Origin: Burkholderia lata
GTDB taxonomy: Bacteria; Pseudomonadota; Gammaproteobacteria; Burkholderiales; Burkholderiaceae
Direction: 5' to 3'
Length of the DNA stretch: 64,000 nt
NCBI RefSeq assembly: GCF_000012945.1
Contig: NC_007510.1
Coordinates: 372,001-436,000 of the forward strand
This document shows positions 1-64,000 of this stretch, piece by piece. Below the pieces are notes generated by a model. The model had not been told where the DNA came from and searched no databases. It worked only from the letters and a program-made list of their open reading frames with translations. How positions within the stretch are numbered: the stretch's first letter is position 1; the number at the start of each line of letters is the position of its first letter. The position numbers were made by a program, and so were the translations under genes.

Positions 1-1074
1 GTCGTCGAGCACCTTCATCAGCGTATCGAGCGCCTGCTGGCGCAGCGCTGCGTGCCGGTTGCCGAGTTCCGCGGTACCTGCGACGCGCAACGTCGGGCCG
101 AAGCGCGTGATCGCCGTCTTCAGCGATTCGTCCATCAGCGCCGCGCGCGGCGCCTTTTCATTGTCGACGACGGCGAGCGTCGCCGAGTAGCCCTTCACCG
201 GATACAACGGCACGTCGATGCCGTGCGGCCGCAGCAGGCCGGCGCTGTCGACGCCGAGCGCGACGACGATCGCGTCGGCAGCGAGCCGTGCGTCGCGGTG
301 CTCGCCGCCGGCGTTCGATGCGTGCGGATTCGGTCCGCCGTCCTCGTCGCCGCTGCCGACGATCCGCACGCCGCGCACGCGGCCGGCTTCAACGTCGAGC
401 GCCTGCACTGCCGTGCGAAAGCGGAACGTCACGCCGTTGGCCTCGCACAGCGCCCGCAGTTCGCGCGTGAAGCGAGCGCAGTCGCCGGCTTCGTCGTCGG
501 GCAGGTAGATGCCGCCAACGGGGGCCTGCCGCGCCCAGCGCAAGCCCGGCTCGATCGTCGTGCAGCCGGCCGCGTCGAGTTCGCGAAACGCGATGCCCGC
601 GTCGCGCAGCACCTTCAACGCGGGCTGCACCATCTCGACGTCGAACGCGCCGCGCAGCAGTTGCAGGTAGCCGCGGCTCGCGCCGTAGTCGAATGGATGA
701 CGCTCGCGAAACGCGTGCAGGCACGCGCGGCTGTAGTACGCGATGCGCTGCATCCGCTGCTTGTTCACGCGGAACCGCTCGAATTCGCATTCGCGCAGCC
801 AGCGCGCGATCCAGCGCCACTGCGCGGCGTCGAGCGTCGGCCGGAAGATCAGCGGCGAAGCGGGCTTGAACAGGTACTTGAGGATCTTGCCGGGCATCCC
901 GGGCGCGGCCCACGGCATTACGTAGCCGGGGGCGATCACGCCCGCGTTGCCGAGGCTCGTCGCCTGCGCGACATCGGCCTCGCGCTCGATCACGGTGACG
1001 TCGCAGCCTGCTTCGCGCAGGTGCCAGGCGGTGGCGACGCCGATCACGCCGGCGCCGAGAACGATCACGTGCAT
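1..1074 (-). CDS. D-amino-acid dehydrogenase-like FAD oxidoreductase (3' end outside window)
   Basis: A DAO/DadA-type flavoprotein predicted to oxidise a D-amino acid or a cyclic secondary amine such as a hydroxyproline isomer, passing electrons to the respiratory chain. The ATG at 1074 is followed at once by the FAD-binding motif (VLGAGVIGVATAWHL) and then the acidic strand end (VIERE). The next block, TSLGNAGVIAPGY, is typical of DadA relatives. 358 codons are visible and the frame stays open to base 1, so about 50-60 residues are missing compared with the usual 410-430. It lies 25 bp downstream of an MFS transporter gene on the same strand, so the two are probably co-transcribed and the transporter may supply the substrate. 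The exact substrate cannot be read from the sequence. Confidence 0.85.
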   Translation of the reverse strand, partial: MHVIVLGAGVIGVATAWHLREAGCDVTVIEREADVAQATSLGNAGVIAPGYVMPWAAPGMPGKILKYLFKPASPLIFRPTLDAAQWRWIARWLRECEFERFRVNKQRMQRIAYYSRACLHAFRERHPFDYGASRGYLQLLRGAFDVEMVQPALKVLRDAGIAFRELDAAGCTTIEPGLRWARQAPVGGIYLPDDEAGDCARFTRELRALCEANGVTFRFRTAVQALDVEAGRVRGVRIVGSGDEDGGPNPHASNAGGEHRDARLAADAIVVALGVDSAGLLRPHGIDVPLYPVKGYSATLAVVDNEKAPRAALMDESLKTAITRFGPTLRVAGTAELGNRHAALRQQALDTLMKVLDD

Positions 1075-1099
1075 GCGGTTTCCGGAACGAAGCGGTGGC

Positions 1100-2362
1100 T
1101 CACGACGCGACGGCCGGATCGTCGACGAGCGACTTGCCGCGCGTTTCCGGCAGCACGAGCGCGGCGACGATCACGAGCAGGTAGCCGCCGCCCGCGACGA
1201 GGCCGATCGCCTTCACGAGCGACATCGACTGCGACAGCGAGCCGACGAGGATCGGGAAGAACGAGCCGAGCCCGCGCCCGAGGTTGTAGCAGAAGCCCTG
1301 GCCCGACCCGCGGATCGCGCCCGGATACAGCTCCGACAGGTACGCGCCGACGCCCGCGAAGATCCCCTGCACGACGATGCCGAGCGGGAAGCCGAGCAGC
1401 AGCATCGCGGTATCGGTGATCGGCAGCATCGTGTACGCCATGCCGAGCGAGAACGAGCCGATCGCGAACAGGATGAACGACGCGCGGCGGCCGAGCCGGT
1501 CGGACAGGATCGCGCCGACCACATAGCCGACGAACGAGCCGACGATCAACACGACGAGATAGCCGCTCGTGTTGAACACCGACAGGTGGCGGACGGTTTT
1601 CAGGTAGGTGGGCAGCCACGTCGTGATCGCGTAGTAGCCGCCGAGCATGCCGGTGCACAGCGCGCTGCCGAACAGCGTCGCGCGCAGGTGCGGCGGCGAG
1701 AAGATCTCGAGGAAGTGGCCTGACACGCGGCCTTCGTCGCGCGCGCGGCGGGTGGCCGTATAGACGTCGGGATCGCTGACGTTGCGGCGGATGTACAGGA
1801 TCCACAGCGCGGGCAGGATGCCGATCCAGAAGCACGCGCGCCAGGCGACCTGCTCGGGCAGCAGTGCGAAGAACGCCCAGTAGAGGATCGCGGCCGCGCC
1901 CCAGCCGAACGACCAGCTGCTCTGCACGGTGCCGACCGCCTTCCCGCGATGCTCGGGCGAGCGGATCGTCTCGGCCATCATGATCGTCACGACCGACCAT
2001 TCGCCGCCGAAGCCGAAGCCCTGCAGCGTACGCGTCGCGAGCAACTGCCAGAACGAGTGGGTGAAACCGGACAGGCACGTGAACAGCGCGAACGTCGCGA
2101 TGGTCCACTGCAGCACGCGCACGCGGCCGTAGCGGTCGGCGAGGATGCCGGCGACCCAGCCGCCGAGCGCCGACGAGATCAGCGAGCTCGTCGCGATCAT
2201 CCCGGCCTCGCTCTTCGTCATACCCCAGGTGGCGATCAGCGTCGGAATCAGGAACGAATAGATCATGAAGTCGAACGCATCGACCGCGTAGCCGCCGAAG
2301 CCGGCGTACAGCGTCCTGCGCTCGCGCGTCGACAGTTCGTTGAACCACTGGAATGCCTGCAT
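1100..2362 (-). CDS. MFS transporter, sugar/aromatic-acid:H+ symporter type
   Basis: A 420-residue inner-membrane transporter of the major facilitator superfamily with about 12 hydrophobic segments. The loop 2-3 motif region reads ILADRYGRVRVL and is followed by the QGFGFGGEWSV block, which is typical of the sugar-transporter / aromatic acid:H+ symporter branch. The start MQAFQWFNELST was chosen because it is preceded by a GAGGGGG Shine-Dalgarno stretch and because upstream in-frame residues look non-coding. It sits 25 bp upstream of the FAD oxidoreductase gene, which suggests a shared catabolic or scavenging function. The ligand is unknown; an organic acid or amino acid is inferred only from the neighbour. 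Confidence 0.85.
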   Translation of the reverse strand: MQAFQWFNELSTRERRTLYAGFGGYAVDAFDFMIYSFLIPTLIATWGMTKSEAGMIATSSLISSALGGWVAGILADRYGRVRVLQWTIATFALFTCLSGFTHSFWQLLATRTLQGFGFGGEWSVVTIMMAETIRSPEHRGKAVGTVQSSWSFGWGAAAILYWAFFALLPEQVAWRACFWIGILPALWILYIRRNVSDPDVYTATRRARDEGRVSGHFLEIFSPPHLRATLFGSALCTGMLGGYYAITTWLPTYLKTVRHLSVFNTSGYLVVLIVGSFVGYVVGAILSDRLGRRASFILFAIGSFSLGMAYTMLPITDTAMLLLGFPLGIVVQGIFAGVGAYLSELYPGAIRGSGQGFCYNLGRGLGSFFPILVGSLSQSMSLVKAIGLVAGGGYLLVIVAALVLPETRGKSLVDDPAVAS

Positions 2363-2590
2363 GCTTGCCGCCCCCTCTTTTGTCCCGTCTCGCGCTTGCC
2401 GTCTGGCGGCTATTTTACGGGCGGGATGCGGGGTGCCAAAAAGGTGAGTGCAGGTGCGCGGCGGCGCGATGAATGGCGAGGGCGGTGGGCGTTCGTTCGG
2501 GGAAGGCGTGACGGCCGATCGCGCGTGGGGGCGATGCAGGCCCTGGTGACGGTGACGATCCACGCGCCGGCAGGCGCGCCGGCATTTGCC

Positions 2591-3367
2591 TCAGAGCGTC
2601 AGGCCACCGTCGACGTGAATGACCTGGCCGGTGATCTGTCGCGCGGCGTCCGACAGCAGGAACACGATCAGTGCCGCGACGTCGTCGGGTTCGGCGATCC
2701 GGCCGAGCGGTGTCGCCTGTTCGGCCTGCGCCCACGCGGCGGCATTGCCGGCGCTCGGCCCGTGGTCCTTGCGCGTGAAGCCCGGCGCGACCGCGTTGAC
2801 GGTGATGCCGCGCGCGGCGAATTCGGCGGCGGCGGTGCGCACGAGCGATTCGAGCGCGGCCTTCGCCGCGGCGGTGGCCGCGAACGGCGCGTCGGCGCGG
2901 TAGCGGTGCGCGACGAACGAGCTGACCGCGACGATCCGCGGCGCAGCCGACGCTTCGAGCAGCGGCCGCGCGCGGCCCGCGAGTGCGGAGAACGCACCGG
3001 GCATCGCCGCGAAGGCGGACGCGAGCGCGTCCGCGGAAAGACCGGAAAAGGATTGCCGCGCGGCGAAGCCGGCATTGGCGACGAGCTGATCGAGCCCGCC
3101 AAAGTGCGCGACGGTTGCGTCGACGAGCGACGCGGCGACGCCCGGTTCACCGAGATCGCCGGTGAGCGTGACGCATTCCGCACCCGCCGCCGTGCAAGTG
3201 TGGGCGACTTCGGCGAGCCGGTCGCGCGCCGCTTCGTCCGCGCCGCGCGCATGCAGCGCCAACGCGATGCCGGGTGCCGCGAGCCGCCGCGCGAGCGCCG
3301 CGCCGATCCCGGAACCCGCGCCGGTGATCAGCGCGATCCGTGCGATGTGCGCGGCGCGTGCGCTCAA
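2591..3367 (-). CDS. SDR-family NAD(P)-dependent oxidoreductase
   Basis: Short-chain dehydrogenase/reductase of 258 residues, resembling 3-oxoacyl-ACP reductases (FabG-like). The N-terminal cofactor motif is TGAGSGIGAALA. The NAG motif (LVANAGFA), catalytic Ser region (VAVSSFVAH), and C-terminal TGQVIHVDGG block are all present. The canonical YxxxK is altered: the expected tyrosine region reads FAATAAAKAALE, so the lysine is kept but the tyrosine appears to be Ala or Thr. The best start is a TTG at 3367 whose TTGA overlaps the TGA of the upstream ABC gene, implying translational coupling. Substrate unknown. The apparent tyrosine loss makes the catalytic activity uncertain. Confidence 0.8.
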   Translation of the reverse strand: MSARAAHIARIALITGAGSGIGAALARRLAAPGIALALHARGADEAARDRLAEVAHTCTAAGAECVTLTGDLGEPGVAASLVDATVAHFGGLDQLVANAGFAARQSFSGLSADALASAFAAMPGAFSALAGRARPLLEASAAPRIVAVSSFVAHRYRADAPFAATAAAKAALESLVRTAAAEFAARGITVNAVAPGFTRKDHGPSAGNAAAWAQAEQATPLGRIAEPDDVAALIVFLLSDAARQITGQVIHVDGGLTL

Positions 3368-5133
3368 GCCGCGACCTTGTCGCTGTCGTTCACGCGCTCG
3401 ACGTTGATCGTGCCGACGTGGAACGCGGCCAGTGACTCGCGGTGCGCGATGCTGACGATCGCGGCCTTCGGCAGCCGTTCGGCGAACAGGTGATACAGGC
3501 GTGCTTCGTTGTCGGCGTCGAGCGCGCTGGTCGCTTCGTCGAGGAACAGGAAGTCGGGCTTGTGCAGCAGCACGCGCGCACCGGCCAGGCGCTGCTGTTC
3601 GCCCGGCGACAGCACGCGGGTCCAGTGCGCGGTCTCGTCGAGGCGGTCGACGTAATCCTCGAGGCGGCATGCACGCAGCGCGTCGCGGCAGGCATCGTCG
3701 CTGAACGTATCGGGTGTCGCCGGATAGGTGAGCGCGGCCTTCAGCGTGCCGATCGGCAGATAGCTCGTCTGCGGCACGAACATCATCCGCGCGCCGACCG
3801 GCGCATCGATCGCACCGTCGCCGAATGGCCACAGGCCCGCGAGCGCGCGCATGAACGTGCTCTTGCCGGAACCCGACTTGCCGATCACGAGCCAGCGCGA
3901 GCCGGGCTCGATCGTGACGCTGCCGATGTTCGCGAGCGCGTTGCCGTTCGGCAGCGCGAGCTTGAGCGACGACGTCGACAGCTTCGCGTCGTCGACGTAG
4001 TGCAGGTTGATGCCGCCGTGCTCGGTCGCGGGCGACAGGCTTTCCTTCAGGTGCGACGTGCCCATCACGCGCTTGAATTCGCGCAGACGGTTGACGGTGG
4101 CGCGCCATTCGACGAGGGTCGAGTAACTGTTGATGAACCACGAGAACGAATCGCTGACGGTGCCGAACGCGGACGAGATCTGCATCAGCACGCCGAACGA
4201 GAACGCGCCCGCGAAATAGCGCGGCGCGGCGACGACGAGCGGGAAGATGATCGCGATCTGCCCGTAGAAGCTCAGCACGAACGTGAGCCGCTTCGTGTAC
4301 TTCATCACGCGCCACCAGTTGTCGCGGATGCGCGCGAAGAGGTTCTGCGCGTTGCCGGTCTCGGTCTTCTCGCCGTCGTAGAACGCGATCTGCTCGGCGT
4401 TCTCGCGCACGCGGATCAGCCCGAAGCGGAAGTCGGCCTCGACGCGCTGCTGCTGGTAGTTGATCGACACGAGCGGATGGCCGACCTTCTGGATGATCAG
4501 CGAGCCGATCACCGCGTACAGCGCGGCCGCCCACACCATGTAGCCGGGGATCGCGATCGGCGTCGCGCCGAGCGAAACCGTCAGCGCGCCGGCGAGCGAC
4601 CACAGGATCGTGATGAACGACACGAGCGTGACGACCGTCGACAGCAGGTCGAGCGATAGCGCGAGCGTGGTCGTCGCGAACGACTGGAGGTCGTCGGTGA
4701 TCCGCTGGTCGGGGTTGTCGGCGAGGCGGTCACGCTCGATCCGGTAGAACGCGCGATCGCCGAGCCACTGGCCGAGAAAGCGGTCGGTGAGCCACTGGCG
4801 CCAGCGGAAGCCGAGCATCTGCCGCAGGTAGCGGCCGTACACGGCGAGGATGATGAAGGCGAACGCGAGCGCGGAGAACTGCATCAGCAGGTTCGGGAAG
4901 TCGTGGACGTCCTTCGATTGCAGCGCGTTGTAGAACTCCGCGTTCCACTTGTTCAGCCGGACGTTGATCCAGACGACGCAGAGGTTGATCGCGATGATCG
5001 TGACCAGCAGCCCCCATGCGATTTTCCATTCGGACGATACCCAGTAGGGCTTGATGAGGCTCCATGCGGATACCGGACGCTCGTCCTGCGGCGCGTCGGA
5101 GGCGGAGCGGACGGGATCGATCGATTGGGTCAT
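3364..5133 (-). CDS. ABC transporter, fused permease-ATPase of SbmA/BacA-like family
   Basis: A 589-residue half-transporter with an N-terminal membrane domain of the ABC_membrane_2 / SbmA-BacA type and a C-terminal ATPase. The membrane domain shows the family pattern around RWRQWLTDRFLGQWL and ADNPDQRITDD. Walker A (GKSGSGKST) is near residue 420, the signature is the variant LSPGEQQRLAGAR near 505, and Walker B is FLFLDEATSALD. This family imports peptides, long-chain fatty-acid derivatives or cobalamin in other bacteria; the substrate here is not evident. The start MTQSIDPV was preferred over an upstream ATG because that extension is arginine-rich and non-coding in style. The stop overlaps the SDR start. 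Confidence 0.88.
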   Translation of the reverse strand: MTQSIDPVRSASDAPQDERPVSAWSLIKPYWVSSEWKIAWGLLVTIIAINLCVVWINVRLNKWNAEFYNALQSKDVHDFPNLLMQFSALAFAFIILAVYGRYLRQMLGFRWRQWLTDRFLGQWLGDRAFYRIERDRLADNPDQRITDDLQSFATTTLALSLDLLSTVVTLVSFITILWSLAGALTVSLGATPIAIPGYMVWAAALYAVIGSLIIQKVGHPLVSINYQQQRVEADFRFGLIRVRENAEQIAFYDGEKTETGNAQNLFARIRDNWWRVMKYTKRLTFVLSFYGQIAIIFPLVVAAPRYFAGAFSFGVLMQISSAFGTVSDSFSWFINSYSTLVEWRATVNRLREFKRVMGTSHLKESLSPATEHGGINLHYVDDAKLSTSSLKLALPNGNALANIGSVTIEPGSRWLVIGKSGSGKSTFMRALAGLWPFGDGAIDAPVGARMMFVPQTSYLPIGTLKAALTYPATPDTFSDDACRDALRACRLEDYVDRLDETAHWTRVLSPGEQQRLAGARVLLHKPDFLFLDEATSALDADNEARLYHLFAERLPKAAIVSIAHRESLAAFHVGTINVERVNDSDKVAA

Positions 5134-5407
5134 GTGCTTCCTGATGAGTAGCCGGCGTGCGGGCCGGGCGAAGCCGGGCGCGCGCCGCGATACGGCATGC
5201 CGGGACGCGGCGCCGACTGACGGCGGGCGTCCGGATGGTCGCCCGCGCGTCTTAAACGGCACTTAAGGCCGGCGGTGACGCGGCAACCGGCCGCTCGCGC
5301 GGCCGGCCTGCGGGCATTGTGCCAGAGCGGCGCGGCACGACGGCGAATTTGCCGCAAGGGGGACAGTTTGCGGCGCTTTCCGCTTTTATGGTCTAATGGC
5401 CGACGAC

Positions 5408-5514
5408 GAAACAGGGGTGCTTCGTGGCGCGGCCGGCGGATGTTCCGGGCAGCGCGATGAGGCTGAGAAAAACCCTTTGCACCCGATCCGGGTAATACCG
5501 GCGAGGGAAGTTTC
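5408..5514 (+). promoter_or_regulatory. TPP riboswitch (THI element)
   Basis: The leader contains the universally conserved THI-box elements in order: CTGAGA (5463-5468), ACCC, GCACCCGATCCGGGTAATACC (within 5479-5499) and GCGAGGGAA (5501-5509). The closing P1 helix can form between GAAAC (5408-5412) and GTTTC (5510-5514). Thiamine pyrophosphate binding to this aptamer lowers expression of thiamine genes. It lies 238 bp upstream of thiO. No clear intrinsic terminator follows the aptamer, so control is more likely at translation (see the hairpin at 5597-5632). Confidence 0.96.
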
Positions 5515-5596
5515 TGAACCCGCCGGGCCGCGCTGGCTGCCATCCCACATGGTCAGCGCCCTTGTTCCGCCCGGCCGGCCTTTGCTGCCGGTTTCG

Positions 5597-5632
5597 TCCT
5601 TTTGGGTACGCGCATTGCGCGTTACGGAAGGA
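5597..5632 (+). promoter_or_regulatory. Anti-Shine-Dalgarno hairpin, candidate expression platform
   Basis: TCCTT (5597-5601) can pair with the Shine-Dalgarno AAGGA (5628-5632) just before ATGATG at 5633. The inner stem is ACGCGC (5608-5613) with GCGCGT (5617-5622) and a three-base loop. This would hide the ribosome site of the leader ORF. It is a plausible switching element below the TPP aptamer, but no mutually exclusive pairing with the aptamer was proven by eye. Confidence 0.45.
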
Positions 5633-5755
5633 ATGATGACCGCACAATCTTCAGTCTTTTGCATGGTTCCTGGCCCGATGTCGCGTGCATTCGCATGCGG
5701 CGGCGCGTACACGTCGACGCTCGTCGTGCGTGCTTGCGCGAAGGGGGCACGATGA
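5633..5755 (+). CDS. Leader ORF of thi operon (putative 40-residue peptide)
   Basis: An ATG-ATG pair preceded by GGAAGGA opens a 40-codon frame that ends in a TGA overlapping the thiO ATG (ATGA at 5752-5755). The peptide (MMTAQSSVFCMVPGP at its start) matches no family that I recognise. Its value may be in being translated: a ribosome finishing here would be placed on the thiO start, coupling thiO translation to an SD site that the riboswitch can mask. It could also be a chance ORF, since thiO has its own purine-rich AAGGGGG upstream. Confidence 0.35.
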   Translation: MMTAQSSVFCMVPGPMSRAFACGGAYTSTLVVRACAKGAR

Positions 5756-6888
5756 ACGCCCGGGATTCCCGACCTGATTTCGCCGTGCTCGGCGGCGGCC
5801 TCGTCGGCCGCCTCATCGCCTGGCGGCTCGCGGGCGACGGGCATCGCGTCGCGCTTTACGAGCGCGGCGGCCCGGACGGCGAGCAGTCGGCCGCGTGGAT
5901 CGCGGCCGCGATGCTCGCGCCGCTCGCGGAAGCGGCGAGCGCGGAGCTGCTGATCACCGAGCTGGGTGCCGCGTCGCTCGCGCGCTGGCCGCAATGGCTC
6001 GCGGAACTGCCCGAACCCGTCTTCTTCCAGCATCACGGCACGCTCGTCGTCTGGCACCACGCGGACCGCGCGGAGGCGCCGCTGTTCGAGCGGCGCGTGC
6101 GCGCGAACGCGCCGGCCGACCTGTTCGACCGCGGTTTCGTGACGCTTGCCGGCGCGCAGGTCGACGCGGCCGAGCCGGTGCTCGCGGGCCGCTTCGCGCG
6201 CGGCCTGCTGCTGCCGAACGAAGGCCAGCTCGACAATCGCCAGGCGCTGCGCGCGCTCGCGGCGGGCCTCGTCGAGCGCGGCGTCGACCTGCACTGGCAC
6301 GTCACGATCGACGAGGCGAACCTGCCCGCCGCGCATTTCACGATCGATTGCCGCGGGCTCGGCGCGAAACCCGCGCTGCCCGCGTTGCGCGGCATCCGCG
6401 GCGAAGTCGCGCGCGTGCACGCGCCCGGCATCGGGCTTACCCGGCCCGTGCGGCTGCTGCATCCGCGCTACCCGCTGTACATCGCGCCGAAGCAGGACGA
6501 TCTCTATGTGATCGGCGCGACCGAGGTGGAGGGCGAGGACATGTCGCCCGTCAGCGTGCGCTCCGCGCTCGAGCTGCTGAGTGCGGCGTTCTCCGTGCAT
6601 CCGGCGTTCGGCGAGGCGCGCATCCTCGAACTCAATGCGCAGTGCCGGCCGACGCTGCCCGATCATCGCCCGGCGGTAATCTGGGACGGCGCGTCGACGC
6701 TCGCCGTCAACGGCCTGTACCGGCACGGCTTCATGATCGCGCCGGAAGTCGCGCACGCGGCGGTCGCGGTCGCCGAAGCCGCACTCGGCGGCGCGTTCGG
6801 CGATGCCGACGCGTTCGCCGCGTGGCGCGACGCCGAGCGCTGGCCGACGCTCCTTCATCACCGCAACGACGCGCGCCAGCCGGCCTGA
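5752..6888 (+). CDS. thiO: Glycine oxidase ThiO
   Basis: FAD-dependent oxidase that converts glycine to iminoacetic acid (dehydroglycine), the glycine-derived donor for thiazole synthesis by ThiG. The 378-residue product begins with the dinucleotide-binding motif VLGGGLVGRLIAWRL at about residue 12, followed by the acidic strand end LYERGG. The C-terminal part shows the GLYRHGFMIAPEVA block typical of the DAO family. The start was chosen for its good SD (GAAGGGGG) and for the ATGA overlap with the leader ORF. It is the first enzyme gene of thiO-thiS-thiG-thiE, all tightly spaced and downstream of the TPP riboswitch. Confidence 0.93.
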   Translation: MNARDSRPDFAVLGGGLVGRLIAWRLAGDGHRVALYERGGPDGEQSAAWIAAAMLAPLAEAASAELLITELGAASLARWPQWLAELPEPVFFQHHGTLVVWHHADRAEAPLFERRVRANAPADLFDRGFVTLAGAQVDAAEPVLAGRFARGLLLPNEGQLDNRQALRALAAGLVERGVDLHWHVTIDEANLPAAHFTIDCRGLGAKPALPALRGIRGEVARVHAPGIGLTRPVRLLHPRYPLYIAPKQDDLYVIGATEVEGEDMSPVSVRSALELLSAAFSVHPAFGEARILELNAQCRPTLPDHRPAVIWDGASTLAVNGLYRHGFMIAPEVAHAAVAVAEAALGGAFGDADAFAAWRDAERWPTLLHHRNDARQPA

Positions 6889-6920
6889 CGCGTGCTGCCG
6901 ACCGAATTCGACGAAGCCTC

Positions 6921-7118
6921 ATGGATATCCAGATCAACCAACAGAACCTGACGTTGCCCGACGGCGCAACGGTGGCCGACGCGCTCGCCGCGTACGGCGC
7001 GCGTCCGCCGTACGCGGTCGCGCTGAACGGCAACTTCGTCGCGCGCACGCAGCACGCGGCGCGCGCACTCGCGGCGGGCGACAAGCTCGACGTCGTGCAC
7101 CCGGTCGCGGGCGGCTGA
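6921..7118 (+). CDS. thiS: Sulfur carrier protein ThiS
   Basis: A 65-residue ubiquitin-like protein ending in Gly-Gly (HPVAGG). The C-terminal glycine is adenylated and then converted to a thiocarboxylate that donates sulfur to the thiazole ring formed by ThiG. The length and the central ALNGNFVAR segment fit the family. It sits 32 bp after thiO and 38 bp before thiG, so it is part of the thiamine operon. Confidence 0.93.
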   Translation: MDIQINQQNLTLPDGATVADALAAYGARPPYAVALNGNFVARTQHAARALAAGDKLDVVHPVAGG

Positions 7119-7156
7119 GCGCCGCCGGTTCGTCCCCGCTCTTTCAGGAAAACGAC

Positions 7157-7972
7157 ATGACGTCCCTCACCTCCGCCGACGCGTTGACGCTGTACGGCGA
7201 AACCTTCGCAAGCCGCGTGCTGATCGGCACGTCGCGCTATCCGTCGCTGCAGTCGCTGTCCGATTCGATCGCCGCGTCGCGGCCGGGGATGGTGACGGTC
7301 GCGCTGCGCCGCCAGATGACGGGCGGCACGGCCGAAGCCGGCTTCTTCGACCTGCTCAAGCGCCACGCGGTGCCGCTGCTGCCGAACACGGCCGGCTGCC
7401 AGACCGTCGCCGAAGCGGTGACGACCGCGCACATGGCGCGCGAAGTCTTCGGCACCGACTGGATCAAGCTCGAACTGATCGGCGACGACTACACGCTGCA
7501 GCCCGACCCGGTCGGCCTGATCGAAGCGGCCGCGCAACTGGTCAAGGACGGTTTCAAGGTGCTGCCGTACTGCACCGAGGATCTGGTGATCGGCCGGCGC
7601 CTGCTCGACGTCGGCTGCGAGGCGCTGATGCCGTGGGGCGCGCCGATCGGCACGGGCAAGGGCGTCGTGAACCCGTATGGCCTGCGCGTGCTGCGCGAAC
7701 GGCTGCCCGACGTGCCGCTGATTGTCGACGCCGGGCTCGGCGTGCCGTCGCACGCGTGCCAGGTGATGGAGTGGGGCTTCGATGGTGTGTTGCTGAACAC
7801 CGCCGTGTCGCAGGCCACGCACCCCGAGATCATGGCGCGCGCGTTCGCGCAGGGCGTCGAGGCCGGCCGTGCTGCCTATCTCGCCGGGCCGATGGATGCA
7901 CGCGAGACCGCGCATGCGAGCACGCCGGTCGTCGGCATGCCGTTCTGGCACCAGGACGGGGGCGGCGCATGA
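7157..7972 (+). CDS. thiG: Thiazole synthase ThiG
   Basis: TIM-barrel enzyme that condenses 1-deoxy-D-xylulose 5-phosphate, dehydroglycine and ThiS thiocarboxylate into the thiazole phosphate. The 271-residue product contains the Schiff-base lysine in the block WIKLELIGDD (Lys104) and the phosphate-binding region PWGAPIGTGKG followed by VDAGLGVPSHA. RBS is CAGGAA, 8 bases before the ATG. Its TGA overlaps the thiE start (ATGA), indicating translational coupling within the TPP-regulated operon. Confidence 0.96.
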   Translation: MTSLTSADALTLYGETFASRVLIGTSRYPSLQSLSDSIAASRPGMVTVALRRQMTGGTAEAGFFDLLKRHAVPLLPNTAGCQTVAEAVTTAHMAREVFGTDWIKLELIGDDYTLQPDPVGLIEAAAQLVKDGFKVLPYCTEDLVIGRRLLDVGCEALMPWGAPIGTGKGVVNPYGLRVLRERLPDVPLIVDAGLGVPSHACQVMEWGFDGVLLNTAVSQATHPEIMARAFAQGVEAGRAAYLAGPMDARETAHASTPVVGMPFWHQDGGGA

Positions 7973-9093
7973 GCGCGCGTTTCGCCGATGCATTCTGGCC
8001 GCCGGCCGACGAACTGGCCGAAGCGGCCGAACGGATTCGCGCGCGGCTCGGCGACTGGCCGGACGGTGCGGCGCCGTGGCGGCTTTGCGTTGCGGTGCCC
8101 GATGTGCCGGCCGATGGCGATGTGCTGATCGTCTCGTCCGGCGACCGTGCCGCGCAGGCGCGCGCGTCGGCTGCGTCGCGGCCCGCTGCACCGGGCGCGG
8201 TCGCGATCGAATTCGACGAGCAGGGCGCAGTGCTGCATACGGCGGGCGCGCGCTACGCGCTCGCCGCCGCGCATCCGCTCGGGGACGACTGGATCGCGGC
8301 GCTTGCCGCATTCCTCGATTGCGGCTTTGCGCCGGTCGATGCGCTGGTGCTGGCGCTGGCCTGGCGCGACGGCGATGAAACGCGCGGCGCCGACGCGTGG
8401 CCGGTCGACGCCACGCGGTTCCCGCGGATCGCCGGGCTGCCGGCCGCGCCCGAACCCGCGTTCGCGCCGTGCCCCGAGCAGCTTGGCCTTTATCCAGTCG
8501 TGCCGGATGCCGAATGGGTCGAGCGCGTGCTCGATTGCGGCGTGCTGACCGTGCAACTACGTGTGAAAGGCGCGACGCCGGACACCTTGCGGCGGGAAAT
8601 CGCCCGCGCGGTCGCGGCTGGGCGCCGCCATCCCGATGCGCGTGTGTTCATCAACGATCACTGGCAGATCGCTGCAGATGAAGGTGCGTATGGTGTTCAC
8701 CTCGGTCAGGAAGACCTCGAAACGGCCGATCTGGCCGCGATTGCGCGCGCGGGCTTGCGGCTCGGACTTTCGAGCCACGGTTATTACGAAATGTTGCGGG
8801 CGCTGCATGAGCGCCCGAGCTACCTCGCGCTCGGCCCCGTGTACGCGACCGCGACCAAGGCCGTTGCTGCGCCGCCACAGGGCCTCGCCCGGATCGCCCG
8901 TTATGCGCACTTCGCGGGCGCCCAGGCGCCGCTCGTCGCGATCGGCGGGGTGGGGCTCGACGCGCTGCCGGCCGTGCTGGCAACGGGCGTCGGCAGTGTC
9001 GCGGTGGTCAGTGCGGTGACGGGCGCGACCGACTATCGGGCTGCCGTTGCTGCGCTGCAGCAATGTTTTCCCGGACAATTTGACAATCATTGA
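7969..9093 (+). CDS. thiE: Thiamine phosphate synthase ThiE with long N-terminal extension
   Basis: Joins the HMP pyrophosphate and thiazole phosphate moieties to give thiamine phosphate. The ThiE TIM barrel occupies about residues 170-374, with QLRVKG near the start, FINDHWQIA, GVHLGQEDL, LALGPVYATATK and VAIGGV all visible. The product (374 residues) is far longer than the usual 210-220. Residues 1-165 form a separate segment whose end (PLGDDWIAALAAFLDCGF) resembles the C-terminal helix region of ThiD-like kinases but lacks recognisable catalytic motifs. Last gene of the operon, overlapping thiG by 4 bases. Confidence 0.92.
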   Translation: MSARFADAFWPPADELAEAAERIRARLGDWPDGAAPWRLCVAVPDVPADGDVLIVSSGDRAAQARASAASRPAAPGAVAIEFDEQGAVLHTAGARYALAAAHPLGDDWIAALAAFLDCGFAPVDALVLALAWRDGDETRGADAWPVDATRFPRIAGLPAAPEPAFAPCPEQLGLYPVVPDAEWVERVLDCGVLTVQLRVKGATPDTLRREIARAVAAGRRHPDARVFINDHWQIAADEGAYGVHLGQEDLETADLAAIARAGLRLGLSSHGYYEMLRALHERPSYLALGPVYATATKAVAAPPQGLARIARYAHFAGAQAPLVAIGGVGLDALPAVLATGVGSVAVVSAVTGATDYRAAVAALQQCFPGQFDNH

Positions 9094-9139
9094 CCGCAGG
9101 GGCTGAAGCGGCGTCACGACATCATTCCAAGGCAGGCCC

Positions 9140-9145
9140 TATAAT
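9140..9145 (+). promoter_or_regulatory. Putative -10 box of the mla operon
   Basis: A consensus TATAAT lies 33 bases before the GTG start of mlaF in the gap after thiE. A matching -35 at 17 bases is not evident; TTGACA copies further upstream are too distant. The same CCCTATAAT string occurs before the next ABC operon at about 13437-13445. Confidence 0.45.
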
Positions 9146-9177
9146 TCGGCGTTCTGCGTAAAAGGACTGTCCGCTCC

Positions 9178-9999
9178 GTGAGCCCCACTCCTACCGAGAC
9201 ACTGCTGGAACTTCGCGACGTCGACTTTGGCTACGGCGACCGCCTCGTCCTGTCCAACCTGAACCTGCGCTTCGGGCGTGGGCAGGTGGTTGCGGTCATG
9301 GGCGGGTCGGGTTGCGGCAAGACGACCGTGCTGCGCCTGATCGGCGGCCTCGTGCGCGCGCGCCGCGGCCAGGTGCTGTTCGACGGCGCCGACGTCGGCG
9401 CGCAAACGCGCGACGGCCTGTACGCGCTGCGCCGCAAGATGGGCATGCTGTTCCAGTTCGGCGCGCTGTTCACCGACATGTCGGTGTTCGAGAACGTCGC
9501 GTTCGCGCTGCGCGAGCACACCGACCTGCCTGAAGACCTGATCCGCGACCTCGTGCTGATGAAGCTCAACGCGGTCGGGCTGCGCGGTGCGCGCGACCTG
9601 ATGCCGTCCGAAGTGTCGGGCGGGATGGCGCGCCGCATCGCGCTGGCACGCGCGATCGCGCTCGATCCGCAGCTCATCATGTACGACGAGCCGTTCGCGG
9701 GCCTCGATCCGATCTCGCTTGGCATCACCGCGAACCTGATCCGCACGCTGAACCAGGCGCTGGGCGCCACGTCGATCCTCGTCACGCACGACGTGCCGGA
9801 ATCGTTCGCGATCGCCGACTACGTGTATTTCCTGGCCAACGGCGGCGTGCTCGCGCAGGGTACGCCCGACGAGCTGCGCGCATCGACCGATCCGAGCGTG
9901 CGGCAGTTCATCGACGGCGCGCCGGACGGCCCGTTCAAATTTCATTACCAGAGCCCGCCGCTCGCAGCGGATTTCGGGCTCGGCGGAGGGCGCGCATGA
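9178..9999 (+). CDS. mlaF: Phospholipid ABC transporter ATPase MlaF
   Basis: Cytoplasmic ATPase of the Mla system, which moves phospholipids between the inner and outer membranes and keeps outer-membrane lipid asymmetry. The 273-residue product has Walker [10 protein letters not shown] near residue 42, the signature [15 protein letters not shown], and Walker B/D-loop [11 protein letters not shown]. The Met-Ala-Arg after the signature glycines is typical of MlaF/Mkl ATPases. The start is GTG (SPTPTET follows). First gene of mlaF-E-D-A-C-B; it overlaps mlaE by 4 bases. Confidence 0.95.
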
Positions 10000-10763
10000 T
10001 CAGCGCGATCGGACGTTACGTCATCGGCGGCCTCGAGCGCACGGGCTACGGCACGCGGCTGTTCGTGCGCCTCGTGCTGGAATTCTTCCCGCTGCTGCGC
10101 CGGCCGCGGTTGGTCACGAAGCAGATCCACTTCCTCGGCAACTATTCGTTCGTGATCATTGCCGTGTCGGGGCTGTTCGTCGGCTTCGTGCTCGGCCTGC
10201 AGGGGTATTACACGCTGAACCGCTATGGTTCCGAGCAGGCGCTCGGCCTGCTGGTCGCGCTGTCGCTGGTGCGTGAGCTGGGGCCGGTCGTCACCGCGCT
10301 GCTGTTCGCGGGCCGCGCGGGCACGTCGCTCACGGCCGAGATCGGTCTGATGAAAGCCGGCGAGCAGCTCACCGCGCTCGAAATGATGGCGGTGGACCCG
10401 ATCAAGAACGTGATCGCGCCGCGCATGTGGGCGGGCATCATCGCGATGCCGCTGCTGGCCGCGATCTTCAACGCGGTCGGCGTGCTCGGCGGCTACTTCG
10501 TCGGCGTCGTGCTGATCGGCGTCGATCCGGGGGCGTTCTGGTCGCAGATGCAGGGCGGCGTGCAGGTCTGGGCCGACGTCGGCAACGGCGTGCTGAAGAG
10601 CATCGTGTTCGGGTTCGCCGTGACCTTCATTGCGCTGTATCAAGGGTATGAAGCGAAGCCCACGCCTGAGGGCGTGTCGCGCGCGACCACCAAGACGGTC
10701 GTGTTCGCGTCGCTCGCCGTACTCGGCCTCGATTTCCTGCTGACCGCGCTGATGTTCAGCTAA
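9996..10763 (+). CDS. mlaE: Phospholipid ABC transporter permease MlaE
   Basis: Inner-membrane permease of the Mla complex, 255 residues with about five or six hydrophobic helices. The conserved [21 protein letters not shown] region and the following [17 protein letters not shown] segment identify the MlaE/DUF140 family. It forms a dimer with two MlaF and sits under a hexamer of MlaD. The ATG overlaps the mlaF stop (ATGA), so the subunits are translationally coupled. Confidence 0.96.
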
Positions 10764-10787
10764 GCCTCAGCCAAGCCAAATTTTGGG

Positions 10788-11348
10788 ATGACGATGAAAA
10801 AGACTGCTCTCGACTTCTGGGTCGGCCTGTTCGTGGTGGTGGGCTTCCTTGCGGTGCTGTTCCTGGCGCTGAAGGTCGGCAACATGAGCTCGCTGTCGTT
10901 TCAGCCGACCTACTCGGTGAAGATGAAATTCGACAATATCGGCGGGCTCAAGCCGCGTGCGGCCGTGAAGAGCGCGGGTGTCGTGGTCGGCCGCGTGAAG
11001 ACGATCGGCTTCGACACGAATACGTATCAGGCACTTGTCACGATCGATGTCGACGGCCAGTATCAATTCCCGAAGGATTCGTCGGCGAAGATCCTGACGT
11101 CGGGCTTGCTCGGCGAGCAATATATCGGTCTGGATCCGGGCGGTGACACCGAAATGCTGAAGACGGGCGATACGATCACGATGACGCAATCGGCGATCGT
11201 GCTCGAAAACCTGATCGGCCAGTTCCTGTACAGCAAGGCTGCCGATGCGGGTGGGGCGAAGCCGGCAGCCGGTGCGCCGGCTGCACCGGCACCGGTGGCG
11301 GTGCCGGCGTCGGCGGTGTCCGCTGCGTCCGGTTCGGCGGCCCAATAA
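10788..11348 (+). CDS. mlaD: MlaD, MCE-domain phospholipid-binding subunit
   Basis: Membrane-anchored periplasmic protein of 186 residues. An N-terminal helix (FWVGLFVVVGFLAVLFLAL) is followed by the MCE domain, starting at YSVKMKFDNIGGLKP and including GVVVGRVKTI and LTSGLLGEQYIGL. Six copies make a channel ring that passes lipid between MlaE and MlaC. The last 35 residues are an Ala/Pro/Gly low-complexity tail beyond the core. A second ATG two codons later is an equally good start. It lies 24 bp after mlaE. Confidence 0.95.
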   Translation: MTMKKTALDFWVGLFVVVGFLAVLFLALKVGNMSSLSFQPTYSVKMKFDNIGGLKPRAAVKSAGVVVGRVKTIGFDTNTYQALVTIDVDGQYQFPKDSSAKILTSGLLGEQYIGLDPGGDTEMLKTGDTITMTQSAIVLENLIGQFLYSKAADAGGAKPAAGAPAAPAPVAVPASAVSAASGSAAQ

Positions 11349-11373
11349 CCACACGAGAGAAAACAAGAGGGTA

Positions 11374-12336
11374 ATGACCATGCAGACGATCCGCATCAGG
11401 CAGGCCGCGCTGGCGGTAGCGGCAGTCGCCGCGTTGAGCGGCTGCGCGACCGTGCAGACGCCGACCAAGGGTGATCCGCTCGAAGGCTTCAACCGGTCGA
11501 TGTACAAGTTCAACGATACGGTCGATACATATGCGCTGAAGCCGGTCGCGAAGGGCTACCAGTACGTGGTGCCGCAGCCGGTGCGCGACAGCGTGACGAA
11601 CTTCTTCTCGAACATCGGCGACGTCTACATCGCGGCGAACAACATCGTGCAGCTGCGGATCGCGGACGGTGTCGGCGACATCATGCGCGTCGTGATCAAC
11701 ACGGTGTTCGGTGTCGGCGGCCTGTTCGACGTCGCGACGATCGCGAAGCTGCCGAAGCACACGGCCGACTTCGGGATCACGATGGGCCGCTACGGCATGC
11801 CGTCGGGCCCGTATCTCGTGCTGCCGCTGCTCGGCCCGAGCACGCTGCGCGACACGGCCGGCCTGGGCGTCGACTACGTCGGCAACCCGCTCACCTACGT
11901 GAAGCCGGATGGCCTGAGCTGGGGCCTGTTCGGCGTCAACCTCGTCAACACGCGTTCGAACCTGCTCGGTGCAGGCGACGTGCTGGATGCCGCGGCGCTC
12001 GACAAGTATTCGTTCGTGCGTAACGCGTACCTGCAGCGTCGTCAGATGCTGATCAGCAACGCGCGCGGCGAGGCGGCCGCGACGTCGAGCAACGACGCGC
12101 TGCCGAAGTACGACCTGCCGGAGGACGGCGCGGCACCGGCGGCAGCCGGTACGGCGGGCGCGGCAGCGGTGGGCGGCGCAACGGCGCCGGCGGGTGCATC
12201 GGGCGCGGCAGTGGCCGCACCGGCATCGGGCACGGCCGAATCGCCGAACCCGGCGAGCGAAACGAACGTGCCGGCGATGCAGGTGGCGCCGCCGTCGCCG
12301 GGCGGGTTCCGCTTCCCGAGCATCCGGCTGCACTGA
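11374..12336 (+). CDS. mlaA: MlaA/VacJ outer-membrane lipoprotein
   Basis: Lipoprotein that extracts misplaced phospholipid from the outer leaflet of the outer membrane and passes it to MlaC. The 320-residue product starts with a signal peptide and the lipobox LSGC, followed by the family signature DPLEGFNRSMYKFND. The start was chosen by the AAGAGGG Shine-Dalgarno and the signal peptide. The C-terminal 70 residues (from about 12125) are a long Ala/Gly/Pro-rich tail not needed for the fold. In this lineage mlaA sits inside the operon rather than apart as in enterobacteria. Confidence 0.94.
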   Translation: MTMQTIRIRQAALAVAAVAALSGCATVQTPTKGDPLEGFNRSMYKFNDTVDTYALKPVAKGYQYVVPQPVRDSVTNFFSNIGDVYIAANNIVQLRIADGVGDIMRVVINTVFGVGGLFDVATIAKLPKHTADFGITMGRYGMPSGPYLVLPLLGPSTLRDTAGLGVDYVGNPLTYVKPDGLSWGLFGVNLVNTRSNLLGAGDVLDAAALDKYSFVRNAYLQRRQMLISNARGEAAATSSNDALPKYDLPEDGAAPAAAGTAGAAAVGGATAPAGASGAAVAAPASGTAESPNPASETNVPAMQVAPPSPGGFRFPSIRLH

Positions 12337-12432
12337 CGGATTTACATTCGTTACAGCCGGAAACGATTCAGTCGGTAGCGTGCGCGAACTTGCGCGTAAG
12401 CTACCTGCTCCAACCTCCGCATCGACTCATTC

Positions 12433-13077
12433 ATGCAGGTCACTATGATGAAAAAACTGTTCCTGATCCCCGTATTCGCGGCGCTGTTCTCGTTCGGCAG
12501 CGCAGCCCACGCGCAAGTCGACCAGTCGAACCCGCAAGCGCTGATCAAGACGGCGACGCAGCAGGTGCTCGACGAAGTCAAACAGCAGACGATCAAGCAG
12601 GGCGACACCAATCGCATCATTACGATCGTCAACAAGGACATCCTGCCGTACACCGATTTCCGCCGCACCACGCAGCTCGCGATGGGCCGCAACTGGCGCA
12701 CCGCGACGGCCGAGCAGCAGCAGCAGGTTCAGGAGCAGTTCAAGCTGCTGCTGATCCGCACGTATTCGGGCGCGCTGGCGCAGCTGAAGCCGGATCAGCA
12801 GATCCAGTACCCGCCGTTCCGCGCCGATCCGGCCGATACCGATGTCGTGGTCAAGACGGTCGCGATGAACAACGGCCAGCCGGTCCAGATCGATTACCGC
12901 CTGTACAAGTCGGCCAACGGCTGGAAGGTGTATGACCTGAACGTGCTCGGCGCGTGGCTGATCCAGACGTACCAGCAGCAGTTCAACGAGAAGATCCAGC
13001 AAAGCGGCGTGGACGGCCTGATCCAGTTCCTCACGCAGCGCAACCAGCAACTTGCCGCCGGCAAGCAAGCGTCGTGA
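12433..13077 (+). CDS. mlaC: MlaC periplasmic phospholipid shuttle
   Basis: Soluble lipid carrier, 214 residues, with a cleavable signal peptide ending AAHAQ and the Tol_Tol_Ttg2 domain (MGRNWRTATAEQQQQV, LLIRTYSGAL). It ferries phospholipid between MlaA and MlaFEDB. A second possible start (MMKKLF) lies four codons downstream and is a better signal-peptide beginning. Its stop overlaps the mlaB start. Confidence 0.94.
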   Translation: MQVTMMKKLFLIPVFAALFSFGSAAHAQVDQSNPQALIKTATQQVLDEVKQQTIKQGDTNRIITIVNKDILPYTDFRRTTQLAMGRNWRTATAEQQQQVQEQFKLLLIRTYSGALAQLKPDQQIQYPPFRADPADTDVVVKTVAMNNGQPVQIDYRLYKSANGWKVYDLNVLGAWLIQTYQQQFNEKIQQSGVDGLIQFLTQRNQQLAAGKQAS

Positions 13078-13349
13078 GCGGCTTCGAAGCCGGCTCCTCG
13101 CTGACCGTCGCGAGCGCGAAGTCCGCGCTCGCGGACGGTCTTGCGCGCATCGGCGCGGGCGCGACCGCCGTCGATTGCGCGGCGCTGACGCAGTTCGACT
13201 CGTCCGCGCTCGCCGTGCTGCTCGCATGGCAACGTGCCGCCAAAGCGCGCGGCACGACCCTCGACATCCTCAATCTCCCTCCGAAGCTCGCCAGCCTCGC
13301 GCACGCCTACGGCGTCGACGCGCTCATCGAAGGCACCGGGCGACATTGA
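13074..13349 (+). CDS. mlaB: MlaB, STAS-domain subunit
   Basis: A 91-residue STAS-domain protein that binds the ATPase MlaF and stabilises the transporter. The central CAALTQFDSSALAVLLAWQR region carries the conserved serines of the STAS loop. It starts with GTG, and GTGA overlaps the mlaC stop. Last gene of the Mla operon. Confidence 0.9.
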   Translation: MSGFEAGSSLTVASAKSALADGLARIGAGATAVDCAALTQFDSSALAVLLAWQRAAKARGTTLDILNLPPKLASLAHAYGVDALIEGTGRH

Positions 13350-13414
13350 CCCTGTCCGACCGGAGCCTGCCGCGCCGCCCGGCGCGCGCAAGCTTCAGGC
13401 CGCGTGCCTCCGGC

Positions 13415-13445
13415 ACCGGCTTCACCAGCCGGTTTGCCCTATAAT
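13415..13445 (+). promoter_or_regulatory. Stem-loop after mlaB and -10 box of the following ABC operon
   Basis: ACCGGCT (13415-13421) and AGCCGGT (13427-13433) form a 7-bp stem with a 5-base loop, with only a short T-run after it, so at best a weak terminator. It is followed directly by TATAAT (13440-13445), in the same CCCTATAAT context as the box before mlaF, which is a candidate -10 for the ABC exporter genes. Confidence 0.4.
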
Positions 13446-13541
13446 CAAGCGTTTTGCGGGGCAGCCAATCGGCGTCCGGCCCCCATTTTCATTCGCAGCA
13501 AGCACAGAATAGGCGTCGCGGCCCTGGCGTCGCGCACAGTC

Positions 13542-14468
13542 ATGTCAGCCATAGAAATCCGTCACGTCAAGAAGCGCTACAAATCGCTTCAGGCGCTCAA
13601 GGGCGTCAGCCTGTCGGTCGAGGAAGGCGAGTTTTTCGGTCTGCTCGGCCCCAACGGCGCAGGCAAGACCACGCTCATCAGTATCCTCGCCGGGCTTGCC
13701 CGGGCCGACGAAGGCAGTATCTCGGTGCGTGGTCACGACGTCGTCAAGGACTTCCGTGGCGCGCGTCGCGCACTCGGCGTCGTGCCGCAGGAACTCGTGT
13801 TCGATCCGTTCTTCACCGTCCGCGAGACGCTGCGGATCCAGTCCGGCTATTTCGGGCTGCGCCGCAACGACGACTGGATCGACGAAGTGATGGCCAATCT
13901 CGACCTCACCGAGAAGGCCGACGCGAACATGCGCGCGCTGTCGGGCGGGATGAAGCGCCGCGTGCTGGTCGCGCAGGCGCTCGTGCACCGGCCGCCCGTG
14001 ATCGTGCTCGACGAACCGACCGCCGGCGTCGACGTCGAATTGCGCCAGACGCTGTGGAAATTCATCTCGCGCCTGAACCGCGAAGGCCACACGATCGTGC
14101 TGACCACCCATTACCTCGAGGAAGCCGAGTCGCTGTGCGACCGCATCGCGATGCTGCGCCGTGGCGAAGTGGTTGCGCTCGACCGCACCGACGCGCTGCT
14201 GCGCCGCTTCGCGGGGCTGCAGCTCTACCTGCGCCTCGCAACCGGCGCGCTGCCGTCCGAGCTGCGCGGGCTGGAGTCCGACCCGGCCGCCCGCGCGCCG
14301 GGCGAGCACCTGCTGCGCCTGACGAGCTACGACGATGTCGAGCGGATCCTCGCGCAATGCCGCGCGGCGGGCTGCACGTTCGACGAGATCGAGGTCCGCA
14401 AGGCCGACCTCGAAGATGTGTTCGTCCAGGTGATGAACGGGGCAGACGTCATCGAGGGATTGGCATGA
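13542..14468 (+). CDS. ABC-2 type exporter ATP-binding protein
   Basis: A 308-residue ATPase of the CcmA/DrrA/NodI class. Walker A is GPNGAGKTT near residue 40, the signature LSGGMKRRVLVAQALV, and Walker B VIVLDEPTAGVD. The C-terminal 80 residues form the extra domain seen in YadG/NodI-type proteins. It is coupled by a 4-base overlap to the ABC-2 permease that follows. The same pair lies between mla and murA genes in related betaproteobacteria. The exported substrate is unknown; an envelope component is inferred from the mla/murA context. Confidence 0.9.
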   Translation: MSAIEIRHVKKRYKSLQALKGVSLSVEEGEFFGLLGPNGAGKTTLISILAGLARADEGSISVRGHDVVKDFRGARRALGVVPQELVFDPFFTVRETLRIQSGYFGLRRNDDWIDEVMANLDLTEKADANMRALSGGMKRRVLVAQALVHRPPVIVLDEPTAGVDVELRQTLWKFISRLNREGHTIVLTTHYLEEAESLCDRIAMLRRGEVVALDRTDALLRRFAGLQLYLRLATGALPSELRGLESDPAARAPGEHLLRLTSYDDVERILAQCRAAGCTFDEIEVRKADLEDVFVQVMNGADVIEGLA

Positions 14469-15220
14469 GCGGGTTTCAAACGCTGTTCTACAAGGAACTG
14501 CTGCGTTTCTGGAAGGTGTCGTTTCAGACGGTGTGCGCACCGATCGTCACGGCGCTGCTGTATCTGACGATTTTCGGCCACGCGCTGTCGGGCCGCGTCG
14601 AGGTCTATCCGGGCGTCGAGTACGTGAGCTTTCTCGTGCCGGGCCTCGTGATGATGAGCGTGCTGCAGAACGCGTTCGCGAACAGCTCGTCGTCGCTGAT
14701 CCAGTCGAAGATCACCGGCAACCTCGTGTTCATGCTGCTGCCGCCGCTGTCGTATCGCGACATCTTCGGCGCGTACGTGCTCGCGTCCGTGGTGCGCGGC
14801 CTCGCGGTCGGCACGGGCGTGTTCGTCGTGACGATCTGGTTTATCCCGATGCATTTCGCGGCGCCGCTGTTCATCATTGCGTTCGCGCTGCTCGGCTCGG
14901 CGATCCTCGGCACGCTCGGCCTGATCGCCGGGATCTGGGCCGAGAAGTTCGACCAGCTCGCCGCGTTCCAGAACTTCCTGATCATGCCGCTGACGTTCCT
15001 GTCCGGCGTGTTCTATTCGACGCACTCGCTGCCGCCCGTGTGGCGCGAGATCTCGCGTCTCAATCCGTTTTTCTACATGATCGACGGCTTCCGTTTCGGG
15101 TTCTTCGGCGCGTCCGACATCAACCCGTTCGCGAGCCTCGCGATCGTCACCGGTTTCTTCGTGCTGCTCGCGCTGATTGCGATGCGGCTGCTCGCGACCG
15201 GCTACAAACTGCGTCATTGA
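14465..15220 (+). CDS. ABC-2 type exporter permease
   Basis: A 251-residue inner-membrane protein with six hydrophobic segments of the ABC-2 family (YadH-like). The segment PLTFLSGVFYSTHSLPP followed by LNPFFYMIDGFRFG is the ABC-2 signature near the C-terminus. It pairs with the preceding ATPase through an ATGA overlap. Substrate unknown. Confidence 0.9.
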   Translation: MSGFQTLFYKELLRFWKVSFQTVCAPIVTALLYLTIFGHALSGRVEVYPGVEYVSFLVPGLVMMSVLQNAFANSSSSLIQSKITGNLVFMLLPPLSYRDIFGAYVLASVVRGLAVGTGVFVVTIWFIPMHFAAPLFIIAFALLGSAILGTLGLIAGIWAEKFDQLAAFQNFLIMPLTFLSGVFYSTHSLPPVWREISRLNPFFYMIDGFRFGFFGASDINPFASLAIVTGFFVLLALIAMRLLATGYKLRH

Positions 15221-15276
15221 TATCGACAGGCAGCGGCCGCCATCCGGGCGGCGCGCGCCGACAGGAGCCTTACACC

Positions 15277-15516
15277 ATGTTGCCGACTCCCGAACAGGTC
15301 AAGCAATACATCGCCGGCGGTCTCGCCTGTACACATCTGGAAGTCGAAGGCGACGGCCAGCATTTCTTCGCGACGATCGTGTCGGCGGCCTTCGAGGGCA
15401 AGCGGCCGATCCAGCGGCACCAGCTCGTCTACGCGGCGCTCGGCGATCGCATGAAGCAGGAAATTCACGCGCTCAGCATGAAAACGCTGACGCCCGCCGA
15501 ATGGCAGAACGCATAA
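15277..15516 (+). CDS. BolA/IbaG family protein
   Basis: A 79-residue BolA-like protein. The conserved C-terminal pattern [13 protein letters not shown] followed by [11 protein letters not shown] is diagnostic of BolA folds, with the invariant His in HALS. IbaG-type members sit next to murA in many proteobacteria, and here murA follows after 14 bases. The family acts with monothiol glutaredoxins in iron-sulfur handling and acid/envelope stress. Good SD (CAGGAG) before the ATG. Confidence 0.9.
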
Positions 15517-15530
15517 ACGGAAATCACTGA

Positions 15531-16880
15531 GTGCAAGTCACCGTCAACGAGCGCGACGCGGTCCAGAGCGTCGCCACGGCACACCCGGCCGCCAACGGGG
15601 AATCGCATGGCCATGGGATGGACAAGCTCGTGATCGAAGGCGGCCACCGCCTGTCGGGCGAGATCGTCGTGTCGGGCGCGAAGAATGCCGCGCTGCCGAT
15701 CCTGTGCGCGGGGCTGCTCACCGGGGATCCGGTCGATCTCGACAACGTGCCGAATCTCAAGGACGTGCGTACCACGCTGAAGGTGCTGAACCAGATGGGC
15801 GTGAAGAGCGAGACGGACGGCTGCCGCGTGCAGCTCGACGCGTCGCGCGTCGACAACCTCGTCGCGCCGTACGAGCTCGTGAAGACGATGCGTGCGTCGA
15901 TCCTCGTGCTCGGGCCGCTGCTCGCACGCTTCGGCGAGGCGAAGGTGTCGCTGCCGGGCGGCTGCGCGATCGGCGCGCGTCCGGTCGACCAGCACATCAA
16001 GGGCCTGCAGGCGATGGGCGCCGAGATCAGCATCGAGCACGGCTTCATCGAAGCCCGCGCGAAGCGCCTGAAGGGCGCGCGCATCGTGACCGACATGATC
16101 ACGGTGACGGGCACGGAAAACCTGCTGATGGCCGCGACGCTCGCCGATGGCGAGACGGTGATCGAAAACGCCGCGCGCGAGCCGGAAGTGAGCGATCTCG
16201 CACACTTGCTGGTCGCGATGGGCGCGAAAATCGACGGCATCGGCACCGATCGCCTCGTGATCCAGGGCGTCGAGCGGCTGCACGGCGCGCGCCATTCGGT
16301 GATCCCCGACCGCATCGAGGCCGGCACGTTCCTGTGCGCGGTCGCGGCGGCCGGCGGCGACGTGAGGCTGACGGGCGTGCGCCCGCACATCCTCGATGCG
16401 GTGATCGACAAGCTGCGCGAAGCCGGCGTGTCGATCGAGGAAGGCGACAGCTGGCTGCGCGTGAAGATGGACCGCCGGCCGTCGGCGGTGACGATCCGCA
16501 CGTCGGAATACCCGGCGTTCCCGACCGACATGCAGGCGCAGTTCATGGCCCTCAATACGGTCGCGACGGGCACCGCGCAGGTCGTCGAAACCATTTTCGA
16601 GAACCGTTTCATGCACGTGCAGGAGCTGAACCGGCTCGGCGCGAACATCACGATCGACGGCAACACCGCGCTCGTGACGGGTGTGGACAAGCTGTCGGGC
16701 GCGAACGTGATGGCGACCGACCTGCGTGCGTCGGCGAGCCTCGTGATCGCCGGGCTGCGTGCCGAAGGCGAAACGCTGGTCGACCGCATCTATCACCTGG
16801 ACCGCGGCTACGACCGCATGGAAGCCAAACTGACCGCCGTCGGCGCGAACGTGCGCCGACTTTCCGGGAGCCAAGCATGA
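15531..16880 (+). CDS. murA: UDP-N-acetylglucosamine 1-carboxyvinyltransferase MurA
   Basis: Catalyses the first committed step of peptidoglycan synthesis, transferring enolpyruvate from PEP to UDP-GlcNAc. The fosfomycin-target cysteine is present ([13 protein letters not shown], Cys145). The GTG start gives 449 residues, with a 29-residue N-terminal extension before the usual MDKLVIEGG beginning; the internal ATG at 15618 would give the standard 420 residues and may be the true start. It overlaps hisG by 4 bases, so cell wall and histidine genes are co-transcribed here. Confidence 0.95.
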
Positions 16881-17530
16881 CCGCGCCGCTGACCCTTGCC
16901 CTGTCGAAGGGCCGGATTTTCGAGGAAACCCTGCCGTTGCTGGCCGCGGCCGGCGTGCAGGTCACCGAGGATCCGGAAACGTCGCGCAAGCTGATCCTGC
17001 CGACGACGAACCCCGACCTGCGCGTGATCATCGTGCGCGCGAGCGACGTGCCGACCTATGTCGAATACGGCGCGGCCGACTTCGGCGTGGCCGGCAAGGA
17101 CGTGCTGGTCGAGCACGGCGGCTCGGGCCTGTACCAGCCGATCGATCTGAACATTGCGCGCTGCCGGATGTCGGTGGCCGTGTCGGCCGGTTTCGACTAT
17201 GCGAGCGCCGTGCGCCAGGGCGCGCGGCTGCGCGTCGCCACGAAGTACGTCGAAACGGCACGCGAACACTTTGCCGCGAAGGGCGTGCACGTCGACCTGA
17301 TCAAGCTGTACGGCTCGATGGAGCTCGCCCCGCTGGTCGGGCTGGCCGACGCGATCGTCGACCTCGTCAGCTCGGGCGGCACGCTGAAGGCGAACAATCT
17401 GGTCGAGGTCGAGGAGATCATGGCGATCTCGTCGCGCCTCGTCGTGAACCAGGCTGCGCTGAAGTTGAAGCGCACGGCACTCAAGCCGATCCTCGACGCG
17501 TTCGAACGCGCGTCGCAGAATGGCGGTTGA
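16877..17530 (+). CDS. hisG: ATP phosphoribosyltransferase HisG, short form
   Basis: First enzyme of histidine synthesis: ATP + PRPP to phosphoribosyl-ATP. The 217-residue product starts [17 protein letters not shown] and contains the [14 protein letters not shown] phosphate-binding block. It ends without the C-terminal regulatory ACT-like domain of the long form. Short HisG needs the HisRS-like partner HisZ, which is not in this window. It overlaps murA by ATGA and is followed 24 bp later by hisD. Confidence 0.95.
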
Positions 17531-17554
17531 GCGCATCACCGTAACGGAACTCCC

Positions 17555-18871
17555 ATGTCCATCACCATCCGCAAGCTCGATTCGACGAGCGCAGGCTTCG
17601 GCGCCGAGCTGCGCGCGCTGCTCGCATTCGAGGCGAGCGAAGACGCGGCGATCGAGCAATCGGTCGCGCAGATCCTCGCCGACGTGAAGTCGCGCGGCGA
17701 CGCCGCGGTGCTCGAATACACGAACCGCTTCGACCGGCTGAGCGCGAGCAGCATTGCCGCGCTGGAGCTGCCGCAGGACGCGCTGCAGACGGCGCTCGAC
17801 AGCCTCGCGCCGAAGGCGCGCGCGGCGCTGGAGGCGGCGGCCGCGCGCGTGCGCGCGTACCACGAGAAGCAGAAGATCGAGTGCGGCACGCATAGCTGGC
17901 AGTACACGGAAAGCGACGGCACGGTGCTCGGCCAGAAGGTCACGCCGCTCGACCGCGTCGGCCTGTACGTGCCGGGCGGCAAGGCCGCGTATCCGTCGTC
18001 GGTGCTGATGAACGCGATTCCCGCGCGTGTCGCGGGCGTCGGCGAGATCGTGATGGTCGTGCCGACGCCGGACGGCGTGAAGAACGATCTCGTGCTCGCC
18101 GCAGCGCTGCTCGGCGGCGTCGATCGCGTGTTCACGATCGGCGGCGCGCAGGCGGTCGGTGCGCTCGCCTACGGCACGGCGACGGTGCCGGCCGTCGACA
18201 AGATCTGCGGCCCCGGCAACGCGTACGTCGCGTCGGCGAAGCGCCGTGTGTTCGGCACGGTCGGCATCGACATGATCGCCGGCCCGTCGGAAATTCTCGT
18301 GCTGTGCGACGGCACGACCGATCCGAACTGGGTCGCGATGGACCTGTTCTCGCAGGCCGAGCACGACGAACTCGCGCAATCGATCCTGCTGTGCCCGGAC
18401 GGTGCGTTCCTCGAGCGCGTCGAAAAGGCGATCGACGAGCTGCTGCCGTCGATGCCGCGCCAGGACGTGATCCGCGCGTCGCTCGAAGGCCGCGGCGCGC
18501 TGATCAAGGTGCGCGACATGGCCGAAGCCTGCCGGATCGCGAACGACATCGCGCCCGAGCACCTGGAAATTTCCGCGCTGGAGCCGCAGCAATGGGGCCA
18601 GCAGATCCGCCATGCGGGCGCGATCTTCCTCGGCCGCTACACGAGCGAGAGCCTCGGCGACTACTGCGCGGGCCCGAACCACGTGCTGCCGACGTCGCGC
18701 ACCGCGCGTTTCTCGTCGCCGCTCGGCGTGTACGACTTCATCAAGCGCTCGAGCCTGATCGAGGTCAGTGCGGAAGGTGCACAGACGCTCGGCGAGATCG
18801 CATCCGAGCTCGCGTACGGCGAGGGGCTGCAGGCGCACGCGAAGAGCGCCGAGTTCCGGATGAAGCACTGA
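17555..18871 (+). CDS. hisD: Histidinol dehydrogenase HisD
   Basis: Zn-dependent NAD enzyme that performs the last two oxidations, histidinol to histidine. The 438-residue product shows the signature around [11 protein letters not shown] and the zinc and active-site segments LFSQAEHDE and IAPEHLE. Full family length. Followed by a 144-bp gap before hisC that contains no clear terminator. Confidence 0.96.
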
Positions 18872-19015
18872 CCACCCGCTGCGCGGGGCCGCGGCCGGCG
18901 CTGACGTGCCGCCCGGCCCGCTCCCGAAGGCCGGGGCTGGAGACACCTGAGCAGGGCGGCAGCCGCCGCCTTGCCGATCATTTGACGCCGGCGCGACGCA
19001 CGCCGGCTTGAGACC

Positions 19016-20089
19016 ATGACGACGCCACAAGACATCATCCGCCGCGACGTGCTCGCGATGACGAGCTACCCGGTGCCGGACGCGAGCGGGTTCGTGAAAC
19101 TCGACGCGATGGAGAACCCGTACCCGCTGCCCGAACCGCTCGCCGCGGCGCTCGGCGAGCGTCTCGCGCAGGTCGCGCTGAACCGCTACCCGGCGCCGCG
19201 CCCGGCCGCGCTGCTCGACAAGCTGCGCCACGCGATGGGCGTGCCGGCCGGCTGCGAGGTGCTGCTCGGCAACGGCTCGGATGAAATCATCAGCATGATG
19301 TCGATGGCCTGCGCGAAGCCGGGCGCGAAGGTGCTCGCGCCGGTGCCGGGCTTCGTGATGTACGAACTGTCCGCGAAGCTCGCGCAGCTCGAATTCGTCG
19401 GCGTCCCGCTGAAGGCCGACTTGACGCTCGACGTCGACGCGATGCTCGCGGCAATCGCCGAGCATCGTCCGGCGATCGTCTATCTCGCGTACCCGAACAA
19501 CCCGACCGGCACGTTGTACGACGATGCCGACATCGAACGGATCGTCGCGGCCGCGCGGCACAGCCTGATCGTGATCGACGAGGCGTACCAGCCGTTCGCC
19601 GTGCGCTCGTGGCTGCCGCGCGCCGCCGAGTTCGACAACGTCGTCGTGATGCGCACGGTGTCGAAGCTCGGTCTCGCGGGCATCCGCCTCGGCTATCTGG
19701 TCGGTTCGCCCGCGTGGCTGACCGAATTCGACAAGGTGCGCCCGCCGTACAACATCAACGTGCTGACCCAGGCGACCGCCGATTTCCTGCTCGACCACCT
19801 CGACGTGCTCGACGCGCAGGCGGCCGACCTGCGTGCGGAACGCACGCGTCTCGCACAGGAAGTGGCCGCGCTGCCGGGCACGACGGTGTTCCCGAGCGCC
19901 GGCAATTTCCTGCTGGTGCGCGTGCCGGACGCGGCTGCCGTGTTCGACGCGCTGCTCACCGAGCGGGTGTTGGTCAAAAACGTGAGTAAAATGCATCCGT
20001 TGCTGGCTGAATGCGTGCGGCTGACTGTCGGTTCTCCCGACGAAAACGCGCGCCTGCTGGCCGCTTTGAAACTCGCGCTGCCCGGTTGA
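19016..20089 (+). CDS. hisC: Histidinol-phosphate aminotransferase HisC
   Basis: PLP-dependent class II aminotransferase, 357 residues, that converts imidazole acetol phosphate to histidinol phosphate. The PLP contacts are visible: YPNNPTG, VIDEAY (Asp188), and the Schiff-base lysine in [14 protein letters not shown] (Lys217). Genome context in the his cluster supports HisC rather than another aromatic aminotransferase. Confidence 0.94.
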
Positions 20090-20154
20090 GCCTCTGGGCG
20101 CCGCAGCGCGAAACGATCAATCCCCATTTACATCGACTCAGTCAAGGAATTGCC

Positions 20155-20742
20155 ATGCGTGTGGCGGAAGTCGTTCGCAATACCAGCGAAACGCAGATCC
20201 GTGTGAAGCTCAATCTCGACGGCACGGGCCAGCAGAAGCTGGCTACCGGCGTGCCGTTCCTCGACCATATGCTCGACCAGATCGCTCGACACGGTCTGGT
20301 CGATCTCGAGGTTGAAGCGCATGGCGATACGCACATCGACGACCACCACACGGTCGAGGATGTCGGCATCACGCTCGGGCAGGCCGTCGCGAAGGCGATC
20401 GGCGACCGCAAGGGCATCCGCCGCTACGGCCATTCGTACGTGCCGCTCGACGAGGCGCTGTCGCGCGTCGTGATCGACTTCTCGGGCCGGCCGGGCCTCG
20501 AATTCCACGTGCCGTTCACGCGCGCGCGGATCGGCACGTTCGACGTCGACCTGTCGATCGAATTCTTCCGCGGGTTCGTGAACCACGCGGGCGTCACGCT
20601 GCACATCGACAACCTGCGCGGGATCAACGCGCACCATCAGCTCGAAACGGTGTTCAAGGCCTTCGGCCGTGCACTGCGCGCGGCGGTGGAGCTGGACGAG
20701 CGTGCGGCGGGGCAGATCCCGTCGACGAAGGGCAGTCTCTGA
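20155..20742 (+). CDS. hisB: Imidazoleglycerol-phosphate dehydratase HisB
   Basis: Monofunctional Mn-dependent dehydratase, 195 residues, without the phosphatase domain found in enterobacterial HisB. Metal-binding motifs are evident: [21 protein letters not shown] and INAHHQLET. It removes water from IGP to give imidazole acetol phosphate. The start follows a CAAGGAA SD. Confidence 0.96.
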
Positions 20743-20808
20743 ACCTGAACTGACCGGACGGCGCGTCAAGGACAACCTCACGGCTTCGGCGCACGGCGCC
20801 GGCTTGCG

Positions 20809-21429
20809 ATGGATCTGCTCAAATCGTTCATTTCGCTGCTGGCGCTGATCAACCCGGTCGGTGCGGTGCCGTTCTTCCTGAGCCTGACGGCGCAGCAGAC
20901 GGATGCCGAGCGGCGGCGCACGATCCGGATCGCGTCGGTGTCGGTGTTCTGCGTGATCACGGTGACGACGCTGCTCGGGCAGCAGATCATCAACTTCTTC
21001 GGCATTTCGGTCGGGTCGCTCGAAGTGGGCGGCGGGATCATCATGCTGCTGATGGCGATCAACATGCTGAACGCACAGATCGGCAACACGCGATCGACGC
21101 CGGAGGAGCGCCACGAGGCCGAGCTGAAGGACAACATCGCGGTCGTGCCGCTGGCGATTCCGCTGCTCACGGGCCCCGGCTCGATCAGCACGGTGATCAT
21201 CTATGCGGCGAACTCGCATCACTGGTATGAGCGGGCCGGGCTGGTCGCGATCGGCGCGGTCCTGGCTTTTCTGTGTTTCGTCGCGATGCGGCTCGCCGAG
21301 CCGATCGCGAACTGGATCGGCCGCACGGGCATCAACATCGCCACGCGGCTGATGGGTCTGATGCTGTCGGCGCTGGCGGTGGAATTCATCGTCAATGGAC
21401 TGAGGGCGCTACTGCCTGCACTGAGATGA
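20809..21429 (+). CDS. MarC family membrane protein
   Basis: A 206-residue inner-membrane protein with six predicted helices. It starts [22 protein letters not shown] and has the second family block [16 protein letters not shown]. MarC-family proteins are of uncertain function, despite the historic multiple-antibiotic-resistance name. It is inserted between hisB and hisH and overlaps hisH by 4 bases, so it is part of the his transcript. Confidence 0.92.
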
Positions 21430-22067
21430 AAACTTCGATTGCGATTGTGGATTATGGGATGGGCAACCTGCGCTCGGTCGCGCAGGCGCTCAAGAAGGCC
21501 GAACCGGCCGCCGACGTGGCGATCGTCGACACGCCGGCCGCGATCCGCGCGGCCGACCGTGTCGTGCTGCCCGGCCAGGGCGCGATGCCCGACTGCATGC
21601 GCAGCCTCGGCGAATCGGGCCTGCAGGAGGCCGTGATCGAGGCGTCGCGCACGAAGCCGCTGCTCGGCGTGTGCGTCGGCGAGCAGATGCTGTTCGACTG
21701 GAGCGCGGAAGGCGACACGAAGGGCCTCGGCCTGTTGCCCGGCAAGGTCGTGCGTTTCGAGCTCGACGGCCGCCTGCAGGACGACGGTTCGCGCTTCAAG
21801 GTGCCGCAGATGGGCTGGAACCGCGTGCGCCAGTCGCAGCCGCACCCGCTGTGGGACGGCGTGCCCGACGACGCGTATTTCTACTTTGTGCACAGCTATT
21901 ACGTGACGCCGGACAACCCGGCTCATACGGTGGGCGAAACGGCTTACGGCGCGCCGTTTACGTCCGCGGTCGCGCGGGATAACCTCTTCGCGACCCAATT
22001 CCACCCCGAGAAAAGCGCGGAGGTCGGGTTGCGTCTGTATCGCAACTTCGTACACTGGAAGCCGTGA
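21426..22067 (+). CDS. hisH: Imidazole glycerol phosphate synthase glutaminase subunit HisH
   Basis: Class I glutamine amidotransferase that supplies ammonia to HisF. The catalytic triad is visible: nucleophile Cys83 in [11 protein letters not shown], His193 and Glu195 in QFHPEKS. 213 residues. The ATG overlaps the marC stop, implying coupled translation. Confidence 0.96.
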
Positions 22068-22230
22068 ACGTCGCGTGCGTGCCACAGTCGGCGGGCCGGA
22101 AAGGCCTGTCGCATGGGGCTCGCGCGCCTAAGCGCCGAAAGAGTTGTACTAAACTAGCGAGACGGCGCGGTACCGGATTGGCCGGTACGCGCCGGATTCT
22201 TTTCTTTTTCCACGACGATACCCGATTGCT

Positions 22231-22986
22231 ATGTTGCTGATTCCGGCCATCGATCTCAAAGACGGTCAGTGTGTGCGCCTTAAACAGGGCGATATGGACC
22301 AGGCTACGATTTTCTCCGAGGACCCGGCGGCGATGGCCCGCAAGTGGGTCGATCTCGGCGCCCGGCGGCTCCATCTCGTCGACCTGAACGGCGCATTCGC
22401 CGGCAAGCCGAAGAATCTCGAGGCGATCGAAGCGATCCTCGACGAAGTCGGCGATGAAATCCCCGTACAGCTCGGCGGCGGCATCCGCAGCCTCGAGACG
22501 ATCGAGAAGTATCTCGACGCGGGCCTGTCCTACGTGATCATCGGCACGGCGGCCGTGAAGGATCCAGGCTTCCTGCAGGACGCGTGCACCGCGTTCGCCG
22601 GCAGCATCATCGTCGGGCTGGACGCGAAGGACGGCAAGGTCGCGACCGACGGCTGGAGCAAGCTCACCGGCCACGAAGTGATCGATCTCGCGCAGAAGTT
22701 CGAGGACTACGGCGTCGAATCGATCGTCTACACGGACATCGGCCGCGACGGGATGCTGCAGGGCATCAACATCGAGGCGACCGTGAAACTCGCGCAGGCG
22801 GTCGGCATCCCGGTGATCGCCAGCGGCGGCCTGTCGAACCTCGTGGACATCGAGAACCTGTGCGAAGTGGAAGAGCAGGGCGTCGAAGGCGTGATCTGCG
22901 GCCGTGCGATCTACTCCGGCGATCTCGATTTCGCGGCCGCGCAAAAGCGCGCGGACGAACTGAACGGCGAACTCGACAACGCGTAA
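22231..22986 (+). CDS. hisA: Phosphoribosylformimino-5-aminoimidazole carboxamide ribotide isomerase HisA
   Basis: TIM-barrel isomerase of 251 residues. The first catalytic aspartate is in [11 protein letters not shown] and the second in [11 protein letters not shown]; the barrel repeats include [12 protein letters not shown] and VIASGGLSN. It converts ProFAR to PRFAR. A 163-bp gap separates it from hisH, long enough for an internal promoter, although no clear consensus is present. Confidence 0.96.
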
Positions 22987-23093
22987 GCGCGGTTGTCCCG
23001 CTCGCCGGGGCTGCCTGCAGGCGGCCCCGACCGGAAGCCTCGCGCGAGGCTTTCCGTAACCGGCCGTCCCATCGCGGCATTTGGCGCAACATC

Positions 23094-23866
<773 letters not shown>

Positions 23867-23867
<1 letters not shown>

Positions 23868-24283
23868 TGAATACGGAAACGAATGCATTGCCCGCGTGGC
23901 TCGACAAGGTCCGCTGGGACGACAACGGCCTCGTGCCGGTGATCGCGCAGGAAGCGTCGACGAACGACGTGCTGATGTTCGCGTGGATGAACCGCGAGGC
24001 ACTGGCGAAGACGATCGAGACGCAGCGCGCGGTCTACTATTCGCGCTCGCGCAAGCGCCTATGGTTCAAGGGCGAGGAGTCGGGCCACGTGCAGCACGTG
24101 CACGAGGTGCGGCTCGACTGCGACGAGGACGTCGTGCTGCTGAAGGTCGAGCAGGTGTCGGGCATCGCGTGCCACACCGGCCGGCATTCGTGCTTCTTCC
24201 AGAAATTCGAAGGCACCGTCGACAACGGCGACTGGGTCGCGGTCGAACCGGTGCTGAAAGATCCCGAACACATCTACAAATGA
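23867..24283 (+). CDS. hisI: Phosphoribosyl-AMP cyclohydrolase HisI
   Basis: Opens the purine ring of PR-AMP. The 138-residue single-domain protein contains the zinc and magnesium ligands in [15 protein letters not shown] and [11 protein letters not shown]. Here the cyclohydrolase and pyrophosphohydrolase are separate genes (hisI, hisE), not fused. It overlaps both neighbours, by 1 and 4 bases. Confidence 0.96.
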
Positions 24284-24645
24284 CGCAATCGACCGAAGAC
24301 ACGCTGCTGCGCCTCGCGGCCGTGATCGATAGCCGCAAGGGCGGCGACCCCGATCAATCGTACGTATCGCGCCTGTTCCACAAGGGCGACGACGCGGTGC
24401 TGAAGAAGATCGGCGAAGAGGCGACGGAAGTCGTGCTGGCCGCGAAGGATGTGCGCCAGGGCGGCGCGCCGACCGCGCTCGTCGGCGAGGTGGCCGACCT
24501 GTGGTTCCACTGCCTCGTGATGCTGTCGCATTTCGACCTGAGCCCGGCCGACGTGATCGCCGAGCTCGAGCGTCGCGAAGGGCTGTCGGGTATCGAAGAG
24601 AAGGCTCTGCGCAAGCGTCGCGAGCGCGAGGAAAACGGCGGGTGA
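24280..24645 (+). CDS. hisE: Phosphoribosyl-ATP pyrophosphatase HisE
   Basis: All-alpha NTP pyrophosphohydrolase of 121 residues that converts PR-ATP to PR-AMP. The metal-binding block [15 protein letters not shown] and [13 protein letters not shown] are typical of the MazG-like fold. It completes the pathway set in this cluster and overlaps hisI by ATGA. Confidence 0.95.
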
Positions 24646-24714
24646 CAGGCCCTTGTCGCAGGATGGCCACAGTGCGTTAAGCTGTAAGAATTGTCATCTA
24701 ACGGGGGTAGCATC

Positions 24715-25107
24715 ATGACCGATACGCCAAGCCAGTTTCCGCCGCCGTCGGTGCCGGGGGCCGCGGACGCCGAGCGCCTGAACGGGCTGCGCACGCTGAC
24801 TCACGTGCTCTACGGCCTCTATGCGTTTCATTGGCTGACGGGCGGCGTCACGGGCATCATCGCGATCATCATCAACTACGTGAAGCGCGACGATGTGGCC
24901 GGCACGCCGTATGCGGCTCACTTCGAGTGGCAGATCCGCACGTTCTGGCGCGCGCTGATCGCGTACGTGATCGGGTTCGCGCTGATGTTCGTGGTGATCG
25001 GATTCGCAGTGATGTTTGTCACATGGATCTGGACGCTGTACCGTATCATCAAGGGTTGGCTGTACCTGAACGACAACAAGCCGCTCGATCCGCAGGCCTG
25101 GTTCTGA
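24715..25107 (+). CDS. DUF4870-like small membrane protein
   Basis: A 130-residue protein with two to three hydrophobic segments, including a helix near LTGGVTGIIAIIINYVK and the pair of helices in the stretch after FWRALIAYVIG. The spacing of the segments and the final IIKGWLYLNDNKPLDP resemble the DUF4870 / Tic20-like family. The downstream ATG (24715) was chosen over 24691 because it follows GGGGG. Function unknown. It lies between hisE and hinT as in related genomes. Confidence 0.8.
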   Translation: MTDTPSQFPPPSVPGAADAERLNGLRTLTHVLYGLYAFHWLTGGVTGIIAIIINYVKRDDVAGTPYAAHFEWQIRTFWRALIAYVIGFALMFVVIGFAVMFVTWIWTLYRIIKGWLYLNDNKPLDPQAWF

Positions 25108-25138
25108 CCGGCCGCGGGCGGGCGTCTGCAGGAGCAAC

Positions 25139-25504
25139 ATGAGTCACGATCCGAATTGCCTGTTCTGCAAGATCGCGGCAGGCGAGATCCCGAGCACGAA
25201 GGTGCACGAGGACGAAGAATTCGTCGCGTTCCGCGACATCCGCCCGGCGGCCGAGACGCACGTGCTCGTGATTCCGCGCCAGCATCTGCCGACGCTGTCG
25301 GCGGCGAGCGACGCCGATGCGCCGATGCTCGGCCGGCTGATGCTGCTCGTGTCGCGTCTGGCCAGCCAGCTCGGCGTCGCGTATACGGGTGGCGAAACCG
25401 GTTTCCGTACGGTAATCAATACGGGCCCGGGCGGCGGGCAGGAGGTCTACCACCTGCATGCACATATCCTGGCCGGCCCGCGCCCCTGGCAGCGGATGGG
25501 TTGA
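25139..25504 (+). CDS. hinT: HIT-family purine nucleoside phosphoramidase
   Basis: A 121-residue Hint-type protein. It has the N-terminal block CLFCKIAAGEIPS and the histidine triad VYHLHAHILAG. The family hydrolyses AMP-linked phosphoramidates such as lysyl-AMP. Good SD (CAGGAGCA) before the ATG. The tat genes follow in the same direction. Confidence 0.94.
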   Translation: MSHDPNCLFCKIAAGEIPSTKVHEDEEFVAFRDIRPAAETHVLVIPRQHLPTLSAASDADAPMLGRLMLLVSRLASQLGVAYTGGETGFRTVINTGPGGGQEVYHLHAHILAGPRPWQRMG

Positions 25505-25597
25505 CGGCGCGGGGCGTTTCCCCGCATCGATAGTCGAAGCCGGCGCGTTGCCGGCGATTTACGCCGCGTAGCGGTGTGGTTGAGGAGAGGTTTCATC

Positions 25598-25828
25598 ATG
25601 GGTGGATTGAGCATTTGGCACTGGCTGATCGTGCTGCTGATCGTCGCGCTGGTTTTCGGTACGAAGAAGCTGCGCAACATCGGCAACGATCTCGGCAGCG
25701 CCGTGAAGGGTTTCAAGGACGGCATGAAGGAAGGCGAAGCACCGGCCGACGCGCAGCAACTGCCGCGCTCGGGCTCGGTCGACGTCAACGCGAAGGAAAC
25801 GACGCGTTCCGACTCGAACAAGGCGTAA
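25598..25828 (+). CDS. tatA: Twin-arginine translocase subunit TatA
   Basis: A 76-residue protein with a short N-terminal membrane helix ([15 protein letters not shown]), the FGTKKL hinge and an amphipathic helix ([15 protein letters not shown]). It multimerises to form the pore for folded proteins. The start MGGLSIWHW follows GAGGAGAGG. First of tatABC. A clear client in this window is the Rieske protein at 29611. Confidence 0.95.
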
Positions 25829-25854
25829 CGCCGGCACGCTGACAGGCATTCGCA

Positions 25855-26382
25855 ATGCTGGATCTCGGTCTTTCGAAGATGGCGCTGATCGGCGTCGTCG
25901 CGCTCGTGGTGCTCGGCCCCGAGCGCTTGCCGCGCGTTGCGCGTACGGCAGGCGCGCTGTTCGGCCGTGCGCAGCGGTACATCAACGACGTGAAGGCCGA
26001 GGTCTCGCGCGAAATCGAACTCGACGCACTGCGGACGATGAAGACCGATTTCGAGTCGGCCGCGCGGAATGTCGAAACAACGATTCACGACAACCTGCGT
26101 GAGCACGAGAAGGAACTGAACGACACGTGGCATTCCGCGGTCGGCGGTCTTAACGAAGCGGCGGGCGACGCCGGTTCGACCGGTTCCGACACCGCCGCGC
26201 CGTCGTGGCGCGGCAGTACGGCTGCGCTCGCGCCGAAGCGCCGCAACTGGCGCGTCAAGCAGGCGGCTGCGCCTGCCTGGTACAAGCGCGCGACCACCCG
26301 CCGTACGCACGTGCAGTCGGGCGCCGCGCGTGTCGCGCGCCACCAGCCGGCCAGCCTGCGCCGGCCGACGCGCTTCTTCTGA
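25855..26382 (+). CDS. tatB: Twin-arginine translocase subunit TatB
   Basis: A 175-residue TatB starting MLDLGLSKMALIGVVAL, followed by the LGPERLPRVARTAG hinge. It acts with TatC in signal-peptide recognition. The C-terminal third is basic and low in complexity (RRNWRVKQ and beyond), as common in betaproteobacteria. Confidence 0.94.
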   Translation: MLDLGLSKMALIGVVALVVLGPERLPRVARTAGALFGRAQRYINDVKAEVSREIELDALRTMKTDFESAARNVETTIHDNLREHEKELNDTWHSAVGGLNEAAGDAGSTGSDTAAPSWRGSTAALAPKRRNWRVKQAAAPAWYKRATTRRTHVQSGAARVARHQPASLRRPTRFF

Positions 26383-26423
26383 GCCGAGCGCATGCTCGCT
26401 CGTCAATCCTACCGAGGGCCGGC

Positions 26424-27212
26424 GTGAGCGACCCCCAGCAGAACCCGGGCGACGCCCCGGAAGAAACCTTCATTTCCCATCTCGTCGAGCTTCGCGATCG
26501 CATCATTCGCGCGGGCGCGGCTGTGATCGTCGTGTTCCTCGGGCTCGTCTACTGGGCGCCCGACATCTTCCGGCTGCTCGCGCGGCCGCTGATGGAGAAC
26601 CTGCCGAAGGACGGCAAGATGATCGTCACCGACGTCACCGGCTCGTTCTTCGTGCCGATGAAGGTCACGATGCTCGTCGCGCTCGTGATCGCGCTGCCGA
26701 TCGTGCTGTACCAGATCTGGGCGTTCGTCGCGCCGGGGCTGTACCAGCACGAGAAGAAGCTCGTCGCGCCGCTCGTAGGCAGCAGCTACTTCCTGTTCCT
26801 GTGCGGGATGGCGTTCGCGTACTTCCTCGTGTTCCCGACGATCTTCCGCGTGATGGCGCACTACAACGCGCCGCTCGGGGCGGAAATGACCACCGACATC
26901 GACAACTACCTGAGCTTCGTGCTCGGGATGTTCATCGCGTTCGGGGTCACGTTCGAGGTGCCGATCGTCGTCGTGCTGCTCGTCCGGATGGGCGTGCTGT
27001 CGCTGAAGAAGCTGAAGGAGATGCGGCCGTACGTGATCGTCGGCGCGTTCGTCGTCGCGGCGGTCGTCACGCCGCCGGACGTGTTCTCGCAACTGATGCT
27101 TGCACTGCCGCTGGTCGTGCTGTTCGAGATCGGGCTGCTGGCTGCGCGGTTCTTCGTGCCGAAGAAGCCGGCCGAGGAAGGCGAGGCGGAGAACGGCGAA
27201 GCCGCCAGCTGA
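26424..27212 (+). CDS. tatC: Twin-arginine translocase subunit TatC
   Basis: A 262-residue six-helix membrane protein that binds twin-arginine signal peptides. Family markers are FISHLVELRDRIIRA near the N-terminus and LYQIWAFVAPGLYQHEKK. A GTG start at 26424 was chosen, preceded by GAGGGCC. It ends 130 bases before a bidirectional terminator and is convergent with the degS-like gene. Confidence 0.96.
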   Translation: MSDPQQNPGDAPEETFISHLVELRDRIIRAGAAVIVVFLGLVYWAPDIFRLLARPLMENLPKDGKMIVTDVTGSFFVPMKVTMLVALVIALPIVLYQIWAFVAPGLYQHEKKLVAPLVGSSYFLFLCGMAFAYFLVFPTIFRVMAHYNAPLGAEMTTDIDNYLSFVLGMFIAFGVTFEVPIVVVLLVRMGVLSLKKLKEMRPYVIVGAFVVAAVVTPPDVFSQLMLALPLVVLFEIGLLAARFFVPKKPAEEGEAENGEAAS

Positions 27213-27342
27213 CGGCAGCGCGCCGGGCGGTGCGCGGCGGCCGGGCTTCCGGCGTCAGGCTTGAGCAAAACCCGGTAGCGTAGTCCGCCGGAGCTCGGGT
27301 GGCGAGGCCATCTTCCCGGCAACGAGACTTTCGATGCAAAGC

Positions 27343-27371
27343 AAAAGGGCAGCCAACCGGCTGCCCTTTTT
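27343..27371. terminator. Bidirectional intrinsic terminator (tatC / protease)
   Basis: AAAAGGGCAGCC (27343-27354) pairs with GGCTGCCCTTTT (27359-27370) over a 4-base loop, with T-runs on both strands. It lies between the convergent tatC and degS-like genes and can serve both. Confidence 0.9.
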
Positions 27372-27418
27372 CATTTCCGACGGTGTCCGGCATGCGGCTC
27401 GGCGCTGCGCGCCCGACG

Positions 27419-28624
27419 TCACTCGGTATCGCTGTCCTGCTCGTCGAGCGCCTGCTTCGGCGGCGGCGGGCGCTTGCCGATCACCACGTTCACGTCGAAC
27501 TCCTTGCCCTTGCGCACGACGTGCACCTTGGTCGGCGTGCCGGGCTTGATCTGCGCGACGGTGTTCAGCAGCTTCGTCGTGTCGGTGATCTCGTCGCCGT
27601 TGACCGAGACCAGGATGTCGCCCGGCTTGATGCCGGCCTTGTCGGCCGGGCCGCCCTGCAGCACGCCGGCGACGATCGCGCCTGATTTCTGCGACAGCCC
27701 GAACGACTCGGCGATCTCCGGCGTGACGTCCTGCGGCTCGACGCCGATCCAGCCGCGCGTGACCGAGCCGGACGTGATGATGCTTTCCAGCACCGTGCGC
27801 GCAGTCGATACGGGAATCGCGAAGCCGATGCCGAGCGAGCCGCCCGAGCGCGAGTAGATCGCCGTGTTGATGCCGAGCAGGTTGCCGTTCACGTCGACCA
27901 GCGCGCCGCCCGAGTTGCCGGGGTTGATCGGTGCGTCGGTCTGGATGAAGTTCTCGAACGTGTTGATGCCGAGGTGATTGCGGCCGAGCGCGCTGATGAT
28001 CCCCATCGTGACCGTCTGGCCGACGCCGAACGGGTTGCCGATCGCGAGCACGACGTCGCCGACCCGCGACTGGTCGGAGCGGCCGAGCGTGATCGTCGGC
28101 AGGTTCGTCATGTTGATCTTCAGCACGGCGAGATCGGTTTCGGGATCGCTGCCGATCACCTTCGCGGTGGCCGTGCGGCCGTCGGCGAGCGCGACTTCGA
28201 TCTGGTCGGCGCCGTCCACGACGTGCTGGTTCGTTAGAATGTAACCTTCAGGGCTCACGATAACGCCCGAGCCAAGGTTGGCGGCCGGTTCGTCCTGCTG
28301 CTTGCGGGCGTTGCGGTCGCCGAAGAAGTAGCGGAACAGCGGATCTTTCGCGCGTGGGTCGGGCGGCAGCGAGCCGTCCTTGCTGGAGAAGACGTTGACG
28401 ACGGCCGGCATCGCCTTCTGCGCGGCTTCGGCGTACGACGTGGTCGCCGGCGCCCCGCCGATGCCCGGCGCGACTTCCCGCAGCGCAACGATCGGCGTGG
28501 CGAGCTGCTTGCCGAGCTGTCCTTGCCGTTGCAGCCATTGCGGCTTGAGCGTCACGACGATGAACATCAGCGCGAGCAGCACGGTAACCGCCTGCGCGAA
28601 GAACAGCCAGAAGCGTCTAAGCAT
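27419..28624 (-). CDS. DegS/DegQ-type trypsin-like serine protease
   Basis: HtrA-family protease of 401 residues with one N-terminal membrane anchor (residues about 9-26) and a single PDZ domain, the layout of DegS/AlgW. The catalytic triad is His134 (ILTNQHVV), Asp164 ([12 protein letters not shown]) and Ser238 ([10 protein letters not shown]). The PDZ region contains [16 protein letters not shown]. DegS-like proteins sense misfolded porins and start sigma-E release, but a periplasmic quality-control role is equally possible. The tail after the PDZ is short and acidic. Divergent from the Nif3-like gene with only 21 bases between starts. Confidence 0.9.
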
Positions 28625-28645
28625 CTGAATGGATTAGAGGTTTAT

Positions 28646-29392
28646 ATGGATCGGATCGAACTTGAATTGTACTTGAACAATACCCTTGAAACCGCGCGCT
28701 TCAAGGACTATTGCCCGAATGGCCTTCAGGTCGAGGGGCGCCGCAAGATCGAGAAGATCGCCACCGGCGTGACGGCGTCGGTCGCGTTTCTCGAAGCCGC
28801 GCTCGAATGGGGGGCAGATGCCGTGCTCGTCCATCACGGCTATTTCTGGCGCAACGAGCCGCCGCAGATCACGGGCCGCAAGTACCAGCGCCTGAAGCTG
28901 CTGCTCGCGAACGACCTGAACCTGTTCGCGTTCCACCTGCCGCTCGACGCGCATCCCGAATACGGCAACAACGCGCAGCTCGGCGAGCGGCTCGGGCTGA
29001 TCGGCGAGCAGCGTTTCGGTGAAGGCGACCTCGGCTGGATGGCCACGCTGCCGATGCCCGTCACGCTCGAGCACTTCGTCGCGAAGGTCGAGCGCACGCT
29101 CGGCCGCACGCCGCTCGTGCTCGGCGATCTGGACATGCAGCTGCGCCGCATCGCGTGGTGCACCGGCGCCGCGCAAAGCTATTTCGACGCGGCGATCGAC
29201 GCCGGGGCGGATGTGTTCCTGACCGGCGAGGTGTCCGAATACGTGACGCACACGGCCGCCGAGAGCGGCGTCGCGTTCGTTGCGGCAGGGCACCATGCGA
29301 CCGAGCGCTACGGAATCCAGGCACTTGGCGCCCACTTGTCCGAAGAATTCGATATCGAACACCTTTTTATCGATATCCATAACCCGGTCTGA
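28646..29392 (+). CDS. Nif3-like dinuclear metal centre protein (YbgI family)
   Basis: A 248-residue Nif3/YbgI protein. The metal-binding motifs are present: [11 protein letters not shown] near the N-terminus, [19 protein letters not shown] in the middle, and [17 protein letters not shown] near the C-terminus. The family forms hexamers with two metals per subunit; its biochemical function is not settled (a GTP cyclohydrolase I type 2 label is often attached). The start [10 protein letters not shown] follows AGAGG. Confidence 0.92.
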
Positions 29393-29610
29393 ATGCCGGA
29401 TTTGCGGCAGCGCATCGAAATTTCGCAATGTAGCGGACGCTTAAAAGTGAAATGATTTAATCGTTCCGATAGTGGGGGAAAACCCTTAACTATCAATCAC
29501 TTCGAAGGGATTTTCATCTCCGGGCCTTGTAAATGGCGGCTCCATTCGAGCAAACTAGCGGCGGAATGGAAAGTCGTGACGGAAAATCCAACTCAGAAGT
29601 GGGGCGTGTG

Positions 29611-30231
29611 ATGCGAGACAAGGAAGAGAAACGCGTCGACAGCGGCCGCCGTACCTGGCTGATTGCGACATCCGTAGCAGGTGGCGTGGGAGGCGTAGCC
29701 ACCGTCATACCTTTCGCGGCGTCGCTTGCGCCGTCCGCGAAAGCGAAAGCGGCCGGTGCACCGGTCGAAGTCGACATCAGCGGGCTGAAGCCCGGTGAAA
29801 TGGTGACCGTGCCGTGGCGCGGCAAGCCGGTGTGGATCCTGAACCGCACCGATGCGATGCTGGCCGACGTGGTCAAGGCCGACAAGGAAGTGGCCGATCC
29901 GACCACTGAAAAGCCCTATACGATGCCGTTGCCGGCGTATTGCGCGAACGAATATCGCTCGCGGGCCGATCGCAAGAACATTCTCGTCGTGATGGCCGTG
30001 TGTACGCACCTCGGCTGCACGCCAAGCCAACGCTTCACGCCGGGTCCGCAGCCGAACCTGCCGGACGACTGGCCGGGCGGTTTCCTCTGCCCGTGCCATG
30101 GTTCGACCTACGACCTCGCCGGCCGTGTGTTCAAGAACAAACCGGCGCCTCAGAATCTCGACATCCCGCCCTACATGTTCACGTCGGCAACGACCCTCGT
30201 GATCGGCAAGGACGAGAAAGGAGAAGCGTGA
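29611..30231 (+). CDS. petA: Ubiquinol-cytochrome c reductase Rieske iron-sulfur subunit
   Basis: Carries the [2Fe-2S] cluster of the cytochrome bc1 complex. Cluster ligands are visible in CTHLGC and LCPCHGSTYD. The 206-residue protein begins with a Tat-type signal anchor (SGRRTWLIATS), so it depends on the TatABC system encoded 3 kb upstream. The start at 29611 was preferred over an earlier in-frame ATG because the extension is atypical. First gene of petABC; its stop overlaps the petB start by one base. Confidence 0.95.
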   Translation: MRDKEEKRVDSGRRTWLIATSVAGGVGGVATVIPFAASLAPSAKAKAAGAPVEVDISGLKPGEMVTVPWRGKPVWILNRTDAMLADVVKADKEVADPTTEKPYTMPLPAYCANEYRSRADRKNILVVMAVCTHLGCTPSQRFTPGPQPNLPDDWPGGFLCPCHGSTYDLAGRVFKNKPAPQNLDIPPYMFTSATTLVIGKDEKGEA

Positions 30232-31610
30232 TGGCCGACAACAAGGAAGTCTCCACGACAGGTCTCACCGGCTGGATCGATCAGCGCTTCCCGCTCACGT
30301 CCACCTGGAAGAAGCACGTTTCCGAGTACTACGCGCCGAAGAACTTCAACTTCTGGTACTTCTTCGGCTCCCTCGCGCTGCTGGTGCTCGTCAACCAGAT
30401 CGTCACGGGCATCTTCCTGACGATGAACTACAAGCCCGACTCGACGCTCGCGTTCGCGTCGGTCGAGTACATCATGCGCGAGGTGCCGTGGGGCTGGCTG
30501 ATCCGCTACATGCACTCCACGGGCGCGTCGATGTTCTTCGTCGTCGTCTACCTGCACATGTTCCGCGGGCTGCTTTACGGGTCGTACCGCAAGCCGCGCG
30601 AACTCGTGTGGATCTTCGGCTGCGCGATCTTCCTGTGCCTGATGGCCGAGGCGTTCTTCGGCTACCTGCTGCCGTGGGGCCAGATGTCGTTCTGGGGCGC
30701 GCAGGTGATCGTGAACCTGTTCTCGGCAATCCCGTTCGTCGGCCCCGACCTGTCGCTGTGGATTCGTGGCGACTACGTCGTGTCGGACGTCACGCTGAAC
30801 CGCTTCTTCGCGTTCCACGTGATCGCGATTCCGCTCGTGCTGGTCGGCCTCGTGATCGCGCACCTCGTCGCGCTGCATGAAGTGGGGTCGAACAACCCGG
30901 ACGGCATCGAGATCAAGGCGAAGAAGGACGAGAACGGCGTTCCGCTCGACGGCATCCCGTTCCACCCGTACTACTCGGTGCACGATTTCCTCGGCGTGTG
31001 CGGGTTCCTGATGGTGTTCGCGCTGATCGTGTTCTTCTCGCCGGAGATGGGCGGCTACTTCCTCGAGGCGAACAACTTCGTCCCGGCGAACCCGCTGCAG
31101 ACGCCGCCCGAGATCGCGCCGGTCTGGTACTTCACCGCGTTCTACGCGATGCTGCGCGCGACCACCGACCCGTTCAAGATCGTGCTGATGATCGTGATCG
31201 TGTTGCTCGGCGTGCTCGCGCTGATCCGCGCGCGTGGCAAGTGGAAGGTCGGCCTGCCGGTGCTGGCCGCGGCGATCGTCGTGTTCATGTACCTGACGGA
31301 GTCGAAGTTCTGGGGTGTCGTCGTGATGGGTTCGGCGGTGATCACGCTGTTCTTCCTGCCGTGGCTCGACCGCAGCCCGGTGAAGTCGATCCGCTACCGG
31401 CCGCTGTTCCACAAGGTGTTCCTCGGGATCTTCGTCGTGGCGTTCCTGACCCTCGGGTTCCTCGGCACGCGGCCACCATCGCCGGCCTCGACACTGATCG
31501 CGCAGGCCTGTGCGCTGATCTACTTCGCGTTCTTCCTCGGCATGCCCGTCTGGACGCCGCTTGGCACGTTCAAGCAGCCGCCGGAGCGGGTGCGCTTCAA
31601 GCCCCATTAA
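30231..31610 (+). CDS. petB: Cytochrome b subunit of the bc1 complex
   Basis: A 459-residue integral membrane protein with eight helices carrying hemes bL and bH. It has the heme-ligand histidines in YMHSTGASMFFVVVYLHMFRG (helix B) and FAFHVIAIPLVLVGL with HLVALHEVGSNNP (helix D), and the quinol-site motif PEW-like stretch APVWYFTAFYAM. Full length, not split into b6 and subunit IV. Confidence 0.96.
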   Translation: MADNKEVSTTGLTGWIDQRFPLTSTWKKHVSEYYAPKNFNFWYFFGSLALLVLVNQIVTGIFLTMNYKPDSTLAFASVEYIMREVPWGWLIRYMHSTGASMFFVVVYLHMFRGLLYGSYRKPRELVWIFGCAIFLCLMAEAFFGYLLPWGQMSFWGAQVIVNLFSAIPFVGPDLSLWIRGDYVVSDVTLNRFFAFHVIAIPLVLVGLVIAHLVALHEVGSNNPDGIEIKAKKDENGVPLDGIPFHPYYSVHDFLGVCGFLMVFALIVFFSPEMGGYFLEANNFVPANPLQTPPEIAPVWYFTAFYAMLRATTDPFKIVLMIVIVLLGVLALIRARGKWKVGLPVLAAAIVVFMYLTESKFWGVVVMGSAVITLFFLPWLDRSPVKSIRYRPLFHKVFLGIFVVAFLTLGFLGTRPPSPASTLIAQACALIYFAFFLGMPVWTPLGTFKQPPERVRFKPH

Positions 31611-31631
31611 CGTGAGCGAGGAGAGAACGAC

Positions 31632-32390
31632 ATGAAGAAACTGCTTTCGACACTCGCGCTGATCGGGGCGACCGCGTGCGCGCTGCTGGTGGCGCCGGCG
31701 GTTCGGGCGGAAGGTAATTTTCCGCTCGACCGGGCGCCCGATAACACGGAAAATCTCGTTTCGCTTCAGCACGGCGCGCAATTGTTTGTAAACTATTGCC
31801 TGAACTGCCACAGCGCGAACCTGATGCGCTACAACCGTCTGACGGATCTGGGCATATCCCAGAAGGAGATCGAAAAGAATCTCCTGTTCACGACCGACAA
31901 GGTCGGCAACACGATGTCCGTCGCGATGCGGCCCGAAGACGCGAAGAACTGGCTCGGCACCTCGCCGCCCGACCTGTCGGTCGAGGAGCGCGCGCGCGGC
32001 CGCGACTGGCTGTATACGTATCTGCGGAGTTTCTACCGCGACGATACGCGGCCGAGCGGCTGGAACAACGCGGTGTTCGAGAACGTCGGCATGCCCCATG
32101 TACTGTGGCAGCTGCAGGGGCAGCGCACCGCCAAATTCGAAGACAAGACGGACGAGGAGACGGGCGAGAAGGCCCATACGCTCGTCGGCTTCCAGCAGGT
32201 CACACCGGGGACATTGTCCGCGGTGGATTATGATTCTGCGGTTGCCGACCTGGTGGCGTACATGACCTGGATGTCCGAGCCGGCTCAGCAGACCCGCAAA
32301 CGCCTCGGCGTATGGGTGCTGATCTTTCTCGGTGTCCTGACTTTCCTGGCCTGGCGGCTCAATGCCGCGTACTGGAAAGATATCAAGTAA
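31632..32390 (+). CDS. petC: Cytochrome c1
   Basis: A 252-residue heme protein with a cleavable signal peptide (ending VRAEG), the c-type heme site NYCLNCHSAN, a possible axial methionine in AMRPEDAKNWLG and a C-terminal membrane anchor (VWVLIFLGVLTFLAW). It receives electrons from the Rieske protein and passes them to soluble cytochrome c. Last gene of petABC; a terminator follows 20 bases later. Confidence 0.95.
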   Translation: MKKLLSTLALIGATACALLVAPAVRAEGNFPLDRAPDNTENLVSLQHGAQLFVNYCLNCHSANLMRYNRLTDLGISQKEIEKNLLFTTDKVGNTMSVAMRPEDAKNWLGTSPPDLSVEERARGRDWLYTYLRSFYRDDTRPSGWNNAVFENVGMPHVLWQLQGQRTAKFEDKTDEETGEKAHTLVGFQQVTPGTLSAVDYDSAVADLVAYMTWMSEPAQQTRKRLGVWVLIFLGVLTFLAWRLNAAYWKDIK

Positions 32391-32408
32391 TCACGCCTGA
32401 CCGGCGTG

Positions 32409-32468
32409 GGGCCGGCGCAAGGTGGAACCCCGGAAGGGGTTCGCCGCGTGCCGGCCCTCGGCTTTTTT
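32409..32468 (+). terminator. Intrinsic terminator after petC
   Basis: GGGCCGGC (32409-32416) pairs with GCCGGCCC (32450-32457), with a nested AACCCC/GGGGTT hairpin (32426-32441). A six-T run follows at 32463-32468. The sspA start lies 14 bases after the T-run, so any sspA promoter would overlap this element, or sspA depends on read-through. Confidence 0.75.
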
Positions 32469-32482
32469 GAGGAAACGCAAAC

Positions 32483-33094
32483 ATGATGGTTCTGTATTCC
32501 GGCACAACTTGCCCGTTCTCCCAGCGTTGCCGGCTGGTGCTGTTCGAGAAGGGCATGGACTTCGAAATCCGTGACGTCGACCTGTTCAACAAGCCGGAAG
32601 ACATTTCGGTGATGAACCCGTACGGTCAGGTGCCGATCCTGGTCGAGCGCGACCTGATCCTGTACGAATCGAACATCATCAACGAGTACATCGACGAGCG
32701 CTTCCCGCATCCGCAACTGATGCCGGCCGACCCCGTGCAGCGCGCACGTGCACGCCTGTTCCTGCTCAACTTCGAGAAGGAACTGTTCGTCCACGTCAGC
32801 ACGCTCGAGAACGAGAAGGGCAAGGCAGCGGAGAAGAACCACGAGAAGGCACGCCTCGCGATTCGCGATCGCCTGACGCAGCTCGCACCGATCTTCGTGA
32901 AAAACAAGTACATGCTCGGCGAGGAGTTCTCGATGCTCGACGTCGCGATCGCGCCGCTGCTGTGGCGTCTGGATCACTACGGCATCGAGCTGTCGAAGAA
33001 CGCAGCGCCGCTGATGAAGTACGCCGAGCGGATCTTCAGCCGTCCGGCCTACATCGAAGCACTGACGCCGTCCGAAAAGGTCATGCGTCGTTGA
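32483..33094 (+). CDS. sspA: Stringent starvation protein A (GST-fold)
   Basis: A 203-residue glutathione-S-transferase-fold protein that binds RNA polymerase and modulates transcription under starvation. N-terminal thioredoxin-like part starts VLYSGTTCPFSQRCRL, with NPYGQVPILVERDLILYES. The position directly after petABC and before sspB is the classic betaproteobacterial arrangement and supports SspA over a generic GST. Confidence 0.93.
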   Translation: MMVLYSGTTCPFSQRCRLVLFEKGMDFEIRDVDLFNKPEDISVMNPYGQVPILVERDLILYESNIINEYIDERFPHPQLMPADPVQRARARLFLLNFEKELFVHVSTLENEKGKAAEKNHEKARLAIRDRLTQLAPIFVKNKYMLGEEFSMLDVAIAPLLWRLDHYGIELSKNAAPLMKYAERIFSRPAYIEALTPSEKVMRR

Positions 33095-33165
33095 TGGTGC
33101 AATGAGTGCATGACGGAGAGGGCGGCGCGGCGTGCCGCGCCCCCGCTCCGGGTTCGAGGATTGTG

Positions 33166-33693
33166 ATGCAAGAGATTTCAACGAAGCCTTATCTGCTGCG
33201 CGCGCTGTACGAGTGGTGCACCGATAACGGTTACACGCCGCATATCGCGGTGAGGGTCGATAACTCGACGCGCGTGCCGCGTCAGTTCGTGCGTGACGGC
33301 GAGATCGTGCTCAACATCAGCTTCGAGGCGACCAGCCAGTTGCAGATGGGCAACGAGTGGATCGAGTTCACGGCCCGGTTCTCCGGGAAGGCGCACAAGA
33401 TCGAGATTCCGGTTGCCAACGTGCTCGCGATCTATGCGCGCGAGAACGGGCAGGGCATGGCGTTCCAGGTCGATGCGGTCGCGGGCGAAGGTGCGGATTC
33501 GGGTGCGTTCGACGAAGATGCGGCGCAGACGGATGATGCGCCGCGCGACGAATCGCCTGTTGCGTTGACGCCGGTGGCCGACAGCGGCGCGAACGAGGAG
33601 CCCTCCGAAGGCGCCGACGAGCCGCCGAAAACCGACGGCGATGGCGACGGTTCAAAAGGTGGCAGCAGACCTCGCCTCAAGATCGTGAAATGA
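33166..33693 (+). CDS. sspB: ClpXP protease specificity-enhancing factor SspB
   Basis: Adaptor that delivers ssrA-tagged and other proteins to ClpXP. The folded domain (residues 1-115) starts STKPYLLRALYEWC and has the IPVANVLAIYARENGQGM block. A long acidic, disordered linker follows, and the C-terminal basic end PRLKIVK is the ClpX-binding tail. 175 residues. Encoded 71 bp after sspA; a tRNA gene follows. Confidence 0.94.
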   Translation: MQEISTKPYLLRALYEWCTDNGYTPHIAVRVDNSTRVPRQFVRDGEIVLNISFEATSQLQMGNEWIEFTARFSGKAHKIEIPVANVLAIYARENGQGMAFQVDAVAGEGADSGAFDEDAAQTDDAPRDESPVALTPVADSGANEEPSEGADEPPKTDGDGDGSKGGSRPRLKIVK

Positions 33694-33695
33694 GG

Positions 33696-33701
33696 TAGAA
33701 T
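33696..33701 (+). promoter_or_regulatory. Putative -10 box of tRNA-Thr
   Basis: TAGAAT lies 10 bases before the first base of the tRNA and overlaps the region just after the sspB stop. The -35 would fall in sspB and is poorly conserved. A nearly identical element (ATAGAATTTCTCG) occurs at 34953-34965. Confidence 0.4.
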
Positions 33702-33711
33702 CTCGCGCTAC

Positions 33712-33834
<123 letters not shown>

Positions 33835-34016
33835 CAATCCCCGTTTTTCTTGACAAACTCGGGCAACGAGTTTTCCCAGCTTTGCCGAGTTGCCTCTACT
33901 GCGGCATCAGCAGTTTCACGGGGCGGTGGGCGATCGCTTCTGGGCGCCGGTACGCAAACACAGCCTACTGTTTTGGAGCCGAGGCGAACGGCCAGGAAAT
34001 CATTGATACCTCTTCG

Positions 34017-34319
34017 CTAAAGTCCTTCCTTGACGTATCTGTCATAAGGGACGAATAGCTGCGTAACGAGAGATAGGTCGGGAATGAAGGCGTACTCCAG
34101 GACAACAAATAGCGCTTTGGCCACCGAACCCATCGAATTCCAGTACACAAAGCAAAGGGCGGAGACACAGCCCCATGCAAAGACGATGAGCGCTAGCCTG
34201 AGACGATAGCGAGAATATTGTGTCCGCGACATCTTCGGCGGGTTGGGTAGTCGCAAGACTCCTTGGATGAAATTCCGCATTGTGGGCTCCGCTCGATTGC
34301 CTTTCATAGCTACAAGCAT
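34017..34319 (-). CDS. Hypothetical small membrane protein in the tRNA-flanked cassette
   Basis: A 100-codon frame encoding a protein with one clear hydrophobic helix (LALIVFAWGCVSALCFVYW) preceded by a basic segment (RTQYSRYRLR) and followed by a second less hydrophobic stretch (AKALFVVLEYAFI). That positive-inside arrangement and normal amino-acid mix suggest a real gene, but no family is recognised. The start may be one of several Met codons (residues 1, 5 or 14). Base composition is less GC-rich than the flanks, in line with recent arrival. Confidence 0.45.
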   Translation of the reverse strand: MLVAMKGNRAEPTMRNFIQGVLRLPNPPKMSRTQYSRYRLRLALIVFAWGCVSALCFVYWNSMGSVAKALFVVLEYAFIPDLSLVTQLFVPYDRYVKEGL

Positions 34320-34591
34320 CTCTCACCGAAGCATATGCGCACTTTGCTGCGAGTGGCCCAATGGTTTCAGTTGAACCCCGCGCATACCAGCTAGGAGTTG
34401 CGCCGCACCAGTGTTGCCGTGAGCTGCGCGATAGCAGCCTATCAATGCGTGAGACGTTGAACAGCCAGTCCGATCGACGTTTCCAAAACGGAAGGAAGTC
34501 TATGCTCATCGCGCCTTCGCGGGCGATGATATTTCGATTTTTGGAAACGTCGAAAACAGATAACTTATTGTTTTAATTGAAAATTTCAACC

Positions 34592-34685
34592 GATTTGTAA
34601 TCATCAGGTGGCGGGTTCGAGTCCTGCAGCCGGCACCAAATCCAGCAAGGGGTTACGCGATGTTTGCGTAGCCCCTTCGCGTTTC
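34592..34685 (+). repeat. Direct repeat copy 2: partial tRNA-Thr 3' end plus terminator (att-like)
   Basis: Second copy of the tRNA-Thr 3' segment, lacking the acceptor 5' strand and D arm, so it is not a working tRNA. It also carries the same hairpin terminator. It marks the distal boundary of the 851-bp cassette. Sequence immediately upstream (34550-34591) is A/T-rich and unlike the sspB side. Confidence 0.92.
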
Positions 34686-34952
34686 TAGTTCCCCTCTGCA
34701 TTTCCAGTCAGCATCGGTGCCCGGCTTTGTCAGCTGCGTGCCGTGTGGTGTGCGTCGTGTGCCTTCAGGCAAAGGTCCGCTCTGTTGCAATGGGAGTCGC
34801 GCCACCTTCAATTCTTCGTCGATCATCGGAAAGGGGAAGGGGCGTCGAGCGTACCTGCCGGTATCCGGGCTATCGACGGAGCGGAGAGTACAAGCTCTCG
34901 TGATGATCCCCTGCGAGTCATGCATGCATGGCGCCGCGCTGGGAAGCGTACG
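34686..34952. other. Region with no supported gene
   Basis: Between the distal repeat and the candidate RNA promoter there is no frame with convincing coding character. Several short overlapping ORFs exist but have Arg/Pro-rich or mixed composition. I see no transposase or integrase remnant here. Confidence 0.5.
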
Positions 34953-34965
34953 ATAGAATTTCTCG

Positions 34966-35138
34966 TGAAGTTGTTGGCGCAACGATCAGCCGGGTAACGC
35001 TCCTGCGCGCGCGTGGCGCAAAGATCCCGAGCTGAAGTCGTGGCACGACCCGGCATGGCGGATGCGTAGCTCGCCGTCTGACGAGTGGTCGTCCAGCAGC
35101 AAAAAAACCGCCAGGCACTTCGGTGCCGGCGGTTTTTT
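34966..35138 (+). ncRNA. Candidate small RNA with strong terminator
   Basis: The block follows a -10 like TAGAAT (34954-34959), almost the same context as the tRNA-Thr promoter, and ends in a strong rho-independent terminator (35101-35138). No ORF with an RBS runs through it. Internal complementary segments occur, for example GCCGGGT with ACCCGGC and CGAGCT with AGCTCG. This suggests a structured RNA of about 170 bases. No known RNA family is recognised. The terminator might instead serve the minus-strand gene at 35294-35740. Confidence 0.3.
35101..35138. terminator. Strong bidirectional terminator hairpin
   Basis: AAAAAAACCGCC and GGCACTTCGGTGCC with GGCGGTTTTTT form a long stem with a stable TTCG loop and A/T-runs on both sides. 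It can stop transcription in either direction: the candidate RNA on plus, or the trefoil-like gene on minus, whose stop is 156 bases away. Confidence 0.85.
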
Positions 35139-35293
35139 CGCCGATGCTCACGCACAGCGATTGACGGGCCGATTCTTCCAGGCGCCTTTATGCGCCTTGG
35201 GGTCTGGCAATCCCCCGTTGATAACGGACGTCCCGCTTCTGCGTGTGCGCATTTCATCAGCCCAGATATGCGGTGCAGATGACCGCGCAATAT

Positions 35294-35740
35294 CTAGTCG
35301 GAGTTGATCAGCGTTACGCTGAAATTTCTCCATGCCGGGTCGGAGTCGTTTGTTGCCTCAATGTAGTTTCTGCTATCCGCATTGATGACTGTCAGATAAT
35401 AGACGTTATCGTTTCCGTGTACTTGAAAATTGATGGTATTTGGCACGGTGCCGTCGGATACATAAAAGATGCACCAATTGTCCACGTGATTTTTTTGCGA
35501 TGCTACAAGATAGTACGGGCCGCCTGTCGAGTACTGAATGAGGCTTAAGTAGTGGCCGAGCTTGTCCTGTATGGTGACCGAGTTTTCGGCATGCTTTTTT
35601 ACGAAGAAGTTGCACCAATCGTCGGCGACCCATTTTCCTGCGATGACGTAAAGAGGGTCGTTCGATCCATATTGAATCGGGCTCCAGTATTCCGTGTCTA
35701 TTGCTTGAAATTGATACGTGCCGGGGTTTAATGTGGTCAT
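35294..35740 (-). CDS. Uncharacterised protein with three-fold internal repeats (probable beta-trefoil)
   Basis: A 148-residue soluble protein without a signal peptide. Three related segments can be aligned by the pattern W-C/R-x-F-x-V at residues 42-47 (WCNFFV), 89-94 (WCIFYV) and 137-142 (WRNFSV), 47 and 48 residues apart. Each is preceded by a strand with Tyr and Ile/Leu (YWSPIQY, YLSLIQY, YYLTVIN). Three 45-50-residue units rich in aromatic residues in beta pattern suggest a beta-trefoil, as in lectins, toxin carriers and fascin-like proteins. The gene is clearly more A/T-rich than the core genome. A good SD (GGAG) precedes the ATG. Function unknown; carbohydrate or ligand binding is inference. 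Confidence 0.75.
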   Translation of the reverse strand: MTTLNPGTYQFQAIDTEYWSPIQYGSNDPLYVIAGKWVADDWCNFFVKKHAENSVTIQDKLGHYLSLIQYSTGGPYYLVASQKNHVDNWCIFYVSDGTVPNTINFQVHGNDNVYYLTVINADSRNYIEATNDSDPAWRNFSVTLINSD

Positions 35741-35974
35741 CGCAGACTCCAGATCGATCGTTGGCTTTCGCTAGGTTTTTATCTGAAATTGAAGCTGAAT
35801 GGCGAGATAAGGAACTCAGCCTAGAGTAGGTCAAGGTGCGGCGATAGCTGATATTGTTGTCAGGCGTTTGGGTGGGCAATTTTTTTGATGATTGTTTTAT
35901 TTTTCGAGATTTTCGAGAATATGTGTCTGACCTCAGAAACGAGTTTCATATCTCCTTTGCCCAGAAAAAGAAAA

Positions 35975-36526
35975 ATGCTGATCGTTAAGGCGGGGTGCGC
36001 TACTGTCCTGGCTTCGGTGCTGGCCGCTGGCAGTGCCGCAGCACTTTCCCGACCGTTGGCGCAAGACTGCCTGACGCAAGCCGAAGTCCAGCGGATGGAT
36101 CGCGACTTCTGGGCGACATTCCCGTCGCCGGACGGTTTCGCGACCTATGCGGCACCGAAGTTTTCGCTCGGCACGAACATCACAGAACTGTCGCAGGCGC
36201 TTGCAGGCACGACGAGCGGTCCGGCACGGGCGCGTGCCGTTGCAACATTCCTGGCGCAGCATCCGGACGTGTTCGGGTCGTTCAAGAACGCGCACGACTC
36301 CGCATATCTGTCCTATCCCGGACACGGCCACAGCCCCGATGCCGTGCATGCGTCATCGACGCTCCCCATCGGGCAGTGCGTTTCCGAATTCAATTACTCG
36401 ATCGATACGAGCCGTGCCCAGTGCGTAGCCGGGCAGCGCATCCGCGCGTACAGTCTGTCGTTCATCAAGGACAAGGGGCGCGTGATGCTGCGAACAGGCG
36501 TGCTCGGGCTCGACGCCTGCAATTGA
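35975..36526 (+). CDS. Secreted hypothetical protein
   Basis: A 183-residue protein with a clear signal peptide (basic start LIVKAGC, then a hydrophobic stretch ending SAAALS). The mature part has four cysteines (DCLTQ, GQCVS, AQCVA, LDACN), suggesting two disulfides, and a helical segment ARAVATFLAQHPDVFGSF. An earlier in-frame start at 35885 would bury the signal peptide and was rejected. No family recognised. It diverges from the trefoil-like gene, with about 230 bp of A/T-rich promoter DNA between them. Its C-terminal end YSLSFIKDKG may be a small beta domain. Confidence 0.65.
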   Translation: MLIVKAGCATVLASVLAAGSAAALSRPLAQDCLTQAEVQRMDRDFWATFPSPDGFATYAAPKFSLGTNITELSQALAGTTSGPARARAVATFLAQHPDVFGSFKNAHDSAYLSYPGHGHSPDAVHASSTLPIGQCVSEFNYSIDTSRAQCVAGQRIRAYSLSFIKDKGRVMLRTGVLGLDACN

Positions 36527-36596
36527 TCCGCGCGCCGTCGGATGGCATGGCAGCAGCGTCATCCCTCAGGGGTTCCGCACATGACGGCCGATACCG

Positions 36597-36968
36597 TCAC
36601 ATCTGCCTGAATAACCCCGCATACGCGCGGCTCACGGGCAGCATCTCCCGCTGCCCGCGCACGCGAATCCGCAACCGTCCCAACAGATCGCGCTCGACAC
36701 GATCGATCGCTGCGTACGCAACGATCACGCCGCGATGCACCTGCGCGAGCCGCTCCGGATCGAGCCGCTGCATCAGTTCCTTGAGCGGCGTGCGAATCAC
36801 GAGCCGTTGTCCGGCCGCGACGACTTCCGTGTATTTCTCCGAAGCCTGGAAGTACAGCACGTCGTCGACCGATATGAGACGCGTCGCATCCTTCACGCCT
36901 GCCGTCAGCCAGCGGTTCGGCGCCGCGTCGCGAGCTTGCGCCGCTTGTGCGAGCGCATCGGCCCACGC
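36597..36968 (-). pseudogene. Truncated LytTR-domain response regulator (C-terminal part)
   Basis: The frame encodes a full LytTR DNA-binding domain: LISVDDVLYFQASEKYTEVV, VIRTPLKELMQRLDPER, and VHRGVIVAYAAIDRVERD, ending in VSRAYAGLFRQM. A receiver domain is missing. Upstream of about 36968 the frame stays open, but its residues are Arg/His-rich and are the shadow of a membrane-protein fragment on the other strand. The 5' end therefore seems to have been lost; the upper boundary given is approximate. A stand-alone LytTR protein from an in-frame ATG at 37040 is the less likely alternative. Confidence 0.6.
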
Positions 36969-37223
36969 GTGCGCCTGCCCGGCGACGCGAGCCTGCTCGT
37001 CACGCTGATGCCGACGTTCGTCGCCGAAACCAGCATCCATTACGCGGTCGCCTTGCACGCGCCTTGGGCGGCGACGAGCGGCTTCGTGATGCTGTCGTTC
37101 GCGGTATGGGGCGTGCTCGTCGGGATGACGCTCGGGCGCGCGCCGAACGTGGTCGTGCGCCGCATGCGCCATGCGAACGGATCGAAGCATGGGAGTTTCC
37201 CGTATTCGGTCGATCCGCGATGA
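36969..37223 (+). pseudogene. Membrane-protein fragment abutting the LytTR remnant
   Basis: From a possible GTG at 36969 the frame encodes 84 residues with two hydrophobic helices (ASLLVTLMPTFVA and SGFVMLSFAVWGVLVGMTLG) followed by a basic tail (VVVRRMRHANG). No SD precedes it, and conserved-looking sequence begins abruptly where the LytTR remnant on the other strand begins. That suggests the C-terminal part of a larger gene. It might be an intact small membrane protein; family not recognised. Confidence 0.4.
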
Positions 37224-37579
37224 AGGGCAGGGAAACGGTCCGCGAGCGGGCAACTGACGGCCTGACAGGCGATACGGCCCGTCTTCGTCAATCGTTGGGG
37301 CATCGAACCGAAACGGCGTATGACACCCCCCGATTTGCGCCCCGTTTTCCTGTCACGGTCGCGTCATGGTGCGCCCATAACGTTGCACGTTCCCGTCGCG
37401 GCGCACCGCGGGACCGGGAACGTGCGCAACCCGCTCGCGACGACGTGCCCGCGTCGCAGGTGGGGGCCGACCGGGATCTCGCTCCCGGCGGCGCAGCGGT
37501 CATGCATCGCGCCATTTCATTCGAAAATACGATCGACGACGGTTCGAACCGGACCGCGGACGATCAGGAGACAGGGACC
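37224..37579. other. Intergenic region with a large inverted repeat
   Basis: No convincing gene. It holds an inverted repeat: GTTGCACGTTCCCG (37382-37395) against CGGGAACGTG-CG-CAAC (37415-37430), 14 paired bases with a two-base bulge and a 19-base loop. There is no T-run, so it is more like an operator or an RNA structure than a terminator. Plus-strand ORFs across it have non-coding composition. Confidence 0.45.
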
Positions 37580-37783
37580 ATGCTGAGTCCGCATGAATTC
37601 TCGATGCTGTTGCGCGTTGCGCGAGCGCCGGACAGTGTCGATCCGTCGAATCCGGCCTTCGCCGTGCTGGTCGAGAAGCGGCTGGTCGACGATACGCAGG
37701 TGCGCATGAATGCCGTGGCCGCGCGCCCGGCGCTGACACCGATCGGCCAGATGCTGCTGGCGCGCTTCGACGAAGCGGCCTGA
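37580..37783 (+). CDS. Small hypothetical protein (67 residues)
   Basis: ATG preceded by CAGGAGACAGGGA. The predicted product starts LSPHEFSMLLRVARAPDSVD and ends LTPIGQMLLARFDEAA; it looks like a small helical protein with a winged-helix-like finish. No family is recognised. Normal amino-acid mix and a good RBS support it as real. It is convergent with the substrate-binding protein gene. Confidence 0.6.
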   Translation: MLSPHEFSMLLRVARAPDSVDPSNPAFAVLVEKRLVDDTQVRMNAVAARPALTPIGQMLLARFDEAA

Positions 37784-37790
37784 GGAGAAG

Positions 37791-37823
37791 CGTCACGCCT
37801 TCATCGAGACGAAGGGCGTGACG
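37791..37823. terminator. Possible hairpin terminator between convergent genes
   Basis: CGTCACGCCTT (37791-37801) pairs with AAGGGCGTGACG (37812-37823), with one bulged G. There is no strong T-run on either side, so its efficiency is doubtful, but its place between two convergent stop codons fits. Confidence 0.4.
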
Positions 37824-37842
37824 CGTTGTAGCGCCGGGCCGT

Positions 37843-38643
37843 TTACTGCGCGACCGGCACGGTCACGTCGCTGCCGAACCAGTGCATCGAGATCTTCTTC
37901 AGCGTGCCGTCCTTGCGCAGCGAGTCGAGCGCGTCGTTGATCGCCTTCTCGAACTTCGGGTTGCCCTTGCGGAACGGGATCGCCATTTCCTGCTTGCCGC
38001 CGTTCAGCACGGCACCCGCGCGCAGCGGCAGGTTCGACGTCTTGATCATGTACGGCAGCATCAGGCGATCGTCGAGCGTCGCCTCGATCCGGCCCGCGGC
38101 GAGATCGCGCAGCTTCTCCGGCGCGCCCGGATATGTCTGCACCTCGATGCCCGGCACGGTGCGCGCCATCTGGTCATAGTTGGTGCCGAGCGTCACGCCG
38201 AGCTTCTTGCCCTTGAAGTCGTCGAGCGACTTGAAGTTGCGCGTGTCGTCCTTGCGCTGGATCAGCTGCGCGGCCGAGTACGTGTACGGCTCGCTGAAGT
38301 CGAGTGCTTCCTTGCGCTGAGGCGTGATCGTGACCTGGTTGACGATCACGTCGAACTTGCCGGCCTGCAGGCCGGCGATGATGCCGCTCCATTCGGTCGG
38401 GATGAACTGCGTCTTCACGCCAAGCTTGCCGGCGACCGCGTTCGCGACGTCGACGTCGAAACCCTCGAGTTGCCCCGACGTGCCGCGCGAGTTGAACGGC
38501 GGATACGTGCCTTCGAGGCCGACGCGCAGCACGCCGGCTTTCTTCACTGAATCGAGCAGGTCATCCGCGTGCGCGGCGACGGCCGTGAAGCCGAGGGCCG
38601 ACGCGAGCAGCAGGCCCGACAGCAGGAACTTCGAACGTTTCAT
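37843..38643 (-). CDS. Cystine/polar amino-acid ABC transporter substrate-binding protein
   Basis: A 266-residue periplasmic binding protein (family 3) with a signal peptide ending AAHADD. The family signature GFDVDVANAVAGKLGV and ligand region FDVIVNQVTITPQRKEALDFSEPY are present, closest in style to FliY/TcyA cystine-binding proteins. No permease or ATPase gene is adjacent, so it works with a transporter encoded elsewhere or is an orphan. Faces away from vgrG. Confidence 0.88.
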   Translation of the reverse strand: MKRSKFLLSGLLLASALGFTAVAAHADDLLDSVKKAGVLRVGLEGTYPPFNSRGTSGQLEGFDVDVANAVAGKLGVKTQFIPTEWSGIIAGLQAGKFDVIVNQVTITPQRKEALDFSEPYTYSAAQLIQRKDDTRNFKSLDDFKGKKLGVTLGTNYDQMARTVPGIEVQTYPGAPEKLRDLAAGRIEATLDDRLMLPYMIKTSNLPLRAGAVLNGGKQEMAIPFRKGNPKFEKAINDALDSLRKDGTLKKISMHWFGSDVTVPVAQ

Positions 38644-38964
38644 CGCAGATCTCCAGTGGTCAGCGTGGTGTGGGGGAGCGCCATGCGCCGGGCGGGCAAG
38701 GCGGGCCGTAATACGGGCATGTAGACACTACTCGCAACCGGGCCGCGCCGAAACCGGAATTGGCCCTGATTGCAATCGATTTCATGGATGCGGTGGTCGG
38801 CAGGCGTGGCTGCTGCCCACATGCGTGGCACGCGGGCTGATCGGCTTGCGCTGGTTTAAATCAGGTCAGATTGGAGGGCGCGTGCAGCTTTGTCTGTAAA
38901 ATCGCGCGAGCAAAATCGAATGCTCGTGCCATCCGAGGGCGCGTCAAAAGAAAAAAGGCCGTTC
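38644..38964. other. Divergent intergenic region upstream of vgrG
   Basis: Holds the 5' regions of the binding-protein gene and the vgrG-rhs operon. Candidate elements on plus are TAAAAT (38897-38902) without a well-spaced -35, and a small inverted repeat CGAGCA/TGCTCG (38907-38926). No small gene is supported. Confidence 0.4.
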
Positions 38965-41900
38965 ATGAACATGCAGAACACAATCGCCGCCTTGAGCGGC
39001 GGATTGCTTCAGCAGGACCGGTTGCTGAAGCTCGATACGCCATTGGGTGCCAACGTCCTGACCGTTCAGCGGGCGGTCGGCCGCTCGCGTATCGGGCGCG
39101 CGTACGAGTTCACGCTCGACGTGCTGTCGACCGACAGCGATGTGGAACTTAAAAAGCTGATCGCACAGCCGGTGACGTTGTGGATCCAGCAGGGCGATCT
39201 CGGCTACCGGCCAGTCAACGGATATGTGCATACCGCACGCCGGCTGGGCGCCGACGGCGGGCTCACGACCTATCAGCTCGCGTTCGCGGATTTCACCCAT
39301 TTCCTGAAGTTCCGTCGCGATCAGCGGCTCTGGAACGACACGACCGTCGACCAGATCATCAGCGATGTGCTGAACCAGCATCCGCAGGCCCAGGGCCATT
39401 TCCGCTTTGCGCTGACGAAGCCGCTGCCGAACCGCTCCTACACACGCCAGCACGACACCGACTGGCATTTCGTGCATCGGCTGATGGAGAGCGAGGGGCT
39501 CTACTGCGCATGGCAGCAGGCCGACGACGGCAAGTCGCATACGCTCGTCATCACCGACAACCTGCAGGCGTTCGCGCCGCTGTCGCCGGAAGCCGTGCGC
39601 TTTTATCGCGGCGGCGCGGCCAGCGAAGCCGACGCGTTCACGCAATGGTCGGGTACGCGCATGCTGCAGAGCGTGACCCGCACGACGCGCACGTTCGACT
39701 ACAAGAATCCTTCGCAGCCGTCGAACCCGAAAGGCACGTCGCTGCCGACGATGGGCGGCCAGGGCGAGTTGCCGGATCAACTCGAAGTCTACGAGTACAC
39801 GGGCGGCTACACGTATCTCGACCAGACGCGCGGTGACCATCTGACGAAGGTCAAGATGGAGGCGTGGGAGTCGCAAGCGAAGCGTTTCCATGGCGCGGGC
39901 GGCGTGCGTGCGATCGATGCCGGCCGGCGCTTCACGCTGGCCGATCATCCCGAGCACGATCGTGATCCCGCCGATCAGCGCGAGTTCGCCGCGATCGAGG
40001 TCGCGTGGTGGATCGAGAACAATCTGCCCGTCGCAAGCGACAGCGCGGACTTTCCGTACAGCCTGCGCGAAGCGTTGACGCAGGCACAGGACAACTACGG
40101 CGCCGATCCTGCGTTTCGCGTTCAGCACGACGACGGTTCGGCCGGCTTCTATCTCGTCGAAGTCGAAGCGCAACGTGTGAGCGTCCCGTATCGCAGCCCG
40201 TTCGAGCATCACAAGCCGGAGATGCACCTCGAGACCGCGATCGTCGTCGGGCCGCAGGGCGAGGAAGTCTATACCGACACCCTGAACCGGATCCGCGTGC
40301 AGTTCGTGTGGGACCGGATGAACCCGGGTAACGAGAATGCATCGTGCTGGGTGCGCGTCGTGCAGTCGGATACGGGCGGTGGCTACGGCGGCGTGCACGT
40401 GCCGCGCATCGGCGAGGAGGTGCTGATCGACTACGTCGGCGGCGACTGCGACCGGCCGCTCGCGGTCGGGCGCGTGTACAACGGCGCGAACCAGCCGCAG
40501 TGGCATACCGACGGGATCCTGTCCGGGTATCGGTCGAAAGAGTATTCGGGCAGCGGCTACAACCAGCTCGTGATGGACGACGCGACCGGGCAAAACCGCG
40601 TGCAGCTGATGAGCAGCAGCGCGAACAGCCTGCTGCATCTCGGCTACCTCATCGATCACAACGCCAATTCGCGCGGGTCGTATCTCGGCAGCGGGTTCGA
40701 CCTGCGTTCCGATGCGTATGGTGCGGTGCGGGCGAGCCAGGGCCTGTACGTGACGACGCACCCGAAGGCAGCGAACAGCCAGCCGCTCGACGTGAGGGAA
40801 GCGCAGCAGCAGCTCGTGACGGGCGAGACCCTCGTCGAGGCGATGTCGGGCGCGAGCGAGCAGCATCAGGCGGAAAGCCTGAAGGACGCGCAGGACACGA
40901 TGCGCGCGTTCACGGACGCGACACAGGACAGCGCATCGGGCAGCGCGTCCGGCGGGCGTACGGCAGGCGGCGGCACGGGTAACGCGAACGCATTCAAGGA
41001 GCCGGTGATGCTGTTCGGCAGCCCGTCGGGGATCGGGATGTCGACGCAGCAGTCGGTGCACGTGGTCGCGAACGATCACGTGAACGTGGCGAGCGGGCAG
41101 AGCGTGCACGTTGCCGCAGGCAAGTCGCTGATCGGGAGCATCGGGCAGAAGCTGAGCCTGTTCGTGCAGAACGCGGGGATGAAGCTGTTCGCGGGCAAGG
41201 GCAAGGTGGAGATCCAGGCGCAGTCGGACAACGTCGAGGTGACCGCGCAGAAGACGGTGAAGGTGGTGTCGTCGACGGACCGGATCGAGATCGCGGCCGA
41301 TCAGGGGATTCTGCTGACGAGCGGCGGCGGGTATGTCCGCATCCAGGGCGGGAATATCGAGATCCATACGCCGGGGGCGGTGGATGTGAAGGGCGCGTCG
41401 CATACGTTCGCGGGGCCGGCGAGCATGGGGTATCCGTTGCCGAGCCCGCGGCCGGATCAGCCGGGGCAGTTGGAGTTGTTGCATACGTACGGGAACGGCC
41501 AGCCGGTGAAGGGCGGCTTGTTCTCGGTGTTCGATGCGAATGGCGGGCTGTTGAAGAAAGGGGCGCTCGACAACAACGGGCACATGATCGTGAGTGGCCT
41601 GCCACCGGGGGCGGTGCAGGTGAAGTTCGGGGAGGATCCGCGCTCGCAGGATCAACAGGCGAGCCGGTTCGATGTGGCGCCGTGGCCGGCCAATCCGGCG
41701 CCGGCGGCAGGCGCCGCGGAAACCGCACAGGCGCAGCTCGGTTCGTTTCTGCCGGCAGCGGGTGGTGCAGCCGGCGCGCTGACGGGCCTGGCCGGTGCGG
41801 CGACGCAGGGTGGAGCGGCGCTGGCGAAGGCCGCCGTTGGTCAAGGCATGGGCATGGCGCAGCAGGCGCTGGTCGGCATGCTGCCGGCCGGCGCGTCGAA

Positions 41901-42144
41901 TGCACTGGGTGCGGCGAAAACGGTCGCGGGATTGGCGAGCTCGGCGTCGCAGGGCGGTGCTGCCCTTGCGAAGGCAGTGGCAGGCCAGGGCCTCGGTATC
42001 GCGCAGCAGGCTGCGGCCAACATGCTGCCGGCGGGGGCGCAGGCGGCGCTGTCGCACGCGGGCCAGTTGAGTGCCGCCGCGCAGCAGGTCAGCGGTCTCG
42101 CGCAGACGGCGCGTAGCGCCGCCGCCGCGCTGAAAATGAGCTGA
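38965..42144 (+). CDS. vgrG: T6SS spike protein VgrG with repeated Ala/Gly-rich tail
   Basis: Trimeric spike tip of the type VI needle, 1059 residues. The gp27-like N-terminal part includes RSYTRQHDTDWHFVHRLMESEG. The gp5/OB-fold part includes RIRVQFVWDRMNPG and VPRIGEEVLIDYVGGDCDRP. Next comes the DUF2345 beta-helix region (SGQSVHVAAGKSLIG, KGKVEIQAQSDNVEV). A further domain follows (GNGQPVKGGLFSVFDANGG, about residues 840-900). The last 120 residues contain two 48-residue repeats (942-989 and 990-1037), 29 of 48 positions identical, each with QGGAALAKA and MLPAGA. The tail is probably an adaptor for loading the Rhs effector encoded 37 bp downstream. The start MNMQNTIAALSGG was chosen by alignment with the second VgrG. 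Confidence 0.93.
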   Translation: MNMQNTIAALSGGLLQQDRLLKLDTPLGANVLTVQRAVGRSRIGRAYEFTLDVLSTDSDVELKKLIAQPVTLWIQQGDLGYRPVNGYVHTARRLGADGGLTTYQLAFADFTHFLKFRRDQRLWNDTTVDQIISDVLNQHPQAQGHFRFALTKPLPNRSYTRQHDTDWHFVHRLMESEGLYCAWQQADDGKSHTLVITDNLQAFAPLSPEAVRFYRGGAASEADAFTQWSGTRMLQSVTRTTRTFDYKNPSQPSNPKGTSLPTMGGQGELPDQLEVYEYTGGYTYLDQTRGDHLTKVKMEAWESQAKRFHGAGGVRAIDAGRRFTLADHPEHDRDPADQREFAAIEVAWWIENNLPVASDSADFPYSLREALTQAQDNYGADPAFRVQHDDGSAGFYLVEVEAQRVSVPYRSPFEHHKPEMHLETAIVVGPQGEEVYTDTLNRIRVQFVWDRMNPGNENASCWVRVVQSDTGGGYGGVHVPRIGEEVLIDYVGGDCDRPLAVGRVYNGANQPQWHTDGILSGYRSKEYSGSGYNQLVMDDATGQNRVQLMSSSANSLLHLGYLIDHNANSRGSYLGSGFDLRSDAYGAVRASQGLYVTTHPKAANSQPLDVREAQQQLVTGETLVEAMSGASEQHQAESLKDAQDTMRAFTDATQDSASGSASGGRTAGGGTGNANAFKEPVMLFGSPSGIGMSTQQSVHVVANDHVNVASGQSVHVAAGKSLIGSIGQKLSLFVQNAGMKLFAGKGKVEIQAQSDNVEVTAQKTVKVVSSTDRIEIAADQGILLTSGGGYVRIQGGNIEIHTPGAVDVKGASHTFAGPASMGYPLPSPRPDQPGQLELLHTYGNGQPVKGGLFSVFDANGGLLKKGALDNNGHMIVSGLPPGAVQVKFGEDPRSQDQQASRFDVAPWPANPAPAAGAAETAQAQLGSFLPAAGGAAGALTGLAGAATQGGAALAKAAVGQGMGMAQQALVGMLPAGASNALGAAKTVAGLASSASQGGAALAKAVAGQGLGIAQQAAANMLPAGAQAALSHAGQLSAAAQQVSGLAQTARSAAAALKMS

Positions 42145-42181
42145 GCGTCGCCCCTTTCAAATACTCGAGAACAGAAAAATC

Positions 42182-45100
42182 ATGACCGCTGCGGGCGTCC
42201 TTCAACCCAAACCTACCGATGTGTTCGTGTCTCCGATCATGAAGATCACGGAGGCCGACGTACAAGCCGGCATCGATGTATTCGACAAGTGGCTGATCAA
42301 GGTCAGCGGCGGCGTGGTCAACGTCGGCCGGCTGAAGACGGTCGCGGAGAACGTGCCGGTTCTGGCCAATATCTTTGCGGCAGTCGATGCGGTGCTCGAC
42401 ATCAAGGCGATGATCGAGCATGGCGATGAACCGATCGACATGTTCGACTGGGTCAACCTCGGTCTCGATCTGATCGGGGTCGTGCCGTTGCCGCCGGCTA
42501 CCGCCGAGCTTCGGCTCGGCGCGCGCCCGGTGCTGAAGCTCATTCGGCAAGAGATCGTCAAAAGTGGCAAGGCGGTGGGCGAGGCAGCGTTGCAGGTGCT
42601 GCGGGATTCGGTCATCTCCGCAATCGTCGCGAACGTGCAGGAGCGTTATGCGGGCGAGATCGAAAAATTCCTGAAGGTGATACGTGACGGGCTGAAGGAG
42701 CTGCTCGAGCACTGCGCCAAATTCATCGGCGATCTGATGAAGGCGATCGCCGACGTGTTCGCCCATGCGGCGGGGAAGAAGTACGAAGTCGGGCACAACG
42801 TGAAGTCGGCCGGGTCGCATCTGAAGGGTGTCGGGGAGGCTATCGTTGCGTACGACGGCAGGAAGATCCTCGACAATTTCGGCGGATTCCTCTCGGACAT
42901 CCGCAAGGTCGAGGGGAAGGTCGTTATCAACACGGCGACCTCCGCCGCCGATCTGATCACCCCGAATTCGACGAAGAAGCTTCAGCTCTTCGCCGACGAT
43001 ATCTACAAGCGGATTCCGACGGTCCAGAAGTGCATTCGCGAGCTCGACGGGAACGATGCGGGCAAGATCGGGTGGATCATCACGATCGGTGAAGACGGCA
43101 TGCGGAGCTGGCGCAAGAGCCATCCGAAGCCGCAGTCGGCGGGGATTCAGGAACACAAGACGGCGAAGGTCAAAGAGACGCGTCCGGAACATCGAATTGA
43201 CGAGGTTCAAAAAACCACTGAAGCGCATCATCCGGGGCCGAGTTGTTGCCCGACACATACCCCGGTGAAGACGCCACCTGCCGCCACCCTGAATTCAATC
43301 GGATTCGCGCTCGGCGACGAGCAAATCAATCACGAAGACTTCACGATCGACGGGCCGTTACCCATTGCCTGGGCGCGTACCTATCGATCGTTCTTCGACG
43401 CGAACGACGAGCAGGGCGAACTAGGCGCACGCTGGATCACGCCGTATACGACGCGTTTCGATATTGCTGCGGAAAAGCTCGTCTATCACGATGCCGCCGG
43501 ACGAAGTATCGAATACCCGCTACTCGGTGTTGGAAGTGCGCATGATGATCTTTCCGAGGGACAGACGTTATTGCGGCTGGACGAGCAGTGGCTGACGGTG
43601 ACGCGCGGACATACGCTGCTCGAAGCGTACGAGCGGCACGGCAACGTGTTCCGTCTCGCATTCGTCAAGGACCGCGCCGGCAATCAGGTGACGCTCGACT
43701 ACGATACCGAAGGGCGGTTGCATCGCCTGATTGCATCGCACGTTCAGGTTGCGTTCCGACATGACGTGCGGGGGCGGATCGTTGGCATTACGCATCATGA
43801 CGCACAAGGCGAGTACGTCGGCACACTTGCGAGCTACGAGTACGACGACCAGAACGATCTGATCGGGGCGACGGACCGCTACGGTAATCGCCGCGAGTAC
43901 CGTTATCGACACCACCTCGTGACGCGATATACCGATCGCACTGGCCGCGGTGTGAACCTCGAGTGGAACGGTGACGGCCCGAAGGCAAAATGCTTCCGCG
44001 AATACGCCGACGACGGCAGCGATGAGGTCCGCCTCGCGTGGCATCCGGACTTCCGGATGGTCAGCGTGACCGACGCGCTCGGCAATGTCACGCACCACTA
44101 CTACGACAGCAAGGGTTATTCGTTCCGTGTGATTCATCCGGACGGTAGCGAAGAGTGGATGTATCGGGACGCGAACGACAAACTCGTTCAGTACATCCAT
44201 CGTGACGGTACCGTCGAGCAGATGGAATACGATGTGCGCGGCAACTTCGTACGCCATCAGCGTACCGACGGCAGCGTGGTCGAGATGGCGTACGACCAGA
44301 AGGACCAGCTCGTTCGCGTGACCGATCCACTTGGGCATCCGTGGCTGCGTGAATATGACGATGCGGGGAACATGGTGGCGGAAGTCGACCCGCTCGGCCA
44401 CAAGACCGAATATGCGTACGACGGGCGAGGACTGCTTACCCGGATCAAGGATGCGAAGGGAGGCGTGAAAGCGCTGAAGTACGACGACGTCGGCCAGTTG
44501 ACCGGTTATACCGATTGCTCGGGCAAGACGTCGCAGTGGGCGTATGACGCGCAGGGGCGCCTCTCGGAAGCGAAGGATGCGGCGGGTGGGGTAACTGCAT
44601 ACCGTTATGGTGCGAATGGCCAGTTGATCGAAGTCGTGTCGCCGGCGGGGCGCGAGCAACTGAGCTACGACGCGGAAGGGCGTCTGCTGACCCATATCGA
44701 TCCGCTGAACCGCAACACGCGTTACGGCTACGACGCGAGCGGGCGTATCAATATCCGCACCGATGCGTTGGGGCAATCGCTGTCATATCGCTATGACCGG
44801 CTCGGGCGGATCGTTGGGCTGACCAACCAGAATCACGCGAATTACTCGTTTCGCTATGACGTGGCAGGTCGAATGATCGAGGAGATCGATTTCGACGGGA
44901 AGGCCACGCGCTATTCGTATGACGAGGCGAGCAGCCGTCTCGAATCGGTCGACGAGGCGGGACAGGTCATGACGATGTCCCACGATCGCGGTGGACGGCT
45001 TAATGGCCGTTCGGTCGGCGAAGAGGCGGAGCGTTTCTCGTACGACCCGCTGGGACGATTGATCGAGGCCAGCAATCGATATAGCCGCGTTCAACGGTTC

Positions 45101-46864
45101 TTCGACCCGGCCGGTAATCTGGTGCGCGAGCATCACGCTTACGACCTGTTCGGTTCGAGCCGGAGTTTCGTATGGCATCACCGGTACGACGAAATCGGCA
45201 ACCGGATCGGAACGGTCCGGCCGGACGGCCATGCAGTCGACTGGCTCACGTACGGCTCGGGACACGTCCACGGGTTGATGCTCGACGGCAAGGAACTCGT
45301 TCAGATCGAGCGGGACGATCTGCATCGGGAAACGTTGCGCACCCTGCCGAGCAAGATCGATCAACACACTGCATACGATCGTGCAGGCAGGTTGGCGCAG
45401 CGTACGGTACAGCGTGCGAATGCACCCGCGCCGCTGGCGGAGCGTCGGTATCGTTACGACGCGGCCGGCCAACTCGTACAGATTGAAGACAATCGCAGAG
45501 GATTGACGGACTATCGTTACGATCCGGTCGGACGGTTGCTCGAGTCGATCGGACCGGCGGGCAAGGAGCGGTTCGCGTTCGATCCGGCGAGCAATATCAT
45601 CGACCCGGTACGTGTTGAAGCGCCTCGCACGGAGAGCCGGCCGAGTCCGGTACGTGCTACCGAGAGTACGTTGCCTGCGGAAGTGCCCAAGGTGTTGGGC
45701 AACTTGTTGAAGCAATATGCGGGGGAGCATTTCGCGTACGACGCGCGCGGCAATCTCGTCCATCGCAGATCGCCAGCGGGTGAGCAGCGTTACGAGTGGA
45801 ACGCGTTCAATCGGATGACTGCGGCGACGGTTGACGAGGTCGCTCGCAGGAGCGAGTCGCGGTACTACTACGATGCGCTGGGCCGTCGTATTGCGAAAGA
45901 GGTGAACGGCGAGCGCACGGTGTTCGGGTGGGATGGCGATACGCTGGCATATGAGAGTGGGGAGCAGGGCAGCACGCATTACCTTTACGAAGCGGGTTCG
46001 TTCGTGCCGATGGTGCAGTACGCGAGTGCATCGGTAGACGGGTTCGAGACGCCGTCGCGCCGTGAGACCGATCGGTATGTACCGGAAGACGATCCGTTGC
46101 AACGGTTGCCGGAGCGGGTGGGGGATGCGCACGCGTTCTATTACCACTGCGACCAGATCGGCACACCGCAATTGCTGACGGATGACGAAGGCGATGTGGT
46201 GTGGGAGGCGTCGTATAAGGCGTGGGGGGAAGCGCGGGAGGTGATCGCGCGGGCGTCGAAGGTGGCGGGGATCGTGCCGAGGAGTTCGTTGCGGTTTCAG
46301 GGGCAACAGGTTGATGATGAAACGGGGCTGCACTACAACCGGCACCGGTACTATGATCCGAGATCGGGGCGTTTCGTATCGAAAGACCCGATCGGGCTCG
46401 CTGGCGGCATCAACGTTTATCAATACGCGCCCAATCCGGTCAAGTGGGTCGATCCGTTAGGGCTATCGAAGTCCGAGGGTGGCTGCTCTTGCTCATGTGG
46501 CATCAATCCGGTGACAGGTAAGCCGAGAGGGACGCTTCAAAAACTGGCGCAGAAAATCCGCGAGGCTGGAAAGTTTAAGCCCGCCGTAAACCAAAGAACG
46601 ATTGCAGTTGGTCAGGACGAGTCTGGCGGCTTGTTTGCAGGCAGTAGCAACGGTTTTGATGCAGGTCAACGAGAAATGGCCGATAGTCTTGGAATAAAGA
46701 GGGTTCCTACTTCTAAGAATAAGCATGCGGAAGAGAATTTGATGAATTGCGTTCTGGGATTAAAATCAGTTGGAACGTCAAAGCGTGATCCTTGTGGACC
46801 TTCAGAGCATAATTGCGCCGGCCAGCTTGCCGACAAAGGTATTGATGTCGACAACTTACATTAA
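42182..46864 (+). CDS. Rhs-family T6SS effector with deaminase-like toxin tip
   Basis: A 1560-residue polymorphic toxin. Residues 1-360 are a helical N-terminal region with hydrophobic stretches (VLANIFAAVDAVLDI, LGLDLIGVVPLPP); no PAAR domain is recognisable. The Rhs cage follows from about residue 370 with many YD repeats and the core end GLHYNRHRYYDPRSGRF, SKDPIGLAGG. The self-cleavage motif DPLGL is at residues 1424-1428. The 132-residue tip after it is A/T-rich and has HAEEN (His1515, Glu1517) and CGPSEHNC (Cys1538, Cys1545), the zinc ligand layout of the cytidine-deaminase superfamily. It is probably a nucleic-acid or nucleotide deaminase; the target is unknown. Confidence 0.9.
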   Translation: MTAAGVLQPKPTDVFVSPIMKITEADVQAGIDVFDKWLIKVSGGVVNVGRLKTVAENVPVLANIFAAVDAVLDIKAMIEHGDEPIDMFDWVNLGLDLIGVVPLPPATAELRLGARPVLKLIRQEIVKSGKAVGEAALQVLRDSVISAIVANVQERYAGEIEKFLKVIRDGLKELLEHCAKFIGDLMKAIADVFAHAAGKKYEVGHNVKSAGSHLKGVGEAIVAYDGRKILDNFGGFLSDIRKVEGKVVINTATSAADLITPNSTKKLQLFADDIYKRIPTVQKCIRELDGNDAGKIGWIITIGEDGMRSWRKSHPKPQSAGIQEHKTAKVKETRPEHRIDEVQKTTEAHHPGPSCCPTHTPVKTPPAATLNSIGFALGDEQINHEDFTIDGPLPIAWARTYRSFFDANDEQGELGARWITPYTTRFDIAAEKLVYHDAAGRSIEYPLLGVGSAHDDLSEGQTLLRLDEQWLTVTRGHTLLEAYERHGNVFRLAFVKDRAGNQVTLDYDTEGRLHRLIASHVQVAFRHDVRGRIVGITHHDAQGEYVGTLASYEYDDQNDLIGATDRYGNRREYRYRHHLVTRYTDRTGRGVNLEWNGDGPKAKCFREYADDGSDEVRLAWHPDFRMVSVTDALGNVTHHYYDSKGYSFRVIHPDGSEEWMYRDANDKLVQYIHRDGTVEQMEYDVRGNFVRHQRTDGSVVEMAYDQKDQLVRVTDPLGHPWLREYDDAGNMVAEVDPLGHKTEYAYDGRGLLTRIKDAKGGVKALKYDDVGQLTGYTDCSGKTSQWAYDAQGRLSEAKDAAGGVTAYRYGANGQLIEVVSPAGREQLSYDAEGRLLTHIDPLNRNTRYGYDASGRINIRTDALGQSLSYRYDRLGRIVGLTNQNHANYSFRYDVAGRMIEEIDFDGKATRYSYDEASSRLESVDEAGQVMTMSHDRGGRLNGRSVGEEAERFSYDPLGRLIEASNRYSRVQRFFDPAGNLVREHHAYDLFGSSRSFVWHHRYDEIGNRIGTVRPDGHAVDWLTYGSGHVHGLMLDGKELVQIERDDLHRETLRTLPSKIDQHTAYDRAGRLAQRTVQRANAPAPLAERRYRYDAAGQLVQIEDNRRGLTDYRYDPVGRLLESIGPAGKERFAFDPASNIIDPVRVEAPRTESRPSPVRATESTLPAEVPKVLGNLLKQYAGEHFAYDARGNLVHRRSPAGEQRYEWNAFNRMTAATVDEVARRSESRYYYDALGRRIAKEVNGERTVFGWDGDTLAYESGEQGSTHYLYEAGSFVPMVQYASASVDGFETPSRRETDRYVPEDDPLQRLPERVGDAHAFYYHCDQIGTPQLLTDDEGDVVWEASYKAWGEAREVIARASKVAGIVPRSSLRFQGQQVDDETGLHYNRHRYYDPRSGRFVSKDPIGLAGGINVYQYAPNPVKWVDPLGLSKSEGGCSCSCGINPVTGKPRGTLQKLAQKIREAGKFKPAVNQRTIAVGQDESGGLFAGSSNGFDAGQREMADSLGIKRVPTSKNKHAEENLMNCVLGLKSVGTSKRDPCGPSEHNCAGQLADKGIDVDNLH

Positions 46865-46874
46865 GGTGATATGA

Positions 46875-47201
46875 ATGAGCGATTTTGAGTTTGATATCTC
46901 AGTTGATCATGCTTTCGATCGGAGCGGTGGTAAGGCTGTTCTCATTAAATTCTCGGCGCCGGTGGTGGAGTTAAATGTGTATGTGTCGATCGTTGATGTT
47001 GGGAAGATCATCCATTTCGGAAGGCGGGGGAGTGACTATGCCTTAGTAGGGGAGTCGGCGAATAGTTCAGTTCATTGGAAAAGAGAGGATGGTGATGTAT
47101 ATGTGCTTGTTGGAGAGGATCAAGAGGTGTGGGATTTCTCGATCGTCATCAATGATGATTTGCTTGATCAAGTGATATCGGAAATTGAGAACTTGCCCTG
47201 A
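46875..47201 (+). CDS. Probable immunity protein for the Rhs deaminase-like toxin
   Basis: A 108-residue acidic protein encoded 10 bases after the Rhs toxin stop, preceded by AAGGTGAT. Sequence (SDFEFDISVDHAFDRSG at its start, ending LDQVISEIENLP) matches no family that I can name. Small size, acidity, low GC like the toxin tip and position are typical of cognate immunity proteins. That assignment rests on context only. Confidence 0.7.
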   Translation: MSDFEFDISVDHAFDRSGGKAVLIKFSAPVVELNVYVSIVDVGKIIHFGRRGSDYALVGESANSSVHWKREDGDVYVLVGEDQEVWDFSIVINDDLLDQVISEIENLP

Positions 47202-47240
47202 ATTTGTGCAGGCTCCAATGTCAGCTGGCCGAGAAGGATG

Positions 47241-47264
47241 GAGGGCTGTCCCTTAGCAGCCCTC
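47241..47264 (+). terminator. Hairpin after the immunity gene
   Basis: GAGGGCTG (47241-47248) pairs with CAGCCCTC (47257-47264) over an 8-base loop, followed by TTGATA. It is a weak intrinsic terminator that would separate the intact toxin-immunity pair from the orphan module. Confidence 0.5.
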
Positions 47265-47268
47265 TTGA

Positions 47269-47908
47269 TACGATGCAATCAGAGAAGCGGCACGGCAGGC
47301 GGGCATCACGAATCCGCCGCGGTTCACCGGACAGTACTTCGATCGCGAAACGGGGCTGCACTATAACCGGCACCGGTATTACGATTCGCAATCGGGTCGA
47401 TTCATCTCGAAAAACTTTATCGGGCTCGTGGGCAGCATCAACGTTTAGCAGTACGCGCCGAATTCGATAAGCTGGATCGATCCGACTGGACTCTCTGGAT
47501 TCGAGCCGAAAGTTCTAACGAGTGGAACCGTTTTTTGGAAATGCGTTTGGAACACCTGATAGTCCTACTCCAAGACTTGGGAAAGGCGCGGATCGCAAAG
47601 GCGGGAAAGAGTCAGGTGTATCGGCGGCGACGTCAGTGGCTGGACTGGATAGCGGGAAATACGTTGCGCTAGACTTGGAAAAGCGTTGCTCGTGTGGCTT
47701 ACAAGCGACGAATGACAAATCAAACGATCACGTAACAATTCGACCCATAAACGATTCTGCCGATTCAAAGTTAATTGATTTGGAAAAGCCCGGAGAATTC
47801 CCGGCAGCCATCTTGAAATTCGATCATCCAAAAAAGCGGAAGACGGCAATCGATGCTTTCCTGGTGCTGAAATCGGGTTGGAGCATCGATGGTGGACTCG
47901 ACTCTTGA
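47269..47908 (+). pseudogene. Orphan Rhs C-terminal tip, broken by a stop and a frameshift
   Basis: A displaced end of an Rhs gene. The frame from 47269 encodes REAARQAGITNPPRFTGQYF, then GLHYNRHRYYDSQSGRF, equivalent to the end of the Rhs core. It has an in-frame TAG (47446-47448) where the intact gene has Tyr (INV-stop-QYAPN), continues to DPTGLSGFE, and then shifts frame at a six-T run (47530-47535). The new frame (47522-47908) encodes a 120-residue tip with LDLEKRCSCGLQATND and FDHPKKRKTAIDAF. The tip resembles no toxin family that I recognise. Orphan tips of this type act as a reserve for recombination onto the full Rhs gene. Confidence 0.8.
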
Positions 47909-47979
47909 AAGACTGTCGCCCGAGGCAGGATTCGCACCGCACGTCATGAATTCCGCATATCCATCAGGAACCTAACGAA

Positions 47980-48360
47980 ATGGACTTCAGATTCTTCGCG
48001 AATATCGTGACTTACACGTTCGAGGACGGCGTCCACATCGTCGGCCTCGCGGATCACGACCCGCCGTCCAGCTACGTGATCCTGCAGCGCGGAACCGAAG
48101 ACGACGAGCAGGACGAGGCGCTCGGTCTCGACACCTACTACATGGAGGTCGGTGAAGATGGCGTGGCCGGATACGGTGGCGTCGCGTCGGTTTCGCTGCA
48201 GGGGGAAATGCTCAACATCGAACTGTCTCGCGATGTCGCATGGCCGGAAGGGCTGGCGTTGGTGACGATCGTTGTGTGTGCAACCGACCGGCTCGAACAC
48301 CTGAAGCAGGGGCTGACGGCGATCTTCGCGAGTCAGGCGATCACGCTGCGCCTCGATTGA
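47980..48360 (+). CDS. Imm10-like immunity protein
   Basis: A 126-residue protein resembling the Imm10 family of contact-dependent toxin immunity proteins. Shared traits are the opening FEDGVHIVGLADHDPPSSYVILQR, the acidic EDDEQDEALGLDTYYMEV block and the YGGVASVSL segment. It follows the orphan Rhs tip by 71 bases and is the likely partner of that tip. Its GC content is closer to the host than that of the preceding immunity gene. Family assignment is from memory of the pattern and needs a profile search. Confidence 0.75.
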   Translation: MDFRFFANIVTYTFEDGVHIVGLADHDPPSSYVILQRGTEDDEQDEALGLDTYYMEVGEDGVAGYGGVASVSLQGEMLNIELSRDVAWPEGLALVTIVVCATDRLEHLKQGLTAIFASQAITLRLD

Positions 48361-48523
48361 TTTGCGGCCGGGCATGAGGCAGCAACGGTCGCAGGACCAA
48401 CCTCATGCGTGCGGAATTGGCATAATCACGGCTCGCTGACACGAGCGCTGCAGCGCATGCATATCCTTGTGCCCGCCGCATTGCCACGCGGGCACATTTA
48501 CCTCTGTTATCACCGCAATACCC

Positions 48524-48841
48524 ATGTCGACCACCTCCGCGACCGAAGTGTCGCTGAAACACATTCTCGAACGCCCGGGCGATTTCTCCGGATGGCTCTA
48601 TCTCCCTCCGATGCCGTGGACGCTCGACACGGAAGGTGCATTCTCCGAAGACACCAAAGATGCCGGAGACGATGCAGTGCCTGCCATCGCCCGACAGACC
48701 GGCTGGCAAGTGACGCTGGACAGCGCGACGATCGAGGACATCGTGATCAATGCGCATGACCAGATTGACGAGCCGACGCTCGCCCAGCTGTTTGACGCGT
48801 TCGTGTTCTACATCGAAAACGACGCGTTCATCCTGTTCTGA
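48524..48841 (+). CDS. DUF7716-like putative immunity protein
   Basis: A 105-residue acidic protein. The segment LERPGDFSGWLYLPPMPWTLDTEG is typical of a small family (DUF7716-like) found beside Rhs and other polymorphic toxins. No toxin sequence precedes it, so it looks like an orphan immunity gene kept for defence against neighbours. The start MSTTSATEVSLKH was chosen by domain position; the SD is weak. It ends 27 bases before a bidirectional terminator. Confidence 0.6.
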   Translation: MSTTSATEVSLKHILERPGDFSGWLYLPPMPWTLDTEGAFSEDTKDAGDDAVPAIARQTGWQVTLDSATIEDIVINAHDQIDEPTLAQLFDAFVFYIENDAFILF

Positions 48842-48867
48842 CGTCACGCAGCGAGCACGCCACAAAC

Positions 48868-48896
48868 AAAAAAGGACCGCCAAGCGGTCCTTTTTT
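48868..48896. terminator. Bidirectional terminator between immunity array and tssL
   Basis: AAAAAAGGACCGC (48868-48880) pairs with GCGGTCCTTTTTT (48884-48896) over a 3-base loop, with A- and T-runs. It closes both the toxin-immunity array on plus and the tssJKL operon on minus. Confidence 0.92.
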
Positions 48897-48930
48897 CATG
48901 AAGCATCAGCGGCGGTACGAAGCTCACCCC

Positions 48931-49713
48931 TCAAGGCAACGAAATCGTCAAATTAGCCGACTCCGGCCCGACCTTGATCACCTGCGAATAAGGCGCCAAC
49001 GCCTGCAGCGTCTTGTCCTTCAGGTACGTGTTGAGCCCGAGATACCCGAGCAGCGCCACGAGCGCGAACACCGCCCCAATCGCCCACACCGGCACCTCAC
49101 GCTTCAACCGATGCGCGATCTGATCCGGCAGCGGCCAATGGGGCGCGAACGGCGCCCGCTTGCCCTTCATGTGCGCGATCTCGTCCCCCAGCCGCGCGGT
49201 GAGGTAAGCCAGCTTCTCCGGCCCTTCCAGCAGATACTTCCCCTGGAACCCGAGCAGCAGGCACATGTGAAACACCTCGAGCGACTGCAGCCGCGCCGCG
49301 CCCTGCGCGCGACATTCCTCGAGATACTGGAAGAACTTCTCGCCCGCGAGCTGCTCGCCGAACAGCACGAGCTGCAGCGGCCGGCGTTCCCAGTCCGTGC
49401 GGATCTTGAACTGCGACGACAGCACCATCTCGTCGATCGCCGCGCAGAACGCGAACTTCGCGCCGTACACGTCTTCAGCCGCGATATTCAGCTTCTTCGC
49501 ACCGCGCTCGAAATCCGACAGGAATTCCTGGATCCGCGTGCTGAATTCGCCCGCGCTCTCCGGTTCCCGCCCGTTCTTAAGCAGGAACAGCATGAAGAAC
49601 CCGTCGTACAGCAGGTCGAGCAGCGAACGGGCCTGGAACGAGGCGTCGGTCGACGCGGGCGTATGCAGCGGTGCCGGCGCGTTGTCGCCGAACAGGGAAG
49701 GCGCGTAGCTCAT
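48931..49713 (-). CDS. tssL: T6SS membrane-complex protein TssL (DotU/IcmH family)
   Basis: A 260-residue inner-membrane protein of the TssJLM complex. The cytoplasmic helical domain has the family blocks FAFCAAIDEMVLSS and EVFHMCLLLGFQGKY, and one C-terminal membrane helix (AIGAVFALVALLGYLGL) follows. It lacks a peptidoglycan-binding OmpA-like domain. The start overlaps the tssK stop by 4 bases. TssM, its usual partner, is not encoded within the window. Confidence 0.95.
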   Translation of the reverse strand: MSYAPSLFGDNAPAPLHTPASTDASFQARSLLDLLYDGFFMLFLLKNGREPESAGEFSTRIQEFLSDFERGAKKLNIAAEDVYGAKFAFCAAIDEMVLSSQFKIRTDWERRPLQLVLFGEQLAGEKFFQYLEECRAQGAARLQSLEVFHMCLLLGFQGKYLLEGPEKLAYLTARLGDEIAHMKGKRAPFAPHWPLPDQIAHRLKREVPVWAIGAVFALVALLGYLGLNTYLKDKTLQALAPYSQVIKVGPESANLTISLP

Positions 49714-51056
49714 GATGTGACCGCGATCAGTTCGAATTTCAGGTCATTGATGCCAGTCGGCGCGTAGATCATCGCGGACTGGGCCTGCAGCATGCGCTCG
49801 TACAGCGCACCACGCGAATCGAGCGCGAAGTAGCAGGCGCCCGGGCGCACCGGAATCGCGGGCGGCACCTGCGGCGTGTACGAGAGCCGCACGCCGGGCA
49901 TGGCCGACAGCACGAGCTTGTCGACGTCGTCGGGGGCACCGACCTTGAAACGGGCCGGCACCGCATCGACGAGCTCGACGCTCGGCATGTCCGCGGACAC
50001 CGCCAGGTAGAACTCGGTCTTGTCGTCGATCTTGCCGGAATCGAGGCGGCCGAGGTGGAACGACGGGCGCACCTCATCGAGCGTGATCGCGAAGTAGCGC
50101 GTCGAGATCACGGTGTCGAGCAGCTCGCGCAGCATCAGGTCGAGACGCGCGAAGCTCGGGCCCGGATCGTCGTGGCGGTACACCGGCAGGTCGGCGAGCG
50201 TGTAGCCCTTCGAGAACGTCATCAGCTGGCCCGCAAGGCGCAGCAGTTCCTGGAACAGCCGCTCCGGGTGCAGCGCCGAATGCTGGTGCAGGTGCGCGAG
50301 CGTCGCGAACGCGGCGTTTGCGGTGTGCAGCAGCCAGAACGACGCGATGTCGCCCGAGCGGAACTCGATGATGTTCTTCGACGGTTCACGGTGGAAGCCG
50401 TACAGCGCGTTCACCTTCGCCTGCAGCGCGTCGACGAGCTGGCGCAGCCGCTGGTGGAGGATCGGCGACGCGTCGATCGCGAGGCACGGCGGCACGAAGC
50501 TGTCGTCGATCTCGAAACCCGACGTCGCGGTGCGGCGCACACGCACGAGCGGCACCGACAGCAGCTGGTCGCGCGGTTCGCTGTGCGCGATCAGCTTGAC
50601 CTGCGTCTTCAGGAACGTGATGTCGGCTTCGGCCGCGTCGGTGAAGTTGTCGCCGACGCTGGTCTGCTCGCTGACGAAGCGCGTCATGAAGCCGGCGGCC
50701 GGATCGTCGCTGTAGTTGGTGCCGTTCTCGCGCAGCGGGTGCAGCGCGAGATAGAACACGAATTCGTTGATGCCATCAGGCAGCGTGTCCAGCGCGATCG
50801 GCGGCGGCAGGTCGTCGGCCTGCGGCGCGGCATACAGCGCGCCGTCCGGGAACACGAGCGCAAGCTCGGCTACCCGCAGCACGTTGCTGCCGAGCGCATC
50901 GCGGTCGATGCGCACCGAGCGCACGCCCCAGTTGTACGGCTGGATCGCCTGGATCGATTCGAACAGGCGCGCTTCGTGGTACGCGTCCTGTCGCTGAAAG
51001 TGTTGAGGCCGGAGGAACAGCCCTTCCCCCCACAGCACCTTGGCCGAATAACTCAT
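49710..51056 (-). CDS. tssK: T6SS baseplate protein TssK
   Basis: A 448-residue adaptor linking the baseplate to the membrane complex. The N-terminal family signature KVLWGEGLFLRPQHFQRQD is clear. Full length. It is the middle gene of tssJ-tssK-tssL, 103 bp after tssJ, and is translationally coupled to tssL. Confidence 0.96.
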   Translation of the reverse strand: MSYSAKVLWGEGLFLRPQHFQRQDAYHEARLFESIQAIQPYNWGVRSVRIDRDALGSNVLRVAELALVFPDGALYAAPQADDLPPPIALDTLPDGINEFVFYLALHPLRENGTNYSDDPAAGFMTRFVSEQTSVGDNFTDAAEADITFLKTQVKLIAHSEPRDQLLSVPLVRVRRTATSGFEIDDSFVPPCLAIDASPILHQRLRQLVDALQAKVNALYGFHREPSKNIIEFRSGDIASFWLLHTANAAFATLAHLHQHSALHPERLFQELLRLAGQLMTFSKGYTLADLPVYRHDDPGPSFARLDLMLRELLDTVISTRYFAITLDEVRPSFHLGRLDSGKIDDKTEFYLAVSADMPSVELVDAVPARFKVGAPDDVDKLVLSAMPGVRLSYTPQVPPAIPVRPGACYFALDSRGALYERMLQAQSAMIYAPTGINDLKFELIAVTS

Positions 51057-51159
51057 GTCAAATCCGGTTAATGTCGCGTTGCGATGTAATCGATTTGTTC
51101 GTGCCCGAATTAAATCGCCAATTGTTAACTCTTGTTAATTGACATTCGTGCGTCATTGT

Positions 51160-51771
51160 TTAACCGCAGGAGACCGAAGAAAGCAAATTCAGCGGTTGCG
51201 AAGGCGCACCCTGTTGCGGTGCGATGACAGTGCCGTCGGTGACCGTCATCGCGCAATTATGCAGGCCGATGATTATGCCGGATTTCTCCGACTTCACCGG
51301 ATCGAACGTCAGTTTCCATCGTTGTAGTGCGGGATCGCGGAACAGCGCGACGATGCCGAATGCCTGCGCTTCGCGCGAAACCTTCTCGGTCGCCGTATAG
51401 CGCTGGCCCGGAATCAGCGTGATTTCACGCACGTTCAGCAGGTCGGCGCCCAGCGCGGCCTTTTCCTTGGTCGGATCCGTAAAGGCATCGAACGGCGCCT
51501 GCTGGAACGATGTCGGGTCCTTCAGCGTATAGAGCCGCACGACGAGCGCGAGCGGCTTGTTGTCGGTCGCGGCGTTCAGGTTCGGCGCCGCGGCGAGCGT
51601 GATGCCGAGGTTGCGCGGCGGCTTCTGCGCGTCGGGCACCTCGGGCTTGCCGATCCCGGCCGCGGACATCACGGCGCTCGCGGCCGAGCCGAGCAGCGGG
51701 GCGGCCGCGCATCCGGCCAGAAGGGCGCAGGCAACCAGTGGCAGCGCGTAGCGAATCATCAACGATCTCAT
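51160..51771 (-). CDS. tssJ: T6SS outer-membrane lipoprotein TssJ
   Basis: A 203-residue lipoprotein with lipobox ALLAGC near residue 20. The TssJ beta-sandwich is recognisable from LALVVRLYTLKDPTSFQQAPFD and LIPGQRYTATEKV. It anchors the TssL/TssM complex at the outer membrane. The start MRSLMIRYALPL was picked because it opens the signal peptide; an upstream ATG gives a basic non-signal extension. First gene of the minus-strand operon, divergent from the tssB operon. Confidence 0.93.
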   Translation of the reverse strand: MRSLMIRYALPLVACALLAGCAAAPLLGSAASAVMSAAGIGKPEVPDAQKPPRNLGITLAAAPNLNAATDNKPLALVVRLYTLKDPTSFQQAPFDAFTDPTKEKAALGADLLNVREITLIPGQRYTATEKVSREAQAFGIVALFRDPALQRWKLTFDPVKSEKSGIIIGLHNCAMTVTDGTVIAPQQGAPSQPLNLLSSVSCG

Positions 51772-52145
51772 CGGTTTTCCGGCGGGCTGCCTTTTATCCC
51801 TGTCAAATCTGCCGGGTATTTCCGCGTTCGCTGCGTATCCCCGGCATTGCACCGTTCAACTATTAAGCACGCCCGCATCATGGCAGGCGTCCGGAAATTT
51901 TTTCCGCCATCCGGGCGGCACGTCGCGAAACCAGTAAAACTTGCCCATTCCGGCCGAAAGAAAAATCGCTGCGAGCCCGCTGCGAGAGGCCATTGGAGGG
52001 GGTAGCGCCCGGTTTTAAAAGGAATTACTCTTCACACGACGATTGAATTATGAAAAATTGATCGGTACTATACCCGCGCGCTTCTTGCAAAGCAAAAGAA
52101 CCAGATTCTCAACGATTTAAAACTCACGCGCCGGTGGATATAACG
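51772..52145. other. Divergent T6SS control region
   Basis: A 374-bp A/T-richer stretch between tssJ and the main T6SS operon. It contains the promoter at 52043-52071 for the plus-strand operon. No matching clear sigma-70 promoter was found for tssJ on the minus strand. No small gene is supported. Confidence 0.55.
52043..52071 (+). promoter_or_regulatory. Putative sigma-70 promoter of the main T6SS operon
   Basis: TTGAAT (52043-52048) and TACTAT (52066-52071) are spaced by 17 bases, close to consensus. The start codon of the lipoprotein gene is 75 bases downstream, leaving a leader of about 65 bases. No sigma-54 GG/GC element was evident in this gap. Confidence 0.5.
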
Positions 52146-52784
52146 ATGAAAGACCGTCTCTTCGCAAAACTGTCTGGGGTAGTAGTGGCTTGCGGCGTGA
52201 TCGCCGGTTGTGCGAGCCAGCCTCCCGCACCGCCGACTGCCGAAGTGTTCAACAAGTCGCTGGCGGATGCGGACGCAGTTGCGAAGGCGGGGGACCAGGA
52301 CAAGGCGCTCGGCCTCTATCAGCAGCTCGCGAAGTCGGATCCGACGCGCGAAGAGCCGTGGTCGCGCATCGCGCAAATCCAGTTCGCCCAGAACCACTAC
52401 GGCCAGGCAATCGTTGCCGCGCAGGAAGCCCTGCAGCGCGACGCGACCGACCGTCAGGCGAAGAGCGTGCTGGCCGTGGCCGGCCTGCGGATCGCGACGC
52501 AGTCGCTCGGCGAACTGCGCCAGGATTCGTCGCTCGCGGGTGACGCGAAGTCGGATGCGCAGGCGCTCGCGAAGCAGCTGCGCGATACGCTGGGCGAATC
52601 GGCGCTGTTCCCGCCGGAAACGACGACCCGCGCCACGGGCCGGGGCAAGAAGGGTCGTACGGTCGTCCATACGAAGAAGGCCCAGACGCAGACCGCCGAA
52701 TCGAACGTCGCGCCGCCGCCGACCAACACGTCGTCGGGCGGCGGGGCGAAGGGCGGTGACCCGTTCGGCGCACTGCGCAACTGA
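52146..52784 (+). CDS. T6SS-associated TPR-like lipoprotein
   Basis: A 212-residue predicted lipoprotein (signal GVVVACGVIAGC) followed by helical repeats of tetratricopeptide type (DADAVAKAGDQDKALGLYQQLAK, WSRIAQIQFAQNHYGQAIVAAQEAL). The C-terminal quarter is basic and then Gly/Ser-rich and disordered. It heads the tssB-tssC-hcp operon, as in related Burkholderia T6SS clusters, where it is an accessory (Tag-type) gene. Its precise role is unknown; a periplasmic scaffold for the membrane complex is plausible. The ATG at 52146 was preferred to an upstream GTG. Confidence 0.8.
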   Translation: MKDRLFAKLSGVVVACGVIAGCASQPPAPPTAEVFNKSLADADAVAKAGDQDKALGLYQQLAKSDPTREEPWSRIAQIQFAQNHYGQAIVAAQEALQRDATDRQAKSVLAVAGLRIATQSLGELRQDSSLAGDAKSDAQALAKQLRDTLGESALFPPETTTRATGRGKKGRTVVHTKKAQTQTAESNVAPPPTNTSSGGGAKGGDPFGALRN

Positions 52785-52830
52785 CCGCAACACTGACGCG
52801 ATAACCACAACTAACCTGGGAGCCGTCGAG

Positions 52831-53346
52831 ATGGCCAAGAAAGAAAGCATTCAGAAAAGCTTGCAGAAAATACGGCCGCCGCGCGTCCAACTGACCTACG
52901 AGGTCGAGAAGGGCGATGCGATCGAGGTGAAGGAACTGCCGTTCGTCGTCGGGGTCGTCGGCGATCTGGCGGGCCAGTCCGAAATCGAGCAGCCGAAGCT
53001 GCGCGACCGTAAATTCGTCAACATCGATCGCGACAATTTCGACGATGTGATGAAGGCGATCGAGCCGCGTGCCGCGTTCCAGGTGGAAAACCGCCTGAGC
53101 CCGGAAGGCGGCAAGTTCGCGGTCGACCTGAAGTTCCGTTCGCTGTCGGATTTCAGCCCGGACGAAGTCGTCGAACAGGTCGAGCCGCTGCGCCGCCTGC
53201 TCGAGGCGCGCTCGAAGCTCGCCGACCTGCGCAACAAGCTTGCCGGCAACGACAAGCTCGAGGATCTGCTGTCCGAAGTGCTGAAGAACACGCAGCAGCT
53301 GCAGGAGCTCGCGAAGGGCACGGGCGGCGACAAAGACGGCGAATGA
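52831..53346 (+). CDS. tssB: T6SS sheath small subunit TssB
   Basis: A 171-residue sheath protein (VipA/ImpB family). The conserved opening is KSLQKIRPPRVQLTYEV, followed by LPFVVGVVGDLAG and LKFRSLSDFSPDEVV. It intertwines with TssC to form the contractile sheath around the Hcp tube. 46 bp after the lipoprotein gene and 15 bp before tssC. Confidence 0.96.
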   Translation: MAKKESIQKSLQKIRPPRVQLTYEVEKGDAIEVKELPFVVGVVGDLAGQSEIEQPKLRDRKFVNIDRDNFDDVMKAIEPRAAFQVENRLSPEGGKFAVDLKFRSLSDFSPDEVVEQVEPLRRLLEARSKLADLRNKLAGNDKLEDLLSEVLKNTQQLQELAKGTGGDKDGE

Positions 53347-53361
53347 CGACGGAGTGTTGAG

Positions 53362-54852
53362 ATGAACCAGCAAACGGCTGCGGCCCAAGCGAGCGGCGCG
53401 GATTACGCCGCCGGGACTTCGCTGCTCGACGACATCGTCGAGAAGAGCAAGGTCGCGAAATCCGATTCCGAGCATGCGCGTGCGAAGGACCTGATCGGCG
53501 AACTCGTGCACCAGGTGCTCGACGGCACGGTGATCGTGTCGGACAACCTGTCGGCCACGATCGACGCGCGCGTCGCGGAACTGGACCGCCTGATTTCCAC
53601 GCAGCTTTCCGCAGTGATGCACGCGCCGGAGTTCCAGCGCCTCGAAAGCACGTGGCGCGGGATGGACTACCTGGTCAAGGAAAGCAACACCGGCCAGACG
53701 ATCAAGATCAAGGCGCTGCACGCACCGAAGCGCGACCTCGTGCGCGACTTCAAGGGCGCGAGCGAGTTCGACCAGAGCGCGCTGTTCAAGAAGGTCTACG
53801 AAGAAGAATTCGGCACGTTCGGCGGTTCGCCGTTCGGTGCGCTGATCGGCGATTACGAGATCTCGCGCCAGCCGGAAGACATGTACTTCATCGAGCAGAT
53901 GTCGCACGTCGCGGCGGCCGCGCATGCGCCGTTCATCGCGTCGGCATCGCCGGAGCTGCTCGGCCTCGAGTCGTTCTCCGACCTCGGCAAGCCGCGCGAC
54001 CTCGGCAAGGTGTTCGATACGGTCGAATATGCGAAGTGGAAGTCGTTCCGCGACGCCGAAGATTCGCGCTACGTCGGCCTGACGCTGCCGCGCTTCCTCG
54101 GCCGCCTGCCGTTCAATCCGAAGGACGGCCAGACGGCGGAGAACTTCAACTTCGTCGAGGACGTCGACGGCACCGACCACGACAAGTACCTGTGGTGCAA
54201 CGCCGCGTGGGCGTTTGCTGCGCGCCTGACGGCCGCATTCGACGACTTCGGCTGGTGCGCGGCGATCCGCGGCGTCGAAGGCGGCGGCCTCGTCGAGGAC
54301 CTGCCGACCCACACGTTCAAGACCGACGACGGTGAAGTCGCGCTGAAGTGCCCGACCGAAATCGCGATCACCGATCGCCGCGAGAAGGAGCTGAGCGACC
54401 TCGGCTTCATCCCGCTCGTCCATTGCAAGAACTCAGATTACGCCGCGTTCTTCGCTGCGCAGTCGGTGCAGAAACCCAAGAAATACAGCACCGACAGCGC
54501 GAATGCGAACGCCGTCCTGTCCGCCCAGCTTCAGTACATCTTCTCGGTATCGCGCGTCGCGCACTACCTGAAGGCGATGATGCGGGACAAGATCGGCAGC
54601 TTCGCATCGGCGCAGAACGTGGAGACTTTCCTTAACCGGTGGATTTCGCAGTACGTCCTGCTCGACGATAACGCCTCGCAGGAACAGAAAGCGCAATTTC
54701 CGCTGCGCGAGGCATCCATACAAGTGTCAGAGATTCCGGGCAAGCCGGGCTCGTATCGTTCGGTCGCGTTCCTGCGCCCGCACTTTCAGCTCGACGAACT
54801 CTCGATATCTCTGCGACTTGTCGCTGATCTGCCCAAACCGGCAAATTCATAA
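53362..54852 (+). CDS. tssC: T6SS sheath large subunit TssC
   Basis: A 496-residue sheath protein (VipB/ImpC family). Family blocks include LESTWRGMDYLVKESNTG, FGALIGDYEISRQPEDM, and PRFLGRLPFNPK. It forms the outer layer that ClpV (TssH) dismantles after firing. Followed by a 70-bp gap before hcp. Confidence 0.97.
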   Translation: MNQQTAAAQASGADYAAGTSLLDDIVEKSKVAKSDSEHARAKDLIGELVHQVLDGTVIVSDNLSATIDARVAELDRLISTQLSAVMHAPEFQRLESTWRGMDYLVKESNTGQTIKIKALHAPKRDLVRDFKGASEFDQSALFKKVYEEEFGTFGGSPFGALIGDYEISRQPEDMYFIEQMSHVAAAAHAPFIASASPELLGLESFSDLGKPRDLGKVFDTVEYAKWKSFRDAEDSRYVGLTLPRFLGRLPFNPKDGQTAENFNFVEDVDGTDHDKYLWCNAAWAFAARLTAAFDDFGWCAAIRGVEGGGLVEDLPTHTFKTDDGEVALKCPTEIAITDRREKELSDLGFIPLVHCKNSDYAAFFAAQSVQKPKKYSTDSANANAVLSAQLQYIFSVSRVAHYLKAMMRDKIGSFASAQNVETFLNRWISQYVLLDDNASQEQKAQFPLREASIQVSEIPGKPGSYRSVAFLRPHFQLDELSISLRLVADLPKPANS

Positions 54853-54922
54853 GCGAGTAAATCGCCCGGGCGGGCCGCCTGGGTAGGACGTTAAAACCAC
54901 CTCTTTGGGGAGTCGAAGGGCC

Positions 54923-55426
54923 ATGTTACATATGCACTTGCAGTTTGGTAGTCCCGCGGTGAAGGGCGAATCCGCGGACAAGGACCACCAGGGCTGGATC
55001 GAGCTGAAATCGTGGGATCACTCGATCGTTCAACCGCGTTCGGCAACCGCATCGACCGCAGGCGGTCACACGATGACGCGTTGCGAACACGGCGACATGA
55101 TTTTCACGAAGGAAATCGATTCGTCGAGCCCGCTGCTGTACCAACACGCTTCGGGCGGCACCACGTTCGACGAGGTGACGGTCCATTTCTCGCGCGCTGA
55201 CGGTGAAGGCAAGCGCGTGCAGTATCTGGAAGTCAAGCTCAAGTACGTGATCATCTCGAGCATCGCCCCGAGCGTTCGCGAAGAAGGTCTGCCGCTCGAG
55301 ACGTTCTCGCTGAAGTACGCAGCTGTGCAGTGGAAGCAAACCCAGCAGAAGATCGGCGGCAACCAGGGCGGCAACACGCAAGGCGCCTGGAGTCTGACGA
55401 AGAACGACAAGACCTACGCGGTCTAA
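54923..55426 (+). CDS. hcp: T6SS inner-tube protein Hcp (TssD)
   Basis: A 167-residue hexameric ring protein that forms the needle tube and can carry small effectors. Recognisable blocks are DHQGWIELKSWDHSI and FTKEIDSSSPLLYQHASGG. The start at 54923 follows GAAGGGCC. A rho-independent hairpin immediately downstream (55436-55471) likely gives hcp a separate abundant transcript. Confidence 0.95.
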   Translation: MLHMHLQFGSPAVKGESADKDHQGWIELKSWDHSIVQPRSATASTAGGHTMTRCEHGDMIFTKEIDSSSPLLYQHASGGTTFDEVTVHFSRADGEGKRVQYLEVKLKYVIISSIAPSVREEGLPLETFSLKYAAVQWKQTQQKIGGNQGGNTQGAWSLTKNDKTYAV

Positions 55427-55435
55427 AGTCGGTTG

Positions 55436-55471
55436 CGGCAACGGGGCGCGTGGCGTCCCCGTTGCCGTTTT
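55436..55471 (+). terminator. Attenuating terminator between hcp and tssE
   Basis: CGGCAACGGGG (55436-55446) pairs with CCCCGTTGCCG (55457-55467), 11 perfect base pairs with a 10-base loop, followed by a four-T run. The short T-run suggests partial read-through to tssE-tssF-tssG-tssH. Confidence 0.7.
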
Positions 55472-55489
55472 CGCTGTGAATCCCGGCCG

Positions 55490-55975
55490 ATGAAACGATT
55501 CGAACCCAGTTTTCTCGACAAGCTGTTCGACGACGAACCGCACCTGCCGGCCTCGGCAGCGATGCGGCAATTGTCGCTGGACGAGCTCAAGAACACGGTC
55601 GCCCGCGACGTCGAGGCGATTCTCAACACCCGTATCGCCCACACCGAGAACGAACTGGCCGCGCTGCCGGAGTGCCAGAAGTCGGTGCTGACCTACGGGC
55701 TGAACGATTTTGCGGGGCTGAGCCTGGCGAGTCACTATGACCGCGCGTTCATCTGCAAGTCGATCCAGCAGGCCATCGCACGGCACGAGCCGCGCCTGCA
55801 GCAGGTGCAGGTGACGTTCGAGCTGAACGAGCAGGCCACCAACGCGCTTTACTTCGCGATTCAGGCGCTGCTCGTCGTGCACCCGGCCGAAGAGCCGGTG
55901 AGTTTCGACGCGATGCTGCAGCCCTCGACGCTGCAGTATTCGGTCACGCGCGCACGCGCCGCAAGAATGCAGTAA
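55490..55975 (+). CDS. tssE: T6SS baseplate protein TssE (gp25-like)
   Basis: A 161-residue protein of the GPW/gp25 family. It opens RFEPSFLDKLFDDEP and has the EAILNTR block, with SVLTYGLNDFAGLSLAS later. It links the baseplate wedge to the sheath. The start at 55490 opens the conserved N-terminus; an upstream in-frame ATG gives an Arg-rich extension. Confidence 0.94.
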   Translation: MKRFEPSFLDKLFDDEPHLPASAAMRQLSLDELKNTVARDVEAILNTRIAHTENELAALPECQKSVLTYGLNDFAGLSLASHYDRAFICKSIQQAIARHEPRLQQVQVTFELNEQATNALYFAIQALLVVHPAEEPVSFDAMLQPSTLQYSVTRARAARMQ

Positions 55976-56052
55976 ATCATGCCGCCGAGCGGGCCGGACC
56001 GCCCGGTGGTGGATCAGGGTCCGGCAGGAAATATTGAGGTTCGGGGTCGTCG

Positions 56053-57888
56053 ATGGAAGAATTGCTGCCGTATTACGAGCGCGAATTATCGTTTTTGCGG
56101 CGCTATTCGCGAGATTTCGCCGAACGCTATCCGAAGATCGCGGCGCGGCTCGCGTTGTCCGGCGAGCATTGCGAGGATCCGCACGTCGAGCGGATGATCG
56201 AGTCGTTTGCGCTGCTCGGCGCGCGTATCAACAAGAAGCTCGACGACGATTACCCGGAATTCACCGAAGCGCTGCTGGAAGTGCTGTATCCGCACTACCT
56301 GCGGCCGTTCCCGTCGTGCTCGATCGCGCAGTTCACGCCGGCGTCGCCCGGCCAGCAGACCGAGCCGGTCGTGATCAATCGCGGCACCGAGCTGAAGAGC
56401 CGCCCGATCCGCGGCGTGCAGTGCCGGTTCCGCACCGCCTATGACGTGACGCTCGCGCCGATCCGCATCTCGGAGGCGCGCTATACGCCGGTCGCGCTCG
56501 CGCCGAGCGCGACGGTGCTGCCGTCCAATGCGACGGGCGTGATCTCGATCACGTTCGAATCGCTCGCCGCGCAGCTCGATCTCGGCGCGCTGAAGCTGCC
56601 GACGCTGCGCGCGCACCTGCACGGCGAGCAGTCGTTCGTCGCCGCGCTGACCGACTGCCTGTTCGTCAACGTGCTCGGCGCATACGTCGAGCCCGAACGC
56701 AACGGCCGCTGGACCGCGCTGCGCAAGCTGCCGATCGCGCACGCCGGCTTCGACGAGGACGACGCGCTGATCGACTACCCGGCGAAATCGCATCCCGCGT
56801 ATCGCCTGCTCACCGAATACTTCGCGTTCCCCGACAAGTTCGATTTCGTCGACTTCGACATCGCGGCGATCGCGCGCGCGACGGGCCGCTGCCAGCGCGC
56901 GACGCTGCATCTCGTGCTGCAGGACGTGCGCAGCGATTCGCACGTCGCGCGGCTGCTCGAACTGCTGACGGCGAGCCACTTCCGGCTGTTCTGCACGCCG
57001 ATCGTCAACCTGTTCCGCCAGCACGGCGAGCCGATCCGCATCACGCACCGCGCGGTGTCCTACCCGGTGATCGCCGAGGCGCGGCGCGCATTCGCGTACG
57101 AGGTGTATTCGATCGACTCGGTGAAGCTCGTCAGGCAGCAGGCGCACGAGGAATCGGTGATCGAGTTCCGGCCGTTCTATTCGCTGCATCACGGCGAATC
57201 GGCGCGGATCGGCCATTACTGGTTCGCGCGCCGCAACGACTGGGTCGCGCAGAAGAGCCCCGGTTATGAAACCGAGATCTCGATCGTCGACATCGATTTC
57301 GAGCCGACGTCGCCGCAGACCGACACGCTGAGCCTCGACCTCACCTGCACGAACCGCGACCTGCCGGCGATGCTCGCATTCGGGCTCGAAGGCGGCGATC
57401 TGTTCCAGGAAGGCGGCGCGCAGACGAGCGGCATTTCGCTGCTGCGCCGCCCGACGCAGAGCGTGCGCTTCGAGCGCGGCCGCGCCGCGCACTGGCGGCT
57501 CGTGTCGCACCTCGCGCTCAATCACGTGTCGCTGGTCGCGCACGGCCTCGCGCCGCTGAAGGAAATGCTGACGCTGTACGACCTGCGGCGCACGGCGGTG
57601 TCGATGCGCCAGATCGACGGCCTCGCCGGCGTCGAGCAGCGCGGCGCCGTGCAGTGGCTGCCCGGCAAGCCGTTCGCGACCTTCGTGCGCGGCATCGAGA
57701 TCCGCCTGACGATCGACGAGGAACACTTCGTCGGTGCGAGCCTCGCGTCGTTCATACGCGTGCTCGACAGCTTCTTCGGGCTGTACGTCCACCTCAACAG
57801 TTTCGTTCAACTAGTCGTCGTGTCGAAGCGCACCGGCGAGGAGATCATCCGATGCAAGCCCCGCACCGGCGAATCGATCCTGGCGTAG
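56053..57888 (+). CDS. tssF: T6SS baseplate protein TssF
   Basis: A 611-residue wedge protein (ImpG/VasA family). It starts EELLPYYERELSFLRRYSRDFA, the family signature, followed by YPKIAARLALSGEHCEDPHVER. It overlaps tssG by 37 bases, so the two are translationally coupled and probably made in a fixed ratio. Confidence 0.97.
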   Translation: MEELLPYYERELSFLRRYSRDFAERYPKIAARLALSGEHCEDPHVERMIESFALLGARINKKLDDDYPEFTEALLEVLYPHYLRPFPSCSIAQFTPASPGQQTEPVVINRGTELKSRPIRGVQCRFRTAYDVTLAPIRISEARYTPVALAPSATVLPSNATGVISITFESLAAQLDLGALKLPTLRAHLHGEQSFVAALTDCLFVNVLGAYVEPERNGRWTALRKLPIAHAGFDEDDALIDYPAKSHPAYRLLTEYFAFPDKFDFVDFDIAAIARATGRCQRATLHLVLQDVRSDSHVARLLELLTASHFRLFCTPIVNLFRQHGEPIRITHRAVSYPVIAEARRAFAYEVYSIDSVKLVRQQAHEESVIEFRPFYSLHHGESARIGHYWFARRNDWVAQKSPGYETEISIVDIDFEPTSPQTDTLSLDLTCTNRDLPAMLAFGLEGGDLFQEGGAQTSGISLLRRPTQSVRFERGRAAHWRLVSHLALNHVSLVAHGLAPLKEMLTLYDLRRTAVSMRQIDGLAGVEQRGAVQWLPGKPFATFVRGIEIRLTIDEEHFVGASLASFIRVLDSFFGLYVHLNSFVQLVVVSKRTGEEIIRCKPRTGESILA

Positions 57889-58952
57889 TCGACGCGCTGC
57901 TCGACGAACCGCACCGCTTCGAGTTCTTCCAGGCCGTGCGCGTGCTCGAAGGGCTGTTCGCGCGGCAGGCGTCAGACGCGCCCGGCGCGTGGCGGCAGGG
58001 CGACGTGGTCGCGCAGCGCATCGAATTCCGCAACACGCTGTCGCTCGGCTTTCCGCCGAGCGAGATCGAAGGCGCGCGCTCGTTCGACGACGACGGCACC
58101 CAGCTCAAGACGGGCGAGGCGCGCGGCGCCGCGCTCGCGGCCGGCGAGCTCGGCCACGTCGAGCTGACGCCCGCATTCTTCGGGCTGCTGGGCGGGCAGG
58201 GCGCGCTGCCGCTGCATTACACCGAGCAGATCGTCGCGCGCGAGCACCTGAAGCGCGACCATGCGGCGCGCGCATTCTTCGACGTGTTCTCGAACCGCGC
58301 GACCGCGCTGTTCTATGCCGCGTGGAAGAAGTACCGGCTGCCGTTCCACTACGAGCTTGATCGCGACGAGCGCTATCTGCCGCTGCTGCTCGCGATCGCG
58401 GGCGTGCCGAGCGACGAGGTGCGCGACAGTCTCGCGGCCGGCGTGGGCGGCGTGCTCGACGAGGCCGTCGCCGGCTATGCGCTCGCCGCGCGGCACCGGC
58501 CGATGTCGGCTGCGTACCTGCAGCGCACGCTGTCCGACTATTTCCGCGTGCCGGTGAAGATCGACCAGTTCGTCGGCAAGTGGTACGACGTGCCGCCCGA
58601 CCAGCTGAGCGTGCTCGGCGAAGTCAACGCGGTGCTCGGCGCGACGGCGCTCGTCGGCGAACGCGTGTGGCAGCGCGACATGCGCGCGCGGATCGTCGTC
58701 GGCCCGCTGTCCAAGCGCGACTACGAGGCGTTCCTGCCCGGCGGCGCGCACGCTATCGCGCTGGAGCGGATGCTGACGCTGCTCGCCGGCGTCACGCTCG
58801 AATACGAGGTGAAGCTCGTGCTCAAGCGTACCGAGGTCGGCGCCAGCGTGCTCGGCGCGGGCTCGCGGCTCGGCTGGGACGCGTTCCTCTGCACGCGCGA
58901 CGCGATCGAGGATCGCTCCGACGCCCGCTACGAGCTGCACGTGATTCACTGA
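57852..58952 (+). CDS. tssG: T6SS baseplate protein TssG
   Basis: A 366-residue wedge protein (ImpH/VasB family). Characteristic blocks are HRFEFFQAVRVLE, RIEFRNTLSLGFPPSEI and LTPAFFGLLGGQGALPLHYTE. It pairs with TssF in the baseplate. The start lies inside tssF, which fixes the overlap of 37 bases. Confidence 0.96.
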   Translation: MQAPHRRIDPGVVDALLDEPHRFEFFQAVRVLEGLFARQASDAPGAWRQGDVVAQRIEFRNTLSLGFPPSEIEGARSFDDDGTQLKTGEARGAALAAGELGHVELTPAFFGLLGGQGALPLHYTEQIVAREHLKRDHAARAFFDVFSNRATALFYAAWKKYRLPFHYELDRDERYLPLLLAIAGVPSDEVRDSLAAGVGGVLDEAVAGYALAARHRPMSAAYLQRTLSDYFRVPVKIDQFVGKWYDVPPDQLSVLGEVNAVLGATALVGERVWQRDMRARIVVGPLSKRDYEAFLPGGAHAIALERMLTLLAGVTLEYEVKLVLKRTEVGASVLGAGSRLGWDAFLCTRDAIEDRSDARYELHVIH

Positions 58953-58995
58953 TTCCGAACGACAACAAACACGCAACGAACCTGAGATCGACGCC

Positions 58996-61665
58996 ATGAG
59001 CACGCCTCTGAAGACCCTGATCACGAAACTGAACCCGCTGTGTCGCCACGCCACCGAGCGTGCGGCGAGCGCGTGCCTGGCGCGCGGCCATTACGAGGTC
59101 GATCTGGAGCACCTGTTCCTCGCGTTGCTCGAGGAAGCGACGGGCGACCTGCCGCTCGCATTGCGCGCGAGCCGCGTCGATCCGCACGCGCTGCACGCCG
59201 ATCTCGAGCGCGAACTGACGCGCCTGAAGACGGGCAACACGCGCACGCCGGTGTTCTCCGTGCACCTGATCGCGCTGTTCGAACAGGCATGGCTGATCGC
59301 GTCGCTCGACTCGCAGCTCGGCCGCATCCGTTCGGGGCACCTGCTGCTCGCGCTGCTGACCGCGTCCGATCTCGCGCAATTCGCGCAACGGATGTCGTCG
59401 CAGTTCGCGGAAATGAACGTGACGGACCTGAAGCACAAGTTCGACGAGATCATGGCCGGCTCGAGCGAAGCCGGGCCGCGTCAGGCGGACGACGAGGGTA
59501 GCGACGTCGCGCCGGCCGCCGACGGCATGGCACCCGCGGCCGGCCCGTCGAAGACGCCCGCGCTCGACACGTACACGACCAACCTCACGCAGCGCGCACG
59601 CGACGGCAAGATCGACCCGGTGATCGGCCGTGAGGCCGAGATTCGCCAGGCGATCGACATCCTGATGCGCCGCCGCCAGAACAACCCGATCATGACCGGC
59701 GAGGCCGGTGTCGGCAAAACGGCGGTCGTCGAGGGCCTCGCGCTGCGCATCGCGGCCGACGACGTGCCGCCGCCGTTGCGCGGCGTCGCGCTGCACGTGC
59801 TCGACATGGGGCTGCTGCAGGCCGGCGCGAGCGTGAAGGGCGAGTTCGAGAACCGCCTGAAGAGCGTGATCGACGAGGTGAAGAAGAGCGCGCATCCGAT
59901 CATCCTGTTCATCGACGAGGCGCACACGATCATCGGCGCGGGCGGCCAGGCCGGCCAGAACGACGCGGCGAACCTGCTGAAGCCGGCGCTTGCGCGCGGC
60001 GAGCTGCGCACGATTGCGGCGACGACGTGGAGCGAATACAAGAAGTACTTCGAGAAGGATGCGGCGCTGGCGCGGCGCTTCCAGGTCGTGAAGGTCGAGG
60101 AGCCGAGCGAGCCGCTCGCGGCCGCGATGCTGCGCGGGATGTCCGGCCTGATGGAGAAGCACTTCAACGTGCGGATTCTCGACGACGCGATCACCGAGGC
60201 CGTGCGCCTGTCGCACCGCTACATCAGCGGCCGCCAACTGCCGGACAAGGCAATCAGCGTGCTCGACACCGCGTGCGCGAAGGTCGCGCTCGCGCACAGC
60301 GCGACGCCGGCGGCGATCGACGACACGAAGAAGCGCATCGAGCGGATCGACGCGGAAATCGCGTCGCTGGAGCGCGAGGCGGCCGGCGGCGCGTCGCACG
60401 ACGAGCGGCTCGGCGAGCTGCGCGCTGCGCGCGACACGGCGCTCGAACAACTGGCGAAGGACGAAGCGCGCTATGAAGCCGAGCGCGTGATCGTCGCCGA
60501 GATCACCGAACTGCGCGAAGCGCTCGACAAGGCACGCGGCCCGTCGGAAGACGGCCAGCCGGTCGACGTGCAGGCCACCCGCGACAAGCTCGCGGAACGC
60601 GTCGCGGCGCTGCACGCGCTGCAGGGCGGCGAGCCGATGGTGCCGCTGCAGGTCGATGGTCACGTGGTTGCCGAGATCGTCGCCGCATGGACGGGCATTC
60701 CGCTCGGCCGGATGGTGAAGGACGAGATCGACACCGTGCTGAACCTGCAACCGCTGCTCGCCGCGCGCGTGATCGGCCAGGACCACGCGCTGGAAGCGAT
60801 CGCGCAGCGCGTGCGCACCGCGACCGCGAGCCTCGAGGATCCGAACAAGCCGCGCGGCGTGTTCATGTTCGTCGGGCCGTCGGGCGTCGGCAAGACCGAG
60901 ACGGCGCTTGCGCTGGCCGACATCCTGTACGGCGGCGAGCGCAAGATGGTCACGATCAACATGAGCGAGTATCAGGAAGCGCACAGCGTGTCGGGCCTGA
61001 AGGGCTCGCCGCCGGGCTACGTCGGCTACGGCGAAGGCGGCGTGCTGACCGAGGCCGTGCGCCGCAACCCGTATTCCGTCGTGCTGCTCGACGAGGTCGA
61101 GAAGGCGCACCCGGACGTGCTCGAGATGTTCTTCCAGGTGTTCGACAAGGGCGCGATGGACGATGCGGAAGGGCGCGAGATCGACTTCCGCAACACGCTG
61201 ATCATCCTGACGTCGAACGTCGGTTCCACCGCGGTGATGCAGGCGTGCCTGAACAAGCCGGTCGAGGAGCTGCCCGATCCGGACGCGCTCGCCGAGACGC
61301 TGCGCCCGCAGCTGTACAAGACCTTCAAGCCCGCATTCCTCGGGCGGATGAAGGTCGTGCCGTACTACCCGATTTCCGACGACGTGCTGGCCGAGATCAT
61401 CGAGCTGAAGCTCGAGCGGATCCGCCGCCGGATCGAGACGAACCACAAGGCGGCGTTCGAATGGGACGAATCGCTTGTCGATGCGGTGCTCGCGCGCTGC
61501 ACCGAGGTCGATTCGGGCGCCCGCAACGTCGACCACATCCTGAACGGCACGCTGCTGCCGGAGATCGCGGGCCACGTGCTCGGCCGGATCGCCGACGGCG
61601 AGGCCATCGCGCGCATCGCGGTGCGCGCGGACGAGGCCGGCGAATTCACGTACACCGTCGAATGA
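58996..61665 (+). CDS. tssH: T6SS sheath-recycling ATPase TssH (ClpV)
   Basis: A Clp/Hsp100 AAA+ ATPase, 889 residues, that disassembles contracted TssB/TssC sheaths. The ClpV-type N-domain opens with TLITKLNPLCRHATERAA. The two Walker A motifs are GEAGVGKTA near residue 235 and GPSGVGKTE near residue 630, and the sensor and D2 region continues to the C-terminus. A Lys/Glu/Arg-rich middle segment (about 440-520) is the ClpB-like coiled coil, shorter than in ClpB as expected for ClpV. Confidence 0.96.
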   Translation: MSTPLKTLITKLNPLCRHATERAASACLARGHYEVDLEHLFLALLEEATGDLPLALRASRVDPHALHADLERELTRLKTGNTRTPVFSVHLIALFEQAWLIASLDSQLGRIRSGHLLLALLTASDLAQFAQRMSSQFAEMNVTDLKHKFDEIMAGSSEAGPRQADDEGSDVAPAADGMAPAAGPSKTPALDTYTTNLTQRARDGKIDPVIGREAEIRQAIDILMRRRQNNPIMTGEAGVGKTAVVEGLALRIAADDVPPPLRGVALHVLDMGLLQAGASVKGEFENRLKSVIDEVKKSAHPIILFIDEAHTIIGAGGQAGQNDAANLLKPALARGELRTIAATTWSEYKKYFEKDAALARRFQVVKVEEPSEPLAAAMLRGMSGLMEKHFNVRILDDAITEAVRLSHRYISGRQLPDKAISVLDTACAKVALAHSATPAAIDDTKKRIERIDAEIASLEREAAGGASHDERLGELRAARDTALEQLAKDEARYEAERVIVAEITELREALDKARGPSEDGQPVDVQATRDKLAERVAALHALQGGEPMVPLQVDGHVVAEIVAAWTGIPLGRMVKDEIDTVLNLQPLLAARVIGQDHALEAIAQRVRTATASLEDPNKPRGVFMFVGPSGVGKTETALALADILYGGERKMVTINMSEYQEAHSVSGLKGSPPGYVGYGEGGVLTEAVRRNPYSVVLLDEVEKAHPDVLEMFFQVFDKGAMDDAEGREIDFRNTLIILTSNVGSTAVMQACLNKPVEELPDPDALAETLRPQLYKTFKPAFLGRMKVVPYYPISDDVLAEIIELKLERIRRRIETNHKAAFEWDESLVDAVLARCTEVDSGARNVDHILNGTLLPEIAGHVLGRIADGEAIARIAVRADEAGEFTYTVE

Positions 61666-61707
61666 GCGCGGCCGTGCAACACAAGCATTTGATGAACTGA
61701 CCGAACC

Positions 61708-62829
61708 ATGCCGATCAATCTCCCCGAGTTGCTGACGCCGATCAGCGATGCGTCGCCCAGCGGCGACGACCTGCTGTTTTCGAACGAATTCGACGCGATC
61801 CAGGACGCGCGGCGCTACGACGATCCGACGCTCGACCAGGGCGAGTGGGTGACCGAGATCAAGGAGGCCGACTGGGGCTTCGTGGTCGACCACGCGGGCG
61901 AGCTGTTGCGCACGCGCACGAAGGACCTGCGGCTCGCCGTATGGCTGACCGAGGCGCTCGCGCTGGAGGACGGCATCACCGGCCTGACCGAAGGCTATGC
62001 GCTGCTCGAGGGCCTGTGCCGCGACTTCTGGGACACCGTGCACCCGCTGCCCGAAGACGACGACACCGAGCACCGGCTCGGCAACGTCGCGTGGCTGTCC
62101 GGCCGCACGGCCGAGCTGCTGCGCGCGGTGCCGATGACGGACGGTGCGTCGAACGCGTTCAGCACGCTCGACTGGGAAGTGGCGCAGCACGTTGCACAGG
62201 CGATCAAGCGCGACCCCGAACACGCGGACGACATCGCACGCGGCAAGCCGTCAATCGAGCAGATCGATTCGTCGCGGCGCGTGACGTCGATCGCGTTCTA
62301 CACCGCGTTGCTCGCGAACCTGAAGGCGTTCGAGTTCGCGCTCGATGCATTCGAGGAACGGCTCGTCGAGCGCGCGGGCGATTCGGCGCCGAGCTTCCGG
62401 CAGGCGCGCGACGCATTCGAGACCGTGTACCGGCTCGCCGAGCGCTTTGCGCGCGAGCAGGGTTATACGGGCAGCGCACCGCACACGCAGTCGGCACCGC
62501 AGGCGCAGCCCGAGCGCATCGAGCCGGTGTTCGGCAACCCGATCCACACGGAGGAGACTCACGTGCAGCCGCAGTCCGTTCCGCGCGCCCCGGTGACGCA
62601 GATGATCGCCGGCATCCAGAACCGTGCGCAAGCCGTCGACCAGTTGCGCGCGGTCGCCCGCTATTTCCGCCAGACCGAGCCGCACAGCCCGGTCGCGTAT
62701 CTCGCCGACAAGGCCGCCGAATGGGCTGACATGCCGCTGCACAAGTGGCTCGAGAGCGTCGTGAAGGACGACGGCTCGCTGTCGCATATTCGCGAACTGC
62801 TGGGCGTGAGGCCTGACGAGCAGTCGTAG
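61708..62829 (+). CDS. tssA: T6SS cap protein TssA
   Basis: A 373-residue protein with the ImpA N-terminal domain (LLTPISDASPSGDDLLFSNEFD and GYALLEGLCRDFWDTVHPLPED). The C-terminal domain (QAVDQLRAVARYFRQTEPHSPV and beyond) is the type that caps the growing sheath or tethers to the baseplate. It lies 43 bp after tssH and 68 bp before the second vgrG. Confidence 0.93.
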   Translation: MPINLPELLTPISDASPSGDDLLFSNEFDAIQDARRYDDPTLDQGEWVTEIKEADWGFVVDHAGELLRTRTKDLRLAVWLTEALALEDGITGLTEGYALLEGLCRDFWDTVHPLPEDDDTEHRLGNVAWLSGRTAELLRAVPMTDGASNAFSTLDWEVAQHVAQAIKRDPEHADDIARGKPSIEQIDSSRRVTSIAFYTALLANLKAFEFALDAFEERLVERAGDSAPSFRQARDAFETVYRLAERFAREQGYTGSAPHTQSAPQAQPERIEPVFGNPIHTEETHVQPQSVPRAPVTQMIAGIQNRAQAVDQLRAVARYFRQTEPHSPVAYLADKAAEWADMPLHKWLESVVKDDGSLSHIRELLGVRPDEQS

Positions 62830-62897
62830 GCGACGGGCATTTGACCTGAGAGCGCGGGTCCGGCGGGCCCGCGGCCAACAAGAACGTGGATTGACGC

Positions 62898-64000
62898 ATG
62901 AACCTGACCGAACTGGCACAGGCGATTCGCGGTGGCCTGATTCAGCAGGATCGCCTGCTGAAGACGGACATCCCGTCGCTGCCGAACAACGCGCTGGTGC
63001 CGCGCCGGGCCGTGATCTGTTCCGAACTGGGGCGCGACTTCAGCGTGGCGCTCGACCTCGTGTCGACCGCCAGCGACATCGAGCTCAAGACGCTGATCGC
63101 GCAGCCGATGACGGTGTGGATCCAGCAGGCCGACCAGTCGTACCTCCCGATCAACGGCTATGTCCATACGGCGCGCCGGCTCGGCACGGACGGCAGCCTG
63201 TCGGGCTACCAGTTGACCTTCGCGTCGTGGATGCACTTTCTCAAGTTCCGCAGCGACATGCGGTACTGGCAGGACAAGCCGGTCGACGCGATCCTGGCCG
63301 ACGTGTTCGATACGCATCCGCAGGCCAAGGGGCGCTATCAGTTTGCGCTGTCGAAACCGCTGCCGTCGCGGTCCTACTGCCGCCAGAGCGAAACCGACTG
63401 GAACTTCGTGCATCGCCTGATGGAGGACGAAGGGCTGTTCGGCTTCTGGCGGCACGCCGGGGACGGCAGCGCGCACACGCTCGTCGTGACCGACGACCTG
63501 CACGCGCTCGACGAACTGGCGCCGAATTCCGTCCGGTTCGACCGTTCGGGAGCCGGGAGCGAAGCCACCGGATTCACGCAGTGGGCCGCGTCGCGCACGT
63601 TGCAGAGTTCGCAGCACACGACGCGCACGTTCGATTACAAGTCGCCGTCGACGGCCGGCAATCCGAACGGCACGACGTTGCCCACGAAGGCCGGCCAGGG
63701 CGATCTGCCGGGCCAGATGGAAGTCTACGAATACACCGGCGCATACACGTATGCGGGGCAGGATCGCGGCGAGCATCTGTCGAAGATTCGCCTTGAGCAA
63801 TGGGAGTCGCGCGCGAAGCGCTTCTTCGGCGTGGGCGGCGTGCGCGGGATCGACGCGGGGCGGCGCTTCACGCTGGCGGATCATCCCGAGCACGATCGCG
63901 ATTCGGCGCAGGACCGGGAATTCGCGGCCTTGAAGGTGTCGCGGTACATCGAGAACAACCTGCCGATCTCGGACCACGAAGCGAACTTTCCGCACAGCCT
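62898..64000 (+). CDS. vgrG: Second T6SS VgrG (3' end outside window)
   Basis: The first 367 codons of a VgrG run to the window end. It is closely related to the VgrG at 38965 over the N-terminal spike region: both have GGLLQQDRLLK-like starts (GGLIQQDRLLK here), QPMTVWIQQ, PINGYVHTARRLG and RSYCRQSETDWNFVHRLM. This is the structural gene of the T6SS cluster; the C-terminal part is not visible, so any tail or cargo cannot be judged. Confidence 0.95.
   Translation, partial: MNLTELAQAIRGGLIQQDRLLKTDIPSLPNNALVPRRAVICSELGRDFSVALDLVSTASDIELKTLIAQPMTVWIQQADQSYLPINGYVHTARRLGTDGSLSGYQLTFASWMHFLKFRSDMRYWQDKPVDAILADVFDTHPQAKGRYQFALSKPLPSRSYCRQSETDWNFVHRLMEDEGLFGFWRHAGDGSAHTLVVTDDLHALDELAPNSVRFDRSGAGSEATGFTQWAASRTLQSSQHTTRTFDYKSPSTAGNPNGTTLPTKAGQGDLPGQMEVYEYTGAYTYAGQDRGEHLSKIRLEQWESRAKRFFGVGGVRGIDAGRRFTLADHPEHDRDSAQDREFAALKVSRYIENNLPISDHEANFPHS

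What the first reader, a model, noticed from the sequence alone, without database searches (positions are those of the whole stretch)
46451..46864. Rhs toxin tip with zinc deaminase signature
After the DPLGL cleavage motif the 132-residue tip carries HAEEN (His1515, Glu1517) and CGPSEHNC (Cys1538, Cys1545), the histidine-glutamate plus two cysteines of the deaminase superfamily. The two cysteines are six residues apart rather than the usual two, which sets it apart from typical DddA-like or cytidine deaminase tips, although some polymorphic-toxin deaminase groups show a spaced pair. It could act on DNA, RNA or free nucleotides and be a mutagenic weapon.
Basis: partly seen in the sequence, partly recalled or inferred. 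Interest (0 to 1): 0.7.

Follow-up and report, generated by a model that had tools for sequence, protein, structure and literature searches.

The report
Minimal deaminase-fold toxin tip on Rhs
The tip of this bacterial weapon protein belongs to a small family that looks like a pared-down zinc deaminase with a stretched cysteine pair, so it probably poisons rival bacteria by deaminating bases, although no activity or target has been shown.

The parts
38890..42144 (+). VgrG-type type VI secretion spike gene directly upstream
   Evidence: Pfam Phage_GPD 1.8e-88, DUF2345 2.5e-56, T6SS_Vgr 2.6e-33
42182..46864 (+). Rhs effector gene, 1560 aa (stop included)
   Evidence: Pfam RHS_repeat 1e-78, DUF6531 4.2e-16, RHS 2.6e-15; Rhs_assc_core at residues 1345-1428
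46451..46465 (+). DPLGL motif at the end of the Rhs core, presumed self-cleavage site
   Evidence: read in the translation; its role as a cleavage site is recalled, not tested
46538..46861 (+). deaminase-fold toxin domain, residues 1453-1560, as conserved among relatives
   Evidence: extent shared with relatives (the profile includes the window's own domain); AlphaFold2 pLDDT 89.2; deaminases lead the structural matches
46724..46735 (+). HAEE: proposed zinc ligand His1515 and proton shuttle Glu1517
   Evidence: 31 of 31 identical; at the N-terminus of model helix 93-100
46793..46816 (+). Cys1538-x6-Cys1545: proposed other two zinc ligands
   Evidence: 31 of 31 identical; second Cys at the N-terminus of model helix 122-128
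46875..47201 (+). candidate immunity gene, 108 aa, 10 bases after the Rhs stop
   Evidence: six database entries, itself included; the four that bear a name are Burkholderia; a 66% identical relative starts 10 bases after a related tip in another genome of the genus, L011

Best explanation
The Rhs gene encodes an antibacterial effector probably delivered by the neighbouring type VI secretion system. Its tip is released after the DPLGL motif and is a small zinc-dependent deaminase. His1515, Cys1538 and Cys1545 would hold zinc, and Glu1517 would activate the bound water that replaces an amino group on a base, most likely cytosine in nucleic acid. The gene 10 bases downstream is its immunity gene. 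Shown here: the conserved motif, the predicted deaminase-like fold, the neighbouring type VI genes and the tip-immunity gene order in two genomes. Inferred: zinc binding, catalysis, substrate, delivery, cleavage and immunity.
Confidence: 0.7

Rival explanations
1. It is a zinc deaminase of free nucleosides, nucleotides or another small molecule, and poisons by draining or corrupting a pool rather than by editing nucleic acid.
Against: A minimal core will match the smallest deaminases best whatever its substrate. Characterised toxin deaminases DddA and SsdA act on DNA (PMC7901873, passages).
Confidence: 0.2
2. It has the deaminase fold but is not a deaminase: for instance another zinc-dependent hydrolase or a nucleic-acid binder that kills another way.
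For: The model lacks strand 5 and the Cys loop is expanded. Zhang et al. list toxins of the same fold that are not deaminases, such as Tox-JAB (PMC3482391, passages).
Against: The HAE plus PC..C set is kept in 34 of 36 relatives, and one has the canonical C-x2-C.
Confidence: 0.1
3. Not exclusive of the above: it is a member of the already described sce3516-like toxin deaminases, so no new family.
For: That family has HAE, HINT and RHS carriers and lives in actinobacteria and beta/gamma/delta-proteobacteria (PMC3482391, section 30 and table passages); this one shares these features.
Against: It is described with CxxC, a C-terminal beta-hairpin and Imm-SUKH; here C-x6-C dominates, the model ends after strand 4, and the neighbours seen are P0003 or DUF416. 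I could not obtain an sce3516 sequence to compare.
Confidence: 0.2

Closest known systems
Blasticidin S and cytidine deaminases (solved structures)
   Different: metabolic or resistance enzymes; CxxC rather than C-x6-C (recalled); strand 5 and C-terminal parts are absent in this model
RibD/RibG and Rib2 pyrimidine deaminases
   Same: HxE and a widely spaced Cys pair that binds zinc in crystals; a fetched PF00383 member shows HAE and PC-x8-C (L059)
   Different: riboflavin enzymes with the loop PCXHXG(R/K)TPPC; here PCGPSEHNC; not toxins
SsdA, BaDTF2 type VI deaminase toxin
   Different: SsdA has an SGW motif and five strands (PMC7901873, passages); the tip has no Trp at all and no strand 5 in its model
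DddA-like (PF14428), BURPS668_1122 (PF14424) and YwqJ (PF14431) toxin deaminases
   Same: toxin tips with a paired-cysteine CxxC motif (members seen)
   Different: their Pfam models do not match the tip or the 15 members scanned at E up to 1
sce3516-like toxin deaminases
   Same: HAE, HINT and RHS carriers, overlapping phyla
   Different: described with CxxC, C-terminal hairpin and Imm-SUKH; no sequence compared

Membership tests
Deaminase superfamily | HxE at the start of the catalytic helix | tested here: met
   His1515-Ala-Glu1517, 31 of 31, at the start of model helix 93-100
Deaminase superfamily | two cysteines at the start of the next helix (CxxC, or widely spaced as in RibD) | tested here: met
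   C-x6-C in 33 and C-x2-C in 1 of 36 relatives, neither in 2; spacing precedent PC-x8/9-C
Deaminase superfamily | deaminase fold | tested here: met
Deaminase superfamily | five-strand core, S1-S5 | tested here: not met
   model strands 51-56, 61-65, 104-109 and a short 132-133; the protein ends at 137; core definition from PMC7901873
Deaminase superfamily | zinc-dependent deamination | not testable with these tools
   no assay; model coordinates not available
DddA-like, PF14428 | match to the Pfam model | tested here: not met
   no match at E up to 1 for the tip or in 15 members
BURPS668_1122, PF14424; YwqJ, PF14431; DYW, PF14432 | match to the Pfam model | tested here: not met
   no match at E up to 1 for the tip or in 15 members
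SsdA / BaDTF2 | SGW motif | tested here: not met
   the tip contains no Trp; motif from PMC7901873
sce3516-like deaminases | HAE, CxxC, C-terminal hairpin | tested here: inconclusive
   HAE met; CxxC only in P0016; the model ends before a hairpin; no sce3516 sequence available
Type VI Rhs effector | Rhs core, VgrG neighbour, gene downstream as immunity candidate | tested here: met
   for Rhs and VgrG; for the downstream gene, by gene order only
Type VI Rhs effector | secretion and killing of rivals | not testable with these tools
   no experiment

The most novel reading that the evidence does not exclude
A distinct toxin-deaminase family built on a pared-down four-strand deaminase core with an expanded zinc-cysteine loop, robust enough to exist in circularly permuted form, neutralised by unrelated immunity proteins (the 108-aa Burkholderia protein here, DUF416 elsewhere), and possibly acting on a substrate that no characterised toxin deaminase uses.
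Probability: 0.3. Interest if true: 0.7.

Novelty: new variant of a known kind. Interest (0 to 1): 0.5.

Why it matters
Toxin deaminases can mutate survivors as well as kill (PMC7901873), and they have supplied base-editing tools. A family that the profile libraries searched here miss, with a small core, an altered zinc loop and natural circular permutants, would widen the known sequence range of the fold, test which parts of it are needed, and suggest an immunity role for DUF416, which Pfam calls 'unknown function'.

Tried and rejected
Profile libraries: Pfam, NCBIfam, PHROGs and PADLOC gave no deaminase or other informative match for the tip; the SNRNP27 and Toxin_21 lines at E 0.08 and 0.54 I take for chance. 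PDB by sequence profile: 0 matches at E up to 10. Viral contigs: 27 stretches matched a pattern, none confirmed. Phage and plasmid records: no match. Genome sampling with the tip or its profile: 1 of 61 near genomes (the window's own), 1 of 398 of the phylum (own), 1 of 282 of the phylum of the Paraliomyxa genome (that genome itself), 2 of 396 of the phylum of the Kutzneria genome: that genome and one weak match, E 4e-4. I first looked at the wrong strand of the weak one. On the right strand it lies in a frame that reads like an SRP-type GTPase (recalled) and has no HAEE, so it is a chance match.

Profile-profile test: tip alignment against PF14424 (4 sequences of 5 loci), DddA-like (3 of 3), YwqJ (7 of 9) and PF00383 (20 of 30) gave 0.12-0.46% probability. 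With the tip as query, the reversed tip gave 1.28%, DUF416 1.13% and the immunity family 0.14%. The known families scored 0.13-17.8% against each other, so the test has little power either way. A search for the DYW family found nothing, in its controls too, so it says nothing.

Immunity protein model: pLDDT 65, mostly beta, too weak for a fold search, so none was run. Viral fold library: best row a putative phage deaminase, E 8.5e-3; the rows mix deaminases and unrelated proteins. No Rfam family in 46000-49000; promoter and terminator scans there were at chance level.

Print searches: 'sce3516' gave one paper. 'DUF416' with 'immunity protein' gave two, neither about DUF416 as an immunity protein by title (listing only); a looser search listed 10 of 14,759, none holding DUF416. 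'Circularly permuted' with 'deaminase fold' and 'toxin' gave two; in the held text of the first the phrase was not found, the second I did not open. 'Circular permutation' with 'cytidine deaminase superfamily' gave none. The 2011 deaminase-superfamily survey is not held under the DOI that I recalled. Commentary PMC10847098 was seen in passages.

Full report
Observation. The frame 42182-46864 (+) reads through 1560 codons. It is an Rhs protein by Pfam and NCBIfam. The tip (0.483 GC) and the next gene (0.453) are poorer in GC than the Rhs core (0.607) or the window (0.648), as expected of an exchanged cassette.

Relatives. Two protein searches gave 36 relatives: 20 long proteins and 16 short ones. 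By precomputed Pfam labels 19 of the 20 long ones carry RHS_repeat, HINT or SpvB (SpvB recalled from its accession) and P0023 only PF25023; none of the 20 carries a deaminase accession that I know, and the 16 short ones carry no label. A scan of genome contigs gave seven loci, by their titles from Paraliomyxa, a Bryobacteraceae MAG, Pseudosporangium, Kutzneria, a Planctomycetaceae MAG, Saccharothrix and Myceligenerans. With Burkholderia and Microbulbifer this makes five phyla (phyla recalled). HAEE is present in 35 of 36 proteins. A Cys pair is present in 34 of 36: C-x6-C in 33 and C-x2-C in one, P0016. P0039 ends before the motifs and P0025 lacks the first Cys. In 31 aligned unpermuted domains, the window's own included, the His, both Glu and both Cys are invariant; P0025, P0039 and the four permuted proteins were left out. 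Relatives overlap in kinship, so these counts are not independent events.

Spacing. It is typical of this family and has a structural precedent. In Acinetobacter RibD zinc is held by His54, Cys79 and Cys88, within PCXHXG(R/K)TPPC (PMC3668577, passages). In Rib2 it is held by His61, Cys102 and Cys112, PCX8-9C (PMC8256712, passages). A PF00383 member fetched here also shows PC-x8-C (L059). P0016 shows that the family itself includes the textbook C-x2-C.

A pared core and permutation. The model ends just after strand 4, and the unpermuted relatives, apart from truncated P0039, end within a few residues of the same point, so strand 5, part of the core as described in PMC7901873 (passages), is missing. 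In P0017, P0019, P0021 and P0022 the profile matches in swapped order: positions 21 or 26 to 104, then 2 to 27 or 28 at the C-terminus. The short pieces score E 2e-4 to 1.4e-3; as a yardstick of noise, one stray piece elsewhere (P0011) scored 0.84. Helix 28-38 and strand 1 have moved to the end: a natural circular permutation in 4 of 36 relatives. P0017/P0019 and P0021/P0022 are two pairs of near-identical tips, perhaps from one event.

Neighbourhood. VgrG lies directly upstream; DotU, VasE, TssF and a ClpB-like ATPase lie downstream; two further minus-strand frames had no Pfam match. Ten bases after the tip's stop begins a 108-aa gene (P0003) with six database entries, itself included; the four that bear a name are Burkholderia. 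It occurs in 2 of 65 genomes of the genus. In the second genome (L011) its relative, identical to P0043 of Burkholderia, starts 10 bases after a related tip attached to a short Rhs fragment. That displaced tip has a shortened Cys loop, C-x1-C, as if the active-site region decays once the cassette is silent while the immunity gene stays; this is inference. In L003, L004 and L006 the next gene is DUF416 by Pfam, and L005's is homologous to L004's and L006's. L007 has a 243-aa gene without detected similarity to these, and no DUF416-like gene was seen after the partial tips of L008 and L009. So two apparently unrelated candidate immunity families go with one toxin family.

Selection. Between the window tip and L011, over 131 codons, dN is 0.10 and dS 1.84, near saturation. 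For the immunity gene (107 codons) dN is 0.20 and dS could not be computed. The tip protein has been kept, though one of the two copies is displaced.

Against. The libraries searched do not recognise the tip, and the profile-profile test was negative, though it barely links known deaminase families to each other. The case rests on the motif, its conservation, the canonical variant and the predicted fold.

Function. By analogy with DddA and SsdA (PMC7901873, passages) I think cytosine in nucleic acid the likeliest target (about 0.55 of the total), free nucleosides or nucleotides about 0.2, another deamination about 0.15, not a deaminase about 0.1; these are judgements.

Novelty. The kind is known. 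The nearest described family by words is sce3516-like, which I could not compare. The expanded Cys loop, missing strand 5, permutants and DUF416 pairing make it at least a new variant.

Noticed in passing
P0017, P0019, P0021, P0022 (relatives of the tip): Circularly permuted versions of the domain, with the N-terminal helix and strand 1 at the C-terminus.
   Followed up: partly
L003:6340-6987, L004:4254-4883, L005:6333-6953, L006:6355-6954: A DUF416 gene (three by Pfam, the fourth by homology) directly follows the related tip in four genomes of three phyla; a candidate immunity family.
   Followed up: partly
window 47330-47908: Remnant of a second Rhs core end with an in-frame stop, followed by an open frame (47522-47908) without profile matches; looks like a displaced old tip.
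   Followed up: partly
window 47980-48360: Imm10 immunity gene (E 1.6e-13); Zhang 2012 ties Imm10 to Pput_2613 deaminases, so it may belong to a lost deaminase tip.
   Followed up: no
window 48467-48841: DUF7716 protein (E 1.7e-31) at the end of the cassette row, possibly another orphan immunity gene.
   Followed up: no
L011: In another genome of the genus the related tip sits on a short Rhs fragment with a shortened Cys loop, still followed by the immunity gene.
   Followed up: partly
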